From positions 62,001-126,000 of the forward strand of contig NZ_JADWYS010000001.1 of the NCBI RefSeq assembly GCF_015831345.1: a stretch of DNA of 64,000 nucleotides, given 5' to 3'. Within the stretch, counting starts at the first letter, position 1; every line of letters starts with the position of its first letter. The notes under the pieces are model-generated. The model did not search any database and was not told where the DNA came from. It saw nothing but the letters and a program-made list of their open reading frames with translations. This stretch comes from Caenimonas aquaedulcis (GTDB taxonomy: Bacteria > Pseudomonadota > Gammaproteobacteria > Burkholderiales > Burkholderiaceae_C). Shown here piece by piece: positions 1 to 64,000 of this stretch. Both the position numbers and the translations under genes were made by a program.

Positions 1-143
1 ATGCGCTCACCAAGCGCTTCGAATCCCGGCTGATCCTCACGGCGCTGGCCAACACGCGCGGCCGCCGCATCGAGGCCGCGCAGAAGCTCGGCATCGGCCG
101 CAACACCATCACGCGCAAGATCCAGGAACTGGGCCTGGGCTGA
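1..143 (+). CDS. ntrC: NtrC-type response regulator, C-terminal fragment
   Basis: Only the last 46 residues are inside the window; the reading frame enters at base 3 and stops with TGA at 141-143. The fragment is a Fis-type helix-turn-helix (ILTALANTRGRRIEAAQKLG, then GRNTITRKIQELGLG), the DNA-binding end of NtrC/GlnG-family sigma-54 activators. Its order next to a convergent xth is seen in related Burkholderiales. NtrC activates nitrogen-scavenging genes from enhancer sites. That matters here because sigma-54-like promoters and NtrC-like dyads occur at the nitrate locus near 39-40 kb. Another Fis-HTH activator cannot be excluded from this fragment alone. Confidence 0.75.
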   Translation, partial: ALTKRFESRLILTALANTRGRRIEAAQKLGIGRNTITRKIQELGLG

Positions 144-146
144 GCG

Positions 147-926
147 TCAGCCGAGCTCGACGGTCACCGGGGCGTGGTCGCTGGGTTTGTCCCATTTGCG
201 CGGCACGCGGTCGATCCCGCAGGACTTCACGTGCGGGCGCACCGCGTCGCTCACGAGGATGTGGTCGATGCGCAGGCCGCGGTTCTTCGGGTAGCCCAGC
301 ATCCGGTAGTCCCACCAGCTGAAGCTCTTCTCCGGCTGCTCGAACAGGCGGAAGCTGTCGCACAGGCCCAGCCCGACGATCTGGCGGAAGTGCTCGCGCT
401 CCTCGCTCGTGTGGTGGATGGTCTCGCGCAGGCCTTCGGGGTCGAAGGAATCGCGGTCTTCCGGCGCGATGTTGAAATCGCCCAAGAGCACGAGGCGCCC
501 GTGCTGCCGCATCTCGGCCTCCAGGTAGGCGCGCAGTCCGCTCAGCCAGCTCATCTTGTAGGCGAACTTGTCGGTGCCGGGGGCCTGCCCGTTCACGAAA
601 TAGCCGTTGACGACGCGCAGCTCGCCGGCGGGCGAATCGACCGTCGCCGCGATCACGCGCGAGTGCTCGTCGGCGAAGCCGGTGATGTTCTTCACCACGT
701 CGCGCACCGGCGCTCGGCTCATGATCGCGACGCCGTTGTAGGTCTTCTGCCCGAACACCGCGCAGTGCCCGTAGCCGGCGTCCCGCAGCACGTCGAGCGG
801 GAACTTGTCGTCCGTCATCTTGAGCTCCTGCAGGCACAGGACGTCGACGGGGTTGGCCGCCGTCCAGTCCAGCACGTGCTGCAGGCGCGCGGTGAGGGAG
901 TTGACGTTCCAGGTGGTGATCTTCAC
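147..926 (-). CDS. xth: Exodeoxyribonuclease III
   Basis: 259-residue AP endonuclease / 3'-5' exonuclease of the ExoIII (endonuclease-exonuclease-phosphatase) fold, acting in base excision repair. Visible motifs are WNVNSLTAR near the N-terminus, LQELK with metal ligand Glu34, GDFN (Asp150, Asn152) and the terminal SDHAPV (Asp250, His251). The start is GTG at 926, because homology begins exactly at VKITTWNVNSL; the open frame continues upstream but there overlaps the DUF4337 gene out of frame. It converges on the ntrC fragment with 3 bp between the stop codons. Confidence 0.93.
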   Translation of the reverse strand: MKITTWNVNSLTARLQHVLDWTAANPVDVLCLQELKMTDDKFPLDVLRDAGYGHCAVFGQKTYNGVAIMSRAPVRDVVKNITGFADEHSRVIAATVDSPAGELRVVNGYFVNGQAPGTDKFAYKMSWLSGLRAYLEAEMRQHGRLVLLGDFNIAPEDRDSFDPEGLRETIHHTSEEREHFRQIVGLGLCDSFRLFEQPEKSFSWWDYRMLGYPKNRGLRIDHILVSDAVRPHVKSCGIDRVPRKWDKPSDHAPVTVELG

Positions 927-933
927 GGGAAGC

Positions 934-1527
934 TCAGATGTGCAGTGCCGCCGCGATCCCGATCGCCACACCGATCGCACCCATGCCGAACATGCCCCAC
1001 TCCAGCCACTTCTTGCGGGTGAGGAGGGCGATGGCCGCCAGGGCGATGGCGACCTGCAAGGCGGTCGTGGCCTGGGCCCAGCGGTGGTGCACGTGCATCT
1101 GCGCGTCGCTCTGCTTGTCCCAGTCGTCGGACTCGGCCTCGAGCTTGCGGGCCTCGGTTTCGATCTCCTTCTTTTCCTTCTCGTAGCGGTCGATCTTGGC
1201 CTGGTACTTGTCCTTGTCGGCCTGCTGCGGCGTGAGGTCGCGCGAGACTTCGGCGAGCGACTGCTTGGTGCTCTTGGACTGGAAGTAGTTCCACTGGTTG
1301 GACGCCGCCGTCTTCTTGATCGCGGCGTTGTTCTTGTAGAGGCCGGCATTGGCCTGCGTCGCGCCGCCCATGTACGCGAAGATCGCGCCGATGGTGGCGA
1401 TCACCGCGGTGAACATCGCGATCTGGTTGATCATGCCGCCGGCGCCTTCGCCGTGCGCGGCGTGCTGCGTGGCGTGTTCGAGCTCGTGGTCGTGCGGCCC
1501 GTGCACGTGAAATCCCGCTCCTGACAT
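934..1527 (-). CDS. DUF4337 family membrane protein
   Basis: 197-residue protein of unknown function resembling the DUF4337 family. It has a His-rich N-terminus (HVHGPHDHELEHA), a hydrophobic segment near residues 33-55, a charged, Lys/Glu-rich region that looks like a coiled coil (about residues 85-140), and a hydrophobic C-terminus that can form two membrane passes. The ATG at 1527 has a good ribosome binding site (GAGGAG, 6 nt away). It starts 1 bp downstream of the folA stop and 7 bp upstream of the xth start, so thyA-folA-DUF4337-xth reads as one operon. Its cellular role is not known. Confidence 0.75.
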   Translation of the reverse strand: MSGAGFHVHGPHDHELEHATQHAAHGEGAGGMINQIAMFTAVIATIGAIFAYMGGATQANAGLYKNNAAIKKTAASNQWNYFQSKSTKQSLAEVSRDLTPQQADKDKYQAKIDRYEKEKKEIETEARKLEAESDDWDKQSDAQMHVHHRWAQATTALQVAIALAAIALLTRKKWLEWGMFGMGAIGVAIGIAAALHI

Positions 1528-1528
1528 G

Positions 1529-2029
1529 TCAGTCTCCTCGTTGTGTGTTGTGCAGTGTCACGAAACTGTAGCGCAGCCCCCCGGTGGACAAGTGGCTTTC
1601 GCGGTGCTGTTCCTGCCAGTGCGCGCCGAGCTGCGGCGCATAGGTGTCGCCATCGAAGTCGGCGTCGATCTCCGTCACCTCCGCGTCGTGCGCGATCGCG
1701 GCGGCCTGTTCGTAGATCTGCCCGCCGCCGATGATCCATGCGCGGGGTTCGCCGGCGCACGCGGCGACGGCTTCCTCGAGCGAGGCCACGCGCGTCGCGC
1801 CCGGTGCCTGCCAGTCCGACTGGCGCGTGACGACGATGTTGCTGCGACCCGGCAGGGGACGAAAGCGCGGCGGCAGGGATTCCCAGGTCTTGCGTCCCAT
1901 GATGACGGGCGCGCCCATCGTCACCTGCTTGAAGTGCGCCATGTCGGCGGGCAGGTGCCACGGCATCACGCCGTCCTTGCCGATGATGCCGTTGCGCGCG
2001 CGTGCGAAGACGAGTCCGAGGCGGGTCAT
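1529..2029 (-). CDS. folA: Dihydrofolate reductase
   Basis: 166-residue DHFR, close to the usual length of about 160. It reduces dihydrofolate to tetrahydrofolate with NADPH, regenerating the cofactor consumed by ThyA. Visible family features are NGIIGKDGVMPWHLPADM with active-site Asp29, the NADPH-binding GRKTWES segment and IIGGGQIYEQA. The frame is open for 15 codons upstream, but homology starts at MTRLGLVFARARNG, so ATG 2029 is chosen. The start lies 4 bp after the thyA stop, consistent with co-transcription and a shared role in thymidylate synthesis. Confidence 0.95.
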   Translation of the reverse strand: MTRLGLVFARARNGIIGKDGVMPWHLPADMAHFKQVTMGAPVIMGRKTWESLPPRFRPLPGRSNIVVTRQSDWQAPGATRVASLEEAVAACAGEPRAWIIGGGQIYEQAAAIAHDAEVTEIDADFDGDTYAPQLGAHWQEQHRESHLSTGGLRYSFVTLHNTQRGD

Positions 2030-2033
2030 GCGG

Positions 2034-2840
2034 TTACACCGCCACCGGCGCCTTGATCGCCCCGTGGGGGTCATAGCCGGTCACTTCGAAATCCTCGAAT
2101 TCGTAGTCGAAGATCGAAGGCGGCTTGCGCTTGATGTGGAGCGTGGGGTAGGGGCGCGGCTCGCGCGACAGCTGCAGCTCCACCTGCTCGTGGTGGTTGC
2201 TGTAGATGTGGCAGTCGCCGCCCGTCCAGATGAAGTCGCCCACGCCCAGGTCGCATTGCTGCGCCACCATGTGCGTGAGCAGGGCGTAGCTTGCGATGTT
2301 GAAGGGCACGCCCAGGAAGATGTCCGCGCTGCGCTGGTACAGCTGGCACGAGAGCTTGCCGTCCGCGACGTAGAACTGGAAGAACGCGTGGCAGGGCGCG
2401 AGCGCCATCTTCGGGATGTCGGCGACGTTCCATGCGCTCACGATGATGCGGCGCGAGTCGGGGTTGGTCCTGAGCGTCTTGATGACTTCCGCGATCTGGT
2501 CGATGTGCCCGCCATCCGGCGTGGGCCAGCTGCGCCACTGCACCCCGTAGACGGGGCCGAGGTCGCCGTCCTCGCGCGCCCATTCGTCCCAGATGGAGAC
2601 GCCGCGCGCCTTGAGCCAGTTGTTGTCGCTGGAGCCCTGGAGGAACCACAGGAGCTCGTGGATGATGGACTTGAGGTGGACCTTCTTGGTCGTGACGAGC
2701 GGAAAACCTTCGTTCAGGTCGAAGCGCATCTGGTAGCCGAACACACTGCGCGTGCCCGTGCCGGTGCGGTCGGCCTTGGGCGTGCCATGCGTGTACACAT
2801 GGCGCATGAAGTCCTCGTACTGGGAGCGGGCGGCTGTCAT
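2034..2840 (-). CDS. thyA: Thymidylate synthase
   Basis: 268-residue ThyA, which methylates dUMP to dTMP using methylenetetrahydrofolate. The nucleophilic cysteine is Cys150 in [11 protein letters not shown]; the dUMP-binding arginine region ([10 protein letters not shown]), [13 protein letters not shown] and HIYSNH are all present. Two ATGs five codons apart exist; ATG 2840 is preferred because it gives the family's usual N-terminus. No Shine-Dalgarno sequence precedes it, but CATAAT lies 6 nt upstream, so the message may be leaderless. It is the first gene of the thyA-folA-DUF4337-xth run, with palindromic repeat copy 1 only 34 bp upstream. Confidence 0.96.
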
Positions 2841-2846
2841 GGCTAG

Positions 2847-2852
2847 ATTATG
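2847..2852 (-). promoter_or_regulatory. Candidate -10 hexamer for thyA (leaderless start)
   Basis: On the minus strand CATAAT (5 of 6 match to TATAAT) is separated by CTAGCC from the thyA ATG. Transcription starting 7 nt after the hexamer would begin at the start codon. There is no Shine-Dalgarno sequence and no clear -35 box. Inference only. Confidence 0.4.
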
Positions 2853-2874
2853 CAAGGGCCTGAACCAAATATCC

Positions 2875-2982
2875 GGACGCAGAATTCGCGGAGGTTACGC
2901 AGAAGGAAGGCAAGAAAGAACCAAAATGCAATTTGTATTTTTCTTGTCTTCCTTCTGCGTAGTTTCCGCGAATTCTGCGTCC
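2875..2982. repeat. Palindromic intergenic repeat, copy 1
   Basis: A 108-bp near-perfect inverted repeat opening GGACGCAGAATTCGCGGAGG and closing CCGCGAATTCTGCGTCC, with arms of about 50 nt meeting at a small AT-rich tip. Related copies lie at 24817-24920 and 28288-28391. The right end is 9 bp from the stop codon of the FAD-linked oxidase; the left end is 34 bp from the thyA start. The differences between the arms in the outer stem (GGT against AAC) give three G-U wobbles in a plus-strand RNA. Confidence 0.85.
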
Positions 2983-2991
2983 AAAAAACGA

Positions 2992-4404
2992 TCAGGGATT
3001 CAGCACCCTGCCAGGATTCATCAGGTTCTGCGGATCTAGCGCACGTTTGATCGCCCGCATCATCCCCAGCGCCACCGGCGATTTATGGTCTTCCAGCTTG
3101 TCCAGTTTAAGGCTGCCGACGCCGTGCTCCGCCGAGATCGAGCCGCCGAAATTGCGCACCGAGTCGTACACGAGCGTCGTCACGCGGTGTTCGTATTCGC
3201 GCAGGAATGCCGCCGGATCCACGCCCGGGGGCGCCTGCACGTTGTAGTGCAGGTTGCCGTCGCCGAGGTGGCCGAAGTTGACGAGGCGCACGTTCGGGAT
3301 TTCGCGCGCCAGCAAGGCGTCCGTCACTTCGCAGAACTTCGGGATCGCCGACACCGGCACGGAGATGTCGTGCTTGATGTTCAGGCCTTCTTCCACCTGC
3401 GCCATCGGGATGCTCTCGCGGATGTGCCAGAGCTGGCGTGCCTGCGCGATGTTCTCCGCGACAACCGCGTCGCTCACCAGGCCCTTGTCCATCGCCAGCT
3501 CGAGCAGCCGCTCGAACTGCGCGCGGGCGTGGTCTTCCGATTCGCTGTCGGAGTTTTCCAGCAGCACGCAGTAGGGGCTCTGCTCGTACAGCGGCACGCG
3601 CTGCTGCGGGAAGTGCCGCGCCACGAGCTGGAGCGGGAACTGCCCCATCACTTCGAACCCGGTCAAACCGGCGCCGAGGTGGCGGTGGGCGAGGGCGAGC
3701 AACTCCACCGCGTCCTGCATCGTCGGCACGGCGGCCCACGCGGTGAGCGACGCCACCGGCAGGGGATAGAGCTTCATCGTCGCGGCGGTGATCACGCCGA
3801 GCGTGCCTTCGCTGCCGATGAAGAGGTCGCGCAGGTCGTAGCCCGTGTTGTCCTTGCGCAGGCCCGACAGGCCGTTCCAGATCTCGCCCTGCGCGGTGAC
3901 CACCTCGACACCCAGGCACAGTTCGCGCGCGTTGCCGTAGCGCACGACCTGCGTGCCGCCCGCGTTGGTCGACAGGTTGCCGCCAATGGTGCAGCTGCCT
4001 TCGGCCGCGAGGCTGAGCGGGAACAGCAGGCCCTCGCGCTCGGCCGCTTCCTGCGCTGCCTGCAGGATGCAACCCGCTTCGAGCGTCATGGTGAGGTTAT
4101 GGGCATCGATGCTGCGGACGGCATTCGTGCGCTGCAGGCTCAGCACGACCTGGCTGCCGCTTTCGTCCGGTGTGGAGCCGACGACGAGACCCGTGTTGCC
4201 GCCCTGCGGCACGATGCTCGCGCCTGCGGCGGCGCAGGCCTTCACGATGGCGGCGACTTCCGTCGTGCTCGCGGGACGCACCACAGCCAGCGCCTTGCCG
4301 CGCGATCGCTTGCGCCAGTCCTGCTCGTAGGCGGTGAGGTCGCCATCCACGAGCACGTTCGGCGCGCCGGCGATGGTCTTCAATTGCTCGATCAGGGAAT
4401 TCAT
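2992..4404 (-). CDS. FAD-binding oxidase, GlcD / D-2-hydroxyacid dehydrogenase family
   Basis: 470-residue flavoprotein of the FAD_binding_4 plus FAD-oxidase C-terminal type, which oxidises D-2-hydroxy acids such as D-lactate, glycolate or D-2-hydroxyglutarate. The FAD-binding half shows VPQGGNTGLVVGSTPDE and GSEGTLGVITAATMKLYPLP; the C-terminal half carries NFGHLGDGNLHYN and ISAEHGVGSLK, the metal/substrate motifs of this family. There is no glcE/glcF partner nearby, so a stand-alone dehydrogenase is likelier than a glycolate oxidase subunit. The substrate cannot be decided from sequence. The ATG at 4404 overlaps the DUF2069 stop codon by 4 bp. Confidence 0.88.
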   Translation of the reverse strand: MNSLIEQLKTIAGAPNVLVDGDLTAYEQDWRKRSRGKALAVVRPASTTEVAAIVKACAAAGASIVPQGGNTGLVVGSTPDESGSQVVLSLQRTNAVRSIDAHNLTMTLEAGCILQAAQEAAEREGLLFPLSLAAEGSCTIGGNLSTNAGGTQVVRYGNARELCLGVEVVTAQGEIWNGLSGLRKDNTGYDLRDLFIGSEGTLGVITAATMKLYPLPVASLTAWAAVPTMQDAVELLALAHRHLGAGLTGFEVMGQFPLQLVARHFPQQRVPLYEQSPYCVLLENSDSESEDHARAQFERLLELAMDKGLVSDAVVAENIAQARQLWHIRESIPMAQVEEGLNIKHDISVPVSAIPKFCEVTDALLAREIPNVRLVNFGHLGDGNLHYNVQAPPGVDPAAFLREYEHRVTTLVYDSVRNFGGSISAEHGVGSLKLDKLEDHKSPVALGMMRAIKRALDPQNLMNPGRVLNP

Positions 4405-4796
4405 GTTGCTGCCTTCCGCAGGCGTGAGCGCACGTGCAGCACGCACGCGGCGAAGAGGGCGAGACACAAGGCGATTTCGGCCATGGCCAGCCACGAACTG
4501 GGCGGCCGGTCGCCGGTGGAGCGCACCACGCCTTCGATGAAGTACAGCCAGACGAACAGGCTCACCCACCGGTAGGTGTACATGCGGTTGCGCAGCAGGC
4601 CCGCGAGCGGCACGCACAGCGGCAGCACCTTCAGCACCAGCCAGGAGCCGCCGGGCCGCAGCGGCGCGAGCCACAGTTCCCACGCCAGGCCCAGCACGAT
4701 CAGCCCGAGCAGGCTCGCCACGGCGAGCCCCCGCGCGAAGGCCACGAGAGGTGGTGCTGCAACAGGTGCTGCGGGGGGTGGTGCGGGGACGTCCAT
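4401..4796 (-). CDS. DUF2069 family membrane protein
   Basis: Small inner-membrane protein (131 residues from ATG 4796, 136 if ATG 4811 is used) with a Pro/Ala-rich N-terminus and four hydrophobic segments. The family signature lies around NRMYTYRWVSLFVWLYFIEG, with two more conserved positions in the final pass. Function unknown. ATG 4796 is preferred because a TATGAT hexamer (4812-4807) sits just upstream and would overlap the 4811 start. It overlaps the FAD oxidase by 4 bp, so the two are probably translationally coupled, and it is divergent from yihY. Confidence 0.75.
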   Translation of the reverse strand: MDVPAPPPAAPVAAPPLVAFARGLAVASLLGLIVLGLAWELWLAPLRPGGSWLVLKVLPLCVPLAGLLRNRMYTYRWVSLFVWLYFIEGVVRSTGDRPPSSWLAMAEIALCLALFAACVLHVRSRLRKAAT

Positions 4797-4819
4797 GGCC
4801 GATGGCATCATAGCGGCCG

Positions 4820-6022
4820 ATGGACTTCAAGCCCCTGCTCGCCGAACTCACGCGCTTTCCCTGGCGGTCGACCGCCTTCACCTTGCGCGAGCGTTTTCGC
4901 GAAGACCGGCTGGGCCTCACCGCCAGCAGCCTCACCTTCACGACCACGATGGCGCTGGTGCCGTTCTTCACCGTGGCGCTCGCGGTGTTCACCGCCTTCC
5001 CGATGTTCAGCAAGCTGCAGGACGCGCTGCAAGGCTGGCTGCTGCAAAGCCTGATCCCCGATGCGATCGCGCGGCAGGTGCTGGGTTACCTCAACCAGTT
5101 CGCGGGCAAGGCGAGCCGGCTCGGGGCGGTCGGCCTCGCGGCGCTGTTCGTCACGGCCCTGGCCCTGGTGCTCACCATCGACCGCACGCTCAACGGCATC
5201 TGGCGCGTGAAGCGCGCGCGGCCGCTCGGCCAGCGCGTGCTCGTGTACTGGGCCGTGATGACGCTGGGCCCGCTGTTGCTGGGCGCGTCGCTCAGCTTCA
5301 GCTCCTACCTGCTCTCGGCGTCGCGGGGGTTGGTGTCCGCGGTGCCCGGCGCGGTCCAGTTGCTGCTCGCCATCGTCGAATTCTTCCTGCTCGCCGCCGG
5401 CCTCGCGGCGCTGTACCGCTATGTGCCGAACGCACCAGTGCGCCGCGGCCATGCCTGGGCCGGGGGCCTTTTCGCGGCGACCGGCATCGAGATCGCACGC
5501 AAGCTGCTCGCGCTGTACCTGGGCAAGGTGCCGACCTATTCGGCGGTGTACGGGGCCTTCGCCACCTTCCCGATCCTGCTGGTGTGGATCTATGTGGTCT
5601 GGGTGATCGCGTTGCTCGGCGCGGTGATCGCGGCCTACCTGCCCAGCCTGATTGCGGGCACGCACAGGCGCGGCGGCGGGCCCGGGTGGCAGTTCCAGCT
5701 CGCGCTCGAATCGCTGCAGCAGCTGGAGCGTGCGCGCGGCACACCGCGCCACGGCCTGTCCATGACGCAGGTCGCGCAGGCGCTGCAGGTCGACGCCTTG
5801 CAGCTGGAGCCGGTGCTGGAGGCGCTCGTCGCGCTGGACTGGGTGGGGCGCGTCAACGAAGTGAGCGAGGAGGAGAACACGCGCTTCGTGCTGCTGGCCG
5901 ACCCGGCTTCGACGAAGCTCGCGCCCCTGCTGCGGCAACTGCTGGTGCCGTCCGCCGAGGTGACGCAGAAGCTGTGGACGAGCGCGCGGCTGTCGGAGAT
6001 GACGCTGCGCGACGCGATCTAG
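4820..6022 (+). CDS. yihY: YihY family inner membrane protein
   Basis: 400-residue polytopic membrane protein of the YihY/UPF0761 family (historically mislabelled ribonuclease BN). About six membrane passes lie between residues 30 and 275. The family core is visible in LGLTASSLTFTTTMALVPFF and in VPTYSAVYGAFATFPILLVW. A soluble C-terminal tail of about 120 residues has a winged-helix look (LSMTQVAQALQVDALQLEPV). Its transport or structural role is not settled. No Shine-Dalgarno sequence precedes ATG 4820. It is divergent from the DUF2069 gene with starts only about 23 bp apart, and its stop codon is 1 bp from that of the convergent DUF962 gene. Confidence 0.85.
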   Translation: MDFKPLLAELTRFPWRSTAFTLRERFREDRLGLTASSLTFTTTMALVPFFTVALAVFTAFPMFSKLQDALQGWLLQSLIPDAIARQVLGYLNQFAGKASRLGAVGLAALFVTALALVLTIDRTLNGIWRVKRARPLGQRVLVYWAVMTLGPLLLGASLSFSSYLLSASRGLVSAVPGAVQLLLAIVEFFLLAAGLAALYRYVPNAPVRRGHAWAGGLFAATGIEIARKLLALYLGKVPTYSAVYGAFATFPILLVWIYVVWVIALLGAVIAAYLPSLIAGTHRRGGGPGWQFQLALESLQQLERARGTPRHGLSMTQVAQALQVDALQLEPVLEALVALDWVGRVNEVSEEENTRFVLLADPASTKLAPLLRQLLVPSAEVTQKLWTSARLSEMTLRDAI

Positions 6023-6023
6023 G

Positions 6024-6371
6024 CTAGATCTTCACCTTCCCCGTCCAGATGTCCTTGTACATCACCCAGTCGCCCATGAAGCTGTAGAGCGGCCGCTTGA
6101 AGCTCGCGGGCTTGTTCTTCTCGAAGCCGAAGTGGCCGATCCACGCGAAGCCGTAGCCGCAGAGCAGGCCTGCCAGTACCCACCACACGTTGCCGGTCGC
6201 GGCAAAGGCGACGAGGCATGCGAGCGCGAGGCTGGAGCCGGCGAAGTGCAGGCGCCTGCAGGTGCGGTCGCTGTGCTCGGAGAGGTAGAACGGGTAGAAC
6301 TCGGCGAAGCTCTTGATCGCGCGAGGGTCGGCGGGCGCGCCCGCCGCGTGAACGGTATCAGCTGAGGCCAT
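6024..6371 (-). CDS. DUF962 / Mpo1-like membrane protein
   Basis: 115-residue protein of the DUF962 family (related to the yeast dioxygenase Mpo1). Visible marks are FAEFYPFYLSEHSDRTCRRL, the His-containing LHFAGSSLA, two hydrophobic segments (about residues 46-80) and WIGHFGFEKNKPASFKRPLY. His42 and His84 are candidate metal ligands, known to matter in Mpo1; extension to this bacterial protein is inference. ATG 6371 has the ribosome binding site AGGAGACAGCC. It starts 24 bp after the P450 stop codon on the same strand and may belong to that operon. Confidence 0.82.
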   Translation of the reverse strand: MASADTVHAAGAPADPRAIKSFAEFYPFYLSEHSDRTCRRLHFAGSSLALACLVAFAATGNVWWVLAGLLCGYGFAWIGHFGFEKNKPASFKRPLYSFMGDWVMYKDIWTGKVKI

Positions 6372-6395
6372 GGCTGTCTCCTGTTTGCGGGCAGT

Positions 6396-7685
6396 TTAGG
6401 CCACGGAGAAGGGCGCGTGCAAGAACCCGCGAAAGCGGGCCCGCCCGCCCCGGGTCGGCGATTCCGTGAGGCGGTAGCCGGGAAAGCGCGCGAGAAAGCG
6501 CCCGATCGCGATGCGGCCTTCCAGGCGCGCGAGGCTCAGGCCCGCGCACTGGTGGATGCCGAAGCCGAACGCGAGGTGCCGGTTGTTCGCGCGGCGCAGG
6601 TCGAGTTCGCCGGGGCGGTCGAACTGCGCCGGGTCGCGATTCGCTGCGCCGATGCACAGCGTGACGAGCGCTCCGGCCTCCAGTTGCACGCCGCCGACTG
6701 CGCAGGCGCGCAGCGCGCGGCGGTTGCCGAGCTGGTTGGAGGATTCGAAACGCAGGAATTCATCGACGGCGGTCGTGAGCAGCGCTTCCTGCGCGGCGGG
6801 GTCGTGCGCGGCCGCTTGCAATCCCGCGATCAGCCCGGCCTTCTGCTCGGGCCATTCCTGCAGCGCGGCGAGCGCGTTGCCGATGAGGTTCGTGGTCGTC
6901 TCGTGGCCTGCGTTGAGGATGAAGATGCAGTTCTGCAGCAGCTCCGGCTCCGACAGGCGCTCGCCCGCTTCCTCGCCCTGGATGAGCCGTGTCAGCACGT
7001 CGTGCTCCGGATCGCCGGGCGAGCGCCGGCGATCGGCGACCAGCGTCCGGAGGTAGGCCGTGAACTCGCTCACGCTGCGGTTGCCGAGCGCCTCCTGCGC
7101 CGGCGTAAGCTTCGGCTCCAGCGCACCGAGGATCGCGAGCGACCAGTCGCGCAGCGGCGCCCGGTCCTCGTGCGGCACGCCGAGCAGGTTGCCGATGATC
7201 TCCACCGGAATCGCGCAGGCGAAGTCCTCGATCAGGTCGCCGCCGCGCCTGTCTTCGATCCTGTCGAGGAGGCCGTCCACCAGCGTGACGAGCCCCGGCT
7301 CCATGTCCGCGATCGCGCGGCGCGTGAGCGCGCCCATGATGAGCTTGCGCACGCGCGTGTGCAGGGGCGGGTCGTTGAAGACGAGGCTGGTGGTGTGGTG
7401 CTCCAGCAGCGCGGAGCCGGCGCCGTACTTGGGCGTGAACTCCACCTTCTTGTCGGAGCTGAAGCCCTGCGCGTCGCGGTAGACCGCCACGAGGTCCGCG
7501 TAGCGCGTGAGGAACCAGGAGCCGTCGGGCATGCGGCGCACGGGCTCGCTCGCGCGCAGCCGGTCGTAGACGGGGTAGGGGTTCGCGTAGAAGTCGGCGG
7601 GCAGCGCGCGCAGGTCGAAACCAGCCGCGACCTGCTCGGCACGCGCCGGGGACATCGGCGGTGTGATGACGGCGGCCGTGCTCAC
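6396..7685 (-). CDS. Cytochrome P450
   Basis: 429-residue soluble bacterial P450. The heme thiolate is Cys380 in FGFGIHQCAGLSLARLEGR; the I-helix oxygen-activation motif AGHETTTNLIG and a K-helix ExxR (EFLRFESSNQ) are present. No ferredoxin or reductase gene is adjacent, so electron partners must be encoded elsewhere. The GTG at 7685 forms a 4-bp overlap with the hydrolase stop codon, suggesting translational coupling; an in-frame ATG at 7655 is the alternative. Substrate is unknown; the pairing with an alpha/beta hydrolase suggests a small degradative or modifying pathway. Confidence 0.92.
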   Translation of the reverse strand: MSTAAVITPPMSPARAEQVAAGFDLRALPADFYANPYPVYDRLRASEPVRRMPDGSWFLTRYADLVAVYRDAQGFSSDKKVEFTPKYGAGSALLEHHTTSLVFNDPPLHTRVRKLIMGALTRRAIADMEPGLVTLVDGLLDRIEDRRGGDLIEDFACAIPVEIIGNLLGVPHEDRAPLRDWSLAILGALEPKLTPAQEALGNRSVSEFTAYLRTLVADRRRSPGDPEHDVLTRLIQGEEAGERLSEPELLQNCIFILNAGHETTTNLIGNALAALQEWPEQKAGLIAGLQAAAHDPAAQEALLTTAVDEFLRFESSNQLGNRRALRACAVGGVQLEAGALVTLCIGAANRDPAQFDRPGELDLRRANNRHLAFGFGIHQCAGLSLARLEGRIAIGRFLARFPGYRLTESPTRGGRARFRGFLHAPFSVA

Positions 7686-8500
7686 GTCTGCAGGAAATCG
7701 CGGATCGCGAACAGCGTGGAGTCGGGGGTCTCCCACATCTGGTGGTGTCCGACGTCGAGCGCCCTCACCGTCACGGTCTTGCCGCTTTCGCGCGCCACGC
7801 CGATGAGCAGTTGCGCGGCCTTCGCCTGCGTCATCTGGTCGACCGAGCCGAGCAGGAAGAGCACGGGGCAGGTGATCGCGGCGATCGCCGCCTCGCCGTT
7901 CGCGTAGCTGTTGCAGGCCACGAAGCCGCGGTGGAAGACGTTGGTGTGCGTGTTGCTCGCGAGCACGCGCCGCCCGAGCGCCATGCCCGCGCCATAGACC
8001 CAGGTGCCCGGGCCGAGCGCGGACGGCGGCGCCGCCAGCGTGCTGCGCGAAAAGACGTTGATCATCTTCAGCGCCTTCATCGGCTCGTCGCGCGAGGCGT
8101 CCAGCAGCACGTCCGAGACCTTCATCGGATAGGCGGTGCCCACCATCACGAGATGCGTCGCGCGCTGCTTCAGGCGCGAGGCTGCCTCCAGCGCGATGAG
8201 CGAGCCCCAGCTGTGGCCCACGAGCGCCGCCTGCTGCACGCCCGCCGCATCCAGCAGGTCGCAAATGAAGGAAGCGGCTTCCTCCACCGTGGACGGCGCC
8301 TCGCCCTCGCTGCGGCAGTGCCCCGGCAGGTCCACCGCCAGCACGTTCCAGCCGTGGTGGGCCATGTAGCGCGTCTGCAGGATCCAGATGCTGTGGTCGT
8401 TCAGGACGCCGTGGATGAAGACGATGGTCGGCTTGGCGGCATCGAATGCCTTGCCGCCGGTGTAGCAGTAGGCCTTGCGCCCGTTGACTTGCAGTTCCAT
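7682..8500 (-). CDS. Alpha/beta hydrolase
   Basis: 272-residue alpha/beta-hydrolase fold enzyme. The nucleophile elbow is VGHSWGS with Ser98, the oxyanion strand is VFIHGVLNDHSIW, the acid is probably the Asp of LGSVDQMT and the general base His lies in LDVGHHQMWE near residue 250. The C-terminal half resembles 2-hydroxymuconate-semialdehyde or ester hydrolases, but substrate specificity cannot be read. It starts 10 bp after the metY stop and overlaps the P450 by 4 bp, so metY, hydrolase and P450 are probably co-transcribed. Confidence 0.87.
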   Translation of the reverse strand: MELQVNGRKAYCYTGGKAFDAAKPTIVFIHGVLNDHSIWILQTRYMAHHGWNVLAVDLPGHCRSEGEAPSTVEEAASFICDLLDAAGVQQAALVGHSWGSLIALEAASRLKQRATHLVMVGTAYPMKVSDVLLDASRDEPMKALKMINVFSRSTLAAPPSALGPGTWVYGAGMALGRRVLASNTHTNVFHRGFVACNSYANGEAAIAAITCPVLFLLGSVDQMTQAKAAQLLIGVARESGKTVTVRALDVGHHQMWETPDSTLFAIRDFLQT

Positions 8501-8510
8501 GGCGGCTCCC

Positions 8511-9806
8511 TCACGCTTTCTCGGCGGCCCGGAGCGCGCGCTTCAAGTCGTCGATGAGGTCGTCGGGGTCTTCGAGCCCGATGGAGAGGCGAATCGTGCC
8601 CTGCGTGATGCCCCCGGCCGCGAGCGCTTCGTCCGTCATCCGGAAGTGCGTGGTGCTGGCCGGGTGGATCACGAGCGAGCGGCAGTCGCCCACGTTGGCG
8701 AGGTGGCTGAAGATCTTCAGGGTCTCGATGAACTTCTTGCCCTGCTCGCGGCTGCCCTTCATGTCGAAGCTGAACACCGAGCCGGCGCCGCGCGGCAGCA
8801 GCTTCTGCGCAAGCGCATGGCTCGGGTGCGATTCGAGCATCGGGTGGCCGACACGCGCCACGAAGGGATGCGCGGCGAGGAAGTCCACCACCTTGCGCGT
8901 GTTGCCCATGTGCCTGTCCATGCGCAGCGGCAGCGTCTCGATGCCCTGCAGGATGAGCCAGGCGGTGTGCGGGCTCATGCAGGCGCCGAAGTCGCGCAGG
9001 CCCTCGCGACGCGCGCGCAGCAGGAACGCGCCCACGGTCGATTCCTCGCTGAACACCATGTTGTGGAAGCCATCGTAGGGCGCGCAGAGCTCGGCGAACT
9101 TGCCCGAGCGCTCCCAGTCGAAGCTGCCGCCGTCCACCACCACGCCGCCGATCACCGTGCCGTGGCCCGAGAGGAACTTGGTCGCCGAGTGGTAGACGAG
9201 GTCCGCGCCGTGGTCGAAGGGCTTGATGAGGTAGGGCGAGGTGAGCGTCGAATCGACGAGCAGCGGGACGCCGTTCTCGTGCGCGATGGCCGAGACGGTG
9301 GGAATGTCGAGCACGTCCAGCCCGGGGTTGCCCACGGTTTCGCCGAAGAACAGGCGCGTGTCGGGCCGCACCGCGGCGCGCCATCCGTCGATGTCGCCGG
9401 GCTTCACGAAGGTGGTGTCGATACCGAAGCGGCGCATCGTGTAGTGCAGCAGGTTCTGCGAGCCGCCGTAGAGCGCGGTGCTCGCCACGATGTGCGAGCC
9501 CGCGCCCATGAGGGTCGCGATGCTCAGGTGCAGCGCCGCCTGCCCGCTGGCGGTGGCGATGGAGCCGATCCCGCCTTCGAGCGCGGCCATGCGCTGCTCG
9601 AACACCGCGTTGGTCGGGTTGCTGATGCGCGAGTAGACGTGGCCGGATCGCTCGAGGTTGAAGAGCGCGGCGGCGTGGTCGCTGGATTCGAACACGAAGG
9701 AGGTCGTCAGGTGGATGGGCACGGCCCGGGCGCCCGTGGCGGGGTCGGGCGCGGCGCCGGCATGCAGCGCGAGTGTGTCGAAGCCGGGGTCCGAGTAACC
9801 GGGCAT
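8511..9806 (-). CDS. metY: O-acetylhomoserine / O-succinylhomoserine sulfhydrylase
   Basis: 431-residue PLP enzyme of the Cys/Met metabolism family, which makes homocysteine (or methionine) from an acylated homoserine and sulfide (or methanethiol). The PLP lysine is Lys210 in YHSATKFLSGHG; YSRISNPTN near residue 58 binds the cofactor phosphate from the neighbouring subunit; SLVIHPASTTH is the C-terminal substrate-binding signature. Length fits MetY (about 430) better than MetZ (about 400), but the acyl specificity is a judgement. ATG 9806 follows a GGAGACC ribosome binding site. No riboswitch is seen in the 97-bp gap to the divergent CBS gene. Confidence 0.87.
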   Translation of the reverse strand: MPGYSDPGFDTLALHAGAAPDPATGARAVPIHLTTSFVFESSDHAAALFNLERSGHVYSRISNPTNAVFEQRMAALEGGIGSIATASGQAALHLSIATLMGAGSHIVASTALYGGSQNLLHYTMRRFGIDTTFVKPGDIDGWRAAVRPDTRLFFGETVGNPGLDVLDIPTVSAIAHENGVPLLVDSTLTSPYLIKPFDHGADLVYHSATKFLSGHGTVIGGVVVDGGSFDWERSGKFAELCAPYDGFHNMVFSEESTVGAFLLRARREGLRDFGACMSPHTAWLILQGIETLPLRMDRHMGNTRKVVDFLAAHPFVARVGHPMLESHPSHALAQKLLPRGAGSVFSFDMKGSREQGKKFIETLKIFSHLANVGDCRSLVIHPASTTHFRMTDEALAAGGITQGTIRLSIGLEDPDDLIDDLKRALRAAEKA

Positions 9807-9903
9807 TGCGGGTCTCCTTCCTTGTCTCTATGGATGCGCCCCTGATTGTGGGCTATATTGTTCTCACCGCCTCGCCATGGCGGGCCATCCGAGGAGACAG
9901 GCC

Positions 9904-10368
9904 ATGAAAGTCAGCGACATCCTGCGCGTCAAGGGCAACACCCTGTACACGGTCACGCCCGACGAGCCGCTTTCCCATGCGATCTCCGCCATGGCGGAAA
10001 AAGACATCGGCTCCCTGGTCGTGATGGACCACGGCGAGCTCACCGGCATGCTCACCTTCCGCGAGGTGATCCTGTGCATCGTGAAGAACGGCGGCGTGGT
10101 CGGCTCCACGCTCGTGCGCACGGCGATGGACGACCATCCGCTCACGTGCACCTCCGAGACCGAGCTCGACGAAGTGCGCCGCATGATGCTGGAGCGCCAC
10201 GCGCGTTACATGCCCGTGATGGACCGCCGCATGTTGATGGGCGTGATCAGCTTCTACGACGTCGCGAAGGCGGTGGTGGACAGCCAGAACTTCGAGAACC
10301 GCATGCTCAAGGCGTACATCCGAGATTGGCCGGCCGGCGAGGAGCAGCAGCCGGGCGCGCAGCTGTAG
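9904..10368 (+). CDS. Two-CBS-domain protein
   Basis: 154-residue protein made of a tandem CBS pair (about residues 7-62 and 75-130), a module that binds adenine nucleotides and senses energy state in other proteins. Marks are VTPDEPLSHAISAMAEKDIG, GSLVVMDHGELTGMLTFREV and, in repeat two, ARYMPVMDRRMLMGVISFYD. There is no attached catalytic domain, so it probably acts as a free-standing regulator. ATG 9904 has an AGGAGACAGGCC ribosome binding site; a TATATT -10 candidate lies at 9854-9859. It is divergent from metY. Confidence 0.88.
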   Translation: MKVSDILRVKGNTLYTVTPDEPLSHAISAMAEKDIGSLVVMDHGELTGMLTFREVILCIVKNGGVVGSTLVRTAMDDHPLTCTSETELDEVRRMMLERHARYMPVMDRRMLMGVISFYDVAKAVVDSQNFENRMLKAYIRDWPAGEEQQPGAQL

Positions 10369-10388
10369 GGCCGCCGCCTCGGCTCGGG

Positions 10389-10394
10389 GATAAT
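10389..10394 (+). promoter_or_regulatory. Candidate -10 hexamer for aroC (leaderless start)
   Basis: GATAAT (5 of 6 match to the sigma-70 consensus) ends 8 nt before the aroC ATG. No Shine-Dalgarno sequence lies in between and no -35 box is evident. Transcription would start about 2 nt before the start codon. Inference. Confidence 0.4.
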
Positions 10395-10402
10395 CCCTCC
10401 CC

Positions 10403-11500
10403 ATGAGCGGCAACACATTCGGCACCCTTTTCGCGGTCACCAATTTCGGCGAGTCGCATGGCCCCGCGATCGGCTGTGTGATCGACGGCTGCCCCCCGGG
10501 CATGGCGCTGTCCGAGTCCGACATCCAGCCCGACCTCGACCGCCGCCGTCCCGGCACCAGCCGCCACGTCACGCAGCGCCAGGAAGAGGACAAGGTCGAG
10601 ATCCTCTCGGGCGTCTACGAGGGCCGGACCACAGGCACGCCGATCGCGCTCCTGATCCGCAACACCGACCAGCGCAGCAAGGACTATTCGGAGATCGCGC
10701 AGACCTTCCGTCCCGGCCACGCCGACTACACCTACCTGCAGAAGTACGGCCGGCGCGATCCGCGCGGCGGTGGGCGCGCATCGGCGCGGCTCACGGCGCC
10801 CATGGTGGCGGCGGGCGCGGTCGCGAAGAAATGGCTGTTCGAAAAGTACGGCACCACCTTCCGCGGCTGCATGCAGCAGATCGGCGACATCGCGATCCCC
10901 TTCGAAAGCTGGGACCACGTGCCGCACAACCCGTTCTTCGCACCGGTCGCCGACGTGAGCGCGCTCGAGGCGTACATGGACACGCTGCGCAAGGCCGGCG
11001 ACTCCTGCGGCGCGCGCATCCGCGCTGTCGCATCGCAGGTGCCCGTCGGCCTCGGCGAGCCGCTCTTCGATCGCCTCGACGCCGACATCGCCTACGCGAT
11101 GATGGGCATCAATGCCGTCAAGGGCGTGGAGATCGGCGCGGGCTTCGCGAGCGTCACGCAGCGCGGCACGACGCACGGCGATTCGCCCACGCCCCAGGGC
11201 TTTCGCACCAACAACGCAGGCGGCGTGCTTGGCGGCATCAGCACCGGGCAGGACCTCGAAGTGTCGATCGCGATCAAGCCGACCAGCTCCATCATCAGCC
11301 CGCGCGAGACCATCAACCTCAAGGGCGAATCCACCGAGGTCGTCACCAAGGGCCGCCACGACCCTTGCGTGGGCATCCGCGCGACGCCGATCGCGGAGGC
11401 CATGCTGGCGCTCGTCGTGATCGAGCATGCCCTGCGCCAGCGGGCGCAGAACGGCGATGTCGCGCCGCCGATGGATCCCATTCCCTCCTCGTTCCTCTAG
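10403..11500 (+). CDS. aroC: Chorismate synthase
   Basis: 365-residue enzyme of typical length for the final shikimate-pathway step, EPSP to chorismate, dependent on reduced FMN. Family signatures are [19 protein letters not shown] at the N-terminus, [15 protein letters not shown], and [19 protein letters not shown]; the C-terminus has [18 protein letters not shown]. It follows the CBS gene by 34 bp but carries its own -10-like hexamer, GATAAT, 8 nt before the ATG and no ribosome binding site. Confidence 0.97.
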
Positions 11501-11605
11501 CCACCGGCCCGGCGTCGGCCTTGTCCTACAGCCGATGCCGCAGACTTCCATAGCGGCGCGCGGCGCGGCTGCCCATAGTGGCTCTTTCACACGAAGGAGC
11601 GACGC

Positions 11606-12598
11606 ATGGCCAAGCCCAGTGCCAAAGACACCGGCGACAAGCAGCGCGAGCTGCAGGCGCAGCAGGACCGCAAGGATGCCGCCAAGGCAAAGACGAAATC
11701 CCCCGCCGGCGAGAAGCCCGGCAAGGCGGTGCAGGCCGGCCTTCGCGACCAGCCGGAACTGCCGCTGCCCGCGCAGCACCTGAAGAAGCCCGGCCACGAG
11801 TCGGAGATGGAGCTCAAGCCGCAGTTCCTCGCGCCGGACTACCGCGGCAGCGGCAAGCTCAAGGGCATGGTCGCGCTCATCACGGGTGGCGACTCGGGCA
11901 TCGGCCGCGCGGTGGCGGTGCTCTTTGCGCGCGAAGGCGCGGACGTCGCCATCGTCTACCTCAACTCGCACGAGGACGCGCAGGAGACCAAGGGCTACAT
12001 CGAGAAGGAAGGGCGCGAGTGCCTGCTGATCCCCGGCGACGTGAAGGATTCGAAGTTCTGCAAGCAGGCGGTGGACAAATGCGTGAAGCAGTTCGACCGG
12101 CTCGACGTGCTGGTGAACAACGCGGCCTTCCAGCTGCACGCGGAGGACATCGCCGACGTGACCGACGAGCGGCTCGAAGAGACGATGAAGACCAACATCT
12201 TCGGCTACTTCTACATGGCGCGTGCCGCCGTGCCGCACCTGCAGCGCGGCTCCTGCATCATCAACACCGGCTCCGTCACGGGGCTGGAAGGCAGCAAGAT
12301 GCTGCTCGACTATTCGGCCACCAAGGGCGCGATCCATGCCTTCACGATGTCGCTCGCCAGCAACCTGATCGACAAGGGCATCCGCGTCAACGCCGTGGCC
12401 CCGGGCCCGGTATGGACGCCGCTGAACCCAGCCGATTCGCCCCCCGACCGGATCGCGAAGTTCGGCGGGGACACCGACATGAAGCGGCCCGCGCAGCCCG
12501 AGGAGCTGTCTCCCGCGTACGTCTTCCTCGCCTCGCCGGTGTGCTCGAGCTACATCACGGGCATCGTGCTGCCGGTCACGGGCAGCGTGGGCAGTTGA
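11606..12598 (+). CDS. SDR family oxidoreductase with N-terminal extension (YhdF/YghA-like)
   Basis: 330-residue short-chain dehydrogenase. A charged Lys/Gln-rich tail of about 50 residues and a linker (QPELPLPAQHLKKPGHESEM) precede the Rossmann core. The cofactor motif is TGGDSGIGRAV (about residues 93-103), followed by the structural motif NNAAFQ and the catalytic YSATKGAIHAF. The extended N-terminus is typical of YhdF/YghA/GsiB-associated SDRs, often induced in general stress. Substrate unknown. ATG 11606 has an AAGGAGCGACGC ribosome binding site. It precedes the pca genes by 28 bp but there is no evident functional link. Confidence 0.88.
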   Translation: MAKPSAKDTGDKQRELQAQQDRKDAAKAKTKSPAGEKPGKAVQAGLRDQPELPLPAQHLKKPGHESEMELKPQFLAPDYRGSGKLKGMVALITGGDSGIGRAVAVLFAREGADVAIVYLNSHEDAQETKGYIEKEGRECLLIPGDVKDSKFCKQAVDKCVKQFDRLDVLVNNAAFQLHAEDIADVTDERLEETMKTNIFGYFYMARAAVPHLQRGSCIINTGSVTGLEGSKMLLDYSATKGAIHAFTMSLASNLIDKGIRVNAVAPGPVWTPLNPADSPPDRIAKFGGDTDMKRPAQPEELSPAYVFLASPVCSSYITGIVLPVTGSVGS

Positions 12599-12605
12599 GG
12601 GCCGG

Positions 12606-12626
12606 GCGCCGGTGTATAACCGGCGC
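12606..12626. promoter_or_regulatory. Perfect dyad abutting the pcaB start codon
   Basis: GCGCCGG-TGTATAA-CCGGCGC is a perfect 7-bp inverted repeat whose last base is immediately before the pcaB ATG. The spacer contains TATAAC (12615-12620), a good -10 hexamer placed so that transcription would start at the ATG. It could be an operator over a leaderless promoter or an RNA hairpin. Confidence 0.4.
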
Positions 12627-13835
12627 ATGAGCAGCATCTTCGAGAGCTTTCTCTCCACGGCCGAGGCGCTGGAGGCGTTCGGCGAACGGGCCTTCGTCGC
12701 GCAGATGCTGCGTTTCGAATCCGCATTGGCCACCGCGCAGGCCGAATGCGGCCTCATCCCCGCCGCGGCCGCGAAGGTCATCTCCGCGTGCTGCAACGAC
12801 ACCGCCGGATTCGATGCGGCGGCCATCGCGCACGAGAGCGGTCGCGCCGGGAGCGTGGCGATCCCGCTGGTGAAGGCGCTCAAGCAGCGCGTCGGCGAGC
12901 GCGATGCATCGGCCGTGGCGTTCGCGCACTTCGGCTCGACGAGCCAGGACGTGATCGATACCGCGTCGGCCCTGGCGAGCCGGCCCGTGCTCGATGCGGT
13001 CCTCGCCGATCTCGGGATTTCCATCGAGGCGCTGCTGTCCCTGGCGGACCGGCACGGCGACGCCCCCATGCTGGCCCGCACGCTCGGCCAGCCGGGATCC
13101 GTGACCAGCTTCGGCTGGAAGGCCGCGCAGTGGGCCGCGCCGCTGGTGCACGCCCGCGCGAAGCTGCGCGCGTCGATGCGCGACGCACTTGCCGTCCAGC
13201 TCGGCGGCGCCGTGGGGACGCAGGCGCAGATGAAGGGCAAGGGGCCCGAGGTGGTGGCGGCGATGGCGCGGCTGCTCGGCCTGTCCGCCCCTGCCGGTCC
13301 GTGGCACACGCAGCGCGACCGCTGGGTGGGGCTGGCCTGCGAGCTCGCGCTGCTGACCGGCAGCCTCGGCAAGATCGCGAAAGACCTTTCGCTGCTGTCG
13401 CAATGGGAAGTCGGGGAGGCGAGCGAGCCGTCGGAAGAGGGCCGCGGGGGATCGTCGGCGATGCCGCACAAGCGCAATCCCGTCGCCGCGATGGTAGCGC
13501 TCGCCGCCGCGCAGGCCGCGCCGCAGCACCTCGCCGTGATGCTCGCCGCCATGCCGCAGGAGCACGAACGCGCCCTCGGTGCCTGGCAAGCCGAGCTGGC
13601 CGCGTGGCCGCGCCTGCTGCAGGCCGCGCACGGCAGCGTGCGTGCGATGGCGCAGGCGCTGCCGGGCCTGCAGGTGAATACGCAGCGCATGCGGGCCAAC
13701 CTGGACCGCCTGCGTGCGGAGCTGCCTGCGCAGGCGGCCTCCGAATGGTTCGACCCGGCGCTCGCCGATCACGCGGCATGCCTTGCGCGCGCGCAGGTGG
13801 AGGCGCTGCGCCAACAAATGAAGGACGACATATGA
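12627..13835 (+). CDS. pcaB: 3-carboxy-cis,cis-muconate cycloisomerase
   Basis: 402-residue fumarase/aspartase superfamily member. The superfamily signature is SSAMPHKRNPVAAM (about residues 276-290); FGSTSQDVIDTASAL and LGGAVGTQAQM agree with PcaB. It lactonises carboxymuconate in the protocatechuate branch of the beta-ketoadipate pathway. ATG 12627 is used; an ATG five codons upstream lies inside the dyad. The stop codon overlaps the pcaC start. No ring-cleavage pcaGH genes are nearby, so this is one fragment of the pathway. Confidence 0.9.
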   Translation: MSSIFESFLSTAEALEAFGERAFVAQMLRFESALATAQAECGLIPAAAAKVISACCNDTAGFDAAAIAHESGRAGSVAIPLVKALKQRVGERDASAVAFAHFGSTSQDVIDTASALASRPVLDAVLADLGISIEALLSLADRHGDAPMLARTLGQPGSVTSFGWKAAQWAAPLVHARAKLRASMRDALAVQLGGAVGTQAQMKGKGPEVVAAMARLLGLSAPAGPWHTQRDRWVGLACELALLTGSLGKIAKDLSLLSQWEVGEASEPSEEGRGGSSAMPHKRNPVAAMVALAAAQAAPQHLAVMLAAMPQEHERALGAWQAELAAWPRLLQAAHGSVRAMAQALPGLQVNTQRMRANLDRLRAELPAQAASEWFDPALADHAACLARAQVEALRQQMKDDI

Positions 13836-14245
13836 GCGACCGCCAGGACGATCACGCCAGCGGCATGGCCAACCGCCGCCGCGTGCTGGGCGATGCATGG
13901 GTGGACAAGGCCCAGCGCAACAGCAACCAATTCAACGGCGAGTTCCAGGACCTCATCACGCGCTACGCGTGGAACGAGATCTGGGGCCGCGAGGCGCTGG
14001 GCGACAAGACACGCCGGTACATGGTGCTGTCGATGATGCTGGGCATCAGGAGCTACGAGGAGTTCGCGATGCACGTGCGCGCGGCGCTCGACGGCCCGCC
14101 CGAGTCCCGCCTCACGCCGGAGGACATCAAGGAGGTGATCCTCATGTCCGCCATCTATTGCGGTGTGCCGGTGGCCAACCATGCCTTCGGGCTGGTCGCC
14201 GACATCCTGCGCGAACGCGGCCTGTTGCCGCCCAAATCTGCCTGA
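13832..14245 (+). CDS. pcaC: 4-carboxymuconolactone decarboxylase
   Basis: 137-residue AhpD-like decarboxylase. Marks are GMANRRRVLGDAWVDKA near residue 10, FQDLITRYAWNEIWGR, and the conserved LSMMLGIRSYEEFAMHVRAA and ILMSAIYCGVPVANHAFG. It converts the carboxymuconolactone made by PcaB to the beta-ketoadipate enol-lactone. The start ATG overlaps the pcaB TGA (ATGA), indicating coupling, and pcaD starts 8 bp after its stop. Confidence 0.94.
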   Translation: MSDRQDDHASGMANRRRVLGDAWVDKAQRNSNQFNGEFQDLITRYAWNEIWGREALGDKTRRYMVLSMMLGIRSYEEFAMHVRAALDGPPESRLTPEDIKEVILMSAIYCGVPVANHAFGLVADILRERGLLPPKSA

Positions 14246-14253
14246 TCGATTCC

Positions 14254-15021
14254 ATGCCCACACTTCATTTCGTCAAGGAGGGCCGCGGCCCGCTGGTCGT
14301 ACTGGGCCATGCGCTCGGCTGCGACCTCACCATGTGGGACGGCGTCGCCGCACAACTCGCGCCGTCGTTCACCGTGCTGCGCTACGACCAGCGCGGCCAC
14401 GGCCAGTCGCCCATGGTGCCCGGCCCGTTCTCCATCGAGGACATGGCCGACGACGCGGCGGCGCTCATCGCGGCGCAAGCGGACGGCCCGGTGCATTTCG
14501 TCGGCCTGTCGATGGGCGGGATGGTGGCGCAGGCGCTGGCCGCGCGCCACCCCCAGCGCGTCGCGAGCATCGTGGTCGCCAACTCGTCCAGCCTCTACGA
14601 CGACGCGGCGCGTGCGATGTGGCAGGCGCGGATCGACACCGTCAAAGCCTCCGGCATGACGGCGATCTCCGACGGCGCGATGCAGCGCTGGTTCACGCCG
14701 GAGTTCCGGCAGGACCGGGACGGCGCCGTGCGCGTCGCGGCGCTGCGTGCCGTGCTGGAGGCCAGCGACGCCGGGGCCTACGCGGACGCCTGCGACGCCG
14801 TGTCCCGCATCGATTTCACGGCGTCGAACGCGCGCATCGCGTGCCCGGTCCTCGTGATCGGCGGCACCCGCGACGAAGCGACGCCCATGGCGATGTCCGA
14901 AGCCATCCGCGGGGCCATCGCGGGTGCCGAACTTGCCGCGATCCACGCCGCGCACCTAAGCGCGGTGGAGAAACCGGCCGAGTTCGCGCGTCTGGTCGCG
15001 GAATTCATCCGCCGGCATTGA
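14254..15021 (+). CDS. pcaD: 3-oxoadipate enol-lactonase
   Basis: 255-residue alpha/beta hydrolase with nucleophile Ser86 in VGLSMGGMVAQ, Asp in GGTRDEATPM (about 207) and a C-terminal His in HAAHLSAVEKP. Context (pcaB-pcaC-pcaD, tightly spaced) fixes the role: hydrolysis of the beta-ketoadipate enol-lactone to beta-ketoadipate. The CoA transferase (pcaIJ) and thiolase (pcaF) are not in the window. The usual order in many proteobacteria places pcaD before pcaC; here it is last. Confidence 0.9.
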   Translation: MPTLHFVKEGRGPLVVLGHALGCDLTMWDGVAAQLAPSFTVLRYDQRGHGQSPMVPGPFSIEDMADDAAALIAAQADGPVHFVGLSMGGMVAQALAARHPQRVASIVVANSSSLYDDAARAMWQARIDTVKASGMTAISDGAMQRWFTPEFRQDRDGAVRVAALRAVLEASDAGAYADACDAVSRIDFTASNARIACPVLVIGGTRDEATPMAMSEAIRGAIAGAELAAIHAAHLSAVEKPAEFARLVAEFIRRH

Positions 15022-15075
15022 GGCCGTGCAGCCCGGCCGCTGCAAGGCGGCGCGAAATTCACTACGATGGCCCGC

Positions 15076-15717
15076 ATGAAGATCGATTTCGTCTCCGACG
15101 TGTCGTGCCCGTGGTGCGCGATCGGCCTGGCGTCCCTGGAGCGCGCCATCGAACGGCTGGAGCCGGGCCAGCGGCCCACGCTGCACTTCCAGCCCTTCGA
15201 GCTCAACCCGCAGATGCCCGCGGCGGGACAGGACATCACGGAGCACCTCACGCAGAAGTACCGCACCACGCCCGAGCAACAGCAGCAGGCGCGCGAGGCG
15301 ATCCGCGAGCGCGGCGCCGGCGTGGGCTTCGAATTCCGCAAGGAAGGGCGCGGCCGCATCTACAACACCTTCGACGCGCATCGCCTCCTACATTGGGCCG
15401 GGACGCTGCCGGGGGAGGGCCAGCACGCGCTGAAGAAGGCGTTCCTCAAGGCGTACTTCACCGACGGGCGCAGCCCGGGCGACCATGAGGTGCTGCTCGA
15501 CGCGGTCCGGTCCGTGGGTCTGGACGAAGCACGCGCCAGGGAAATTCTTTCGGGCGACGAATACGCCGCGGAGGTGCGCGAGCGCGAGCGTTTCTACACC
15601 GACAACGGCATCCACGCGGTGCCCGCGGTGATCATCGACGACCGCCACCTGATCCAGGGCGGGCAGCCACCCGAAGTGTTCGAGGAAGCGCTGCGGCGCC
15701 TCGCCGCGCAGGCGTGA
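15076..15717 (+). CDS. DsbA-family (FrnE-like) thioredoxin-fold oxidoreductase
   Basis: 213-residue cytoplasmic thioredoxin-fold protein of the FrnE / 2-hydroxychromene-2-carboxylate isomerase group. The redox motif CPWC is at about residues 11-14 (SDVSCPWCAIG); the conserved cis-proline loop is GIHAVPAVIIDD. No signal peptide is present. The start chosen is ATG 15076; ATG 15067 is three codons upstream. TACGAT ends 7 nt before ATG 15076 and no ribosome binding site is visible. Probable role is thiol-disulfide exchange or GSH-linked isomerisation. It converges on the receiver gene with 13 bp between stops. Confidence 0.87.
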   Translation: MKIDFVSDVSCPWCAIGLASLERAIERLEPGQRPTLHFQPFELNPQMPAAGQDITEHLTQKYRTTPEQQQQAREAIRERGAGVGFEFRKEGRGRIYNTFDAHRLLHWAGTLPGEGQHALKKAFLKAYFTDGRSPGDHEVLLDAVRSVGLDEARAREILSGDEYAAEVRERERFYTDNGIHAVPAVIIDDRHLIQGGQPPEVFEEALRRLAAQA

Positions 15718-15730
15718 GCCCCCGCGCGTT

Positions 15731-16177
15731 TCAGGCGCCCGGTCGGCGCGAGCGCTCGTTGACGGTGATCCAGAAATCGTGGATCTGCCGCATCTTGCGG
15801 CGCAGCTCGTCGTAGTCGGTCGCCTTGCGCACATAGCTGTTGGCGCCGTTGGCGTAGCAGGCCGCGATGTCCGCCTTTTCGGTGGACGACGAATGCATCA
15901 CGACGGGGACCGTGGCGGTGCGCGGGTCCTGCCGCATGGCTTTGAGGACGTCGAGCCCGTGCAGCCGGACCAGCTTGAGATCGAGGATGACGAGTTGCGG
16001 CTGGACGCTGGTGTCGCGGCCCGCGTAGGCGCCGCGGCCGAACAGGTAGTCGAGCGCTTCCACCCCGTCGCCGGCCGTCGCGACGTCCTGCATGTCGCAG
16101 CACTCGGCGAGCGCCATGACGGTGAGTTCGAGGTGATCGGGATTGTCATCCACCACGAAGATCGCGGCGTCGTTCAT
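15731..16177 (-). CDS. Single-domain response regulator, Rcp1-like
   Basis: 148-residue CheY-like receiver with no output domain. The acidic pocket is FVVDDNPD; the phospho-acceptor Asp lies in LVILDLKLVRLHGLDVL; the switch Ser is in VVMHSSSTEKADI and the conserved Lys in YVRKATDYDE. The insert ALDYLFGRGAYAGRD is characteristic of Rcp1-type regulators that usually work with phytochrome-like or other hybrid kinases. No kinase gene is adjacent. It lies 29 bp downstream of a second receiver gene on the same strand, so both are probably co-expressed. Confidence 0.88.
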   Translation of the reverse strand: MNDAAIFVVDDNPDHLELTVMALAECCDMQDVATAGDGVEALDYLFGRGAYAGRDTSVQPQLVILDLKLVRLHGLDVLKAMRQDPRTATVPVVMHSSSTEKADIAACYANGANSYVRKATDYDELRRKMRQIHDFWITVNERSRRPGA

Positions 16178-16206
16178 TTGGGGCCCAGCGCGAGTCGCAA
16201 TGAGTG

Positions 16207-16593
16207 CTATTTTCGCACAGACGACGCCAGCTGGAGGCAGTAATCGAGCAGCGCATCGGTCTCGATCGACTTGTCGAAGACGCCGTCGCTGCCGAGCTGC
16301 AGGCACTGGCGGCGCACGTCGGGGTTCGCGGTGCCCGTGAGCACCACCACCTTGCGCGACGGATCGCGGCCCTGCAGCGAGCGCAGCACGCCGAACCCGC
16401 TGCCGCCGTGCTCCAGGACGATGTCGACGATGGCGACGTCCCACTGGTTGCCAGGGTCGGCCAGCCAGGCGAGGGCGGCCTTTTCGCTGCCCGCGACGCC
16501 CGCGGTCGTGATGCCGGCCAGCTCGGCCAGCGCCTCGGACAGGCTGTCGCGGATGGCCACGTTGTCCTCCACCACGAACGCTCTCAGGCCCAC
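16207..16593 (-). CDS. Single-domain response regulator
   Basis: 128-residue CheY-like receiver. Key positions are the acidic pair in FVVEDNVAIRDSL, phospho-acceptor Asp in DVAIVDIVLEHGGSGFGVL, Thr in VVVLTGTANPDV and Lys in GVFDKSIETD, so phosphorylation competence is intact. The start is GTG 16593, with GGAG 8 nt upstream; the frame stays open far upstream only as a GC-rich artefact. It precedes the Rcp1-like receiver by 29 bp. No cognate histidine kinase lies in this window. Confidence 0.85.
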   Translation of the reverse strand: MGLRAFVVEDNVAIRDSLSEALAELAGITTAGVAGSEKAALAWLADPGNQWDVAIVDIVLEHGGSGFGVLRSLQGRDPSRKVVVLTGTANPDVRRQCLQLGSDGVFDKSIETDALLDYCLQLASSVRK

Positions 16594-16673
16594 TGCTCGT
16601 CTCCTTGGCGCATGCGCGCACCCACCGTACTCATGCCGACACTGTACCTCCGGCGCGCATCGCGCGGGTAGGT

Positions 16674-17420
16674 TCAGGAGCGCGCGAGCAGGACAGGCAA
16701 GGCCGACACAAGCATGGCGGCGCCCGATGCGGTGAGCAGGCCCAGCACGACCTTGCGGAACGCGGCCTCGCTGATGCCGAGGTACAGCCTCGCACCGAGC
16801 AGCGAGGGGACCAGCATCGCGGGGGCGACGATGGCCAGGAGCGGCAACATCGCGCGCGTGGTGATGCCGGTGGCGACATAGCTTGCGAAGCTGACCGCGA
16901 GCATCGCGAGGTTGAAGTTCTGGATCACGGAGCGCGTGGTGTCCCGGTCCAGGCCGCCCATAGTGCACCACAGGGTGGGCACCACGCCCGAGAAGCCGCC
17001 GAGGCCGCCCATGACACCGCCGGCCGCGCCCGCGACCGCGTCGCCGGCACGCCCGCCGCGGATGCGCGGCAGCCGCGCGGAAAAGAACATGGCCGGGCAC
17101 ATGACGATGAGCAGCAGGCCGAGCAGGGCCTTGAACAGCACGACGTCCAGGCGCGGCAGCAGGTAGAGGCCGAGCGGCAGGCCGCACAGGCCGCCCAGCA
17201 CGAAGGGGGCCAGCAGCTTCGCGTCGAATCCTCGTCGCACCGTGACGGCCGCGATGACCTGCCCGGTGAGGCCTCCGAACACGGCGAGCGAGGCCGCGAG
17301 CTGGGGCTCCAGCGTCCAGGCCCATAGCGACATGCTGGTGAGGCTGAAGCCGAAGCCCGACAGGCCCTGCACGAAGCCGGCCAGCGCCGCGCCCGCGATG
17401 ACGATGAGGATCAGCTCCAC
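16674..17420 (-). CDS. TauE/SafE family membrane transporter
   Basis: 248-residue permease with about seven to eight hydrophobic segments and the family's internally duplicated look. GFVQGLSGFGFSLTSMS near the N-terminus and GGVMGGLGGFSGVVPTLW in the middle are the two family motifs. Members export or import organic anions and sulfur compounds (sulfite, sulfoacetate and others); the substrate here is unknown. The GTG start at 17420 is only 10 bp after the gcvP stop, with no clear ribosome binding site, so it is probably the last gene of the glycine-riboswitch-controlled operon. Confidence 0.87.
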   Translation of the reverse strand: MELILIVIAGAALAGFVQGLSGFGFSLTSMSLWAWTLEPQLAASLAVFGGLTGQVIAAVTVRRGFDAKLLAPFVLGGLCGLPLGLYLLPRLDVVLFKALLGLLLIVMCPAMFFSARLPRIRGGRAGDAVAGAAGGVMGGLGGFSGVVPTLWCTMGGLDRDTTRSVIQNFNLAMLAVSFASYVATGITTRAMLPLLAIVAPAMLVPSLLGARLYLGISEAAFRKVVLGLLTASGAAMLVSALPVLLARS

Positions 17421-17430
17421 ATCGGCGGCA

Positions 17431-20322
<2,892 letters not shown>

Positions 20323-20330
20323 GGGCAGGC

Positions 20331-20705
20331 TCAGTCGTTCTTGGAGAATTTGGCGTAGGCGGGCTCGTCCATCAGGACGTCGAATTCCGCCATGTCCTTG
20401 ATGAGGATCTTGAAGAACCAGCCGTTGCCCATCGGGTCGGTATTTGCGAGCGCGGGGTTGGCGCGCAGTTCCTCGTTGACTTCCGTCACTTCCCCCGCGA
20501 TGGGCATGAAGACGTCGGCGGCGGCCTTGACGGACTCGACCACGCCCGCGACCTCGCCCTTGTTGTAGACGCGGCCCACCTCGGGCAGGTCGACGAACAC
20601 GACGTCGCCCAGCGCGTCCTGCGCGTGCAGCGTGATGCCCACGACGGCGGCTTCATGGTCCTCGAGCTGGATCCATTCGTGGTCTTCGGTGTACTTCATC
20701 GTCAT
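20331..20705 (-). CDS. gcvH: Glycine cleavage system H protein
   Basis: 124-residue lipoyl carrier. The lipoylated lysine is Lys60 in [24 protein letters not shown] and [11 protein letters not shown] are the flanking signatures. It shuttles the aminomethyl intermediate between GcvP, GcvT and lipoamide dehydrogenase. ATG 20705 has AGGAGAACACCC ahead of it; a second ATG lies two codons in. It sits 37 bp after gcvT and 8 bp before gcvP. No lpd gene is in the window. Confidence 0.97.
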
Positions 20706-20742
20706 GGGTGTTCTCCTGGGATGGGCAGAGTGGGGAAAAGGA

Positions 20743-21879
20743 TCAGCCGCGGTAATAGCGGTTGGGAACGAAGGGCAGGGGCGCGACTTCCATGGCCACG
20801 GGCTTGCCGCGAACCATCGCCGTGACGCGCGTGCCGTTGGCGGCGAGGGCGGGCGGCACGTAGCCCATGGCCACGGGCTTGTCCACGCTGGGTCCGAGCA
20901 GTCCGCTCGTCACCTCGCCGATGGCCTGGCCCTGCGCGTCGTGCAGGGGCGTGTGCTCGCGCACCGGCACGCGCTCGAGGGCGACAAGGCCCACGCGTTT
21001 GCGCGCGAGCGGCACCGTGCCGTCGAGCTGGCCGAGCACGCGGTCCGCGCCGGGGAAGCCGCCGGCGCGCTCGCCACCGGTGCGGCGCACCTTCTGGATC
21101 GCCCAGTTGAGCGCGGCCTCCACGGGCGTCGTCGTCGTGTCGATGTCGTTGCCGTAGAGGCACAGGCCCGCTTCGAGACGCAGCGAGTTGCGCGCCCCCA
21201 GGCCCACGGGCTTCACTTCGGGCTGAGCGAGCAATGCGCGCGCGAAGGCCACGGCCTGCGTCTCCTGCACGGAGATTTCGAAGCCGTCCTCGCCGGTGTA
21301 GCCGCTGCGCGTGATGAAAAGCTCGCCGCCGTTCCACTCGAACGCGCCGCCGGTCATGAAGACCAGCTGCTTGACGCCCGGCACCACGCGCTGCAGCGCG
21401 GTCACGGCCTCCGGTCCCTGAAGCGCGAGCAGGGCACGCTCGGGCATGGGCGTCACCTCGCAGCGCGAGCCGATGCGATTCTGGATGTGCGCGATGTCGC
21501 CGTGCTTGCAGGCGCCGTTGACGATGACGAAGAGGTTGTCGTCGCCGCGGTTCACGAACATCAGGTCGTCGATGATCGTGCCCTCGTCGGTGAGGAGCAG
21601 GCCGTAGCGCTGCTTGCCGACGGCCAGGCCCATCACGTCCACGGGCATCAGCGTTTCGAAGGCCGCCGCCGCGTCCGGGCCGGAGAGGCTCAGCTGGCCC
21701 ATGTGCGACACGTCGAACAGGCCCGCATGCTCCCGCGTGTGCCGGTGTTCGGCCATCAGGCCGGTGGGGTACTGGACCGGCATGGCGTAGCCGGCGAAGG
21801 GAACCATGCGCGCGCCGAGCTCGACGTGCAGCGCGTTCAGGGGCGTATGGAGAAGGTGTTGTTCTTCGCTGTCGGCCAA
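20743..21879 (-). CDS. gcvT: Aminomethyltransferase, T protein of glycine cleavage
   Basis: 378-residue T protein, which transfers the methylene group from the GcvH-bound intermediate to tetrahydrofolate and releases ammonia. Family marks are HTPLNALHVELGARMVPFAG, FDVSHMGQLSLSGPDA and the C-terminal glycine-rich SGLLGPSVDKPVAMGYV. The frame has no suitable ATG: the first in-frame ATGs are either far upstream, inside the riboswitch, or inside the conserved core. TTG at 21879 is therefore chosen; it has a GGAG ribosome binding site at a 6-nt spacing. It is the first gene of the riboswitch-controlled operon. Confidence 0.94.
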   Translation of the reverse strand: MADSEEQHLLHTPLNALHVELGARMVPFAGYAMPVQYPTGLMAEHRHTREHAGLFDVSHMGQLSLSGPDAAAAFETLMPVDVMGLAVGKQRYGLLLTDEGTIIDDLMFVNRGDDNLFVIVNGACKHGDIAHIQNRIGSRCEVTPMPERALLALQGPEAVTALQRVVPGVKQLVFMTGGAFEWNGGELFITRSGYTGEDGFEISVQETQAVAFARALLAQPEVKPVGLGARNSLRLEAGLCLYGNDIDTTTTPVEAALNWAIQKVRRTGGERAGGFPGADRVLGQLDGTVPLARKRVGLVALERVPVREHTPLHDAQGQAIGEVTSGLLGPSVDKPVAMGYVPPALAANGTRVTAMVRGKPVAMEVAPLPFVPNRYYRG

Positions 21880-21953
21880 GGGGCTCTCCAGGGGCGGCTG
21901 ATCGAGGCCCGCCGGAGCGGGCCGGAACCATCGTACACACGATGGGCGGCCCC

Positions 21954-22165
21954 TGCTGTCCCTTTTACCTGAGAGATTCGCCCGCCTCATCCGTGGGGAT
22001 GCGGCGGGTTTGCTCCTTCGGTGGATCGCCTTCCCCGCGGGGCGGCGACCTCTCTCCAGCAAGGTGACGCCCCGCGATGGAAGCGCCTTGTCAGTCCTGT
22101 TTGCCTGAGCGTTCGGCTATGCGCCTGCGCCTTCGGCGGCTCCCTTGCGGGGGCTCTCTCCTGAC
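21954..22165 (-). promoter_or_regulatory. Tandem glycine riboswitch upstream of gcvT
   Basis: Two glycine aptamers in series on the minus strand. Aptamer 1 (22165-22090) opens GTCAGGAGAGAGC, contains GCCGAAGGCGCAGGC and ends CGCTCAGGCAAACAGGACTG, its first and last five bases pairing (GTCAG/CTGAC). Aptamer 2 (22061-21954) opens TGCTGGAGAGAGG, contains CCACCGAAGGAGCAAAC and ends AATCTCTCAGGTAAAAGGGA, closed by TGCTG/CAGCA. This is the classic conserved core of both aptamers. Downstream of aptamer 2 come two short hairpins and the gcvT ribosome binding site, with no U-tract, so control is probably translational. Confidence 0.95.
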
Positions 22166-22172
22166 GGGTTGG

Positions 22173-22178
22173 AGTATA
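22173..22178 (-). promoter_or_regulatory. Candidate -10 hexamer for the gcv operon
   Basis: TATACT on the minus strand lies 3 bp downstream of the etfD stop codon and about 7 nt before the first paired base of riboswitch aptamer 1, an ideal spacing for transcription to begin at the aptamer. The corresponding -35 box would fall inside the etfD coding end and is not a good match (CGAATT). Inference. Confidence 0.4.
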
Positions 22179-22181
22179 GCC

Positions 22182-23879
22182 TCACATATTCGTGTAATTC
22201 GGCCCGCCGCCGCCCTCCGGCGTGACCCACACGATGTTCTGCGTCGGGTCCTTGATGTCGCAGGTCTTGCAGTGCACGCAGTTCTGCGCGTTGATCTGCA
22301 GGCGGTCGGTGTCGTCGGGGTTCTTCACGAACTCGTAGACGCCGGCCGGGCAGTAGCGCGCCTCGGGACCCGCGTATTTCGCGAGGTTCACCTGGACGGG
22401 CACGGAGTTGTCCTTGAGCGTCAGGTGCGCGGGCTGGTCTTCCGCGTGGTTGGTGTTGGAAATGAACACCGACGACAACCGGTCGAAGGTGAGCTTGCCG
22501 TCCGGCTTTGGATAGACGATCGGCTTGCACTGGGCGGCCGGCTTCAGCGCCGCATGGTCGGGCGTGTCGCGGTGGCGCGTCCACGGCATGCGGCCGCGCA
22601 GCACAAATTGCTCGATACCCGTCATCACGGTCGCGGGCAGCAGGCCCAGCTTGAACCAGCTCTTGAAATTGCGCGCCTTGTTCAGCTCCTCGTGCAGCCA
22701 CGACTTCTCGAAAGCCTCCGGGTACGCGCTGAGCTCGTCGTGCTGGCGCCCGTTCGTCACGGCGTCGTAGGCCGCCTTGGCGGCGAGCATGCCCGTCTTG
22801 ATCGCGGCGTGGCTGCCCTTGATGCGCGAGACGTTGAGGTAGCCGGCGTCGCAGCCCACCAGCGCGCCGCCGGGAAACACCGTCTTGGGCAGGCTCAGCA
22901 AACCGCCGGCGGTGATGGCGCGCGCGCCGTACGACACGCGTTTGGCGGGCTTGATGCCCTGCGCCTCGTCGCCTTCCAGGTACCAGCGGACATTGGGGTG
23001 CGTCTTCCAGCGCTGGAATTCCTCGAAGGGGCTCAGGTACGGGTTCGAATAGTCGAGGCCGGTGATGAATCCCATCACCACCTGGTTGTTTTCCATGTGG
23101 TACAGGAAGGAGCCGCCGTAGGTGTCGTTGTCCAGCGGCCAGCCGGCGGTGTGCATGACGAAGCCGGGCTGGTGGCGCTTGGGATCGATCTCCCACAGCT
23201 CCTTGATGCCCAGGCCGTAGGCCTGCGGGTCGCGGCCCTCGTCGAGCTTGAAGCGCGCGATGAGCTGCTTGCCCAGGTGCCCGCGCGAGCCCTCCGCGAA
23301 GATCGTGTACTTCGCGTGCAGCTCCATCCCGAGCTGGAAGCTGTCGGTCGGCTCGCCGTCCTTGCCCACGCCCATGTTCCCGGTGGCGACGCCCTTGACG
23401 GAGCCGTTCTCGTTGTAGAGCACCTCGGCGGCGGGAAAGCCAGGAAAGATTTCCACGCCCAGGCCCTCCGCCTGCTGCGCGAGCCAGCGCGTGAGGTTGC
23501 CCAGGCTGATGACGTAGTTGCCGTGGTTCTGGAAGTTCGGCGGCAAGAGGAAGCCCGGCGTGCGGATCGCGGACTTCTCGCCGAAGAACATCATGGCGTC
23601 CTCGGTGACCGGCTGGTTCAGCGGCGCGCCGAGTGCCTTCCAGTCGGGGATGAGCTCCGTGAGCGCGCGCGGATCCATGATTGCGCCCGACAGGATGTGC
23701 GCCCCCGGCTCCGAGCCCTTCTCCAGCACGACGACGGACACCTCCTTGCCGTGCTCCGCCGCGAGCTGCTTCAGGCGGATCGCGGTGGACAGGCCCGCGG
23801 GCCCGCCTCCGACGACGACGACGTCGTATTCCATGGCTTCGCGCGGTCCGAACTGGGCGAGTATTTCTTCGTGTGTCAT
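22182..23879 (-). CDS. etfD: Electron transfer flavoprotein-ubiquinone oxidoreductase
   Basis: 565-residue ETF-QO that passes electrons from reduced ETF (fatty-acid and amino-acid oxidation) to ubiquinone at the inner membrane. The FAD-binding motif VVVVGGGPAGLSTAIRLK is near residue 20. The C-terminal [4Fe-4S] cluster ligands are in RYCPAGVYEF and QNCVHCKTCDIKDPTQNI. Length matches family members (about 550-560). ATG 23879 gives the usual N-terminus; the longer frame upstream lacks homology. It is divergent from an SDR gene, and its stop codon almost touches the glycine riboswitch. Confidence 0.95.
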   Translation of the reverse strand: MTHEEILAQFGPREAMEYDVVVVGGGPAGLSTAIRLKQLAAEHGKEVSVVVLEKGSEPGAHILSGAIMDPRALTELIPDWKALGAPLNQPVTEDAMMFFGEKSAIRTPGFLLPPNFQNHGNYVISLGNLTRWLAQQAEGLGVEIFPGFPAAEVLYNENGSVKGVATGNMGVGKDGEPTDSFQLGMELHAKYTIFAEGSRGHLGKQLIARFKLDEGRDPQAYGLGIKELWEIDPKRHQPGFVMHTAGWPLDNDTYGGSFLYHMENNQVVMGFITGLDYSNPYLSPFEEFQRWKTHPNVRWYLEGDEAQGIKPAKRVSYGARAITAGGLLSLPKTVFPGGALVGCDAGYLNVSRIKGSHAAIKTGMLAAKAAYDAVTNGRQHDELSAYPEAFEKSWLHEELNKARNFKSWFKLGLLPATVMTGIEQFVLRGRMPWTRHRDTPDHAALKPAAQCKPIVYPKPDGKLTFDRLSSVFISNTNHAEDQPAHLTLKDNSVPVQVNLAKYAGPEARYCPAGVYEFVKNPDDTDRLQINAQNCVHCKTCDIKDPTQNIVWVTPEGGGGPNYTNM

Positions 23880-24016
23880 GGGGCTTGCGTTGATAATGAT
23901 TTGGACGAACGGGGAGCGGCCGGGCGGACTCGCCGATGAGGTGGATTCTATGCGCCGCACCTCTCTCGCCGCCGCCGTCCCGGGGGCGGAAAAGACATTT
24001 TGGGCAGGAGACTCCA

Positions 24017-24799
24017 GTGAGCTACAGCATCGATCTATCGGGCCGCGTCGCCTTCGTCACGGGCGCGTCCAGCGGCCTGGGCGCGCAATTCGCGCGCACG
24101 CTGTCGCGCGCCGGCGCGGCCGTCGTGCTGGCGAGCCGCCGCATCGAGAAGCTCAAGGAGCTGCGCGCGCAGATCGAGGCCGAAGGCGGCGACGCCCACG
24201 TGACGCAGCTCGACGTCACCGACATCGACAGCATCAAGTCGGCGGTGGCGCACGCGGAAACGGAAGTCGGCTCCATCGACATCCTCGTGAACAACTCCGG
24301 CGTGTCCACGACACAGCGCATCCAGGACGTGACGGAGGAGGACTACGACTTCATCTTCGACACGAACGTGAAGGGCGCGTTCTTCGTCGCGCAGGAAGTC
24401 GGCAAGCGCATGCTGGCGCGCGCACGCGGCGCGGCGCCGGGCACCTATACGGGCGGGCGGATCATCAACATCGCGTCGATGGCGGGCCTGAAGGTGCTGC
24501 CGCAGATCGGCGCGTACTGCATGAGCAAGGCGGCGGTGGTGCAGATGACCAAGGCGATGGCGCTGGAGTGGGGCCGCTTCGAGATCAACGTGAATGCGAT
24601 CTGCCCCGGCTACATCGACACCGAGATCAATCATCACCACTGGCAGACCGAGCAGGGGCAGAAACTCATGCAGATGCTGCCGCGCAAACGCGTGGGATCG
24701 CCCGAGGACCTGGACGCGCTGGTCGTGCTGCTCGCGAGCAGCCAGAGCCATTTCATCAATGGGGCCGTGATCGCGGCGGATGACGGGTTCGGGGTTTAG
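24017..24799 (+). CDS. SDR family oxidoreductase
   Basis: 260-residue classical short-chain dehydrogenase. The cofactor motif TGASSGLGAQFART is at about residues 14-27, NNSGVST follows, and the catalytic Ser/Tyr/Lys are in INIASMAG and GAYCMSKAAVVQM. FabG-like in length, but the HHHWQTEQGQK stretch near residue 205 and absence of fatty-acid genes argue against a housekeeping ketoacyl reductase. Start GTG 24017 has a GGCAGGAG ribosome binding site 6 nt away. Being divergent from etfD, a role in acyl-CoA or amino-acid oxidation is possible but unproven. Confidence 0.87.
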   Translation: MSYSIDLSGRVAFVTGASSGLGAQFARTLSRAGAAVVLASRRIEKLKELRAQIEAEGGDAHVTQLDVTDIDSIKSAVAHAETEVGSIDILVNNSGVSTTQRIQDVTEEDYDFIFDTNVKGAFFVAQEVGKRMLARARGAAPGTYTGGRIINIASMAGLKVLPQIGAYCMSKAAVVQMTKAMALEWGRFEINVNAICPGYIDTEINHHHWQTEQGQKLMQMLPRKRVGSPEDLDALVVLLASSQSHFINGAVIAADDGFGV

Positions 24800-24816
24800 C
24801 TTTTTGAAAGCGGGTA

Positions 24817-24920
24817 CCGGACGCAGAATTCGCGGAAGTCACGCAGAAGAAGCCCAGAAAAAATGCATTTGAATTTTTCTTGAATTCATTCTGCGTAACT
24901 TCCGTGAATTCTGCGTCCGG
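24817..24920. repeat. Palindromic intergenic repeat, copy 2
   Basis: A 104-bp inverted repeat bounded by CCGGACGCAGAATTCGCGG and GTGAATTCTGCGTCCGG. It lies between the convergent SDR and AhpD-like genes, 17 bp from the first stop and 6 bp from the second. The inner arms are swapped relative to copy 3 (the left inner GAAGCCCAGAAA matches the complement of copy 3's right inner arm), so copies 2 and 3 are in opposite orientations. Confidence 0.85.
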
Positions 24921-24926
24921 CCAAGT

Positions 24927-25505
24927 TCATTTGGCCTTCGGCACCCGACCCATCAAGTAAAACTCCGGATTCGGCTGCATGTTCGAGAAGCTCGCCATGC
25001 GATTCGACAGCCCGAAGAATGCCGTGATCGCCGCGATGTCCCAGATGTCCTCGTCCGAGAAGCCGTGCGCATGCAGGGGCGCGAAGTCCTCCTCGCCGAT
25101 TTCGTGCGACGCCAGGCACACCTTTATCGCGAAGTCCAGCATCGCGCGCTGCCTGTCGGTAATGTCCGCCTTGCGGTAGTTCACCGCCACCTGGTCGGCC
25201 ACCAGCGGCTTCTTCTCGTAGATCCGCAGGATCGCCCCATGCGCGACGACGCAGTACAGGCAGCTGTTCGCGGCGCTCGTCGCCGTGACGATCATCTCGC
25301 GGTCGCCCTTGGTGAGCGAGCCTTCCTCCTTCAGCATCAAGGCGTCGTGATAGGCGAAGAAAGCGCGCCACTCCGCGGGGCGGCGCGCGAGCGCGAGGAA
25401 CACGTTGGGCACGAAGCCCGCTTTTTCCTGCACTTCGAGCACGCGCAGGCGGATGTCCTCGGGCAAATCCTTCAGTTCGGGGGCGGGATATCGCTGGGTT
25501 TTCAT
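24927..25505 (-). CDS. AhpD-like carboxymuconolactone decarboxylase family protein
   Basis: 192-residue member of the CMD/AhpD superfamily, peroxidase-related type. The redox motif CLYC lies in AANSCLYCVVAHGAILR (about residues 83-99), and DLPEDIRLRVLEVQEKAGF plus AITAFFGLSNRMASF are family features. Members act as thiol peroxidase partners or alkylhydroperoxidase-like enzymes; substrate unknown. ATG 25505 follows GGAGACCCC. The gene faces the GH5-like gene across 230 bp and its stop lies 6 bp from repeat copy 2. Confidence 0.87.
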   Translation of the reverse strand: MKTQRYPAPELKDLPEDIRLRVLEVQEKAGFVPNVFLALARRPAEWRAFFAYHDALMLKEEGSLTKGDREMIVTATSAANSCLYCVVAHGAILRIYEKKPLVADQVAVNYRKADITDRQRAMLDFAIKVCLASHEIGEEDFAPLHAHGFSDEDIWDIAAITAFFGLSNRMASFSNMQPNPEFYLMGRVPKAK

Positions 25506-25735
25506 GGGGTCTCCAAGGGGCTTTGCGTCCAAGCGTAACGCGAATGTGCGGTAGAGCACGCTGATCTTGTGGGAGTTCGCTGACGTGGCGGTAGGAACCC
25601 ATCCATTTTGCTGAGCCAACCCCGGGAAGTGGCCCAACAGTCGATACGGCAGACCCATACTCCGGCTCACCTTCACACCCGAAGTCAGCAGTACACCGTT
25701 TCATTCGGCCCGGTCCCGGCCTGAGGAGTTTCCAG

Positions 25736-28204
25736 ATGCAAAGACGTGATTTCAACAAGACCGCCCTCGCGGCTGCCACCGTCGCCGTTACGGCCACCGG
25801 TTGCGGCGGCGGCGCGGATTCCGCCGTAGTTGCCGATTCCGGCGCCGGTTCCACCGCGCTCGCCGCGGCCAAGCCGCTCGCAGCCCCGCTGCGCGCCCCG
25901 GCTTCGCCCGCGATCGGCGTGAACCTCTCCGGCATGGAGTGGGCCGAAACCGGCATGCGCTTCGGCGGCGGCACCGCCCCCAACATCCACTACACCGTCC
26001 CGCGCAAGCAGGACGTCGCCTACCTGGCCTCGCAGGGCATCACCAAGACCCGCCTGGTCATCAAGTGGGAAATGCTGCAGCCCATGCTGTTCGACACTGT
26101 CGCCAACGCGGCCTCCAAGGCGGCCATCGGCCAGCCCGGCGGCTTCGACCTCGGCTACGGCCTGCAGATCCTGGACATCCTGGACGCGCACGCCGCGGCC
26201 GGCATCAAGTGCATCATCGACCTGCACAACTATTGCCGCTACCGCGACTTCGTCTACCAGCCCGACGGCTCGGTGATCGGCCTCGTGAAGCCCTCGGACC
26301 CGACGGTCCGCGCCTACACGACCGACAACGCCCAGGTGCGCACGCGCATCTTCGCGACCGCCCCGGGCGCCACGCTCACCGCCGCGCACCTTAGCAACTT
26401 CTGGACGGGCGTCGCCGGCTACGTGAAGAACCACCCCGGCTTCGGCGGCTACGGCCTCATGAACGAGCCGTACTTCATGCCGCGTCCGGGCGAACTCGTG
26501 GAAGCCTATCAAGGCTTCGGCGAAGACCTGACGATCTGGCCGACGGTCGCGCAGCAGGCGATCAACGCCATCCGCGCCGTCGACCCGACCAACCCGATCT
26601 ACCTCGGCGGCAACGACTACAGCGCGATGTTCACCATCGCCGACAACAACCCCGGCTGGCCGCTCTCCGGCGCCAACATCGTGTACGAAGTGCACGGCTA
26701 CCTCGACGCCTACAGCAACGGCCAGTCCTTCGACTGGGACGCCGAAGTCGCCAAGGGCTACACGGCCGGCGTCGCCAACGCGCCGATCACGCTGAACACC
26801 GGCCTCGAGCGCCTGCGCATCGCCGTCAACTGGTCCATTGCCAAGGGCGTGAAGCTCGCGGTGACGGAAACGGGCATGCCCATCGACGACGCCCGCTGGC
26901 AGGAGTCCTACCAGCGCATGGTCGACTACGCGCACGCCAACAACGTCGAAGTCTTCAATTGGCTCGGCGGCAGCCACTGGCTTCTGCACTCGAACGGCAT
27001 CAACCACGTGCCCAGCTGGTACCAGAACAAGACGCTGGAACCCCAGGCCGCCGGCCCGCTCAAGAAGTCGGCAGGCATCAGCCAGGCCGTCCTGTTCGAC
27101 GGCGGTCCCGGTTACGCGGCAGCCGGCGGCTCGGTCACCATCACGGTGTTCGCGCGCGGCAACCTCGCGACGCCGGTCACGCTGAACGTGGCCTCCAGCA
27201 ATGGCGGCAGCTTCAGCAAAACGACGCTCACGATCCCCGCGGGCGCCAACGGCTCCGACAGCTACACCTTCACGCCCGCGCCCAACAGCGTCACCACGCT
27301 GTCGTACAGCGCCGTGTCCGGCGGCCTCAACACGCCGCCGTCGCGCAAGGTCTATGCACTGACGGACCCCGTCGCCTACGCGTCCACCAGCCTCGCCGAC
27401 GCCGGCATGGCGCTCATCGCCAAGTACAGCGCCGCCAAGTGGGACATGGGCGACGGCTACACGGACTACCTGAGCGGCGTGCCCGCGGGCACCGGCCAGC
27501 CGCTGCGCGCGGTGTCCGATTCGGGCTACGCGTCCAGCGCGAGCAACGCGATGGAGATGATCAACTGGACCAACACGGACCGCCCGGGTTCGGGTGGCGT
27601 GCAGCACCCGCCCGTCCTGCGCGACGTGTCGGGCCTGAAGATCTCCGACCACACGCAGCCGGACACCTACGGCCTGTGGTGCCGCAAGCAGACGCCGGTC
27701 GCCGGTTCCAACCCGAACCCGCGCAACCGCGTGCCTTACGACCTGCAGGACGCGCACTTCGTGATCGCAGCCGTGGGCGTGCCCACGCCTTCCTGCAGCG
27801 GCACGATGTTCCAGGCGTCCTATGCGCAGGGATCGCAGGCGGCGGAGATCAACTTCGACGCCAGCCGCCCGCAGGCCAAGTGGACGAACGCCGCCGGCCA
27901 GGCCGTGACGATCACGAGCCCCACGGCACTCGCGCCCAACACGCCGAACGTGGTCACGATGACGTCCGCCTCCGGTGCGCAGGCTCTGCGCCTGAACAAG
28001 AACGTGGTGGGCACCTCGGCGACGCCGCTGCCGACCGCCTCTTTCGACCAGATGCTCCTGGGCTGGGGCTTCAGCAACTTCTACCCGCAGACCGGGTTCG
28101 GCGGCTACATCAAGGCCGTCGTCACCGGGCGCGGCGCGCCGACGGCCGCCGAGCTGCTGGTGATGGAGCGCTATGTCGGCAGCCTGGCCGGCATGAGCCT
28201 GTGA
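25736..28204 (+). CDS. Tat-exported lipoprotein with GH5-like cellulase domain
   Basis: 822 residues. N-terminus MQRRDFNKTALAAATVAVTA has a twin-arginine motif, hydrophobic core and a lipobox-like cysteine (Cys23), predicting a Tat-exported lipoprotein. Residues about 60-440 resemble a GH5 (beta/alpha)8 glycosidase: probable acid/base Glu244 in GLMNEPYF and nucleophile Glu378 in LAVTETGMP. Then follow a beta-rich stretch (about 455-550) and a C-terminal domain whose ending (GFGGYIKAVVTGRGAPTAAE) resembles concanavalin/LamG-type carbohydrate binding domains. ATG 25736 follows GAGGAG. An intrinsic terminator lies 31 bp downstream, so it is monocistronic. Substrate (cellulose, xyloglucan, mannan) is undetermined. 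Confidence 0.8.
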   Translation: MQRRDFNKTALAAATVAVTATGCGGGADSAVVADSGAGSTALAAAKPLAAPLRAPASPAIGVNLSGMEWAETGMRFGGGTAPNIHYTVPRKQDVAYLASQGITKTRLVIKWEMLQPMLFDTVANAASKAAIGQPGGFDLGYGLQILDILDAHAAAGIKCIIDLHNYCRYRDFVYQPDGSVIGLVKPSDPTVRAYTTDNAQVRTRIFATAPGATLTAAHLSNFWTGVAGYVKNHPGFGGYGLMNEPYFMPRPGELVEAYQGFGEDLTIWPTVAQQAINAIRAVDPTNPIYLGGNDYSAMFTIADNNPGWPLSGANIVYEVHGYLDAYSNGQSFDWDAEVAKGYTAGVANAPITLNTGLERLRIAVNWSIAKGVKLAVTETGMPIDDARWQESYQRMVDYAHANNVEVFNWLGGSHWLLHSNGINHVPSWYQNKTLEPQAAGPLKKSAGISQAVLFDGGPGYAAAGGSVTITVFARGNLATPVTLNVASSNGGSFSKTTLTIPAGANGSDSYTFTPAPNSVTTLSYSAVSGGLNTPPSRKVYALTDPVAYASTSLADAGMALIAKYSAAKWDMGDGYTDYLSGVPAGTGQPLRAVSDSGYASSASNAMEMINWTNTDRPGSGGVQHPPVLRDVSGLKISDHTQPDTYGLWCRKQTPVAGSNPNPRNRVPYDLQDAHFVIAAVGVPTPSCSGTMFQASYAQGSQAAEINFDASRPQAKWTNAAGQAVTITSPTALAPNTPNVVTMTSASGAQALRLNKNVVGTSATPLPTASFDQMLLGWGFSNFYPQTGFGGYIKAVVTGRGAPTAAELLVMERYVGSLAGMSL

Positions 28205-28235
28205 ACCTTTAAGAAATAGACGCTGTCACACACGT

Positions 28236-28271
28236 CGCCCCACCTTCCGGAAACGGGGGGTGGGGCGTTTT
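28236..28271 (+). terminator. Intrinsic terminator after the GH5-like gene
   Basis: CGCCCCACC pairs with GGTGGGGCG across a short loop and is followed by TTTT; a clear GC-rich hairpin with a short U-tract, 31 bp past the stop codon and 16 bp before repeat copy 3. Confidence 0.85.
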
Positions 28272-28287
28272 GCTTTTGATCCGAAGA

Positions 28288-28391
28288 CCGGACGCAGAAT
28301 TCGCAGAAGTTACGCAGAACTGAATTCAGAAAATATCAATTGAATTATTTTTGGGCTTCTTCTGCGCAACTTCTGCGAATTCTGCGTCCGG
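28288..28391. repeat. Palindromic intergenic repeat, copy 3
   Basis: A 104-bp inverted repeat bounded by CCGGACGCAGAATTCGCAG and CTGCGAATTCTGCGTCCGG. It lies between the terminator of the GH5-like gene and the cobA stop codon (10 bp away). It matches copies 1 and 2 in the outer 30 bp of each arm and is inverted relative to copy 2 in the inner arms. Confidence 0.85.
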
Positions 28392-28401
28392 CCGTTCGCT
28401 T

Positions 28402-29169
28402 TCAAGCCGCCCGAATGTTCCGGACCTGCTCGGCCGCCACAGCCACACCGCGGATCACGTCGCCGACGACGATGACGGACGGACTCGCGAGTGCTTCGCG
28501 CGCGATCGTCGATTGCAGTTCGCCGAGGGTCGTCACCGCATGCCGCTGATCGGGCAGGCTCGCGCGCTGCACGATCGCGACCGGGGTGGAAGCGGGCAGG
28601 GCGCTGAGCAGGCCCTCCTGGATGCGGCCCGCGCCACTCACGCCCATGTAGATCACCAGCGTCAGGCGCGCATCGCGTGCCGTCGCCGCCAGCGCGCGCC
28701 AGTCCGGCCCCTGCGTGCCCGGTTGCGCGTGGCCCGTGACGAACACGACGCCATGGGCATGCTCGCGGTGCGTGAGGGGCACGCCCAGCGAAGTCACCGC
28801 CGCGAGGCCGGAGGTGATGCCGTTCACCACATGCACGTCGACGCCCGCGGCTCGAAGATGCTCGACCTCCTCGCCGCCGCGGCCGAAGATGAACGGGTCG
28901 CCGCCCTTCAGCCGCACGACGGTTTCGCCTTCCTTGGCGGCCATCACCATCAGCTTCTCGATGAAGGCCTGCGGCGTGCTCTTGCAGCCGCCGCGCTTGC
29001 CCACGTGGACGACGCGGGCGTGCGGCGAAGCGAGGGCGACGATCTCCGGGCTGACGAGGTCGTCGACCAGCAGCACGGTGGCAGCCTGGATGGCGCGCAT
29101 CGCCTTGATGGTGAGGAGTTCGGGGTCGCCGGGGCCGGCGCCGACGAGGGTGACTTGACCGGTGTTCAT
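28402..29169 (-). CDS. cobA: Uroporphyrinogen-III C-methyltransferase
   Basis: 255-residue SUMT. It methylates uroporphyrinogen III at C2 and C7 to precorrin-2, the precursor of siroheme. Family motifs are VGAGPGDPELLTIKA, VRLKGGDPFIFGRGGEE and GITSGLAA. It lacks the CysG dehydrogenase/chelatase domain, so those steps must be encoded elsewhere. It is the last gene of the nitrate operon and supplies siroheme for NirB. The ATG at 29169 overlaps the ybiB stop by 4 bp. Confidence 0.95.
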   Translation of the reverse strand: MNTGQVTLVGAGPGDPELLTIKAMRAIQAATVLLVDDLVSPEIVALASPHARVVHVGKRGGCKSTPQAFIEKLMVMAAKEGETVVRLKGGDPFIFGRGGEEVEHLRAAGVDVHVVNGITSGLAAVTSLGVPLTHREHAHGVVFVTGHAQPGTQGPDWRALAATARDARLTLVIYMGVSGAGRIQEGLLSALPASTPVAIVQRASLPDQRHAVTTLGELQSTIAREALASPSVIVVGDVIRGVAVAAEQVRNIRAA

Positions 29170-30101
29170 ATGTCTCGAATCGTTGTGGTGGCTGCGTCAG
29201 CGAGATGCAAGATATGTTCCACCTGGAGCGCCATGGAGGAGGGCACGGGACGGGTTCCCGCGAGGACGTCGCGGATATAGGCGGCGGTCGTTTCAGGTGC
29301 CGTGTCCTTCGGCAGGTCGGGCAGGTCGGTGAGCGTCCCTTTCCTGCCTTCCTGCAGCGCGACACGGCGTCCGGCGATGAACCCGTCCATCTGCGGCAGG
29401 CGCCGGGCGTCCGCGACGACCTCTCCCTCCGTTCCCCGCAGCAGCAAGGCCGTCGAGCCCATCAGTTCGAACACTTCGGCCATGGAGATCGCGTATTCGG
29501 GGTGCGTATAGCTGCTCACGACCACCGCGGGGCCGGCGCAGGGATTCATGAGCTTGACGAGGCTGTGCGCGGAATTGCGCAGGCCCACGACGCGGCGCAC
29601 GTCGAGCAGGCGCTTCAGGCCGGGGCACAGCAGCTCGGTCGGGATGAACACGGCCTCGCCGGGCTCGATGGCGCGCACCGCTTCGAGCGGGTGCAGCCCG
29701 AGTTCCTGCATCACCTTGGGCACGGCCACGCGCGTGGTCTCCGTGCTGGTGCCGTGGATCGCCACCGGCAGCCCCGCGCGTGCGACCAGCAGCGCGAGCA
29801 GCGGCGTGAGCACGGGCAACTTGCGCGCGCCGTTGTAGCTGGGGAGCACGACCAGCGGCTTGGCGCCCGCGGGAATCTTCCGGATGCGTGCGTAGGTGGC
29901 ATCGAGGAAGCCGCCCATCTCCTGGGCCGTCTCGCCCTTGATGCGCATGGACAGGCAGAACGCGCCGATCTCCAGGTCGGTCACCGTGCCATCCAGCACC
30001 TGCCCGAACAGGTCTGCCGCCTGTTCGCGCGTGAGCGGGCGCGCGCCCTGCTTGCCGCGGCCGATCTCCTTGATGTACTGGCTGATGCCCATGGGGTTCA
30101 T
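29166..30101 (-). CDS. ybiB: YbiB-like DNA-binding protein, phosphoribosyltransferase fold
   Basis: 311-residue homologue of the TrpD-like glycosyltransferase family 3 protein YbiB. It has the N-terminal helical domain (LTREQAADLFGQVLDGTVTD) and the nucleoside-phosphorylase-like core with AIHGTSTETTRV in place of the TrpD pyrophosphate loop. E. coli YbiB binds nucleic acid and has no demonstrated enzyme activity; the role in nitrate operons is unknown. ATG 30101 is used; a longer frame upstream runs into nasA. It sits 44 bp after nasA and overlaps cobA by 4 bp. Confidence 0.85.
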   Translation of the reverse strand: MNPMGISQYIKEIGRGKQGARPLTREQAADLFGQVLDGTVTDLEIGAFCLSMRIKGETAQEMGGFLDATYARIRKIPAGAKPLVVLPSYNGARKLPVLTPLLALLVARAGLPVAIHGTSTETTRVAVPKVMQELGLHPLEAVRAIEPGEAVFIPTELLCPGLKRLLDVRRVVGLRNSAHSLVKLMNPCAGPAVVVSSYTHPEYAISMAEVFELMGSTALLLRGTEGEVVADARRLPQMDGFIAGRRVALQEGRKGTLTDLPDLPKDTAPETTAAYIRDVLAGTRPVPSSMALQVEHILHLADAATTTIRDI

Positions 30102-30145
30102 TGTCCGCCAAGCTTCATGACCTGAAGCTATTAGGTGAATCGCAC

Positions 30146-32938
30146 CTAGGCGGCCTGCGGCAGCGGCATGGAGGCGCGCACCATTCGCTTCAACTCGGGG
30201 AGGCAGGAGCCGCAATTGGTGCCGCACTGCAATGCAGCTTGAAGCGAATCAAGCCGCTCCTGCTCGCTGCCGGTTCCCTCGGCCAGTTGCGCCGAAATGG
30301 CCATGTCGGTCACGTTGAAGCAGGTACAGACCTGCTTTCCGCGCGACTGGACGGCGACCGGTGTCTTCGCGCCGGGTACGAGCAGCAGCCGGCCGTAGGC
30401 CTGCGCGGGCAGTTCGTCCTGCAGCAGCGTCTTGATCCACGCCTGGGCGCTCGTGTCGCCCGCCAGGACGAAACCTTCCAGCCGCGCTTCATCGCCGTGG
30501 CGCACGAGGCGCATCGCGCGCCGCTGGCCCTTCCTGCGGTCGGCATAGCGCAGCGCATCGGCGCCCGCCACGCCGAACAGGTGCTCGATGCGGTCCATCA
30601 CCGCATCGGGCGGGGCCTCGTGGCCGGCGGCCCGCAGCAGCACCCCGGCACGCTCGCGGCCGAACGGCACGCACGACGAAAACGGAAACAGCGCCATGAC
30701 CTGCCGGAGTTCTTCGCGCACATGCAGGGCGGATCCTTCCGGCAGCCAGGCCACCGCCAGCAGCGACCAGGGCAGCTCCGCCTTGAGGATCTTCACGGCG
30801 GCGTGCTTGAGTTCCGGCTGCTTCGACGTCGGGCAGAACGCGGAGGTGGTGAGCGCATTCACGCCCGCCAGCGGCTGGCCCGTGTTGGAGAGGCCCCCCA
30901 GGTATTCACCGCCCCAGTGCATCGCCATGAACGCCTGGCTCAATCCCACCTGCTCCGTACCCTGCACCGGCACCACGATGGAGCCGCGCTTGCTCGTGAG
31001 GTGCACGAGGTCGCCCTCGGCGAGGCCGCGGCGCTGCATGTCCTGCGGATTCATCTGCACCGAGGGCTCGGCGACATGCCCGAACAGGCGTCCGAGCGTG
31101 CCGGTGCGGCTCATGCCGTGCCACTGGTCGCGCAGGCGCCCGGTCGTGAGGGAGAAAGGGAAGCGCGATTCGCGCGGCTCCGCGACGGGGCGGTAGGTCA
31201 CGTTCGCGAAACGCGCCTTGCCGTCGGGCGTGGGAAAGATGCCGTCTTCGTACAGGCGCAGCTTGCCCTGTGCTTCGCCGCTTCGCATCGGCCACTGCAG
31301 CGGCGCCTTCTCCAGCAGCGCATAGCTCATGCCCGTGATGTCGAGGTCGCGGCCGCGCGTGGACTCGCGGTGCTCGTTCCACACGGCTTCCACGCCCGCT
31401 TCCGGTGCGGTCGTCGAGTAGGGGAAGAGGGTGGCGATGCCGGGCCGCAGCTTGCGCTCCAGCCGGCGCGCGAAGTCGACGGCGATCGCCCAGTCGTGGC
31501 GCGTGCTGCCCGGCGGCGGCACTGCGGGCCGCACGCGGCTGATCCGGCGCTCGCTGTTGGTGACGGTGCCGGTCTTCTCTCCCCAGGTGGTGGCCGGCAG
31601 CAGCAGGTCCGCATAGTCGCAGGTCGCCGTCGTGAGGAAGGCCTCCTGCACCACGACGAATTCCGCGCGCTCGAGCGCACGGCGCACGGTGGCCTGATCG
31701 GGCATGGACTGCGCGGGGTTCGTGCACGCGATCCACAGCGCCTTGATCTCGCCGTCGGCCGCGGCCTGGAACATCTCCACCGCCGTCTTGCCCGGCTTCT
31801 CCGGCACGGACGGGACGCCCCACAGCGCCGCCACTTCGGCGCGGTGCTGCGGGTTCGCGAGGTCGCGATGCGCGGACAGCAGGTTGGCCAGTCCGCCGAC
31901 TTCGCGCCCGCCCATCGCGTTGGGCTGGCCCGTGAGCGAGAACGGTCCTGCGCCCGGCCGGCCGATCTGCGCGGTGGCGAGGTGCAGGTTGATGAGCGCC
32001 GCATTCTTCGCCGTGCCGCTCGTCGACTGGTTCAGGCCCTGGCAATAGAGGCTGAGCGTGGCAGGCGACGTCGCGAAGAGGCGTGCGGCCTCCAGCAGGT
32101 CTTCCTTGCGGATGCCGCACACCTGCGCGACGCTGTCGGGCGTGCAGTCGCGCACCGTGGCCTTCAGCTCGTCGAAGCCGCTGGTGTGCCGGCCGATCCA
32201 GTCATGCCGCACCCAGCCTTCCCACAGCATGACGTGCAGCATGCCGTGGAAGAGCATCACGTCGGTGCCGGGCTGGATCGCGAGGAACAGGTCCGCGATA
32301 TCCGCGGTGTCGGTGCGGCGCGGGTCGCAGCAGACGATCTTCATCGCCGGGTTGGCGGCGCGCGCCTCCTCGATGCGGCGGAACAGCACCGGGTGCGCCC
32401 ACGCCGCGTTGCTGCCGGCGATGAAGATGCAGCCCGCGTGGTTCACGTCGTCGTAGCAGCTCGGCGGCGCGTCCGCGCCGAGCGTCATCTTGTAGCCCGC
32501 CACCGCGCTGCTCATGCACAGCCGCGAATTGGTGTCGATGTTGTTGGTGCCGATGAGGCCCTTGGCCAGCTTGTTGAAGACGTAATAGTCCTCGGTGAGC
32601 AGCTGGCCGGAGATGTAGAAGCCCACCGCGTCCGGGCCGTCCGCGCGGATCACCTGCGCGAAGGTTTCCGTCGCGAAGCCCAGCGCCTGGTCCCAGGACA
32701 CGCGCGTGGCACGTTCGCCGCGGTGCTCGCGCCGCATCGGGTGCAGGAGGCGCACCTGCTGCGTCACCGCCGCCGCGGCCGTGAGGTGCAGCGTGGAGCC
32801 CTTGGAGCACAGCTTGCCGAAGTTGGCGGGATGGTCCGGGTCGCCGCGCACGCCGGTGATCTGCGCGCCGTCGCTCTCGATGATGACCCCGCAGCCGACC
32901 CCGCAGTACGGGCAGGTGGAACGGGTCTCCTGCGTCAT
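30146..32938 (-). CDS. nasA: Assimilatory nitrate reductase catalytic subunit
   Basis: 930-residue molybdopterin oxidoreductase. The N-terminal [4Fe-4S] ligands are in CPYCGVGCGVII and KLCSKGSTLH; the Mo-bis-MGD domains fill the middle (for example AGSNAAWAHPVLFRRIEEAR, CQGLNQSTSGTAKNAALINL). A C-terminal BFD-like [2Fe-2S] domain (about residues 860-925) carries VCTCFNVTD and CGTNCGSCLPELKR, as in Klebsiella-type NasA that takes electrons from a flavoprotein or ferredoxin. No signal peptide: cytoplasmic. ATG 32938 overlaps the nirD stop by 4 bp. No separate NasC-like electron donor gene is present here. Confidence 0.95.
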   Translation of the reverse strand: MTQETRSTCPYCGVGCGVIIESDGAQITGVRGDPDHPANFGKLCSKGSTLHLTAAAAVTQQVRLLHPMRREHRGERATRVSWDQALGFATETFAQVIRADGPDAVGFYISGQLLTEDYYVFNKLAKGLIGTNNIDTNSRLCMSSAVAGYKMTLGADAPPSCYDDVNHAGCIFIAGSNAAWAHPVLFRRIEEARAANPAMKIVCCDPRRTDTADIADLFLAIQPGTDVMLFHGMLHVMLWEGWVRHDWIGRHTSGFDELKATVRDCTPDSVAQVCGIRKEDLLEAARLFATSPATLSLYCQGLNQSTSGTAKNAALINLHLATAQIGRPGAGPFSLTGQPNAMGGREVGGLANLLSAHRDLANPQHRAEVAALWGVPSVPEKPGKTAVEMFQAAADGEIKALWIACTNPAQSMPDQATVRRALERAEFVVVQEAFLTTATCDYADLLLPATTWGEKTGTVTNSERRISRVRPAVPPPGSTRHDWAIAVDFARRLERKLRPGIATLFPYSTTAPEAGVEAVWNEHRESTRGRDLDITGMSYALLEKAPLQWPMRSGEAQGKLRLYEDGIFPTPDGKARFANVTYRPVAEPRESRFPFSLTTGRLRDQWHGMSRTGTLGRLFGHVAEPSVQMNPQDMQRRGLAEGDLVHLTSKRGSIVVPVQGTEQVGLSQAFMAMHWGGEYLGGLSNTGQPLAGVNALTTSAFCPTSKQPELKHAAVKILKAELPWSLLAVAWLPEGSALHVREELRQVMALFPFSSCVPFGRERAGVLLRAAGHEAPPDAVMDRIEHLFGVAGADALRYADRRKGQRRAMRLVRHGDEARLEGFVLAGDTSAQAWIKTLLQDELPAQAYGRLLLVPGAKTPVAVQSRGKQVCTCFNVTDMAISAQLAEGTGSEQERLDSLQAALQCGTNCGSCLPELKRMVRASMPLPQAA

Positions 32939-33294
32939 CCGGCGGTGGCGGTGTCGGTCGCCAGCGTCGCGAGTTCCACCGGGTCCATCAGCACCCGGCC
33001 CGCCTCGACCTTGCAGGAGAATTTCTGGGTGCATCCCTCGTCGGGCGCCTTGGCGCAACCGTCGTCCAGGCCGATGGTCCAGTTGTGCAGCGGGCAGGCG
33101 ACGCTCGTGCCGAAGACGATGCCCTGCGACAGCGGGCCGCCCTTGTGCGGGCACCGGTCCAGCAGCGCGAACACCTGGTCCTGGTCGTTGCGGAACACGG
33201 CCACGTCGGTGCCGAGCGGGCGCGCGACGCGCCGCGATCCCAGCACGGGGATGTCGTCGACGCGGCAGATCACGGTCCAGTCCTTCATGTTCAT
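32935..33294 (-). CDS. nirD: Nitrite reductase small subunit, Rieske type
   Basis: 119-residue NirD. Unlike E. coli NirD, which lacks cluster ligands, this one keeps a complete Rieske motif, CPHKGG and CPLHNW (C-x-H ... C-x-x-H), separated by 16-17 residues, so it can carry a [2Fe-2S] cluster. It is the partner of NirB in NAD(P)H-dependent nitrite reduction. ATG 33294 is taken (a second ATG two codons in is possible); it overlaps the nirB stop codon by 4 bp and the nasA start by 4 bp. Confidence 0.93.
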   Translation of the reverse strand: MNMKDWTVICRVDDIPVLGSRRVARPLGTDVAVFRNDQDQVFALLDRCPHKGGPLSQGIVFGTSVACPLHNWTIGLDDGCAKAPDEGCTQKFSCKVEAGRVLMDPVELATLATDTATAG

Positions 33295-35738
33295 GCCGTC
33301 TGCTCCACCGGCGCGATCTTGATGAACTGCCGCGTGTCCACGGACGCCTTGTCGTGCTCGAACCAGGGGTCGGGCTCGCCATCCAAACTGAACTGCAGGC
33401 GCTCCCACAAGGCCTTGCGGCCTTCCGCGTCATCCAGCACCTTCTTCTTCACGTAGTCCAGGCCGACGCGGTTGATGTAGTGCACGGTGCGCTCGAGGTA
33501 CCAGCCCTCTTCGCGGTAGAGCTGCAGGAAGGCGCCGCTGTACTCGAGCACTTCCTGCGCGGTCTTGAGCTTGACGAAGAAGTGGGCCACCTCGGTCTTG
33601 ATGCCGCCGTTGCCCCCGACATAGATTTCCCAGCCGGAGTCGACGCCGATCACGCCCACGTCCTTGATGCCCGACTCCGCGCAGTTGCGCGGGCAGCCCG
33701 ACACGGCGAGCTTCACCTTGTGCGGCGCGTACATGCGCCAGAGCGCGCGCTCCAGGTCCTTGCCCATCTGCGTGCTGTCCTGCGTGCCGAAACGGCACCA
33801 CTCGGAGCCCACGCAGGTCTTCACCGTGCGCAGCGCCTTGGCATAGGCGTGGCCGGACGGCATGCCGATGTCCTTCCACACATCCTGCAGGTCTTCCTTC
33901 TTCACGCCCAGCAGGTCGATGCGCTGGCCGCCCGTGACCTTCACCGTCGGGATCTTGTACTTGTCCACCGCGTCGGCGATGCGGCGCAGCTCGTCGGCCG
34001 TCGTCTCGCCGCCCCACATGCGCGGGATCACCGAGTAGGTGCCGTCCTTCTGGATGTTGGCGTGGCTGCGCTCGTTGATGTAGCGGCTCTGCGGATCGTC
34101 CTTCGCCTCCTTGGGCCAGGTGGACAGCAGGTAGTAGTTGATCGCGGGGCGGCAGCTTGCGCAGCCGTTGGGCGTGCGCCATTCCATGAACTTCATCGTG
34201 TCCGCGATCGCGAGCAGGTGGTTCGTCCTGATCGCTTCGCGCACCTCCTGGTGGCTGTGGTCGGTGCACCCGCACATCGCCTTCCTCTTCGGCGCGGCGG
34301 AGTAGTCGCCGCCGGCGGTGAACATGAGGATCTGCTCCACGAGCCCCGTGCACGAGCCGCAGCTCGCGCTCGCCTTGGTGTGCTTCTTCACCTCGTCGAT
34401 GGTAAACAGGCCCTTCTCCTTGATCGCCTTGCAGATCGTGCCCTTGTTCACGCCGTTGCAGCCGCACACTTCCGCGTCGTCGGGCATGGAGGCCGCCTTG
34501 GTGTGGCCCTCATGGCCCGCGTCGCCGAGGCTCGATTCGCCGAACATCAGCTTGTCGCGGATGTCGCTCACGTTGCGGCCGTCGCGCAGCAGCTTGAAGT
34601 ACCAGCTGCCGTCCACCGTGTCGCCGTAGAGGCAGGCACCCACCAGCTTGTCGTCCTTGAGCACCAGCTTCTTGTAGACGCCGCCGAAGGGATCGCTCAT
34701 CACGATCTCTTCCGTGCCTTCGCCGCCCATGAACTCGCCGGCGGAGAAAAGATCGATGCCCGTCACCTTCAGCTTGGTCGAGGTGAGCGAGCCGGTATAG
34801 CGGCCGATGCCGAACCGGGCGAGGTGGTTCGCCGCCACCTTCGCCTGTTCGAAGAGGGGCGCCACCAGCCCGTAGGCGATGCCGCGGTGCGCCGCGCACT
34901 CGCCGACCGAGTAGATGCGCGCATCCGTCACGGTCTGCATCGTGTCGTTGACCACGATGCCGCGGTTGCAATGCAGGCGCATGCTCTCGGCGAGCTGCGT
35001 GTTGGGCCTGATGCCCACTGCCATCACCACCAGGTCTGTCTCCACCCGGGTCCCGTCCTTGAACCTGATGGCGGTCACGCGCCCGTCGGGCCCGCCTTCC
35101 AGCTCCTGCGTCTGCGCGCCGATCATGAATTTCAGGCCGCGGTCTTCCAGCGACTTCTGCAGCAGCTTGCCTGCCACGTCGTCGAGCTGGCGCTCCATCA
35201 GCCAGGGCATGACATGCACCACGGTGACGTCCATGCCGCGCAGCATCAGCCCGTTGGCCGCTTCCAGCCCGAGCAGGCCGCCGCCGATGACCACGGCCTT
35301 CTTGTACTTCGTCGACGCCTCGATCATCGCGTTGGTGTCCGCGATGTCGCGGTAGGCGATGACGCCCTGCAGGTCCTTGCCCGGCACCGGCAGGATGAAG
35401 GGGTTGGAGCCTGTGCACATCAGCAGGCGGTCGTATTCCTCCTCGGTGCCATCCTCCGCGCGCACGATGCGGCGGACGCGGTCCACTTCCACCACCTTCT
35501 TGCCGGCGTGCAGGCGGATGTGGTTCTCCGCATACCACTCCCAGGAGTTGAGGATGATCTCGTCGACGGTCTGCTCGCCTGCAAGTACCGGCGACAGCAG
35601 GATGCGGTTGTAGTTCGGGTGCGGCTCCGCGCCGAACACGCTGATGTCGTAGAGCTCGGGCGCGACCTTCAGGAGCTCCTCGAGCGTGCGCACGCCGGCC
35701 ATGCCGTTGCCGATCATCACGAGTTTCGATTTCTTCAC
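33291..35738 (-). CDS. nirB: NAD(P)H nitrite reductase large subunit
   Basis: 815-residue siroheme nitrite reductase that reduces nitrite to ammonium. Domain order: FAD/NAD disulfide-reductase fold (MIGNGMAGVRTLEELLKV; VVIGGGLLGLEAANGLMLRG), two BFD-like [2Fe-2S] segments (VCGCNGVNKGTICKA and CGSCTG; CGCTDHSH and CASCRPAINYY), then the sulfite/nitrite reductase ferredoxin and siroheme halves with cluster ligands in GSEWCRFGTQDS and SGCPRNCAESG. Start GTG 35738 follows GGGAGAGCGAA; homology begins at KKSKLVMIGNG. It overlaps nirD and lies 22 bp after nrtD. Confidence 0.95.
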   Translation of the reverse strand: MKKSKLVMIGNGMAGVRTLEELLKVAPELYDISVFGAEPHPNYNRILLSPVLAGEQTVDEIILNSWEWYAENHIRLHAGKKVVEVDRVRRIVRAEDGTEEEYDRLLMCTGSNPFILPVPGKDLQGVIAYRDIADTNAMIEASTKYKKAVVIGGGLLGLEAANGLMLRGMDVTVVHVMPWLMERQLDDVAGKLLQKSLEDRGLKFMIGAQTQELEGGPDGRVTAIRFKDGTRVETDLVVMAVGIRPNTQLAESMRLHCNRGIVVNDTMQTVTDARIYSVGECAAHRGIAYGLVAPLFEQAKVAANHLARFGIGRYTGSLTSTKLKVTGIDLFSAGEFMGGEGTEEIVMSDPFGGVYKKLVLKDDKLVGACLYGDTVDGSWYFKLLRDGRNVSDIRDKLMFGESSLGDAGHEGHTKAASMPDDAEVCGCNGVNKGTICKAIKEKGLFTIDEVKKHTKASASCGSCTGLVEQILMFTAGGDYSAAPKRKAMCGCTDHSHQEVREAIRTNHLLAIADTMKFMEWRTPNGCASCRPAINYYLLSTWPKEAKDDPQSRYINERSHANIQKDGTYSVIPRMWGGETTADELRRIADAVDKYKIPTVKVTGGQRIDLLGVKKEDLQDVWKDIGMPSGHAYAKALRTVKTCVGSEWCRFGTQDSTQMGKDLERALWRMYAPHKVKLAVSGCPRNCAESGIKDVGVIGVDSGWEIYVGGNGGIKTEVAHFFVKLKTAQEVLEYSGAFLQLYREEGWYLERTVHYINRVGLDYVKKKVLDDAEGRKALWERLQFSLDGEPDPWFEHDKASVDTRQFIKIAPVEQTA

Positions 35739-35760
35739 TTCGCTCTCCCTTGGGTTGCGT

Positions 35761-36612
35761 TCAGGCCCGCAGGGCGACTTCGGCCGCGGCGGGCCTGGCC
35801 CGCGCCGCGGCAATGGGCTCGACCTTGCGTTGCTTCTCGTACAGGAAGGTGAGGATTTCCTGGCGGCAATGGTTGTAGGTGCGGTCCTCCGCGAGCTGGA
35901 TGCGGTTGCGCGGGCGCGGCAGGTCGATCGGCAGGATCTGCCCGATGGTGGCCGACGGCCCGTTCGTCATCATCACCACGCGGTCGGAGAGCAGCACGGC
36001 TTCGTCCACGTCGTGCGTGATCATCATCACGGTATTGCCCAGCTCCGACTGGATGCGGATCACCTCGTCCTGCAGGTGCGCGCGCGTGAGCGCGTCCAGC
36101 GCGCCGAAGGGCTCGTCGAGCAGCAGCACCTTGGGCTCCATCGCGAGCGCGCGGGCGATGCCCACGCGCTGCTTCATGCCGCCGGAGATTTCCGAAGGCA
36201 GGCGGTTGAGCGCGTGCGACATGCTCACCATCTCCAGGTTGCGCAGGATCCATTCCTTGCGCTCGGCTGCCGTCTTCGTTTCGCGGAAGATCTTGTCGAC
36301 GGCGATCTCGACGTTCTGGTAGACCGTGAGCCAGGGCAGTAGCGAGTGGTTCTGGAACACCACCGCGCGATCCGGCCCGGGGGCGTTCACCTCGCGGTTG
36401 TCGAGGATCACGCCGCCCGAGGTTGCGCGCAGCAGGCCGGCGACGATGTTGAGCACCGTCGACTTGCCGCATCCCGAGTGGCCGATGAGCGAGATGAATT
36501 CGCCGCGCTGGATCGCGAGGTCGATGCCGCTCAGCACGGGGTTGGCGGACGGCCCGTTGCCGAAGACCATGTCGACCTGCGAAAGGGTGAGGTAGGCGTT
36601 GGTGTTGCTCAT
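35761..36612 (-). CDS. nrtD: Nitrate ABC transporter ATP-binding protein
   Basis: 283-residue ATPase of the nitrate/sulfonate/taurine ABC family. Walker A is GHSGCGKST (about residues 43-51), the signature motif SEISGGMKQR, Walker B VLLLDEPFGALD, and the switch His in MMITHDVDEA. A C-terminal tail after about residue 245 is Ala/Arg-rich. It is a stand-alone NrtD-type subunit with no NrtC-like fused regulatory domain. ATG 36612 starts 11 bp after nrtB. Energises nitrate uptake with NrtA and NrtB. Confidence 0.93.
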   Translation of the reverse strand: MSNTNAYLTLSQVDMVFGNGPSANPVLSGIDLAIQRGEFISLIGHSGCGKSTVLNIVAGLLRATSGGVILDNREVNAPGPDRAVVFQNHSLLPWLTVYQNVEIAVDKIFRETKTAAERKEWILRNLEMVSMSHALNRLPSEISGGMKQRVGIARALAMEPKVLLLDEPFGALDALTRAHLQDEVIRIQSELGNTVMMITHDVDEAVLLSDRVVMMTNGPSATIGQILPIDLPRPRNRIQLAEDRTYNHCRQEILTFLYEKQRKVEPIAAARARPAAAEVALRA

Positions 36613-36623
36613 GGCGGTTCCTT

Positions 36624-37481
36624 TCAGCTCGCGGAGGTGCCGCGGGTGATCTTTCTTCCGATGAAGGCGACGATGCGGTCGAGCAGGAAGCCGATGATCC
36701 CGACGTAGACGAGCGCGAGGATGATGTCGCTGATGCGCGAGGAGTTCCACGCGTCCCAGATGAAGAAGCCGATGCCCACGCCGCCGATCAGCATTTCCGC
36801 CGCGATGATCGCGAGCCAGGACAGGCCCACGCCGATGCGAAGCCCGGAGAAGATGAAGGGCGCCGCGGCGGGCAGCATGATCTTCACGAAGTACTCGATG
36901 CCGTTCAGGCGGATCACCTTCGCGACGTTGCGGTAGTCCTCGGGGATGTTGCGGATGCCGATCGAGGTGTTGATGATGATCGGCCAGATCGACGTGATGA
37001 AGATGACGAAGATCGCGGAAGGGTGCCCGTCGCGAAAGCCGGCCAGCGAGATCGGCAGCCACGCGAGCGGCGGCACGGTGCGCAGTACCTGGAACAGGGG
37101 GTCGAGCCCGCGCAGCGCCCAGGTCGACTGGCCCACCAGCACGCCCAGGCTCACGCCCACCACGACGGCGATGGAGTAACCGAAGGCCACGCGCTTCAGG
37201 CTCGCGATGAGCTGCCACGCGATGCCGACGTCGTTGCCGCCGCGGTCGTAGAAGGGGTGCACGATCAGCTCCCAGGTGTCCTGCACCACCTTGCTGGGCG
37301 GCGGCAGCGACGCGCCGGGGCGCGAGCCCAGCAGCTGCCAGATGACCAGCAGCAGGCCGATCACGATGATGGGCGGCAGGACGTGGGTCGCCAGGTACTT
37401 GCCCGTGTTCTTCAGCGCCGCCATCCCGGGCTTGGCGCGGGGTGCATCGGCGAGCGGCAGGGCGGTGGTGATCGCGTTCAT
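36624..37481 (-). CDS. nrtB: Nitrate ABC transporter permease
   Basis: 285-residue inner-membrane permease with about six hydrophobic segments and the BPD_transp_1 EAA-like loop (EDYRNVAKVIRLNGIEYFVK). The FRDGHPSAIFVIFITSIWPI and LSWLAIIAAEMLIGGVGIG stretches are characteristic of nitrate/nitrite permeases NrtB/NasE. ATG 37481 lies 9 bp after the nrtA stop. Forms the channel of the NrtABD transporter. Confidence 0.94.
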   Translation of the reverse strand: MNAITTALPLADAPRAKPGMAALKNTGKYLATHVLPPIIVIGLLLVIWQLLGSRPGASLPPPSKVVQDTWELIVHPFYDRGGNDVGIAWQLIASLKRVAFGYSIAVVVGVSLGVLVGQSTWALRGLDPLFQVLRTVPPLAWLPISLAGFRDGHPSAIFVIFITSIWPIIINTSIGIRNIPEDYRNVAKVIRLNGIEYFVKIMLPAAAPFIFSGLRIGVGLSWLAIIAAEMLIGGVGIGFFIWDAWNSSRISDIILALVYVGIIGFLLDRIVAFIGRKITRGTSAS

Positions 37482-37490
37482 GCCTGCCCC

Positions 37491-38804
37491 TTACGCCGAC
37501 TTGATGTTCTTGATCGCCAGGCTGTCGAGGTACTTCTTCGGGTTGGCCGGGTCGAACACCTTGCCGTCGAAGAATTTCTCGACACCCCGCGACGTGGACG
37601 TGGGGATGTCCTTCGCGGCGACGCCCAGCTCCTTCGCCGCGGCGCGCCAGATGTCCTCGCGGTTCACCTTGGCGATGAGCGACTTGGTGTCCAGGTTGGG
37701 CGGCAGGTAGCCCCAGCGCTGGTTCTCGGTGAGGAACCACAGGTCGTGGCTCTGGTAGGGGTAGGACGCGTTGTCCTTCCAGTAGCGCATCTGGTACTTG
37801 CTGTTGGATTCGACGCGGCCCGTGCCATAGTCGAAGTCGCCCTTGATGCGGTCGACGATGTCCTCCACCGGCGCGCTGATCCAGCGGCGGCGCGAGCAGA
37901 TCTCGGCGACTTCGGCGCGGTTCTTCGGGTCTTCGCAGAACATCTGCGCTTCCATGATGGCCTTCAGCAGTGCCTTGGTCGCGTTGGGATTGGCGGCGAC
38001 GTAGTCCGCGCGCATCGCGAAGGCCTTCTCCGGATGGTTCATCCAGAGTTCGCTGGTCGTGAGCGCGGTATAGCCGATCTTCTGGTTGATCAGTTGCCGG
38101 TTCCAGGGCTCGCAGACGCAGAAGGTGTCCATGCTTCCCACCTTCATGTTGGCGACCATCTGCGCCGGCGGCACCACGATGGTCGTGATGTCACGGTTGG
38201 GATCGACGGCGCCGGCGGCCATCCAGTAGCGGATCCACAGGTCGTGCGTGCCGCCGGGGAACGTCATCGCGGCGTTCACCGGCTTGCCGGTCTTCAGGCG
38301 CTTGGCGAGCAGGGCCTTGCCGAACTCCTTGTTGTCCAGGCCGACCTTCAGGTCCTTGTATTCGTTGGCGACCGAGATGCCCTGGCCGCCGAGGTTCAGG
38401 CGCGCCAGGATGTTCATCGGCACCGGCACGTTGTTCGCGGTGACGGCGCCCGTGCTGATGAGGTAGGGCATGGGCGTGAGGATGTGCGCGCCGTCGATGC
38501 CGCCGGATTTGGATCCCAGCACGAGGTTGTCGCGCGTGGCGCCCCAGGATGATTGCTTGGCGACCTCGACTTCCGTCATGCCGTGCTTCTTGAAGAATCC
38601 CTTCTCGTCGGCGACGAAGAGGGGCGCGGCGTCGGTGAGCGCGATGAAACCGAGCTTGGCGGCCTTGGTTTCCAGCGTGGTCCCCTGCGCGTGGACCCGG
38701 GGCGCGAAGCCCGCCACGAGGCTCGCGCCCCCGAGCGCCGCGGCGCCCTTGATCACGGTACGGCGCGAGAGTTGCGCGGTCTTGCCTGAAGAATTGCCTT
38801 GCAT
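37491..38804 (-). CDS. nrtA: Nitrate ABC transporter substrate-binding protein
   Basis: 437-residue periplasmic nitrate-binding protein (NrtA/NasF/CmpA family). Twin-arginine signal SRRTVIKGAAALGG near residue 14, probably cleaved after VHA. The mature part has LGFIALTDAAPLFVADEKGF and the nitrate-binding FPGGTHDLWIRYWMAAG. ATG 38804 is preferred over ATG 38816 because GGAG lies 7 nt upstream. It is the first structural gene of the nitrate operon and its transcript starts with the ANTAR-type attenuator leader. Confidence 0.94.
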   Translation of the reverse strand: MQGNSSGKTAQLSRRTVIKGAAALGGASLVAGFAPRVHAQGTTLETKAAKLGFIALTDAAPLFVADEKGFFKKHGMTEVEVAKQSSWGATRDNLVLGSKSGGIDGAHILTPMPYLISTGAVTANNVPVPMNILARLNLGGQGISVANEYKDLKVGLDNKEFGKALLAKRLKTGKPVNAAMTFPGGTHDLWIRYWMAAGAVDPNRDITTIVVPPAQMVANMKVGSMDTFCVCEPWNRQLINQKIGYTALTTSELWMNHPEKAFAMRADYVAANPNATKALLKAIMEAQMFCEDPKNRAEVAEICSRRRWISAPVEDIVDRIKGDFDYGTGRVESNSKYQMRYWKDNASYPYQSHDLWFLTENQRWGYLPPNLDTKSLIAKVNREDIWRAAAKELGVAAKDIPTSTSRGVEKFFDGKVFDPANPKKYLDSLAIKNIKSA

Positions 38805-38824
38805 CGTGAGCTCCATCGGTAGCC

Positions 38825-38884
38825 AAAAAAACAAAAAGGCGTCCACCCCAGCAGTCGCACATGTGCAACTCGGGAATGGACGCC
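38825..38884 (-). terminator. Attenuator terminator in the nrtA leader
   Basis: On the minus strand GGCGTCCA (38884-38877) pairs with TGGACGCC (38845-38838), with a further inner stem (AGTTGCACA/TGTGCGACT), followed directly by TTTTTGTTTTTTT. It is a strong intrinsic terminator 20 bp upstream of nrtA, on the same strand, so by default it would stop the operon transcript. Its 5' arm overlaps antiterminator hairpin P2. Confidence 0.9.
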
Positions 38885-38930
38885 GTTGTCCGGGTTGTGA
38901 GGAATGTCCTCGGGCGCCGCCGTTGGCGCC
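38878..38930 (-). promoter_or_regulatory. ANTAR-target antiterminator hairpins P1 and P2 (NasR leader)
   Basis: P1 is GGCGCC-AACGGC-GGCGCC (38930-38913) and P2 is GGAC-AACGGC-GTCC (38891-38878): two stems with identical six-base loops having A at loop position 1 and G at position 4, the known recognition rule for ANTAR antiterminators. The P2 3' strand and loop share bases with the terminator's 5' arm, so P2 and the terminator exclude each other. NasR, encoded immediately upstream, has an ANTAR domain. Predicted outcome: nitrate/nitrite-bound NasR stabilises P1-P2 and lets the polymerase into nrtA. Confidence 0.85.
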
Positions 38931-38948
38931 TAACCATGGAGCAGGACA

Positions 38949-38964
38949 TGCAGGGACCGTGCCA
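38949..38964 (-). promoter_or_regulatory. Sigma-54 (-24/-12) promoter of the nrtA operon
   Basis: Minus strand TGGCACG-GTCC-CTGCA matches the consensus TGGCACG-N4-TTGCW with one mismatch and the invariant GG-N10-GC spacing. The predicted start, near 38938, is about 8 nt before hairpin P1, exactly where a leader should begin. Confidence 0.7.
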
Positions 38965-38994
38965 GCTTCGCCTACCTGCGGGCGCGAGATCGTA

Positions 38995-39043
38995 GCGCAC
39001 GCATTTGGGGTGCGCGGTGGATTCCGGGGCACGCTTTGCGTGC
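38995..39043. promoter_or_regulatory. Two GCAC/GTGC dyads, candidate NtrC enhancer
   Basis: 39029-39043 is GCAC-N7-GTGC, exactly the NtrC half-site arrangement; 38995-39015 is GCGCAC-N9-GTGCGC, a related perfect dyad with two extra spacer bases. Their centres are 31 bp apart (three helical turns), at about -67 and -98 from the predicted sigma-54 start, a plausible enhancer placement. Confidence 0.45.
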
Positions 39044-39060
39044 GCGAATCGATGCAGGGG

Positions 39061-40287
39061 TCAGCGCGGGCGGCCGGGCAGCATGTCGGCCATCGCGAGG
39101 ACGGCCTCCGCGACATCCACGAGGCGGCGCTTCTGGTTCATGGCCATCTGCCGCAGGCTCTTATAGGCCTCCTCCTCGCTCAGTTGCCGGTGCGCCATGA
39201 GCAGGCCCTTGGCCCGCTCGACCACCTTGCGCTCATTGAGTGCGCCGCGCACCGTGTCGAGCTCGTCGCTCATCGCCTGCAGGCGACGGGACTGCTCCTG
39301 CACCAGGTCGAAGACCGAGCGCTCCAATTGGGGGCCGAAGCGCGCCAGTCCGGACGCGTCCTGCGCGCCGGCCTGCCGGTGCAGGCCGTCCATCACGGCC
39401 TTCTGGTTGCGCAGCGCGTCGCGCGCTTCGGCGATCTTGCGCTCGCACAAGCGCCGCAGGTTGGCGGCCAGCAGGTCCTCGATGGCGCGCATGGCGTCGA
39501 GCCGCTGGGTGCAGCAGTCGTACCAGACCAGCACGGCCCCGCTTTCGGCGGGCCCGTCGGCCAGCGCCCACCCGACCCGGCGCAGGCGCTCGAGTTGCGC
39601 GAGCGTGCGGTCGTCGTGGCTGGCGTGCTCGGCCGCGACGGCCTGCGCGTCGGCGAAGTCCGCGAAGACCTGGAAGCACTGCTGCTGCTGCTCGATGAGG
39701 TGGCGCCATTCGCGCTGCCCGGGCGCGTCGATGCGGCCGCTGGCGAAGGTCGCCGAGCCGAACGCGCGCTCCTGCCCCGCGAATTCCTTACCCTGCATGT
39801 AGTTGAACATCGCCACCAGCGCGCGGGAGATTTCCGGGTCGCCGGCACTGTCGGCCGCTTCGAACACCACGGCGAGCAGGCCGGCGACGAGCCGCGCATA
39901 GGCCTCGGTCGCCCCGCGCGGGGTCATGGCCTGAGTGGCGACGCGCGAGCGCAGCTCCGGCAGGCCGTCCAGCGCCTGCAGCACGACGGCCACGCGGTGA
40001 AAGAGGCGCGCGCCGTTCTGCACGCGCTGCCCGTCGGCGCCCAGGCGCTCGAAGCTCTCGATGGTCTCGCGCTGCAGCGCGTCGCACTGCGCCATCTGCT
40101 GCACGCGCATGTCGCCGAATCGCTCGCCGCGCGAGGCGAGGTAGATGTTGGAGATGCCGCGCTCGCGCTGCAGGGCGTGGTTGAAGCGCCCGATCACACC
40201 CACGAGTTCGCTCGTCCGCGCGAGGCGTTCGAGCTCGTCGATTTCGCACTGGCGTGCGGCGAGCAGGTAGCTGAGTCCGGACTTCAT
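39061..40287 (-). CDS. nasR: Nitrate-responsive ANTAR antiterminator
   Basis: 408 residues. About residues 25-300 form the all-helical NIT nitrate/nitrite sensing domain ([20 protein letters not shown] is its hallmark). About residues 340-400 form the ANTAR RNA-binding domain, with [17 protein letters not shown] and [14 protein letters not shown] followed by LVDVAEAVL. In Klebsiella, NasR binds the nasF leader when nitrate is present and prevents termination. Here the matching leader lies directly downstream. A sigma-54-like element ends 12-13 nt before the ATG with no ribosome binding site, so its own message may be nearly leaderless. Confidence 0.93.
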
Positions 40288-40299
40288 CGGCCGTGATTC

Positions 40300-40315
40300 A
40301 GCAACAACCGTGCCG
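40300..40315 (-). promoter_or_regulatory. Sigma-54 (-24/-12) element upstream of nasR
   Basis: Minus strand CGGCACG-GTTG-TTGCT matches the sigma-54 consensus with one mismatch and correct GG-N10-GC spacing. Predicted start is 1-3 nt before the nasR ATG. It lies in the 65-bp gap to the divergent tsaD, so any enhancer would fall in tsaD. Confidence 0.6.
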
Positions 40316-40352
40316 CACGAGGGAAAAAGGGGCGGCGATTAGACTCGTCGGC

Positions 40353-41381
40353 ATGAAGGTACTGGGAATCGAATCGTCGTGCGACGAGACGGGCGTGGCG
40401 CTGGTGGAAACGCGCGCTGCGGGCGTGCCCGTGCTGCTGGCGCAGGCGCTGCACACGCAGATCGTCATGCACCAGGCCTATGGCGGCGTGGTGCCGGAGC
40501 TGGCGAGCCGCGACCACATCCGCCGCGTGCTGCCGCTGGCGGAGCAGGTGCTGGAGCGGGCCGGAGTCGCCAAGGCCGAGCTGGACGTCATTGCGTACAC
40601 GCGCGGCCCGGGGCTCGCCGGCGCCTTGCTCGTCGGGTCGGGGGTCGCCTGTGCGCTCGGTGCGGCGCTGGGCAAGCCTGTCCTTGGCGTGCACCACCTC
40701 GAAGGCCACCTGCTGTCGCCCTTCCTCAGCGCGGACCCGCCGGAGTTTCCGTTCATTGCGCTGCTCGTCTCCGGCGGCCACACGCAGCTCATGCGCGTGG
40801 ACGGCGTGGGGCGCTACGAATTGCTGGGGGAGACGATCGACGACGCGGCGGGCGAAGCTTTCGATAAATCGGCCAAGTTGCTGGGGCTGCCGTACCCGGG
40901 CGGGCCCGGGCTCTCGCGCCTGGCCGAAAGCGGGGACCCGGCGGCGTTCAAGCTGCCGCGTCCCTTGCTGCACAGCGGCGACTTGGATTTTTCTTTCGCG
41001 GGACTGAAGACCGCTGTGCTCACGCAGGCGAAGAAGCTGGGAGACGAGCTCGAAGCACGCAAGGCGGACCTCGCGGCGTCCACGCAGGCGGCGATCGTCG
41101 ACGTCTTGGTGAAGAAGTCGCTCGCGGCGCTGGATCGCAGCGGGCTGCGCCGCATCGTCGTGGCCGGTGGGGTGGGTGCGAACCGGCTGCTGCGGTCCGA
41201 ATTGAATGCGGCGTGCGCGAAGCGTGGTGTCCGCGTGCATTACCCTGAGCTGGATTTCTGCACCGACAACGGCGCGATGATCGCGATGGCCGCGGCGATG
41301 CGGCTGCAGGCCAACGTGCAAGCGGCCACCGCGGTCTACGCCTTCGACGTGAAACCGCGGTGGCCGCTGGCCGAGCTGTAG
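40353..41381 (+). CDS. tsaD: tRNA N6-threonylcarbamoyladenosine synthase subunit TsaD
   Basis: 342-residue Kae1/TsaD ASKHA-fold protein that transfers threonylcarbamoyl to A37 of ANN-decoding tRNAs with TsaB, TsaC and TsaE. Start [14 protein letters not shown] is canonical; metal-binding His115 and His119 are in [11 protein letters not shown]; the ATP-binding VSGGHTQLM and the C-terminal [12 protein letters not shown] are intact. ATG 40353 begins at family homology. No ribosome binding site precedes it, but TAGACT ends 7 nt upstream. It converges on hsp20 with 6 bp between stops. Confidence 0.97.
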
Positions 41382-41387
41382 TCCTGC

Positions 41388-41753
41388 TTACTTGACTTCG
41401 ATCGTGCGGGCCTTGCTCACCGGCACGCTCTTGACCAGCGTGAGCGTCAGGACGCCGTCCTTCAGTTCGGCGCTTGAGGTTTCGGCGTCGAGTTCCGCCG
41501 GCAGTTCGTAGGCGGCCTTGTACTGGCGCTTGGCTTCGGCCTTCGTCTCGATGCGAACGATGCTGTCCTCGATGCTGATCGAGAGGTCTTCGCGGGAGAC
41601 GCCGGGGACGTCGAGCGTGACGGTGAACGCCTTGTCGTCCTGCTCGACCTTCAGGCCGAAGGTGGCGTCATTGAAGAAGCGCTCGAAGCTGCGGTCGAAC
41701 GAGCGGTGGGACGGGGTGTAGGCGCGGGTGCGAACGACGGGTGCGAAAAACAT
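41388..41753 (-). CDS. Small heat shock protein, Hsp20 family
   Basis: 121-residue alpha-crystallin-domain chaperone that holds unfolding proteins. The alpha-crystallin domain runs from about residue 33 to the end, with DVPGVSREDLSISIED and the ELKDGVLTLTL signature near the C-terminus; the usual I-x-I tail is weak (RTIEVK). ATG 41753 is chosen because AGGAG is 6 nt before it; the ATG two codons upstream directly abuts AGGAG. No convincing sigma-32 promoter was found. Confidence 0.93.
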   Translation of the reverse strand: MFFAPVVRTRAYTPSHRSFDRSFERFFNDATFGLKVEQDDKAFTVTLDVPGVSREDLSISIEDSIVRIETKAEAKRQYKAAYELPAELDAETSSAELKDGVLTLTLVKSVPVSKARTIEVK

Positions 41754-41898
41754 GGTCATCTCCTGGGCTGAATGAAAAAGGGGGCGAGGGCGTCGGTATC
41801 TGCAACCGCGTGTCCTCTACACTCCGCGGCGTTCAACCGTGACCGCCGCATGGCTCACACTTGCAGCCGCGGCACCACTTTTCAAGGGAGATGGGTCA

Positions 41899-43170
41899 GT
41901 GAAAATTCAGCGCCGGCAGGTCTTGAAATCGTTGGGGGCAACGCTATTTGCTCCCGCCCTCGCGTGGCCGCAGGTCGCGGCGGTGCCGGTCAGGATCGCG
42001 ATGATCGAAGGCCTGTCGGGCGGTAACGCGAACGGCGGCGAGGCGGTGCTGCGCAACCTGGCGTGGGCGGTGGAACGCGTGAATGCACGCGGCGGCGTGA
42101 AGCTGGCCGGCGGCGCGCGGCCGCTGGTGCTCACCCGATACGACAGCAAGGGCCAGATCGAGGAGGCGCTCTCCACGCTGCGCTCGGCCATCGACGACGG
42201 CGCGCAGTTCATCGTGCAGGGCAACTCGTCGGCGGTTGCGGCGGCGCTGATCGACGCGGTGAGCAAGCACAACGAGCGCGAGCCGCAGCGGCGCGTCGTG
42301 TTCCTCAACTATTCCGCGGTGGACCCCGCGCTCACCAACGAGCGTTGCAGCTTCTGGCACTTCCGCTTCGACGCGCATTCGGACATGCGCATGGCCGCGC
42401 TGATGCAGGTGCTCAAGGATGATCGTTCCGTCAGAAGCGCCTACCTGATCGGGCAGGACTACAGTTTCGGCCAATCGGTGCTGCGCGAGGCGCGGCGACA
42501 GCTCGGCGTGCAGCGGCCGGACGTGCACATCGTGGGCGACGAGCTGCATCCGCTGCTGCGCGTGAAGGACTTCGCGCCCTATGCCGCGAAGATCAAGGCG
42601 AGCGGCGCCGACGCGGTGATCACCGGCAACTTCAGCAATGACCTCACGCTGCTCGTGAAGGCCGCGCGGGAGGCCGGGTTCGAAGGCAAGTTCTACACGT
42701 TCTACGGCAACGCGCTGGGTGCGCCGGCGGCGATCGGGGACGCCGGGACCGGGCGCATCGTCGCGGTGGCGGACTGGCTGCCGAACGTGCCCACGCCGCA
42801 GAGCGAGGCCTTCTACCAGTCGTTCCGCCAGCGCTTCCCGAATCCCGCGGACGACTACGTCCACATGCGCATGCACCTGATGATCGAGGCGCTCGCGCAG
42901 GCCATCGAGAAGGCCGGTTCGACCGAAGCCGTGCCGGTGGTGCTGGCGCTGGAGAAAGCCAGCGTGAATTTCCACGGCCAGCGCGGCGCCATGCGCGCGG
43001 CCGACCACCAGTTCCAGCAGTCGCTGGTCGTGGGCGTCATGGACCGTCAGGGCAGCCCGGGCGTGAAGTTCGACGTCGAAGGCTCGGGCTTCGGCTTTCG
43101 CGTGATCCGCCAGCTGGGGCCGGCGCAAGCCGAGCTGCCCACGAGCTGCAAGATGGTGCGCTTCGACTGA
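41899..43170 (+). CDS. ABC transporter substrate-binding protein, amino-acid/urea type
   Basis: 423-residue type-1 periplasmic binding protein (Peripla_BP_6, Leu/Ile/Val or urea-like). Start GTG 41899 with AAGGGAG gives KIQRRQVLKSLGATLFAPAL, a Tat-type signal. The body has IAMIEGLSGGNANGGEAVLR, VLTRYDSKGQIEEALSTLR and QDYSFGQSVLREARRQLG, the last two typical of the ligand-binding lobes. No permease or ATPase genes are adjacent, so it is an orphan component in this window; ligand unknown. Confidence 0.87.
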   Translation: MKIQRRQVLKSLGATLFAPALAWPQVAAVPVRIAMIEGLSGGNANGGEAVLRNLAWAVERVNARGGVKLAGGARPLVLTRYDSKGQIEEALSTLRSAIDDGAQFIVQGNSSAVAAALIDAVSKHNEREPQRRVVFLNYSAVDPALTNERCSFWHFRFDAHSDMRMAALMQVLKDDRSVRSAYLIGQDYSFGQSVLREARRQLGVQRPDVHIVGDELHPLLRVKDFAPYAAKIKASGADAVITGNFSNDLTLLVKAAREAGFEGKFYTFYGNALGAPAAIGDAGTGRIVAVADWLPNVPTPQSEAFYQSFRQRFPNPADDYVHMRMHLMIEALAQAIEKAGSTEAVPVVLALEKASVNFHGQRGAMRAADHQFQQSLVVGVMDRQGSPGVKFDVEGSGFGFRVIRQLGPAQAELPTSCKMVRFD

Positions 43171-43179
43171 TCGCGCGGC

Positions 43180-43731
43180 TCAGCGCTTGGGCGGCGCGAG
43201 GTTCTCGATGTTGCGGTCCGGCGGCTGCGTATTTTTGAAGTCCACGACCATGTCGCCGGGGTTCGTGTCCGAGAAATGCCGAGCCAGGCTTTCGCGATCC
43301 CACCCTTTGCCCCCCTTTTGCCGGGCCGTCAGTTCGCGATCCGCCATCACGGTCTCCCAGTAGCCGGGGGAGGGCAGGGCGGCCTCGTAGATCGGGTCGG
43401 GCGTGACGGTCCACGCCATGCGCGACAGCCATTGCCGGGCGTCCGGGGCGATCTCCAGGAGCCGGCGCTCGAATTCCGCCTGGAAGGACGAGATGTAGGT
43501 GAGGAACCGGGGTTCGTCGATCTGCAGCGAGAAATTGATCTCGATCCAGACCTCTCCCGAGGGCTGCGTCATCGCGTTCATCTCGACGCTGATCCACTGG
43601 GGCGGGATGCCGCTCTTCTTGAGCGTCTTGGCGAGGACCACGCGAAGGAGTTCGCGCTTGAGTTCCTGTTCGGCTTCGGAGGGCAGGACGGACGAGGGCC
43701 GGGTGGAGGGGCCGGAGGACTGCGGGTTCAT
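43180..43731 (-). CDS. Conserved hypothetical protein
   Basis: 183 residues, not recognised. It is soluble with no signal peptide; a helical, charged N-terminal half (EAEQELKRELLRVVLAKTLK), a likely beta-strand section (VEMNAMTQPSGEVWIEINFS) and a hydrophilic tail ending NIENLAPPKR. Codon usage and G+C match neighbours, and the divergent start has a TACATT hexamer 7 nt before the ATG with no ribosome binding site. It converges on the ABC binding-protein gene (9 bp between stops) and is divergent from the aminotransferase. A real gene by composition, function unknown. Confidence 0.65.
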   Translation of the reverse strand: MNPQSSGPSTRPSSVLPSEAEQELKRELLRVVLAKTLKKSGIPPQWISVEMNAMTQPSGEVWIEINFSLQIDEPRFLTYISSFQAEFERRLLEIAPDARQWLSRMAWTVTPDPIYEAALPSPGYWETVMADRELTARQKGGKGWDRESLARHFSDTNPGDMVVDFKNTQPPDRNIENLAPPKR

Positions 43732-43781
43732 GTCACAAAATGTATCACCACCGCGGCGGGGAAGGCAATTCCCTTCTCACG

Positions 43782-43787
43782 GATACT
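43782..43787 (+). promoter_or_regulatory. Candidate -10 hexamer for the aminotransferase gene (leaderless start)
   Basis: GATACT lies 6 nt before ATG 43794, with no Shine-Dalgarno sequence between. A mirror-image element for the divergent gene, TACATT (43744-43739 on the minus strand), is in the same 62-bp gap. No -35 box is evident. Confidence 0.35.
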
Positions 43788-43793
43788 CGCCGG

Positions 43794-44951
43794 ATGCGCC
43801 AAGCCGTCCAGAACCTCGAAGAATCCCGCATCCGTGAAGTCGCCAATGCCGGCATGGGGAGGGCGGACGTCCTGCCCTTCTGGTTCGGCGAAAGCGACGA
43901 AGTCACGCCCCAGTTCATCCGCGACGCGGCCATGGAATCGCTCGCGAAGGGCGAGACGTTCTACTCGCACAACCTGGGGCTGCCCGAACTGCGCGAGGCC
44001 GTCGCCCGGTATACCAGCGCACTGCATCCACGCGTCGGGGTCGACCGGATCGCCATCACCTCGGGCGGCGTGAATGCGCTGATGCTGGCCGTGCAGGCGC
44101 TCGTGGACGGGGGGGACGAAGTCGTCTGCGTGACGCCGGTGTGGCCGAATCTGACGGCCCAGCCGCTGATCCTGGGGGCGCGGCTCAAGCGCGTCTCGCT
44201 GCGGCCGGAGGGCGGGCGCTGGACGCTGGACGTGCAGGCGCTGCTGGATGCCGTGACGCCGTTGACGAAGCTGCTCATCATCAACGCGCCGAACAACCCC
44301 ACCGGTTGGACGCTCACGCGTGGCGAGCAGCAGGCGATCCTGGAACATTGCCGCAAGACGGGCACCTGGATCCTGGCGGATGAGGTCTACGAGCGCCTCT
44401 ACTACGAGCCCTCGGCCAACCGGTGCGCCCCGAGTTTCCTGGACGTGGCCCTGCCGGACGACCGCCTGGTCGTCGCGCACAGCTTCTCCAAGAGCTTCCT
44501 CATGACCGGATGGCGTTTGGGCTGGCTCGTGATGCCGACCTCCGTCACGCACCACATGGGCAAGCTCATCGAATTCAATACGTCCTGCACCAGCGTCTTC
44601 ATCCAGCGCGCGGGCGTCGTGGCGATGGAGCGCACGGAAGAGGTGACCCCACGGGTGGTGGCGCACCTGAAGGCGTGCCGCGACACCCTGGTACCCCTGT
44701 TGCAGGCACTCCCGCAGGTGAAAGTCCAGGCGGCTCCCGGGGGCATGTACGCGTTCTTCCAGCTCGAGGGGTTCGGCGACTCCCTGGCGACGGCCAAGCG
44801 GCTGGTGGCCGAAGCGGGTATCGGCCTTGCGCCGGGCAATGCCTTCGCCCCCGAAGCGCAGGGGTGGCTGCGCTGGTGTTTCGCTTCAAAAGACCTCTCC
44901 AGGCTGGAGGAGGGCGCGCGGCGCCTGCAGTCCTGGCTGCGCGTTGTATAA
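43794..44951 (+). CDS. Class I/II pyridoxal phosphate aminotransferase
   Basis: 385-residue fold-type I aminotransferase of the AspC/aromatic aminotransferase group. Lys233 in AHSFSKSFLMTGWRLGW is the PLP lysine; INAPNNPTGW is the family loop that orients PLP; the substrate Arg lies in GWLRWCFASK. The amino donor cannot be deduced. ATG 43794 starts the homology; the frame is open 18 codons upstream. Its TAA stop is contained within the TATAAT hexamer proposed for rpsO. Confidence 0.88.
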   Translation: MRQAVQNLEESRIREVANAGMGRADVLPFWFGESDEVTPQFIRDAAMESLAKGETFYSHNLGLPELREAVARYTSALHPRVGVDRIAITSGGVNALMLAVQALVDGGDEVVCVTPVWPNLTAQPLILGARLKRVSLRPEGGRWTLDVQALLDAVTPLTKLLIINAPNNPTGWTLTRGEQQAILEHCRKTGTWILADEVYERLYYEPSANRCAPSFLDVALPDDRLVVAHSFSKSFLMTGWRLGWLVMPTSVTHHMGKLIEFNTSCTSVFIQRAGVVAMERTEEVTPRVVAHLKACRDTLVPLLQALPQVKVQAAPGGMYAFFQLEGFGDSLATAKRLVAEAGIGLAPGNAFAPEAQGWLRWCFASKDLSRLEEGARRLQSWLRVV

Positions 44952-44952
44952 T
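44947..44952 (+). promoter_or_regulatory. Candidate -10 box (TATAAT) for rpsO
   Basis: A perfect TATAAT about 84 nt upstream of the rpsO ATG, sharing the TAA stop of the aminotransferase. No good -35 box is visible 16-18 bp upstream. It would give an 80-nt leader. Confidence 0.5.
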
Positions 44953-45035
44953 TCCAAGGCTTTGCATCCCGCGAAGCGCACGTGGGCAGCCATTCCAGCA
45001 GCCCACGCAAGTCAAACCCAATACAAGGAAATCCC

Positions 45036-45299
45036 ATGACCGCCATCAACAAGGCCGAGGTCGTCAAGGCCAACGCCCGCAGCGCGAGCGACACCGGCAG
45101 CCCCGAAGTCCAGGTTGCCCTGCTGACCGCCCGCATCAACGAACTCACCCCCCACTTCAAGACGCACGCCAAGGACCACCATGGCCGCCGCGGCCTCCTG
45201 CGCATGGTCAACCGCCGCAAGAGCCTGCTGTCGTACCTGAAGGACAAGGACGCCGAGCGCTACACCGCGCTGATCGGCAAGCTGGGCCTGCGCAAGTAA
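45036..45299 (+). CDS. rpsO: 30S ribosomal protein S15
   Basis: 87-residue S15, which binds 16S rRNA helices 20-22 early in small-subunit assembly. The family signature is [20 protein letters not shown] with [13 protein letters not shown] following. ATG 45036 follows AAGGAAATCCC. It is transcribed upstream of pnp as in most proteobacteria, with an intrinsic terminator between the two. S15 regulates its own translation in E. coli; no matching leader structure was identified here. Confidence 0.98.
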
Positions 45300-45321
45300 G
45301 CCGGGCTTTCAACAAACACGA

Positions 45322-45358
45322 GCGCCTGAGTTAGTACCACGCTAGCTCAGGCGCTTTT
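45322..45358 (+). terminator. Terminator between rpsO and pnp
   Basis: GCGCCTGAG pairs with CTCAGGCGC across a 15-nt loop, followed by TTTT. The short U-tract may allow read-through into pnp. Confidence 0.75.
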
Positions 45359-45394
45359 GACTTCGGAGACAGGCAAGACGAATACGCGCTGTGT

Positions 45395-45434
45395 CATTCC
45401 ATCAGCAGCCCGCCCGCAGGCTCCTCATGGAATG
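45395..45434 (+). promoter_or_regulatory. Stem-loop in the pnp leader
   Basis: CATTCCAT pairs with ATGGAATG over 24 nt that include an inner AGCC/GGCT stem; no U-tract follows. In E. coli a leader stem-loop cut by RNase III is the site of pnp autoregulation. Equating the two is inference. Confidence 0.45.
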
Positions 45435-45508
45435 GCATCGTGTTCGACACCGCTTTCTCCGGGCACCATGGCGCAGCCACATGCGTCGATGACAACAAGG
45501 AGAATTCC

Positions 45509-47845
45509 ATGAGCATTTTCAACAAGGTCACCAAGACGTTCACCTGGGGCAGCCATACGGTCAAGCTCGAGACGGGTGAGATCGCCCGCCAGTCCGGCGG
45601 CGCCGTCGTCGTCGACATCGAAGGCACCGTGGTCCTCGCGACCGTGGTCGCCGCCAAGTCCGCCAAGCCGGGCCAGGACTTCTTCCCGCTGACGGTCGAC
45701 TACATCGAGAAGACCTACGCCGCCGGCAAGATCCCCGGCAGCTTCTTCAAGCGCGAAGCCAAGCCGAGCGAGCACGAGACGCTCACGTCCCGCCTGATCG
45801 ACCGCCCGATCCGCCCCCTGTTCCCCGAAGGCTTCCTGAACGACGTGCACGTGGTGATCCACACGATGTCGCTTAACCCCGAAGTCGACGCCGACATCGC
45901 CGCCATGATCGGCGTGAGCGCCGCGCTGTCGATCTCCGGCATCCCGTTCTCCGGCCCGATCGGCGCCGCGCGCGTGGGCTACATCAACGGCGAATACGTG
46001 CTGAACCCGGGCCAGACGCAGCGCAAGGACTCGCAGATGGACCTCGTCGTGGCGGGCACCGAAGCCGCCGTGCTGATGGTCGAATCGGAAGCGCAGCAGC
46101 TGTCCGAGGAAGTCATGCTCGGCGCCGTGGTGTTCGGCCACGACCAGAGCAAGATCGCCATCAACGCGATCCACGAGCTCGTGCGCGAAGCCGGCAAGCC
46201 GGTGTGGGACTGGCGCGCTCCTCCCAAGGACGAAGTGCTGATCTCCAAGGTGAAGGCCCTGGCCGAAGAGAAGCTGCGCGCCGCCTACCAGCTGCGCAAC
46301 AAGCAGGCCCGCACCCACGCCACGCGTGAAGTGACGACCTGGACGCACGCCGGCCTGAAGGCCGAAGGCGTCGAGTTCGAGGCCGGCGCCGTCGACGGCA
46401 TGCTGTTCGACATCGAAGCCAAGATCGTCCGCGACCAGATCCTGGCCGGCGAGCCGCGCATCGACGGCCGCGACACGCGCACCGTCCGCCCGATCGAGAT
46501 TCGCACCGGCGTGCTGCCGCGCACCCACGGCTCGGCGCTCTTCACGCGCGGCGAGACGCAGGCGCTGGTCGTCACCACGCTCGGCACCGAGCGCGATGCG
46601 CAGCGCATCGACGCGCTGATGGGCGAGTACGAAGACCGCTTCATGTTCCACTACAACATGCCTCCCTTCGCCACCGGCGAAGTCGGCCGCATGGGCTCCA
46701 CCAAGCGCCGCGAAATCGGCCACGGCCGCCTCGCCAAGCGTGCGCTCGTCGCCTGCCTGCCGAGCAAGGAAGACTTCCCCTACACCGTGCGTGTCGTCTC
46801 GGAAATCACCGAGTCCAACGGCTCCTCGTCGATGGCGTCCGTGTGCGGCGGCTGCCTGTCGCTGATGGACGCGGGCGTCCCGATGAAGGCGCACGTCGCC
46901 GGCATCGCGATGGGCCTGATCAAGGAAGGCAACCGCTTCGCCGTGCTCACCGACATCCTGGGCGATGAAGATCACCTGGGCGACATGGACTTCAAGGTCG
47001 CCGGCACCACCAACGGCATCACAGCGCTGCAGATGGACATCAAGATCCAGGGCATCACGCGCGAGATCATGCAGGTCGCGCTCGCACAGGCCAAGGAAGC
47101 GCGTATGCACATCCTGGGCAAGATGCAGGAGACGCTGGCCGTCGCCAAGACCGAGGTGAGCAACTTCGCGCCGCGCCTGTTCACGATGAAGATCAACCCC
47201 GAGAAGATCCGCGACGTGATCGGCAAGGGCGGCGCCGTCATCCGCGCGCTGACCGAGGAGACCGGCTGCCAGATCAACATCGAGGAAGACGGCACCATCA
47301 CCATCGCCTCCACCGATCCGGAGAAGGCCGAGTTCGCCAAGCAGCGCATCACGCAGATCACCGCGGAAGTGGAAATCGGCAAGGTCTACGAAGGTCCGGT
47401 CACCAAGATCCTCGACTTCGGCGCCTTGGTGAACCTGCTGCCCGGCAAGGACGGCCTGCTGCACATCAGCCAGATCGCGCACGAGCGCGTCGAGAAGGTC
47501 ACCGACTACCTGTCGGAAGGCCAGATCGTCAAGGTCAAGGTGCTCGAGACCGACGAGAAGGGCCGCGTCAAGCTCTCCATGAAGGCGCTGACCGAGCGTC
47601 CGCCGATGGAAGGCGGCGGCGCACCGCGCGGTGAGCGCGAATTCCGCCAGCCCCGTGGGGATGACCGCCAGCCTCGCGAGAACCGCGAACCCCGCGGCGA
47701 GGACCGTCAGCCCCGCGAGAACCGCGAGCCGCGTGAAAATCGCGAGCCGCGCGAGAGCCGCGACCAGCGTCCGCAGCAGCAACCTCCGGTCGATGCCGAT
47801 CAGGCCCAGCAACAGCTGCCGGTCGAGCCCGGCCAGAACGGCTGA
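45509..47845 (+). CDS. pnp: Polyribonucleotide nucleotidyltransferase (PNPase)
   Basis: 778 residues. Two RNase PH-like domains (about 15-220 and 310-530), then KH ([20 protein letters not shown]) and S1 RNA-binding domains (from about residue 620). It degrades RNA from the 3' end by phosphorolysis, partly within the degradosome. After the S1 domain there is a disordered tail of about 75 residues made of repeats of the ENREPR / [11 protein letters not shown] type and ending in a glutamine/proline stretch, longer than in E. coli. ATG 45509 has AAGGAGAATTCC. Confidence 0.97.
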
Positions 47846-47911
47846 CCTGGCCGGCAGCGGGCGTCACTTGCGGGCGCCCCGCCGACCTTCAACGTCCCCC
47901 GGGGAGCGTCG

Positions 47912-48898
47912 ATGAAAACCGTTGAAATCACCACGCCCGGCAAGCCGGATGTGCTGCGCATGGGCGAGCGCCCGGACCCCGTTGCGCGCCCCGGCGAATT
48001 GCTGATCCGCGTCAAGGCGAGCGGCATCAACCGTCCGGACGTGCTCCAGCGCACGGGCAATTACCCGGTTCCGCCGGGTGCGTCCGACATTCCCGGCCTC
48101 GAAGTCGCGGGCGAAATCGTCGACGGGGACGCGCAAGCGATGGCCGCCGCCGGTCTCAGGAAGGGCGATCGCGTCTGCGCGCTTGTCGCGGGTGGCGGTT
48201 ACGCCGAACTCTGCGTCGCGCCTGTGGGCCAGTGCCTCCCCGTGCCCGAGGGGTTCACCGACATCGAGGCGGCTTCGCTGCCCGAAACCTTCTTCACCGT
48301 GTGGAGCAACGTGTTCGACCGGGGCCGGCTGCAGGCCGGCGAGGTTTTCATGGTCCAGGGCGGCACGAGCGGCATCGGCGTCACCGCCATCCAGCTCGCC
48401 AAAGCCATGGGCGCGACCGTGATCGCGACAGCGGGCAGCGACGACAAGTGCGCGGCGTGCCTGAAGCTCGGCGCCGACCACGCGATCAACTACAAGACGC
48501 AGGACTTCGCGGAGGAAGCGAAGAAGCTGACCGGTGGCAAGGGCGTCGACGTGATCCTGGACATGGTCGCGGGCGAATACGTCACGCGTGAAGTCGGGTG
48601 CATGGCGGAGGATGGCCGGCTGGTCATCATCGCCGTGCAGGGCGGCACGAAGAGCGAATTCAATGCGGGCCTCGTGCTGCGCAGGCGGCTGCTGATCACC
48701 GGCTCCACGTTGCGTCCGCGTCCTGTCGCCTTCAAGGCGAATATCGCCGCTTCACTGCGCGCCAAGGTGTGGCCCCTGCTCGAGTCCGGCGCGATCAAGC
48801 CCGTGATCCACAGCACGTTCCCCGCCGCCGACGCCGCCCAGGCCCATGAGTTGATGGAATCGAATCAGCACATCGGCAAGATCGTCCTCACGTGGTGA
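47912..48898 (+). CDS. NAD(P)H quinone oxidoreductase, PIG3/QOR family
   Basis: 328-residue medium-chain dehydrogenase/reductase of the zinc-free quinone oxidoreductase group (similar to human TP53I3). Nucleotide-binding motif [15 protein letters not shown] is at about 151-165; [16 protein letters not shown] is the N-terminal signature. It reduces quinones or enones with NADPH. Its place between pnp and tpiA is conserved in this bacterial group, but no functional link is known. Confidence 0.9.
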
Positions 48899-48906
48899 CC
48901 GCTTCC

Positions 48907-49650
48907 ATGTCCAGGCAACTCATCGCAGGCAACTGGAAGATGAACGGCAGCCTCGCCGCGAACGACACGCTCGTGCGTGCCGTGGCGGCCGGGCTGGCGG
49001 GCGCACGTTGCGACGTCGCGGTCTGCGTGCCGTCGCCGTATCTCGCTCAGGTGCAGGGGCTGCTGTCGGGCAACTCGCTTGCGCTCGGCGCACAGGATGT
49101 GTCGCTGCACGAGCAGGGCGCCTACACCGGTGAAGTCTCCGCGGCGATGCTCAAGGAATTCGGCGTCCGCTATGCGATCGTCGGCCACTCCGAGCGAAGG
49201 CAGTACCACGGCGAAACCGATGCGGCGGTCGCCGACAAGGCGAAGGCCGCGCTGGCCCACGGCATCACGCCCATCGTATGCGTCGGCGAAACACTGGCGG
49301 ATCGCGAGGCCGGGCGCACCGCCGACGTGGTGAAGCGCCAGATGGCCGCGGTGATCCATACCAACGGCCATTGCATCAGCGAAATCGTGGTCGCCTACGA
49401 GCCCGTGTGGGCGATCGGAACCGGCCGCACGGCAACGCCCGAGCAGGCGCAGGAAGTGCATGCCCTGCTACGCACGCAGCTGCACGCGGCGACGCAGCAC
49501 GTCGAGCGCATCCGCATCCTCTACGGCGGCAGCATGAACGCGGCGAATGCGGCCGCGCTGCTGGCGCAGCCGGACATCGACGGCGGCCTCATCGGCGGCG
49601 CGTCGCTCAAACCGGCGGACTTTCTTCAAATCGTGGCTGCGGCGCGCTGA
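48907..49650 (+). CDS. tpiA: Triosephosphate isomerase
   Basis: 247-residue TIM barrel interconverting dihydroxyacetone phosphate and glyceraldehyde 3-phosphate. Catalytic Lys11 (GNWKMNGS), His94 (IVGHSERR) and Glu165 ([11 protein letters not shown]) are in place, as are the phosphate loop residues near [11 protein letters not shown] 48907 is preferred; GTG codons at 48892 and 48895 overlap the end of the quinone oxidoreductase gene and are alternative starts. Confidence 0.97.
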
Positions 49651-49690
49651 GCGCCGCGGCAAGCAACAAAAATACAGGAGTGAATTTCCA

Positions 49691-50107
49691 ATGAACGTTT
49701 TGCTTACCGCCGTCCTGGCCGTGCAGATGCTGACTGCGCTCGGGATGATCGGCCTCATCCTCATCCAGCACGGCAAGGGTGCGGACATGGGCGCGGCCTT
49801 CGGCAGCGGCTCGTCCGGCAGCCTCTTCGGCGCCAGCGGCAGCGCGAATTTCCTCTCGCGCACCACCGCCGTGCTCGCCGCCGTGTTCTTCGTCTGCACG
49901 CTCGCGCTGGCCTACTTCGGGAACCTGCGTACCGCGGAGCCCACGAGCGGCGCACTCGACCGCGGCGCGCCGGTTTCCGCGCCCGCGCCCGCTGCGTCCG
50001 GCGCCGCGTTGATCCCCGGCACGAGCGCGCCGTCGGCTTCCAGCGCCGCCGTGCCCGCGCCGGCTGCACCTGCGGCGTCAGGGATGGGTCAGATCCCCAC
50101 GAAGTGA
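49691..50107 (+). CDS. secG: Preprotein translocase subunit SecG
   Basis: 138-residue inner-membrane component of SecYEG. Two membrane segments (about 3-23 and 54-73) flank the conserved cytosolic loop LIQHGKGADMGAAFGSG. The C-terminal 55 residues form an Ala/Pro/Ser-rich disordered tail, longer than in E. coli. ATG 49691 follows ACAGGAGTGAATTTCCA. Order tpiA-secG is widely conserved. Confidence 0.94.
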   Translation: MNVLLTAVLAVQMLTALGMIGLILIQHGKGADMGAAFGSGSSGSLFGASGSANFLSRTTAVLAAVFFVCTLALAYFGNLRTAEPTSGALDRGAPVSAPAPAASGAALIPGTSAPSASSAAVPAPAAPAASGMGQIPTK

Positions 50108-50236
50108 TTGCAAGTTAAGGTCGCGCTACTGGAGAAGCGCACCGAATTGAGGGTAAACTCCAAGGCTGTCCGGGAAGCCAACAATTCGCATGATTCGTCA
50201 TGCGGTTCCTCATGCCAGCCCGGGCAGAAAAAAACC

Positions 50237-50321
50237 GCCGTCGTGGTGAAATTGGTAGACACGCTATCTTGAGGGGGTAGTGGCGAAAGCTGTGCGAGTT
50301 CGAGTCTCGCCGACGGCACCA
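50237..50321 (+). tRNA. tRNA-Leu (anticodon GAG)
   Basis: 85 nt with an encoded CCA. The acceptor GCCGTCG pairs with CGACGGC. The anticodon stem CTATC/GGTAG holds loop TTGAGGG with anticodon GAG, which reads CUC/CUU leucine codons. The long variable arm and the T loop GTTCGAGTC are typical of class II leucine tRNAs. It lies between secG and nuoA, a synteny common in Burkholderiales. Confidence 0.95.
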
Positions 50322-50328
50322 GAATAAA

Positions 50329-50354
50329 GACCTACCGGGGGTGATCGGCAGGTC
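50329..50354 (+). promoter_or_regulatory. Hairpin between tRNA-Leu and nuoA
   Basis: GACCT-A-CCG pairs with CGG-C-AGGTC, with a small bulge, 7 nt past the tRNA 3' end and 23 bp before nuoA. No U-tract follows, so it is not a terminator; it may mark tRNA processing from a read-through transcript. Confidence 0.35.
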
Positions 50355-50377
50355 AAAGCGCGGATCACAGCCTCAAG

Positions 50378-50749
50378 ATGAACCTCGACCAGTACCTCCC
50401 CGTCCTCTTGTTCATTTTGGTCGGCGTAGGGGTCGGCATCGCTCCCCAGGCACTGGGCTGGGTCTTCTCCAGCCTGCTGGGCTTCCAGAAGCCCGACGCG
50501 GCCAAGAACTCCCCTTACGAATGCGGCTTCGAGGCCTTCGAGGACGCGCGCATGAAATTCGACGTTCGCTACTACCTCGTCGCCATCCTCTTCATCCTGT
50601 TCGACCTGGAAATCGCCTTCCTCTTCCCCTGGGCCGTTTCGCTGAAGGAAATCGGCGCGGTCGGCTTCTGGGCCATGATGGTCTTTCTCGGCATCCTGGT
50701 CGTGGGCTTCGTATACGAATGGAAAAAGGGCGCGCTGGACTGGGAGTGA
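50378..50749 (+). CDS. nuoA: NADH-quinone oxidoreductase subunit A
   Basis: 123-residue membrane subunit of complex I. Three hydrophobic segments, with the conserved loop [20 protein letters not shown] (contains the quinone-channel Cys) between the first and second. ATG 50378 lacks a strong ribosome binding site. It is the first gene of the 14-gene operon, 36 bp before nuoB. Confidence 0.97.
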
Positions 50750-50785
50750 AGCTTCCACCCCCGCGCGATTCCCAAGGGACTATCT

Positions 50786-51265
<480 letters not shown>

Positions 51266-51275
51266 GGACGAACGA

Positions 51276-51890
51276 ATGACCGCCATCCCGTTCGCCGTCA
51301 AACCTGCTGAACTCAAGGAAGTCATCGCCCGCGTGCTCGGCGACCTCGCCAAGCGCATCGATTTGCGCCTGGACGAGATTACCGTCACCGTCTCGGCGGC
51401 GAATTACCTGGCCGCTGCAAGGCTGCTGCGCGACAATCCCGAGTGCCGGTTCGAGCAACTGCTCGACCTGTGCGGCATCGATTATTCGGAATGGCGCGCA
51501 GGGGAGTGGGACGGGCTGCGCTATTGCGTCGCGTCGCACCTGCTGTCGATCAGCCTCAACCAGCGCGTGCGCCTGAAGGTGTTCGCGCCCGACGACGAAT
51601 TGCCTGTGGTCGATTCGCTCAACGGCCTGTGGAACAGCGCGAACTGGTTCGAGCGCGAAGCGTTCGACCTTTACGGCATCGTGTTCGAAGGCCATGACGA
51701 CCTGCGCCGCATCCTCACCGACTACGGCTTCATCGGCCACCCGTTCCGCAAGGACTTCCCGGTGTCGGGCCACGTCGAGATGCGCTACGACGCCGAGCGC
51801 CAGCGCGTGATCTACCAGCCGGTCACGATCGAGCCGCGCGAAATCACGCCGCGAATCATCCGCGAAGAGAACTACGGCGGAATTCAATAA
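51276..51890 (+). CDS. nuoC: NADH-quinone oxidoreductase subunit C
   Basis: 204-residue 30-kDa subunit of the hydrophilic arm. Signature [20 protein letters not shown], followed by [19 protein letters not shown]. It is separate from NuoD, as in alpha- and beta-proteobacteria; E. coli has a fused NuoCD. The TAA stop overlaps the nuoD ATG (TAATG). Confidence 0.97.
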
Positions 51891-53143
51891 TGGCAGAGAT
51901 CAAGAACTACACCCTCAACTTCGGTCCGCAGCACCCGGCCGCGCACGGCGTGCTGCGCCTGGTGCTGGAGCTCGACGGCGAAGTGATCCAGCGCGCCGAC
52001 CCGCACATCGGCCTCCTGCACCGCGCCACCGAAAAGCTCGCCGAAACGCGCACCTACATCCAGTCGCTGCCCTACATGGACCGGCTGGATTACGTGTCGA
52101 TGATGTGCAACGAACACGCGTACTGCCTGGCCATCGAAAAGATGATGGGCCTGGACGTCCCGATCCGGGCGCAATACATCCGCGTGATGTTCTCGGAAAT
52201 CACGCGCCTGCTCAATCACCTGCTGTGGCTGGGCGCGCACGGGCTCGACTGCGGCGCGATGAACATCCTCATCTACTGCTTCCGCGAGCGCGAAGACCTC
52301 TTCGACATGTACGAGGCCGTGTCCGGCGCGCGCATGCACGCGGCGTACTTCCGGCCCGGCGGCGTCTACCGCGACCTGCCGGATTCCATGCCGCAGTACA
52401 AGGTGAGCAAGGTCAAGAACCAGCGCGCCATCGACCGGCTGAACGAAAACCGCCAGGGCTCGCTGCTCGACTTCATCGAGGACTTCACCAGGCGCTTCCC
52501 GGGGTACGTCGACGAGTACGAGACGCTGCTCACCGACAACCGCATCTGGAAGCAGCGCACGGTGGGCATTGGCGTTGTCACGCCCGAGCGGGCGCTGAAC
52601 CTCGGCTTCTCCGGCCCCATGCTCCGCGGCTCGGGCATTGCCTGGGACCTGCGCAAGAAGCAGCCATACGACGTGTACGACCGGATGGACTTCGACATCC
52701 CCCTCGGCAAGACGGGCGACTGCTACGACCGCTACCTGGTGCGCGTGCAGGAAATGCGCGAGGCCAACAAGATCATCCGGCAGTGCGTCGACTGGCTGCG
52801 TGCCAATCCGGGTCCGGTGATCACGAGCAACCACAAGGTCGCGCCGCCGGACCGCGAATCGATGAAGAGCAACATGGAGGAGCTGATCCACCATTTCAAG
52901 CTGTTCACCGAAGGCTTCCGCGTGCCCGAGGGCGAGGCGTATGCCGCCGTCGAGCATCCGAAGGGCGAATTCGGCATCTACATGGTGAGCGACGGCGCGA
53001 ACAAGCCGTACCGCCTGAAGATCCGCCCGCCGGGCTTCTCGCACCTTGCCGCGATGGACGAGATGTCCCGCGGCCACATGATCGCGGACGCCGTCGCCGT
53101 GATCGGCACGATGGACATCGTGTTCGGAGAAATCGATCGATGA
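51890..53143 (+). CDS. nuoD: NADH-quinone oxidoreductase subunit D
   Basis: 417-residue 49-kDa subunit that forms the quinone pocket with NuoB. Key sequence [20 protein letters not shown] gives the quinone-site His; [14 protein letters not shown] and DPCG-like [19 protein letters not shown] follow. The start overlaps the nuoC stop, indicating coupling. Ends with the canonical GEIDR. Confidence 0.98.
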
Positions 53144-53625
53144 TCACTGAATCAATCCGCACGCGCTTCGACAGGGAAGTCGCGAAGTACCCGCCGGACC
53201 AGAAGCAGTCCGCCGTGATGGCGTGCCTCGCCATCGTGCAGAAGGACTACGGCTTCGTGAGCCGGGAAGCCGAAAACGAGATCGCCGACTACCTCGGCAT
53301 GGCGCCCATCGCCGTGCATGAAGTGACGACCTTCTACAACATGTACAACCAGCGGCCGGTCGGCAAGTTCAAGTTGAACGTCTGCACGAACCTGCCGTGC
53401 CAGTTGCGTGACGGCGCCGTGGCGCTGCACCACCTCGAGAAAAAGCTCGGCATCGCCATGGGCGAGACGACGGCGGATGGCATGTTCACACTGCAGCAAA
53501 GCGAATGCCTGGGCGCCTGCGCGGACTCGCCGGTGATGCTGGTCAACGACACGACGATGTGCAGCTTCATGAGCAACGACAAGCTCGACCAGCTGATCGA
53601 CGGCCTGAAGGGAGCGCAGGGATGA
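53140..53625 (+). CDS. nuoE: NADH-quinone oxidoreductase subunit E
   Basis: 161-residue thioredoxin-fold subunit with a [2Fe-2S] cluster (N1a). Ligands are in VCTNLPCQL and [14 protein letters not shown]. The ATG overlaps the nuoD stop by 4 bp and the stop overlaps nuoF by 4 bp. Confidence 0.97.
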
Positions 53626-54950
53626 ACGCCGAACAAGTCCTGGCGCAGTTCCAGGCCACGGGCGTGCAGACCTGCTTTCACGGCCGCCACATCAACCCTC
53701 AAATCTACAAGGACCTCGACGGCACCAACTGGCGCCTGAAGGACTACGAAGCGCGCGACGGTTATGCCGCGCTGAAGAAGATCCTGGACGAGGGCCTCAC
53801 GCAGGACCAGGTCATCGCGACCATGAAGGAATCGGCGCTGCGCGGGCGCGGGGGCGCGGGCTTCCCCACCGGGCTCAAGTGGAGCTTCATGCCGCGCCAG
53901 TTTCCCGGCCAGAAGTACCTGGTGTGCAATTCCGACGAGGGCGAGCCGGGCACCTGCAAGGACCGCGACCTGCTGCAGTACAACCCGCACATCGTCATCG
54001 AGGGCATGATCATCGCGGCCTACGCGATGGGCATCGCGGTGGGCTACAACTACATCCACGGCGAGATCTTCGCGACCTACGAACGCTTCGAGGAAGCTCT
54101 CGAAGAGGCGAGGGCGGCCGGCTACCTCGGCGACAAGATCCTCGGCTCGAACTTCAGCTTCCAGCTGCACGCGGCGCACGGCTTCGGCGCGTACATCTGC
54201 GGCGAGGAAACCGCGCTGCTCGAATCGCTGGAAGGCAAGAAGGGACAGCCGCGCTTCAAGCCGCCGTTCCCCGCGAGCTTCGGCCTGTACGGCAAGCCCA
54301 CGACGATCAACAACACGGAGACCTTCGCGGCGGTGCCCTGGATCATCCGCAACGGCGGCCAGGCCTACCTCGAATGCGGCAAGCCGAACAACGGCGGCAC
54401 GAAGATCTTCTCGGTCTCGGGCGACGTCGAGTTCCCCGGCAACTACGAGATCCCGCTCGGCACGCCCTTCAGCAAGTTGCTGGAGCTATGCGGCGGCGTG
54501 CGCGGCGGGCGCAAGCTCAAGGCCGTGATCCCCGGCGGCTCGTCCGCGCCGGTGCTGCCGGCGGACGTCATGATGAACTGCACGATGGACTACGACTCCA
54601 TTGCCAAGGCGGGCTCCATGCTCGGCTCCGGCGCGGTCATAGTCATGGACGAGACGCGCGACATGGTTACCTCCCTCAAGCGCCTCTCGTACTTCTACAT
54701 GCACGAATCCTGCGGCCAGTGCACCCCCTGCCGCGAAGGCACCGGCTGGCTGTGGCGCATGGTGGACCGCATCGACAACGGCCACGGCAAGGCGAGCGAC
54801 ATGGACCTGCTCAATTCCGTGGCCGACAACATCCAGGGCCGCACGATCTGTGCGCTCGGCGACGCGGCGGCCATGCCGGTGCGCGCGATGATCAAGCACT
54901 TCCGCCATGAGTTCGAGGCGAAGATCCAGAAAGCGACCGTGACGTCATGA
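53622..54950 (+). CDS. nuoF: NADH-quinone oxidoreductase subunit F
   Basis: 442-residue NADH-binding flavoprotein. The NADH/FMN site is [18 protein letters not shown], then [16 protein letters not shown]; the N3 cluster ligands are [12 protein letters not shown] plus a downstream Cys in [11 protein letters not shown]. Electrons enter complex I here. Overlaps nuoE and nuoG by 4 bp each. Confidence 0.98.
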
Positions 54951-57076
54951 TTGAAATCGAACTCGACGGCCAGAAAGTGAGCGTTCCGGAGGGCAGCATG
55001 GTGATGCATGCCGCGGACGCCGCGAACACGTACATCCCGCACTTCTGCTATCACAAGAAGCTCTCCATCGCCGCCAATTGCCGCATGTGCCTGGTGGACG
55101 TGGAGAAGGCGCCCAAGCCGATGCCTGCCTGCGCCACGCCCGTGACGAACGGCATGATCGTGCGCACCAAGAGCGACAAGGCGATCAAGGCGCAGCAGTC
55201 GGTGATGGAGTTCCTCCTCATCAACCACCCGCTCGATTGCCCGATCTGCGACCAGGGCGGCGAATGCCAGCTGCAGGACCTCGCCGTCGGCTACGGCGGC
55301 TCCGCCTCGCGCTATGAAGAGGAAAAGCGCGTCGTCATGCACAAGGACGTCGGCCCGCTGATCTCCATGGAGGAGATGAGCCGCTGCATCCACTGCACGC
55401 GCTGCGTGCGCTTCGGCCAGGAACTCGCCGGCGTGATGGAACTGGGCATGATCCATCGGGGCGAACATTCGGAAATCACGACCGTGCTGAACGATACGGT
55501 CGATTCGGAAGTGTCGGGCAACATGATCGACCTGTGCCCGGTCGGCGCGCTCACCAGCAAGCCATTCCGCTACCAGGCCCGCCCGTGGGAACTGTCGCGG
55601 CGTAAGTCGGTGAGCCCGCACGATTCCACCGGCGCCAACCTGATCGTCCAGGTCAAGAACAACCGCGTGCTGCGCGTGCTTCCGCTCGAGAACGAGGAAG
55701 TCAACGAGTGCTGGCTCGCCGACCGGGACCGCTTCTCCTACGAAGCCCTCAACGAAAGCGACCGGCTCACCTCGCCCATGCTCAAGCAGGGCGGCGAGTG
55801 GAAGACGGTCGACTGGCAGACGGCGCTCGAATATGTCGCCAACGGCCTGAAGCAGGTCAAGGCCGACCACGGCGCGAAGAGCATCGGTGCCCTCGTGAGC
55901 CCCCACAGCACGGTGGAAGAGCTGTTCCTGGCAGGCGCCCTCGTGCGCGGCCTCGGCAGCGAGAACATCGACTATCGCCTGCGCCACGCGGAATTCGCGA
56001 AGACCGAAGGCGTGCGCTGGCTGGGCACCACGATCGCGTCGCTGTCGAACCTGCAGCGCGTGCTCGTCGTGGGTTCGAACCTGCGCAAGGACCATCCGCT
56101 GTTCGCGATGCGCGTGCGCGCCGCCGCCCGCAAAGGCGCGAAGGTGTCTGTCATCCATGACGCGCAAGACGACTGGGCGATCCCCATCGCTTCCTCGGTG
56201 ATCGTTCCTGCTTCGCAGTGGGCGCAGGCACTCGCCGACATCGCCGCGGCGATCGGCTCGGAAAAGGGCGTGTCCGCGCCTGCCAAGGGCAACGCCACCG
56301 ACACGGCCAAGGCCATCGCGCAATCCCTGCTGTCCGGCGAGCGCAAGGCCATCCTGCTGGGCAATGCCGCCGCGCATCATGCCGGCGCCTCGTCGTTGCT
56401 CGCACTTGCGAACTGGATCGGCGAACACACCGGCGCGTCGGTGGGCTATCTCACCGAAGCGGCCAACACGGTCGGAGCGCAACTCGTGAACGCACTGCCC
56501 GGGGCGGGGGGCTTGAATGCGGCCCAGATGCTGGGCGGCTCCCTCAAGGCCGCGATCCTGCTGAATACCGAGCCCGAGTTCGATTCGGCCGCCGGCGCGA
56601 AGGCGGCGGCGGGCCTGGCGAAGGCCGAGATGGTCATCACCCTCAGCCCCTTCAAGGCCAACATGGAATTCAGCGACGTGCTGCTGCCCATTTCGCCCTG
56701 GACGGAGACGCCCGGCACCTTCGTCAACGCGGAAGGACGCGTGCAAGGCTTCCATGCCGTGGTCAAGCCGCTGGGCGAAACGCGCCCGGCCTGGAAGGTG
56801 CTGCGTGTACTCGGCAACATGCTCGGCGTGCAGAACTTCGCGTTCGAGTCTTCGCAGGAAGTCCTGGCGGCCGCACGCGGCGCCGCGGACAACGGCACCG
56901 GTCATGTGCAGGGCAACCGCCTCGCGAATACGACGTCGGCCGCCGCCGATACCGCCGCGCACGACGGCCGCCCCGTGTCGGCCGCGATCTATCGCCTCGA
57001 CGGGATCGTCCGCCGCGCGCCCTCGCTGCAGTTGACTGCCGATGCGAAGGCGGCCGCCCAGGGAGCCGCGGCATGA
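54947..57076 (+). CDS. nuoG: NADH-quinone oxidoreductase subunit G
   Basis: 709-residue iron-sulfur subunit. N-terminal [2Fe-2S] ligands appear in [20 protein letters not shown]4/N5 ligands in [14 protein letters not shown] and [13 protein letters not shown], then a molybdopterin-oxidoreductase-like domain without cofactor. The C-terminal third is Ala-rich. Length is shorter than in E. coli (about 900), usual for betaproteobacteria. Overlaps nuoF and nuoH by 4 bp. Confidence 0.97.
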
Positions 57077-58149
57077 TCGACCAGATCTACGGATTCGGCA
57101 ACGGCCTGATCGGGGCGGGCTGGTGGACCGCCGCCGGCTGGCCGGTCATCTGGACGCTCATCAAGATCATCGTGGTGGTCGCACCGCTCATGGGCGCCGT
57201 TGCGTACCTCACCTTGTGGGAGCGCAAGGCAATCGGCTTCACGCAGATCCGCGTGGGTCCCAACCGGACCGGGCCGCTGGGCCTCTTGCAACCGATTGCG
57301 GACGCCTTCAAGCTGCTGACCAAGGAAATCATCCTGCCGTCGGCGGCGAACAAGGGCCTTTTCTATCTGGGCCCGATCATGACGATCATGCCCGCGCTCG
57401 CGGCGTGGGCCGTCATCCCCTTCGGCCCCGACGTCGCGCTGGCCAACATCAACGCCGGACTGCTGTTCCTGATGGCCATCACCTCGCTCGAGGTGTACGG
57501 GGTGATCATCGCGGGCTGGGCCTCCAACTCGAAATACGCCTTCCTCGGTGCGCTGCGCGCGTCCGCGCAGATGGTGAGCTACGAGATCGCGATGGGCTTT
57601 TGCCTGGTCGTCGTGCTCATGGTGGCGGGCAGCCTGAACATGACCGACATCGTGATGGGGCAGGGCAGGGGGATGGGCGCCAACATGGGCCTGAACTTCC
57701 TCTCCTGGAACTGGCTGCCGCTGCTGCCGATCTTCTTCGTCTACTTCATCTCCGGCCTCGCCGAGACCAATCGCCACCCCTTCGACGTGGTGGAAGGCGA
57801 ATCGGAAATCGTCGCGGGCCACATGATCGAGTACTCGGGCATGAGCTTCGCCATGTTCTTCCTGGCCGAGTACGCCAACATGTGGCTGGTCTCGATCCTT
57901 GCGGTGGTGATGTTCCTCGGCGGCTGGATCGCGCCGTTCGAGTTCCTGTCCTTCATCCCCGGCTGGATCTGGCTCGGCATCAAGACCTTCTGCGTCGTCA
58001 CCATGTTCCTCTGGGTGCGCTCCACCTTCCCGCGCTACCGCTATGACCAGATCATGCGCCTGGGCTGGAAGATTTTTATTCCCGTCACCCTCGTGTGGCT
58101 GGTCGTGGTCGGCCTCTGGATGCAGACCCCGTACAACATCTGGAAGTAG
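57073..58149 (+). CDS. nuoH: NADH-quinone oxidoreductase subunit H
   Basis: 358-residue membrane subunit at the junction of the two arms, lining the quinone channel; about eight to nine membrane segments. Signatures are [38 protein letters not shown] and [20 protein letters not shown] overlaps the nuoG stop; nuoI follows by 2 bp. Confidence 0.98.
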
Positions 58150-58151
58150 AC

Positions 58152-58667
58152 ATGTCTACCGTCGCCCAACCCCGTCCCGCGTTTTCCCTCAAGGACTTCC
58201 TCTCCAGCTTCATGCTGGTGGAGCTGTTCAAGGGCCTCGCCATCACCGGCAAGTACGCCTTCGCCCGCAAGATCACCGTGCAGTTCCCCGAGGAAAAGAC
58301 GCCACTGTCGCCGCGCTTTCGCGGCCTGCACGCGCTGCGCCGCTACGAGAACGGGGAAGAGCGCTGCATCGCCTGCAAGCTGTGCGAGGCCGTGTGCCCC
58401 GCGCTCGCGATCACCATCGAATCGGACCAGCGCGCGGACGGCACGCGCCGCACCACCCGCTACGACATCGACCTGACCAAGTGCATCTTCTGCGGCTTCT
58501 GCGAGGAAAGCTGCCCGGTGGACTCCATCGTCGAGACGCACATCCTCGAATACCACGGCGAGAAGCGCGGGGACCTGTACTTCACCAAGGACATGCTGCT
58601 CGCCGTGGGCGACCGCTACGAAACCGAGATCGCCGCCGCCAAGGCCGCGGACGCCAAGTACCGGTAA
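58152..58667 (+). CDS. nuoI: NADH-quinone oxidoreductase subunit I
   Basis: 171-residue ferredoxin-like subunit with clusters N6a and N6b. Motifs are [16 protein letters not shown] and [16 protein letters not shown]. It conveys electrons from NuoG to NuoB. Two base pairs after nuoH. Confidence 0.98.
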
Positions 58668-58677
58668 AGACAAGAAC

Positions 58678-59328
58678 ATGGACATCCGAACCGGCTTCTT
58701 CTACCTCTTCTCCGCGATCCTGCTGTTCGCGGCGTTCCGGGTCATCACCGCGCGCAATCCCGTGTACGCGGCGCTCTACCTCGTGCTCGCGTTTTTCCAG
58801 GCGTCCGCGATCTGGCTGCTGCTGCGCGCAGAGTTCCTGGCGATCTCCCTCGTGCTCGTCTACGTCGGTGCGGTGATGGTGCTGTTCCTCTTCGTCGTGA
58901 TGATGCTGGACATCAACGTCGACAGCTTGCGCGTGGGCTTCTGGAAACACTTTCCGCTGGCTGCGGCCGTCGGCGCGCTGATTGCGCTCGAGATGGCGGC
59001 CGTCCTGCTGGGCGGGTTCCGGCTCGGTGAGGAGACGCGAGGCGTGCCGGCGGCCGCGGCCGGCGCCGTGCCGCTGTCCAACACGAAGGAACTGGGCAAG
59101 CTGCTCTACACCCAGTATCTCTATCCGCTCGAGATCGCGGCGGTGATCCTGCTGGTGGCCATCGTGGCCGCGATCGCGCTGACGTTGCGCGAGCGCAAGG
59201 ACAGCAAGCACATCGACCCCGCGGACGCCGTGCGCGTGCGCGCCGGCGACCGCCTGAGCATCGTCAAGCTCGCGCCGACCATGGCCGAGCCGGCCCCCGC
59301 GCCCGCACCCGTGGAGCCCAAGGCATGA
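58678..59328 (+). CDS. nuoJ: NADH-quinone oxidoreductase subunit J
   Basis: 216-residue membrane subunit with five hydrophobic segments. The conserved [18 protein letters not shown] bears the pi-bulge segment. The last 20 residues are a Pro/Ala tail ([12 protein letters not shown]). Its stop overlaps the nuoK start by 4 bp. Confidence 0.96.
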
Positions 59329-59633
59329 TCCTCACGCTCGGACATTTCCTCTCGCTTGGCGCGATGCTGTTCGCGCTGTCGGTGATCGGCATCTTCCTGA
59401 ACCGCCGCAACCTCATCGTGCTGCTGATGGCCATCGAGCTCATGCTGCTGGCCGTCAACATGAATTTCGTGGCGTTCTCCTACTACCTGAACGACATGCA
59501 CGGGCAGGTGTTCGTGTTCTTCATCCTGACGGTCGCGGCGGCCGAGTCGGCCATCGGCCTGGCCATCCTGGTGCTGCTGTTCCGCAACAAGTCGAACATC
59601 AACGTCGACGAACTCAATACGCTCAAGGGTTAA
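59325..59633 (+). CDS. nuoK: NADH-quinone oxidoreductase subunit K
   Basis: 102-residue, three-helix subunit related to MrpC. Two buried glutamates in membrane segments 2 and 3 ([16 protein letters not shown] and [19 protein letters not shown]) are part of the proton path. Length and motifs are canonical. Confidence 0.97.
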
Positions 59634-59640
59634 AAGAAGA

Positions 59641-61692
59641 ATGAGCACAACCCTCAACGCATCGACCCTGCTGGTCGTGCCGCTCGCGCCCCTGGTGGGC
59701 GCGGCACTCGCCGGCGTCTTCGGAACGACCTTCGGCGGCAACTGGATCGGCCGGCGCCTCGCGCACACGCTGTGCATCCTGGGCGTTTTCATCGCCTTCG
59801 TCATCTCCGCGATGACGCTCAAGAGCGTGGCCATCGACGGTGCACGCTTCAACGAGACGATCTACAACTGGATGACAGTCGGCAGCCTCAAGATGGAAGT
59901 CGGCTTCCTGATCGACGGCCTCACCGCCATGATGATGTGCGTCGTCACCTTCGTGTCGCTGATGGTGCACATCTACACGATCGGCTACATGGAGGAAGAC
60001 GACGGCTACAACCGCTTCTTCGCCTACATCTCGCTTTTCACGTTCTCCATGCTGATGCTCGTCATGAGCAACAACTTCCTGCAGCTGTTCTTCGGCTGGG
60101 AAGCGGTGGGCCTCGTCTCGTACCTCCTGATCGGCTTCTGGTTCAACAAGCCGACGGCGATCTTCGCGAACATGAAGGCCTTCCTCGTGAACCGCGTGGG
60201 CGACTTCGGCTTCATCCTGGGGATCGGCCTGATCGCCGCATTCGCGGGAACGCTCAGCTATGCCGAGACCTTTGCCAAGGCCGGCGAACTCGCCAAGCTG
60301 GGCCTGCCGTTCACCGAATGGCAGCTGATCACGGTCATCTGCATCTGCCTGTTCATCGGGGCGATGGGCAAGAGCGCGCAGTTCCCCCTGCACGTGTGGC
60401 TGCCCGATTCCATGGAAGGTCCGACGCCGATCTCCGCGCTGATCCACGCTGCCACCATGGTGACCGCCGGCATCTTCATGGTGGCTCGCATGTCGCCCCT
60501 CTTCGAGCTGTCCGAGACCGCGCTCTCCTTCGTCATCATCATCGGCGCGATCACGGCCCTGTTCATGGGCTTTTTGGGCATCATCCAGAACGACATCAAG
60601 CGGGTCGTCGCGTATTCCACGCTGTCGCAGCTGGGCTACATGACGGTGGCGCTCGGCGCTTCGGCGTACTCCGTCGCGGTGTTCCACCTGATGACCCACG
60701 CATTCTTCAAGGCGCTGCTGTTCCTCGCCGCCGGCTCCGTGATCATCGGCATGCACCACAACCAGGACATCCGCTGGATGGGCGGCGTGCGCAAGTACAT
60801 GCCGATCACCTGGATCACCTCGCTGCTCGGGTCGCTCGCCCTCATCGGCACGCCGCTCTTCGCGGGCTTCTACTCGAAGGACAGCATCATCGAAGCCGTG
60901 CACGAAAGCCATGTGTTCGGCGCAGGCTTCGCGTACTTCGCCGTGCTGGCCGGTGTGTTCGTCACCGCGTTCTATTCCTTCCGCATGTACTTCCTCGTCT
61001 TCCACGGCAAGGAGCGCTTCGACCAGAATCCGGACGCGCATCACCACGACGCGCACGACGAGCCCGACCACGGCCACCACGACGACCACGCCAAGCCGCA
61101 TGAGTCGCCTTGGGTCGTCACCGTCCCGCTGATCCTGCTGGCCATCCCGTCGGTGGTCATCGGCTACCTGACGATCCAGCCGATGCTCTACGGCGACCTG
61201 CTCAAGGACGCGATCCTCGTGGACAGCGACAAGCACCCGGCGATGTCGGTGCTGGCCGAGGAATTCCACGGCGCCTTCGCGATGGCGATGCACGGCTTCC
61301 TGTCGCTGCCATTCTGGCTCGCGCTCGCGGGCGTAGCGATGGCCTGGTACATGTACCTCGTGAACCCGGCGGTGCCCGCGCGCATCAAGTCGGCGGTGCA
61401 GCCGCTGTACACGCTGCTGGACAACAAGTACTACATGGACTGGATCAACGAGAACATCCTCGCCCGCGGCGCGCGCCTGCTCGGCACGGGCCTGTGGAAG
61501 GGCGGCGACCAGGCCGTGATCGACGGCGCCTTCGTCAACGGGTCCGCCCGGGCCGTCGGCTGGTTCGCGGGCGTGGTCCGCTGGTTCCAGACCGGCTACA
61601 TCTATCACTACGCCTTCGCGATGATCGTGGGCGTGTTCATCCTGATGACGTGGTTTGTCTGGCACGACCAGATCAAGCAGCTCTTCCAATAA
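59641..61692 (+). CDS. nuoL: NADH-quinone oxidoreductase subunit L
   Basis: 683-residue antiporter-like subunit with about 16 membrane segments and the long lateral helix. Signatures: FFGWEAVGLVSYLLIGFWF with the conserved Glu, KSAQFPLHVWLPDSMEGPTP and HAATMVTAGIFMVAR. A His/Asp-rich hydrophilic loop (residues about 461-487, HHHDAHDEPDHGHH) lies between late segments. ATG 59641 is 7 bp after nuoK. Confidence 0.98.
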   Translation: MSTTLNASTLLVVPLAPLVGAALAGVFGTTFGGNWIGRRLAHTLCILGVFIAFVISAMTLKSVAIDGARFNETIYNWMTVGSLKMEVGFLIDGLTAMMMCVVTFVSLMVHIYTIGYMEEDDGYNRFFAYISLFTFSMLMLVMSNNFLQLFFGWEAVGLVSYLLIGFWFNKPTAIFANMKAFLVNRVGDFGFILGIGLIAAFAGTLSYAETFAKAGELAKLGLPFTEWQLITVICICLFIGAMGKSAQFPLHVWLPDSMEGPTPISALIHAATMVTAGIFMVARMSPLFELSETALSFVIIIGAITALFMGFLGIIQNDIKRVVAYSTLSQLGYMTVALGASAYSVAVFHLMTHAFFKALLFLAAGSVIIGMHHNQDIRWMGGVRKYMPITWITSLLGSLALIGTPLFAGFYSKDSIIEAVHESHVFGAGFAYFAVLAGVFVTAFYSFRMYFLVFHGKERFDQNPDAHHHDAHDEPDHGHHDDHAKPHESPWVVTVPLILLAIPSVVIGYLTIQPMLYGDLLKDAILVDSDKHPAMSVLAEEFHGAFAMAMHGFLSLPFWLALAGVAMAWYMYLVNPAVPARIKSAVQPLYTLLDNKYYMDWINENILARGARLLGTGLWKGGDQAVIDGAFVNGSARAVGWFAGVVRWFQTGYIYHYAFAMIVGVFILMTWFVWHDQIKQLFQ

Positions 61693-61703
61693 GGACAAGA
61701 AGA

Positions 61704-63176
61704 ATGGGTTTGCTGAGCCTTGCCATCTGGACGCCGATCGCCTTCGGCGCCGTGCTGCTGGCGCTGGGACGCGATGACCAGGCGCGCTCCGTGCGCTGGC
61801 TCGCGCTGGTCGGCGCCGTCGTGAGTTTCCTCGTCACGATCCCCCTGTACACGCGCTTCGACACGTCCACCGCGGCGATGCAGTTCGTGGAGAAGGCGCC
61901 GTGGATCGACCGCTTCGCCGTCAACTACCACCTCGGCCTGGACGGCATCTCGTTCTGGTTCGTGCTGCTCACCGCGTTCATCAGCCTCGTGGTGGTGATC
62001 TCGGCCTGGGAAGTCATCACCGAGCGCGTCAACCAGTACATGGGCGCGTTCCTGATCCTCTCGGGCCTCATGATCGGCGTGTTCTGTGCGCTCGACGGCA
62101 TCCTTTTCTACGTGTTCTTCGAGGCCACGCTGATCCCGATGTACCTGATCATCGGCATCTGGGGCGGCCCGAACAAGATCTACGCGGCGTTCAAGTTCTT
62201 CCTCTACACGCTGCTCGGCTCGCTGCTGATGCTGATCGCGCTGGTATTCCTCTACACGAAGTCCGGCGGCAGCTTCGACATCGCCGTGTGGCAGAAGCTA
62301 CCGCTCGGGGCCAGCGCGCAGACCCTGCTGTTCTTTGCGTTCTTCGCGGCATTCGCGGTCAAGGTGCCGATGTGGCCGGTGCACACCTGGCTGCCGGACG
62401 TGCACGTGGAGGCGCCCACCGGCGGCTCGGCCGTGCTGGCCGCGATCATGCTGAAGCTCGGCGCATATGGCTTCCTGCGCTTTTCGATGCCCATCGCCCC
62501 CGATGCCGCGCGTGAATGGGCCTGGCTCATGATCGCCTTGTCGCTGATCGCGGTGATCTACGTGGGCCTGGTCGCGATGGTGCAGCAGGACATGAAGAAG
62601 CTCGTGGCCTATTCGTCCGTCGCGCACATGGGCTTCGTCACGCTGGGCTTCTTCATCTTCAACGACCTCGGCGTGGCTGGCGGCATTGTGCAGATGATCG
62701 CGCACGGCTTCGTGTCCGGCGCGATGTTCCTGTGCATCGGCGTGCTGTACGACCGCGTGCACTCGCGGGAGATCGCAAGCTATGGCGGCGTGGTCAACAC
62801 CATGCCCAATTTCACCGCCTTCGCGCTGCTGTTTTCCATGGCCAATTGCGGCCTGCCGGCCACCGCCGGGTTCGTGGGCGAGTGGATGGTGATCCTCGGC
62901 GCGGTCAAGGCGAATTTCTGGCTCGGCCTGGGCGCGGCGACGGCGCTGATCTTCGGCGCGGCCTACACGCTCTGGATGTTCAAGCGCGTGTATCTCGGGC
63001 CTGTCGCGAACGACCACGTCCGCGAACTCACCGACATCAACCCCCGCGAGTTCCTGATGCTCGGCATGCTCGCCGTCGCGGTGCTCGTGATGGGCGTGTA
63101 CCCGAAGCCGTTCACCGACGTGATGAACGTCTCCGTGGCGGAATTCCTCAAGCATGTGGCTGCGTCCAAACTCTAA
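61704..63176 (+). CDS. nuoM: NADH-quinone oxidoreductase subunit M
   Basis: 490-residue antiporter-like proton channel with about 14 membrane segments. Signatures FFEATLIPMYLIIGIWGG (conserved Glu), FAVKVPMWPVHTWLPDVHVE (conserved Lys) and YSSVAHMGFVTLGFF. ATG 61704 is 11 bp after nuoL; nuoN starts 12 bp after its stop. Confidence 0.98.
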   Translation: MGLLSLAIWTPIAFGAVLLALGRDDQARSVRWLALVGAVVSFLVTIPLYTRFDTSTAAMQFVEKAPWIDRFAVNYHLGLDGISFWFVLLTAFISLVVVISAWEVITERVNQYMGAFLILSGLMIGVFCALDGILFYVFFEATLIPMYLIIGIWGGPNKIYAAFKFFLYTLLGSLLMLIALVFLYTKSGGSFDIAVWQKLPLGASAQTLLFFAFFAAFAVKVPMWPVHTWLPDVHVEAPTGGSAVLAAIMLKLGAYGFLRFSMPIAPDAAREWAWLMIALSLIAVIYVGLVAMVQQDMKKLVAYSSVAHMGFVTLGFFIFNDLGVAGGIVQMIAHGFVSGAMFLCIGVLYDRVHSREIASYGGVVNTMPNFTAFALLFSMANCGLPATAGFVGEWMVILGAVKANFWLGLGAATALIFGAAYTLWMFKRVYLGPVANDHVRELTDINPREFLMLGMLAVAVLVMGVYPKPFTDVMNVSVAEFLKHVAASKL

Positions 63177-63188
63177 GAGCTGAAATCC

Positions 63189-64000
63189 ATGCTGGACAAA
63201 TCAAGCCTCATCACCCTCGCGCCCGAAATCGTGCTGCTGGCACTCGCGTGCCTCGTCTCCCTGGTCGACCTGGGCGTGAAGACCCGCCTGCGCAACCTCA
63301 CGTACCTCCTGACCATGGCCACGCTGGCCGCGGTCGCGTGGCTCACCGCAGGTTATGCCGTGCAGGACCAGACGCTCTACGCCTTCGGTGGCATGGTCGT
63401 GAGCGACCCCATGGGCAACTGGCTGAAATTCTTCGCGACCGTCGCAATGATGGTCTGCCTGGTCTACGGTCGGCCGTACGCGGCGGACCGCGACATGCTG
63501 CGGGGCGGCGAGATGTTCATCCTCGCGATGTTCTCCCTGCTGGGCATCTTCGTGATGATCTCGGGCAGCAACTTCCTCGTGATCTACCTCGGCCTGGAAC
63601 TGCTCACGCTGTGCAGCTACGCGCTCGTCGCGCTGCGCCGGGACAACGCCACCGCGACCGAAGCGGCCATGAAGTACTTCGTGCTCGGCGCAATGGCCAG
63701 CGGCTTCCTGCTCTACGGCCTGTCGATGCTCTACGGCGCCACCGGTTCGCTGGACATCGGCACGGTGTTCAAGATCGTCAACTCGGGCCAGGTGAAGCAC
63801 CAGGTGCTCGTGTTCGGCCTCGTGTTCATCGTGTCCGGCCTCGCGTTCAAGCTGGGCGCCGCACCATTCCACATGTGGATCCCGGATGTGTACCAGGGCG
63901 CGCCCACATCGGTCACGATCATGATCGGCAGCGCGCCGGAGCTCGCCGCCTTCGCGATCTGCATCCGCCTGCTGGTGGAAGGCCTGCTGCCGCTCGCGCT
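63189..64000 (+). CDS. nuoN: NADH-quinone oxidoreductase subunit N (5' part)
   Basis: First 270 codons; the gene runs off the window end. Antiporter-like membrane subunit with multiple hydrophobic segments. Signatures: LVIYLGLELLTLCSYALVAL with the conserved Glu, AMKYFVLGAMASGFLLYG, and FKLGAAPFHMWIPDVYQGAP. Family length is about 490, so roughly 220 codons lie outside. Confidence 0.96.
   Translation, partial: MLDKSSLITLAPEIVLLALACLVSLVDLGVKTRLRNLTYLLTMATLAAVAWLTAGYAVQDQTLYAFGGMVVSDPMGNWLKFFATVAMMVCLVYGRPYAADRDMLRGGEMFILAMFSLLGIFVMISGSNFLVIYLGLELLTLCSYALVALRRDNATATEAAMKYFVLGAMASGFLLYGLSMLYGATGSLDIGTVFKIVNSGQVKHQVLVFGLVFIVSGLAFKLGAAPFHMWIPDVYQGAPTSVTIMIGSAPELAAFAICIRLLVEGLLPLA

Follow-up and report, generated by a model that had tools for sequence, protein, structure and literature searches.

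A putative NasR-type ANTAR attenuator with a hairpin in its linker precedes the nitrate assimilation operon of Caenimonas aquaedulcis

The leader between nasR and nrtA of Caenimonas aquaedulcis is very probably a transcription attenuator of the ANTAR type that is driven by NasR, a NIT-ANTAR protein, together with nitrate, is started by sigma54 and NtrC, and controls nrtABD-nirBD-nasA. The anatomy of the leader, the domains of the protein encoded upstream, conservation and covariation in relatives, the overlap of antiterminator and terminator, and the finding of a single ANTAR protein and a single significant leader genome-wide are direct observations. The type of system is already known, and what this leader adds is a small hairpin in the linker between its two hexaloop hairpins, as a possible variation.

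The RNA targets of EutV, AmiR and NasR are described as dual hexaloop hairpins with A1 and G4 in the loop (PMC3369931). Here we describe such a target in a stretch of 64,000 nt of the C. aquaedulcis genome (the window), follow it through relatives of the same family, and compare it with characterized leaders and with two Rfam entries.

Results

Architecture of the leader and the operon

Read along the minus strand, the region is ordered nasR, NtrC-like palindrome, sigma54-type promoter, P1, linker hairpin, P2, terminator, T-tract and nrtA (Table 1). The initial annotation had placed the two AACGGC hexaloop hairpins, the arms of the terminator (GGCGTCCA at 38884-38877 and TGGACGCC at 38845-38838, minus strand) and a T-tract 20 bp before nrtA, and all of these were recovered with the same letters and positions; the nrtA ATG is at 38804, 20 nt past the T-tract. 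The terminator, which has an inner hairpin at 38854-38869, begins inside the P2 loop. Bases 38884-38878, three of the loop plus the entire P2 3' arm, are common to both structures, which bears out the base sharing proposed earlier. Since P2 folds at only -4.0 kcal/mol and the terminator at -30.9 kcal/mol (P1, -11.9 kcal/mol), the terminator is expected to win unless P2 is held. The leader has two marks of an ANTAR target, namely a pair of stem-loops with six-base loops carrying A1 and G4, and a P2 that is mutually exclusive with an intrinsic terminator. The 114-nt leader as a whole folds at -54.6 kcal/mol (z -5.1), as low as none of 200 shuffles. Its description as a complete leader was right for P1, P2, terminator and T-tract but omitted the promoter, the NtrC-like site and the linker hairpin, which are new in the present analysis.

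Taken alone, the octamer pair CAACGGCG-N10-40-CAACGGCG is not significant, with 8 genomic occurrences against 12 of its reversed control. A sigma70 and simple-terminator scan gave no match; the terminator scan stays silent because the inner part of the terminator exceeds the length that its rule permits.

Table 1. Features of the leader and of the genes around it, by position in the window
Feature	Position	Strand	Support
cobA, uroporphyrinogen-III methyltransferase (siroheme for NirB)	28402..29169	minus	TIGR01469 280.4 bits, cut-off 185
nasA-like assimilatory nitrate reductase, 930 aa	30146..32938	minus	molybdopterin oxidoreductase domains
nirD, nitrite reductase small subunit	32935..33288	minus	TIGR02378 87.3 bits, cut-off 74.65
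nirB, nitrite reductase large subunit	33291..35738	minus	TIGR02374 932.2 bits, cut-off 578.35
nrtD, nitrate ABC transporter ATPase	35761..36612	minus	TIGR01184 339.6 bits, cut-off 291.8
nrtB, nitrate ABC transporter permease	36624..37481	minus	TIGR01183 315.6 bits, cut-off 209.05
nrtA, nitrate ABC transporter substrate-binding protein	37491..38804	minus	Pfam NMT1_2 6.2e-102
Terminator T-tract TTTTTGTTTTTTT	38825..38837	minus	
Intrinsic terminator stem, overlapping P2	38838..38884	minus	-30.9 kcal/mol, z -5.2
P2 hairpin (antiterminator) GGAC-AACGGC-GTCC, loop AACGGC	38878..38891	minus	
Linker hairpin GAGGA-CAT-TCCTC, between P1 and P2	38899..38911	minus	p 0.003 vs shuffles, -4.3 kcal/mol
P1 hairpin GGCGCC-AACGGC-GGCGCC, loop AACGGC	38913..38930	minus	
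Sigma54-type -24/-12 promoter TGGCACGGTCCCTGCA	38949..38964	minus	1 in 64 kb, 0.18 expected
NtrC-like enhancer palindrome GCAC-N7-GTGC	39029..39043		
nasR, NIT (residues 37-277) and ANTAR (346-397) regulator, 408 aa	39061..40287	minus	

Most gene names follow from models scoring above their cut-offs. For nrtA, searched against Pfam as a sequence one codon longer, no NCBIfam model exceeded its cut-off, and the name rests on its neighbours and on the orthologous place in Klebsiella, where the gene is annotated CmpA/NrtA. A GTG start was assumed for nirB, the TIGR02374 score having been obtained from the longer ORF 33291-35813. The nasA-like protein matches the Fdh-alpha, NasA and NasC models, each below its own cut-off, and is named from context. 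The cobA gene, on the same strand, appears to be part of the nrt operon. Farther along the minus strand lies a tandem glycine riboswitch (21946-22173; aptamers of 55.5 and 50.2 bits).

The regulator

The gene upstream of the leader had been called nasR, and this assignment is upheld by the domains of its product, which combines a NIT domain (Pfam, 7.9e-50) with a C-terminal ANTAR domain (2.9e-20), the combination that defines the NasR type. In the 4.52 Mb genome no ANTAR domain other than this one was found, and the idea of a second ANTAR regulator was rejected on this count. The protein is related to PDB 4akk, the nitrate regulatory protein NasR of K. oxytoca (E 3.8e-47). By our own reading of the alignment, in K. 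oxytoca numbering, E175/R176 of the predicted nitrate pocket, the RNA-binding residues R340 and R366, and K341 (all named in PMC7496416) are present, the position of N373 is K, and one of the five autoinhibitory pairs is kept in kind (D201-R366, as E-R). An alanine mutant of N373 in K. oxytoca NasR is reported to lack RNA binding, but N373 and the five autoinhibitory pairs are described as only modestly enriched (PMC7496416), and for that reason we did not take them as defining NasR. Counts of residue conservation among NasR relatives are probably lowered by a few wrong-frame protein readings. For the K. oxytoca protein, binding of P1P2 is reported to require nitrate or nitrite, and SELEX to have yielded a C:G closing pair (PMC7496416).

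The nasR gene diverges from a neighbor that we take, from its sequence, to be tsaD-like. The gap between them is very short (40287-40353), so that the nasR promoter would have to be compact or be located inside this neighbor.

Promoter elements

Promoters of the sigma54/NtrC class have GG at -24 and GC at -12 in fixed spacing, with GCAC-N7-GTGC upstream. Both the spacing and the upstream palindrome are present as sequence features ahead of P1, and +1 is predicted near 38938. The palindrome is weak on its own, with 6 occurrences in the window against 3.2 expected. Of the 63 leaders described below, 62 have a core sigma54 motif ahead of P1, as compared with 153 of 3150 control windows. In 37 of those 62 an exact NtrC motif falls in the 150 nt that precede the sigma54 motif, as compared with 49 of 2480 control windows. 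The distance from the predicted +1 to P1 is 1-13 nt in 53 leaders and 22-30 nt in nine.

Both rpoN and ntrC were found in the genome. The 3' end of ntrC lies at the left edge of the window (1 to about 131, plus strand), with the start of the gene preceding the window, and its product is the probable activator of the nrt operon. Because a sigma54-type promoter and an NtrC-like site stand just upstream, expression of the operon probably needs both nitrogen limitation and nitrate.

Conservation and covariation in relatives

We sampled 399 genomes of the family, and a NasR search returned matches in 287 of them, the weak matches including other ANTAR or NIT proteins. We read 92 distinct NIT-ANTAR loci, 68 with a NasR identity of at least 41% and 24 below it. 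A P2-like hairpin lies within 600 nt downstream of nasR at 64 of the 68; two more (L046, L061) have, by eye, a leader with a slightly altered P2 and enter no count of 63, and at the other two (L071, L099) no leader follows nasR. Below 41% identity a P2-like match was obtained at three of the 24 loci and none at 21, and two of the three (L095, L102) were dropped, the loose P2 search having caught another hairpin. Of 65 leaders with an accepted P2, two (L052, L103) yielded no P1 and were left out, giving 63 leaders with both hairpins; L014, L003 and L005 had been set aside as duplicates of WIN, L020 and L051. The leader of L003 (Ramlibacter aquaticus) is the same as that of G335, a genome listed under the genus of the window.

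The loop letters and the overlap of P2 with the terminator could each have been lost in relatives, and both losses were looked for. Dual hairpins with A1/G4 loops and a T-tract within 500 nt downstream occur at 38 of the 92 loci, whereas each of the other 15 loop-letter pairs gives at most one, and no loss of the A1/G4 loops was seen in close relatives. The terminator takes all four bases of the P2 3' arm in 58 of the 63 leaders, three in four leaders and none in one (an automatic call). A T-tract is present in 63/63 by a loose rule.

In P1, four of five pairs show two-sided changes among relatives, with a covariation score reached by none of 500 shuffles; the bare number of two-sided pairs was reached by 18 of 500. 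The P1 finder demanded A1, G4 and three inner pairs, and the P2 search word was GGACAANGGCGTCC; because these rules were preset, the invariance of the loops, inner P1 pairs and P2 among the 63 leaders is partly built in. Three observations are independent of the finder rules: the loop-letter control; a motif-free search, in which nearly every downstream dual ends in the same P2 core (L015 has an additional pair); and the outer two pairs of P1, which form in 46 and 43 of 53 rows.

Nine loci (L029, L032, L035, L040, L042, L043, L053, L054, L057) make up a subgroup of NasR leaders with the P2 loop AAAGGC, mostly bare linkers of 8-15 nt, and a stretch of 22-30 nt from +1 to P1 that holds a hairpin by eye.

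Distribution across the family

A covariance model was built from the window leader and 52 others, after one leader longer than 62 nt had been omitted and the remaining 62 thinned to 53 by removal of near-identical ones. In the 4.5 Mb genome the model scored its own locus at 50.6 bits, as expected with the window leader in the model; the next match (22.0 bits, E 0.076) was rejected as a second target. Across the family it found 132 places in 129 of the 399 genomes, spread over 69 of 141 sampled genera. Every one of the 129 genomes also belongs to the 287 that gave a NasR/ANTAR-like match (hypergeometric 5.6e-24). When the 65 genomes with a NasR-adjacent leader are removed, 64 of 64 do so (1.2e-13), which is the fairer figure because the model was built from NasR-adjacent leaders; relatedness inflates both statistics.

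The places divide into 65 directly downstream of a NIT-ANTAR gene and 67 elsewhere, 48 of the latter having been fetched (one twice) along with three narK places. In two sister genomes of one genus (L172, L173) a second sigma54-ANTAR attenuator stands before nirB, about 4.4 kb after the first, and genome G044 has two leader matches on different contigs. In wider sampling, a scan of named genomes gave 4 loci only, and 8 of 321 genomes in a class-wide sample matched at E 1e-25. Of ten loci from these two sources the model matched eight with E no higher than 1, odd insertions being present in some of the matches; Azospirillum L241 and L236 gave none.

Many of the leaders that are mostly not beside a NIT-ANTAR gene (L174-L223) have an extra hairpin right after the predicted +1. 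In 46 distinct ones, a C:G-closed six-base loop lies within 30 nt of +1 in 40, with A1 and G4 in 28; five of these 28 have the loop AACGGC and may be P1 itself. By rule, three hexaloops in a row are apparent in 24 of 48 leaders of this kind.

The linker hairpin

The linker between P1 and P2 in the window is 21 nt long, and 13 of these nucleotides lie in the hairpin. Linkers of at least 17 nt occur in 51 of the 63 leaders. On average these linkers fold at -4.76 kcal/mol and their shuffles at -2.91 (0/300 as low), and 39 of the 51 fold at -2.5 kcal/mol or lower, against 24 on average when shuffled. Chimeric linkers, in which the 5' and 3' halves come from different leaders, lost this folding. 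None of 5000 such half-swaps was as low for all 51 linkers, and the same held for the 40 below 80% identity and for the 14 below 60% identity (-6.22 vs -3.39), from which we conclude that the two halves are matched to each other. Two upstream control segments showed no effect (1711/5000 and 929/5000). Taken singly, the 14 non-redundant long linkers reach p 0.05 in five cases and p 0.1 in seven (Fisher 5.4e-5). Seven linkers of 16-23 nt have no or almost no hairpin (L023, L036, L058, L060, L062, L067, L075), which speaks against a simple spacer rule.

The part of the long linkers left unpaired is no shorter than in shuffles (mean 9.1 vs 9.5 nt; 90/300 as low), and a distance rule for the linker is therefore unsupported. 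Among leaders that for the most part lie away from a NIT-ANTAR gene, the linker is 6-17 nt long with little pairing in 43 of 49, although in 13 of the 49 the second hairpin taken by the script is other than the GGAC/GTCC one. Three leaders away from a NIT-ANTAR gene (L213, L215, L220) have linkers of 25-35 nt with a strong linker hairpin.

Linkers of 5-12 nt are reported for the eut leaders of E. faecalis (PMC3369931), and 2-25 nt were accepted in actinobacteria (PMC8164766). Extending the linker to 14 nt, or adding 20 nt to it, is reported to abolish EutV function, and the 21-nt linker of the window is longer than EutV tolerated in those tests (PMC3369931, PMC8934654). It is plausible that the linker hairpin is a spacer that folds a long linker away and sets the loops at the distance needed by the dimer.

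Relation to known systems and Rfam entries

A close counterpart is the nasR-nasF leader of Klebsiella, here in the record of K. pneumoniae CP125156 and not of M5al, the strain of the experiments. The likeness drawn earlier to this nitrate attenuator holds, the gene order (nasR, leader, nrtA-like, ntrB) being the same, as are a sigma54-like TGGCAT-N5-TTGC (by eye), P1 and P2 with A1/G4 hexaloops, and a terminator overlapping P2. The two NasR proteins are 32% identical, and our model finds the Klebsiella leader with 27.0 bits. The two leaders differ in that Klebsiella has, by eye, a bare 9-nt linker and a T-G pair closing P2, whereas the linker of the window is 21 nt long and contains a 5-bp hairpin, and its P2 is closed by a C-G pair. 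One Pantoea leader has, by eye, a bare linker of 10 nt. The EutV-eut and AmiR-ami leaders share the dual hexaloops, A1/G4 and a P2 overlapping the terminator (PMC3369931), but differ in their signals and sensor domains. The NalA/nirBD leader of Pseudomonas is described in a review as having a sigma54 promoter, NtrC control and NasT antitermination (PMC12830290); NasT is controlled by NasS, whereas the window has a NIT domain instead.

At gathering thresholds Rfam gives nothing at the window leader, and one tRNA only at the Klebsiella and Pantoea leaders and four other loci. Below threshold, the leader matches RF00625 P11 at 27.8 bits (E 1.3e-4 in 211 nt; gathering 70), with all 139 consensus positions covered, and RF03032 narK RNA over its full length (25.3 bits, E 0.004; gathering 43.2), scores that place the leader in neither family. 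The consensus lines of both hold a sigma54-like promoter and two hexaloop hairpins. That of RF03032 reads as a GGCAC...UUGC promoter, a P1 with the loop AACGGC and a P2, CGAC-AAAGAC-GUCG, for which Rfam gives no pairs; its linker is short, against 21 nt in the window. Within the family, 35 of 399 genomes matched narK RNA, none over threshold, and all 35 are among the 287 (5e-6). Of the 36 narK places 30 were fetched, and 24 of these have dual A1/G4 hairpins ending in a GGACAANGGCGTCC P2; five lack them by a strict rule and one is doubtful. Eight of the 24 have no T-tract by rule, and eight are NasR-type leaders by location. On the grounds of the consensus promoter and hexaloops, the co-occurrence with the 287 genomes and the 24 dual places, narK RNA and P11 probably describe ANTAR leaders. 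P11 and NalA may be the same RNA. Literature searches found no paper naming both P11 and NalA and, with the subscription literature mostly outside their reach, none calling narK RNA or P11 ANTAR leaders and none with 'narK motif' or 'narK RNAs'. The narK motif reportedly goes back to Weinberg et al. 2017.

Discussion

That the leader merely terminates the nasR transcript, with incidental hexaloops and an nrtA promoter elsewhere, would fit a structure that follows nasR and closes with a strong terminator. P1 is superfluous for such a terminator, yet it covaries, and we dropped the idea on this ground. The restriction of the loops to A1/G4, with 38 of 92 loci against at most one for any other letters, the sigma54 motif upstream of P1 in 62 of 63 leaders, and the recurrence of the module in two sister genomes, where it precedes nirB and is remote from nasR, also stand against it, and we regard it as very improbable. 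Equally remote in our judgment is an ANTAR attenuator driven not by NasR but by a NasS-NasT pair or another ANTAR protein. Roughly half of the family leader places (67/132) have no NIT-ANTAR gene immediately before them, and in Pseudomonas the NalA leader is described as responding to NasT (PMC12830290), but the one ANTAR domain found in the C. aquaedulcis genome is that of NasR.

The alternative for the linker hairpin leaves the attenuator itself unchanged. The hairpin could be a pause site or a competitor of P2 (an anti-antiterminator), not a spacer, and that it is kept while the unpaired part of the linker is no shorter than in shuffles would speak for such a role. In predicted folds of the window, however, no pairing of its arms with P2 is seen, EutV does not function with lengthened linkers (PMC3369931, PMC8934654), and little pairing is seen in the 6-17 nt linkers of leaders mostly not next to a NIT-ANTAR gene, subject to the 13 of 49 in which another second hairpin was taken. 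We consider a pausing or competing role possible but unlikely. A wider reading, offered tentatively and at slightly less than even confidence, is that many NasR leaders of the family are three-hairpin antiterminators in which a spacer kept in structure and free in sequence lets the RNA exceed the tolerated linker, that the same kind of element recurs in narK RNA and P11, and that relatives without an adjacent NIT-ANTAR gene often carry a third A1/G4 hexaloop on the 5' side.

For the NasR-driven attenuator that we favor, we infer promoter use, NtrC control, nitrate binding, RNA binding, read-through and the role of the linker hairpin. Speaking against it are the K at the position of N373, the autoinhibitory pairs that differ, a linker beyond the length that EutV tolerated, the two leaders that gave no P1 and the two loci of at least 41% identity where no leader follows nasR. 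Under nitrogen limitation, phosphorylated NtrC and sigma54 RNA polymerase would start transcription at about 38938, and the first RNA would fold into P1, the small linker hairpin and P2. If nitrate is lacking, the NasR dimer would be inactive, the far stronger terminator would capture the 3' arm of P2, and transcription would halt at the T-tract, short of nrtA. Once nitrate or nitrite occupies the NIT domain, the two ANTAR domains would grip both A1/G4 hexaloops and hold P2, whereby the terminator would be blocked and nrtABD-nirBD-nasA transcribed. The linker hairpin would probably fold the long linker away and leave the loops at the distance that the dimer needs.

The nitrate-assimilation operon would then stand under two stacked controls, nitrogen limitation and nitrate. 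The linker hairpin offers a way to test directly how strict an ANTAR dimer is about the spacing of its two loops, and, if narK RNA and P11 are indeed ANTAR leaders, two Rfam entries would gain a regulator and a signal.
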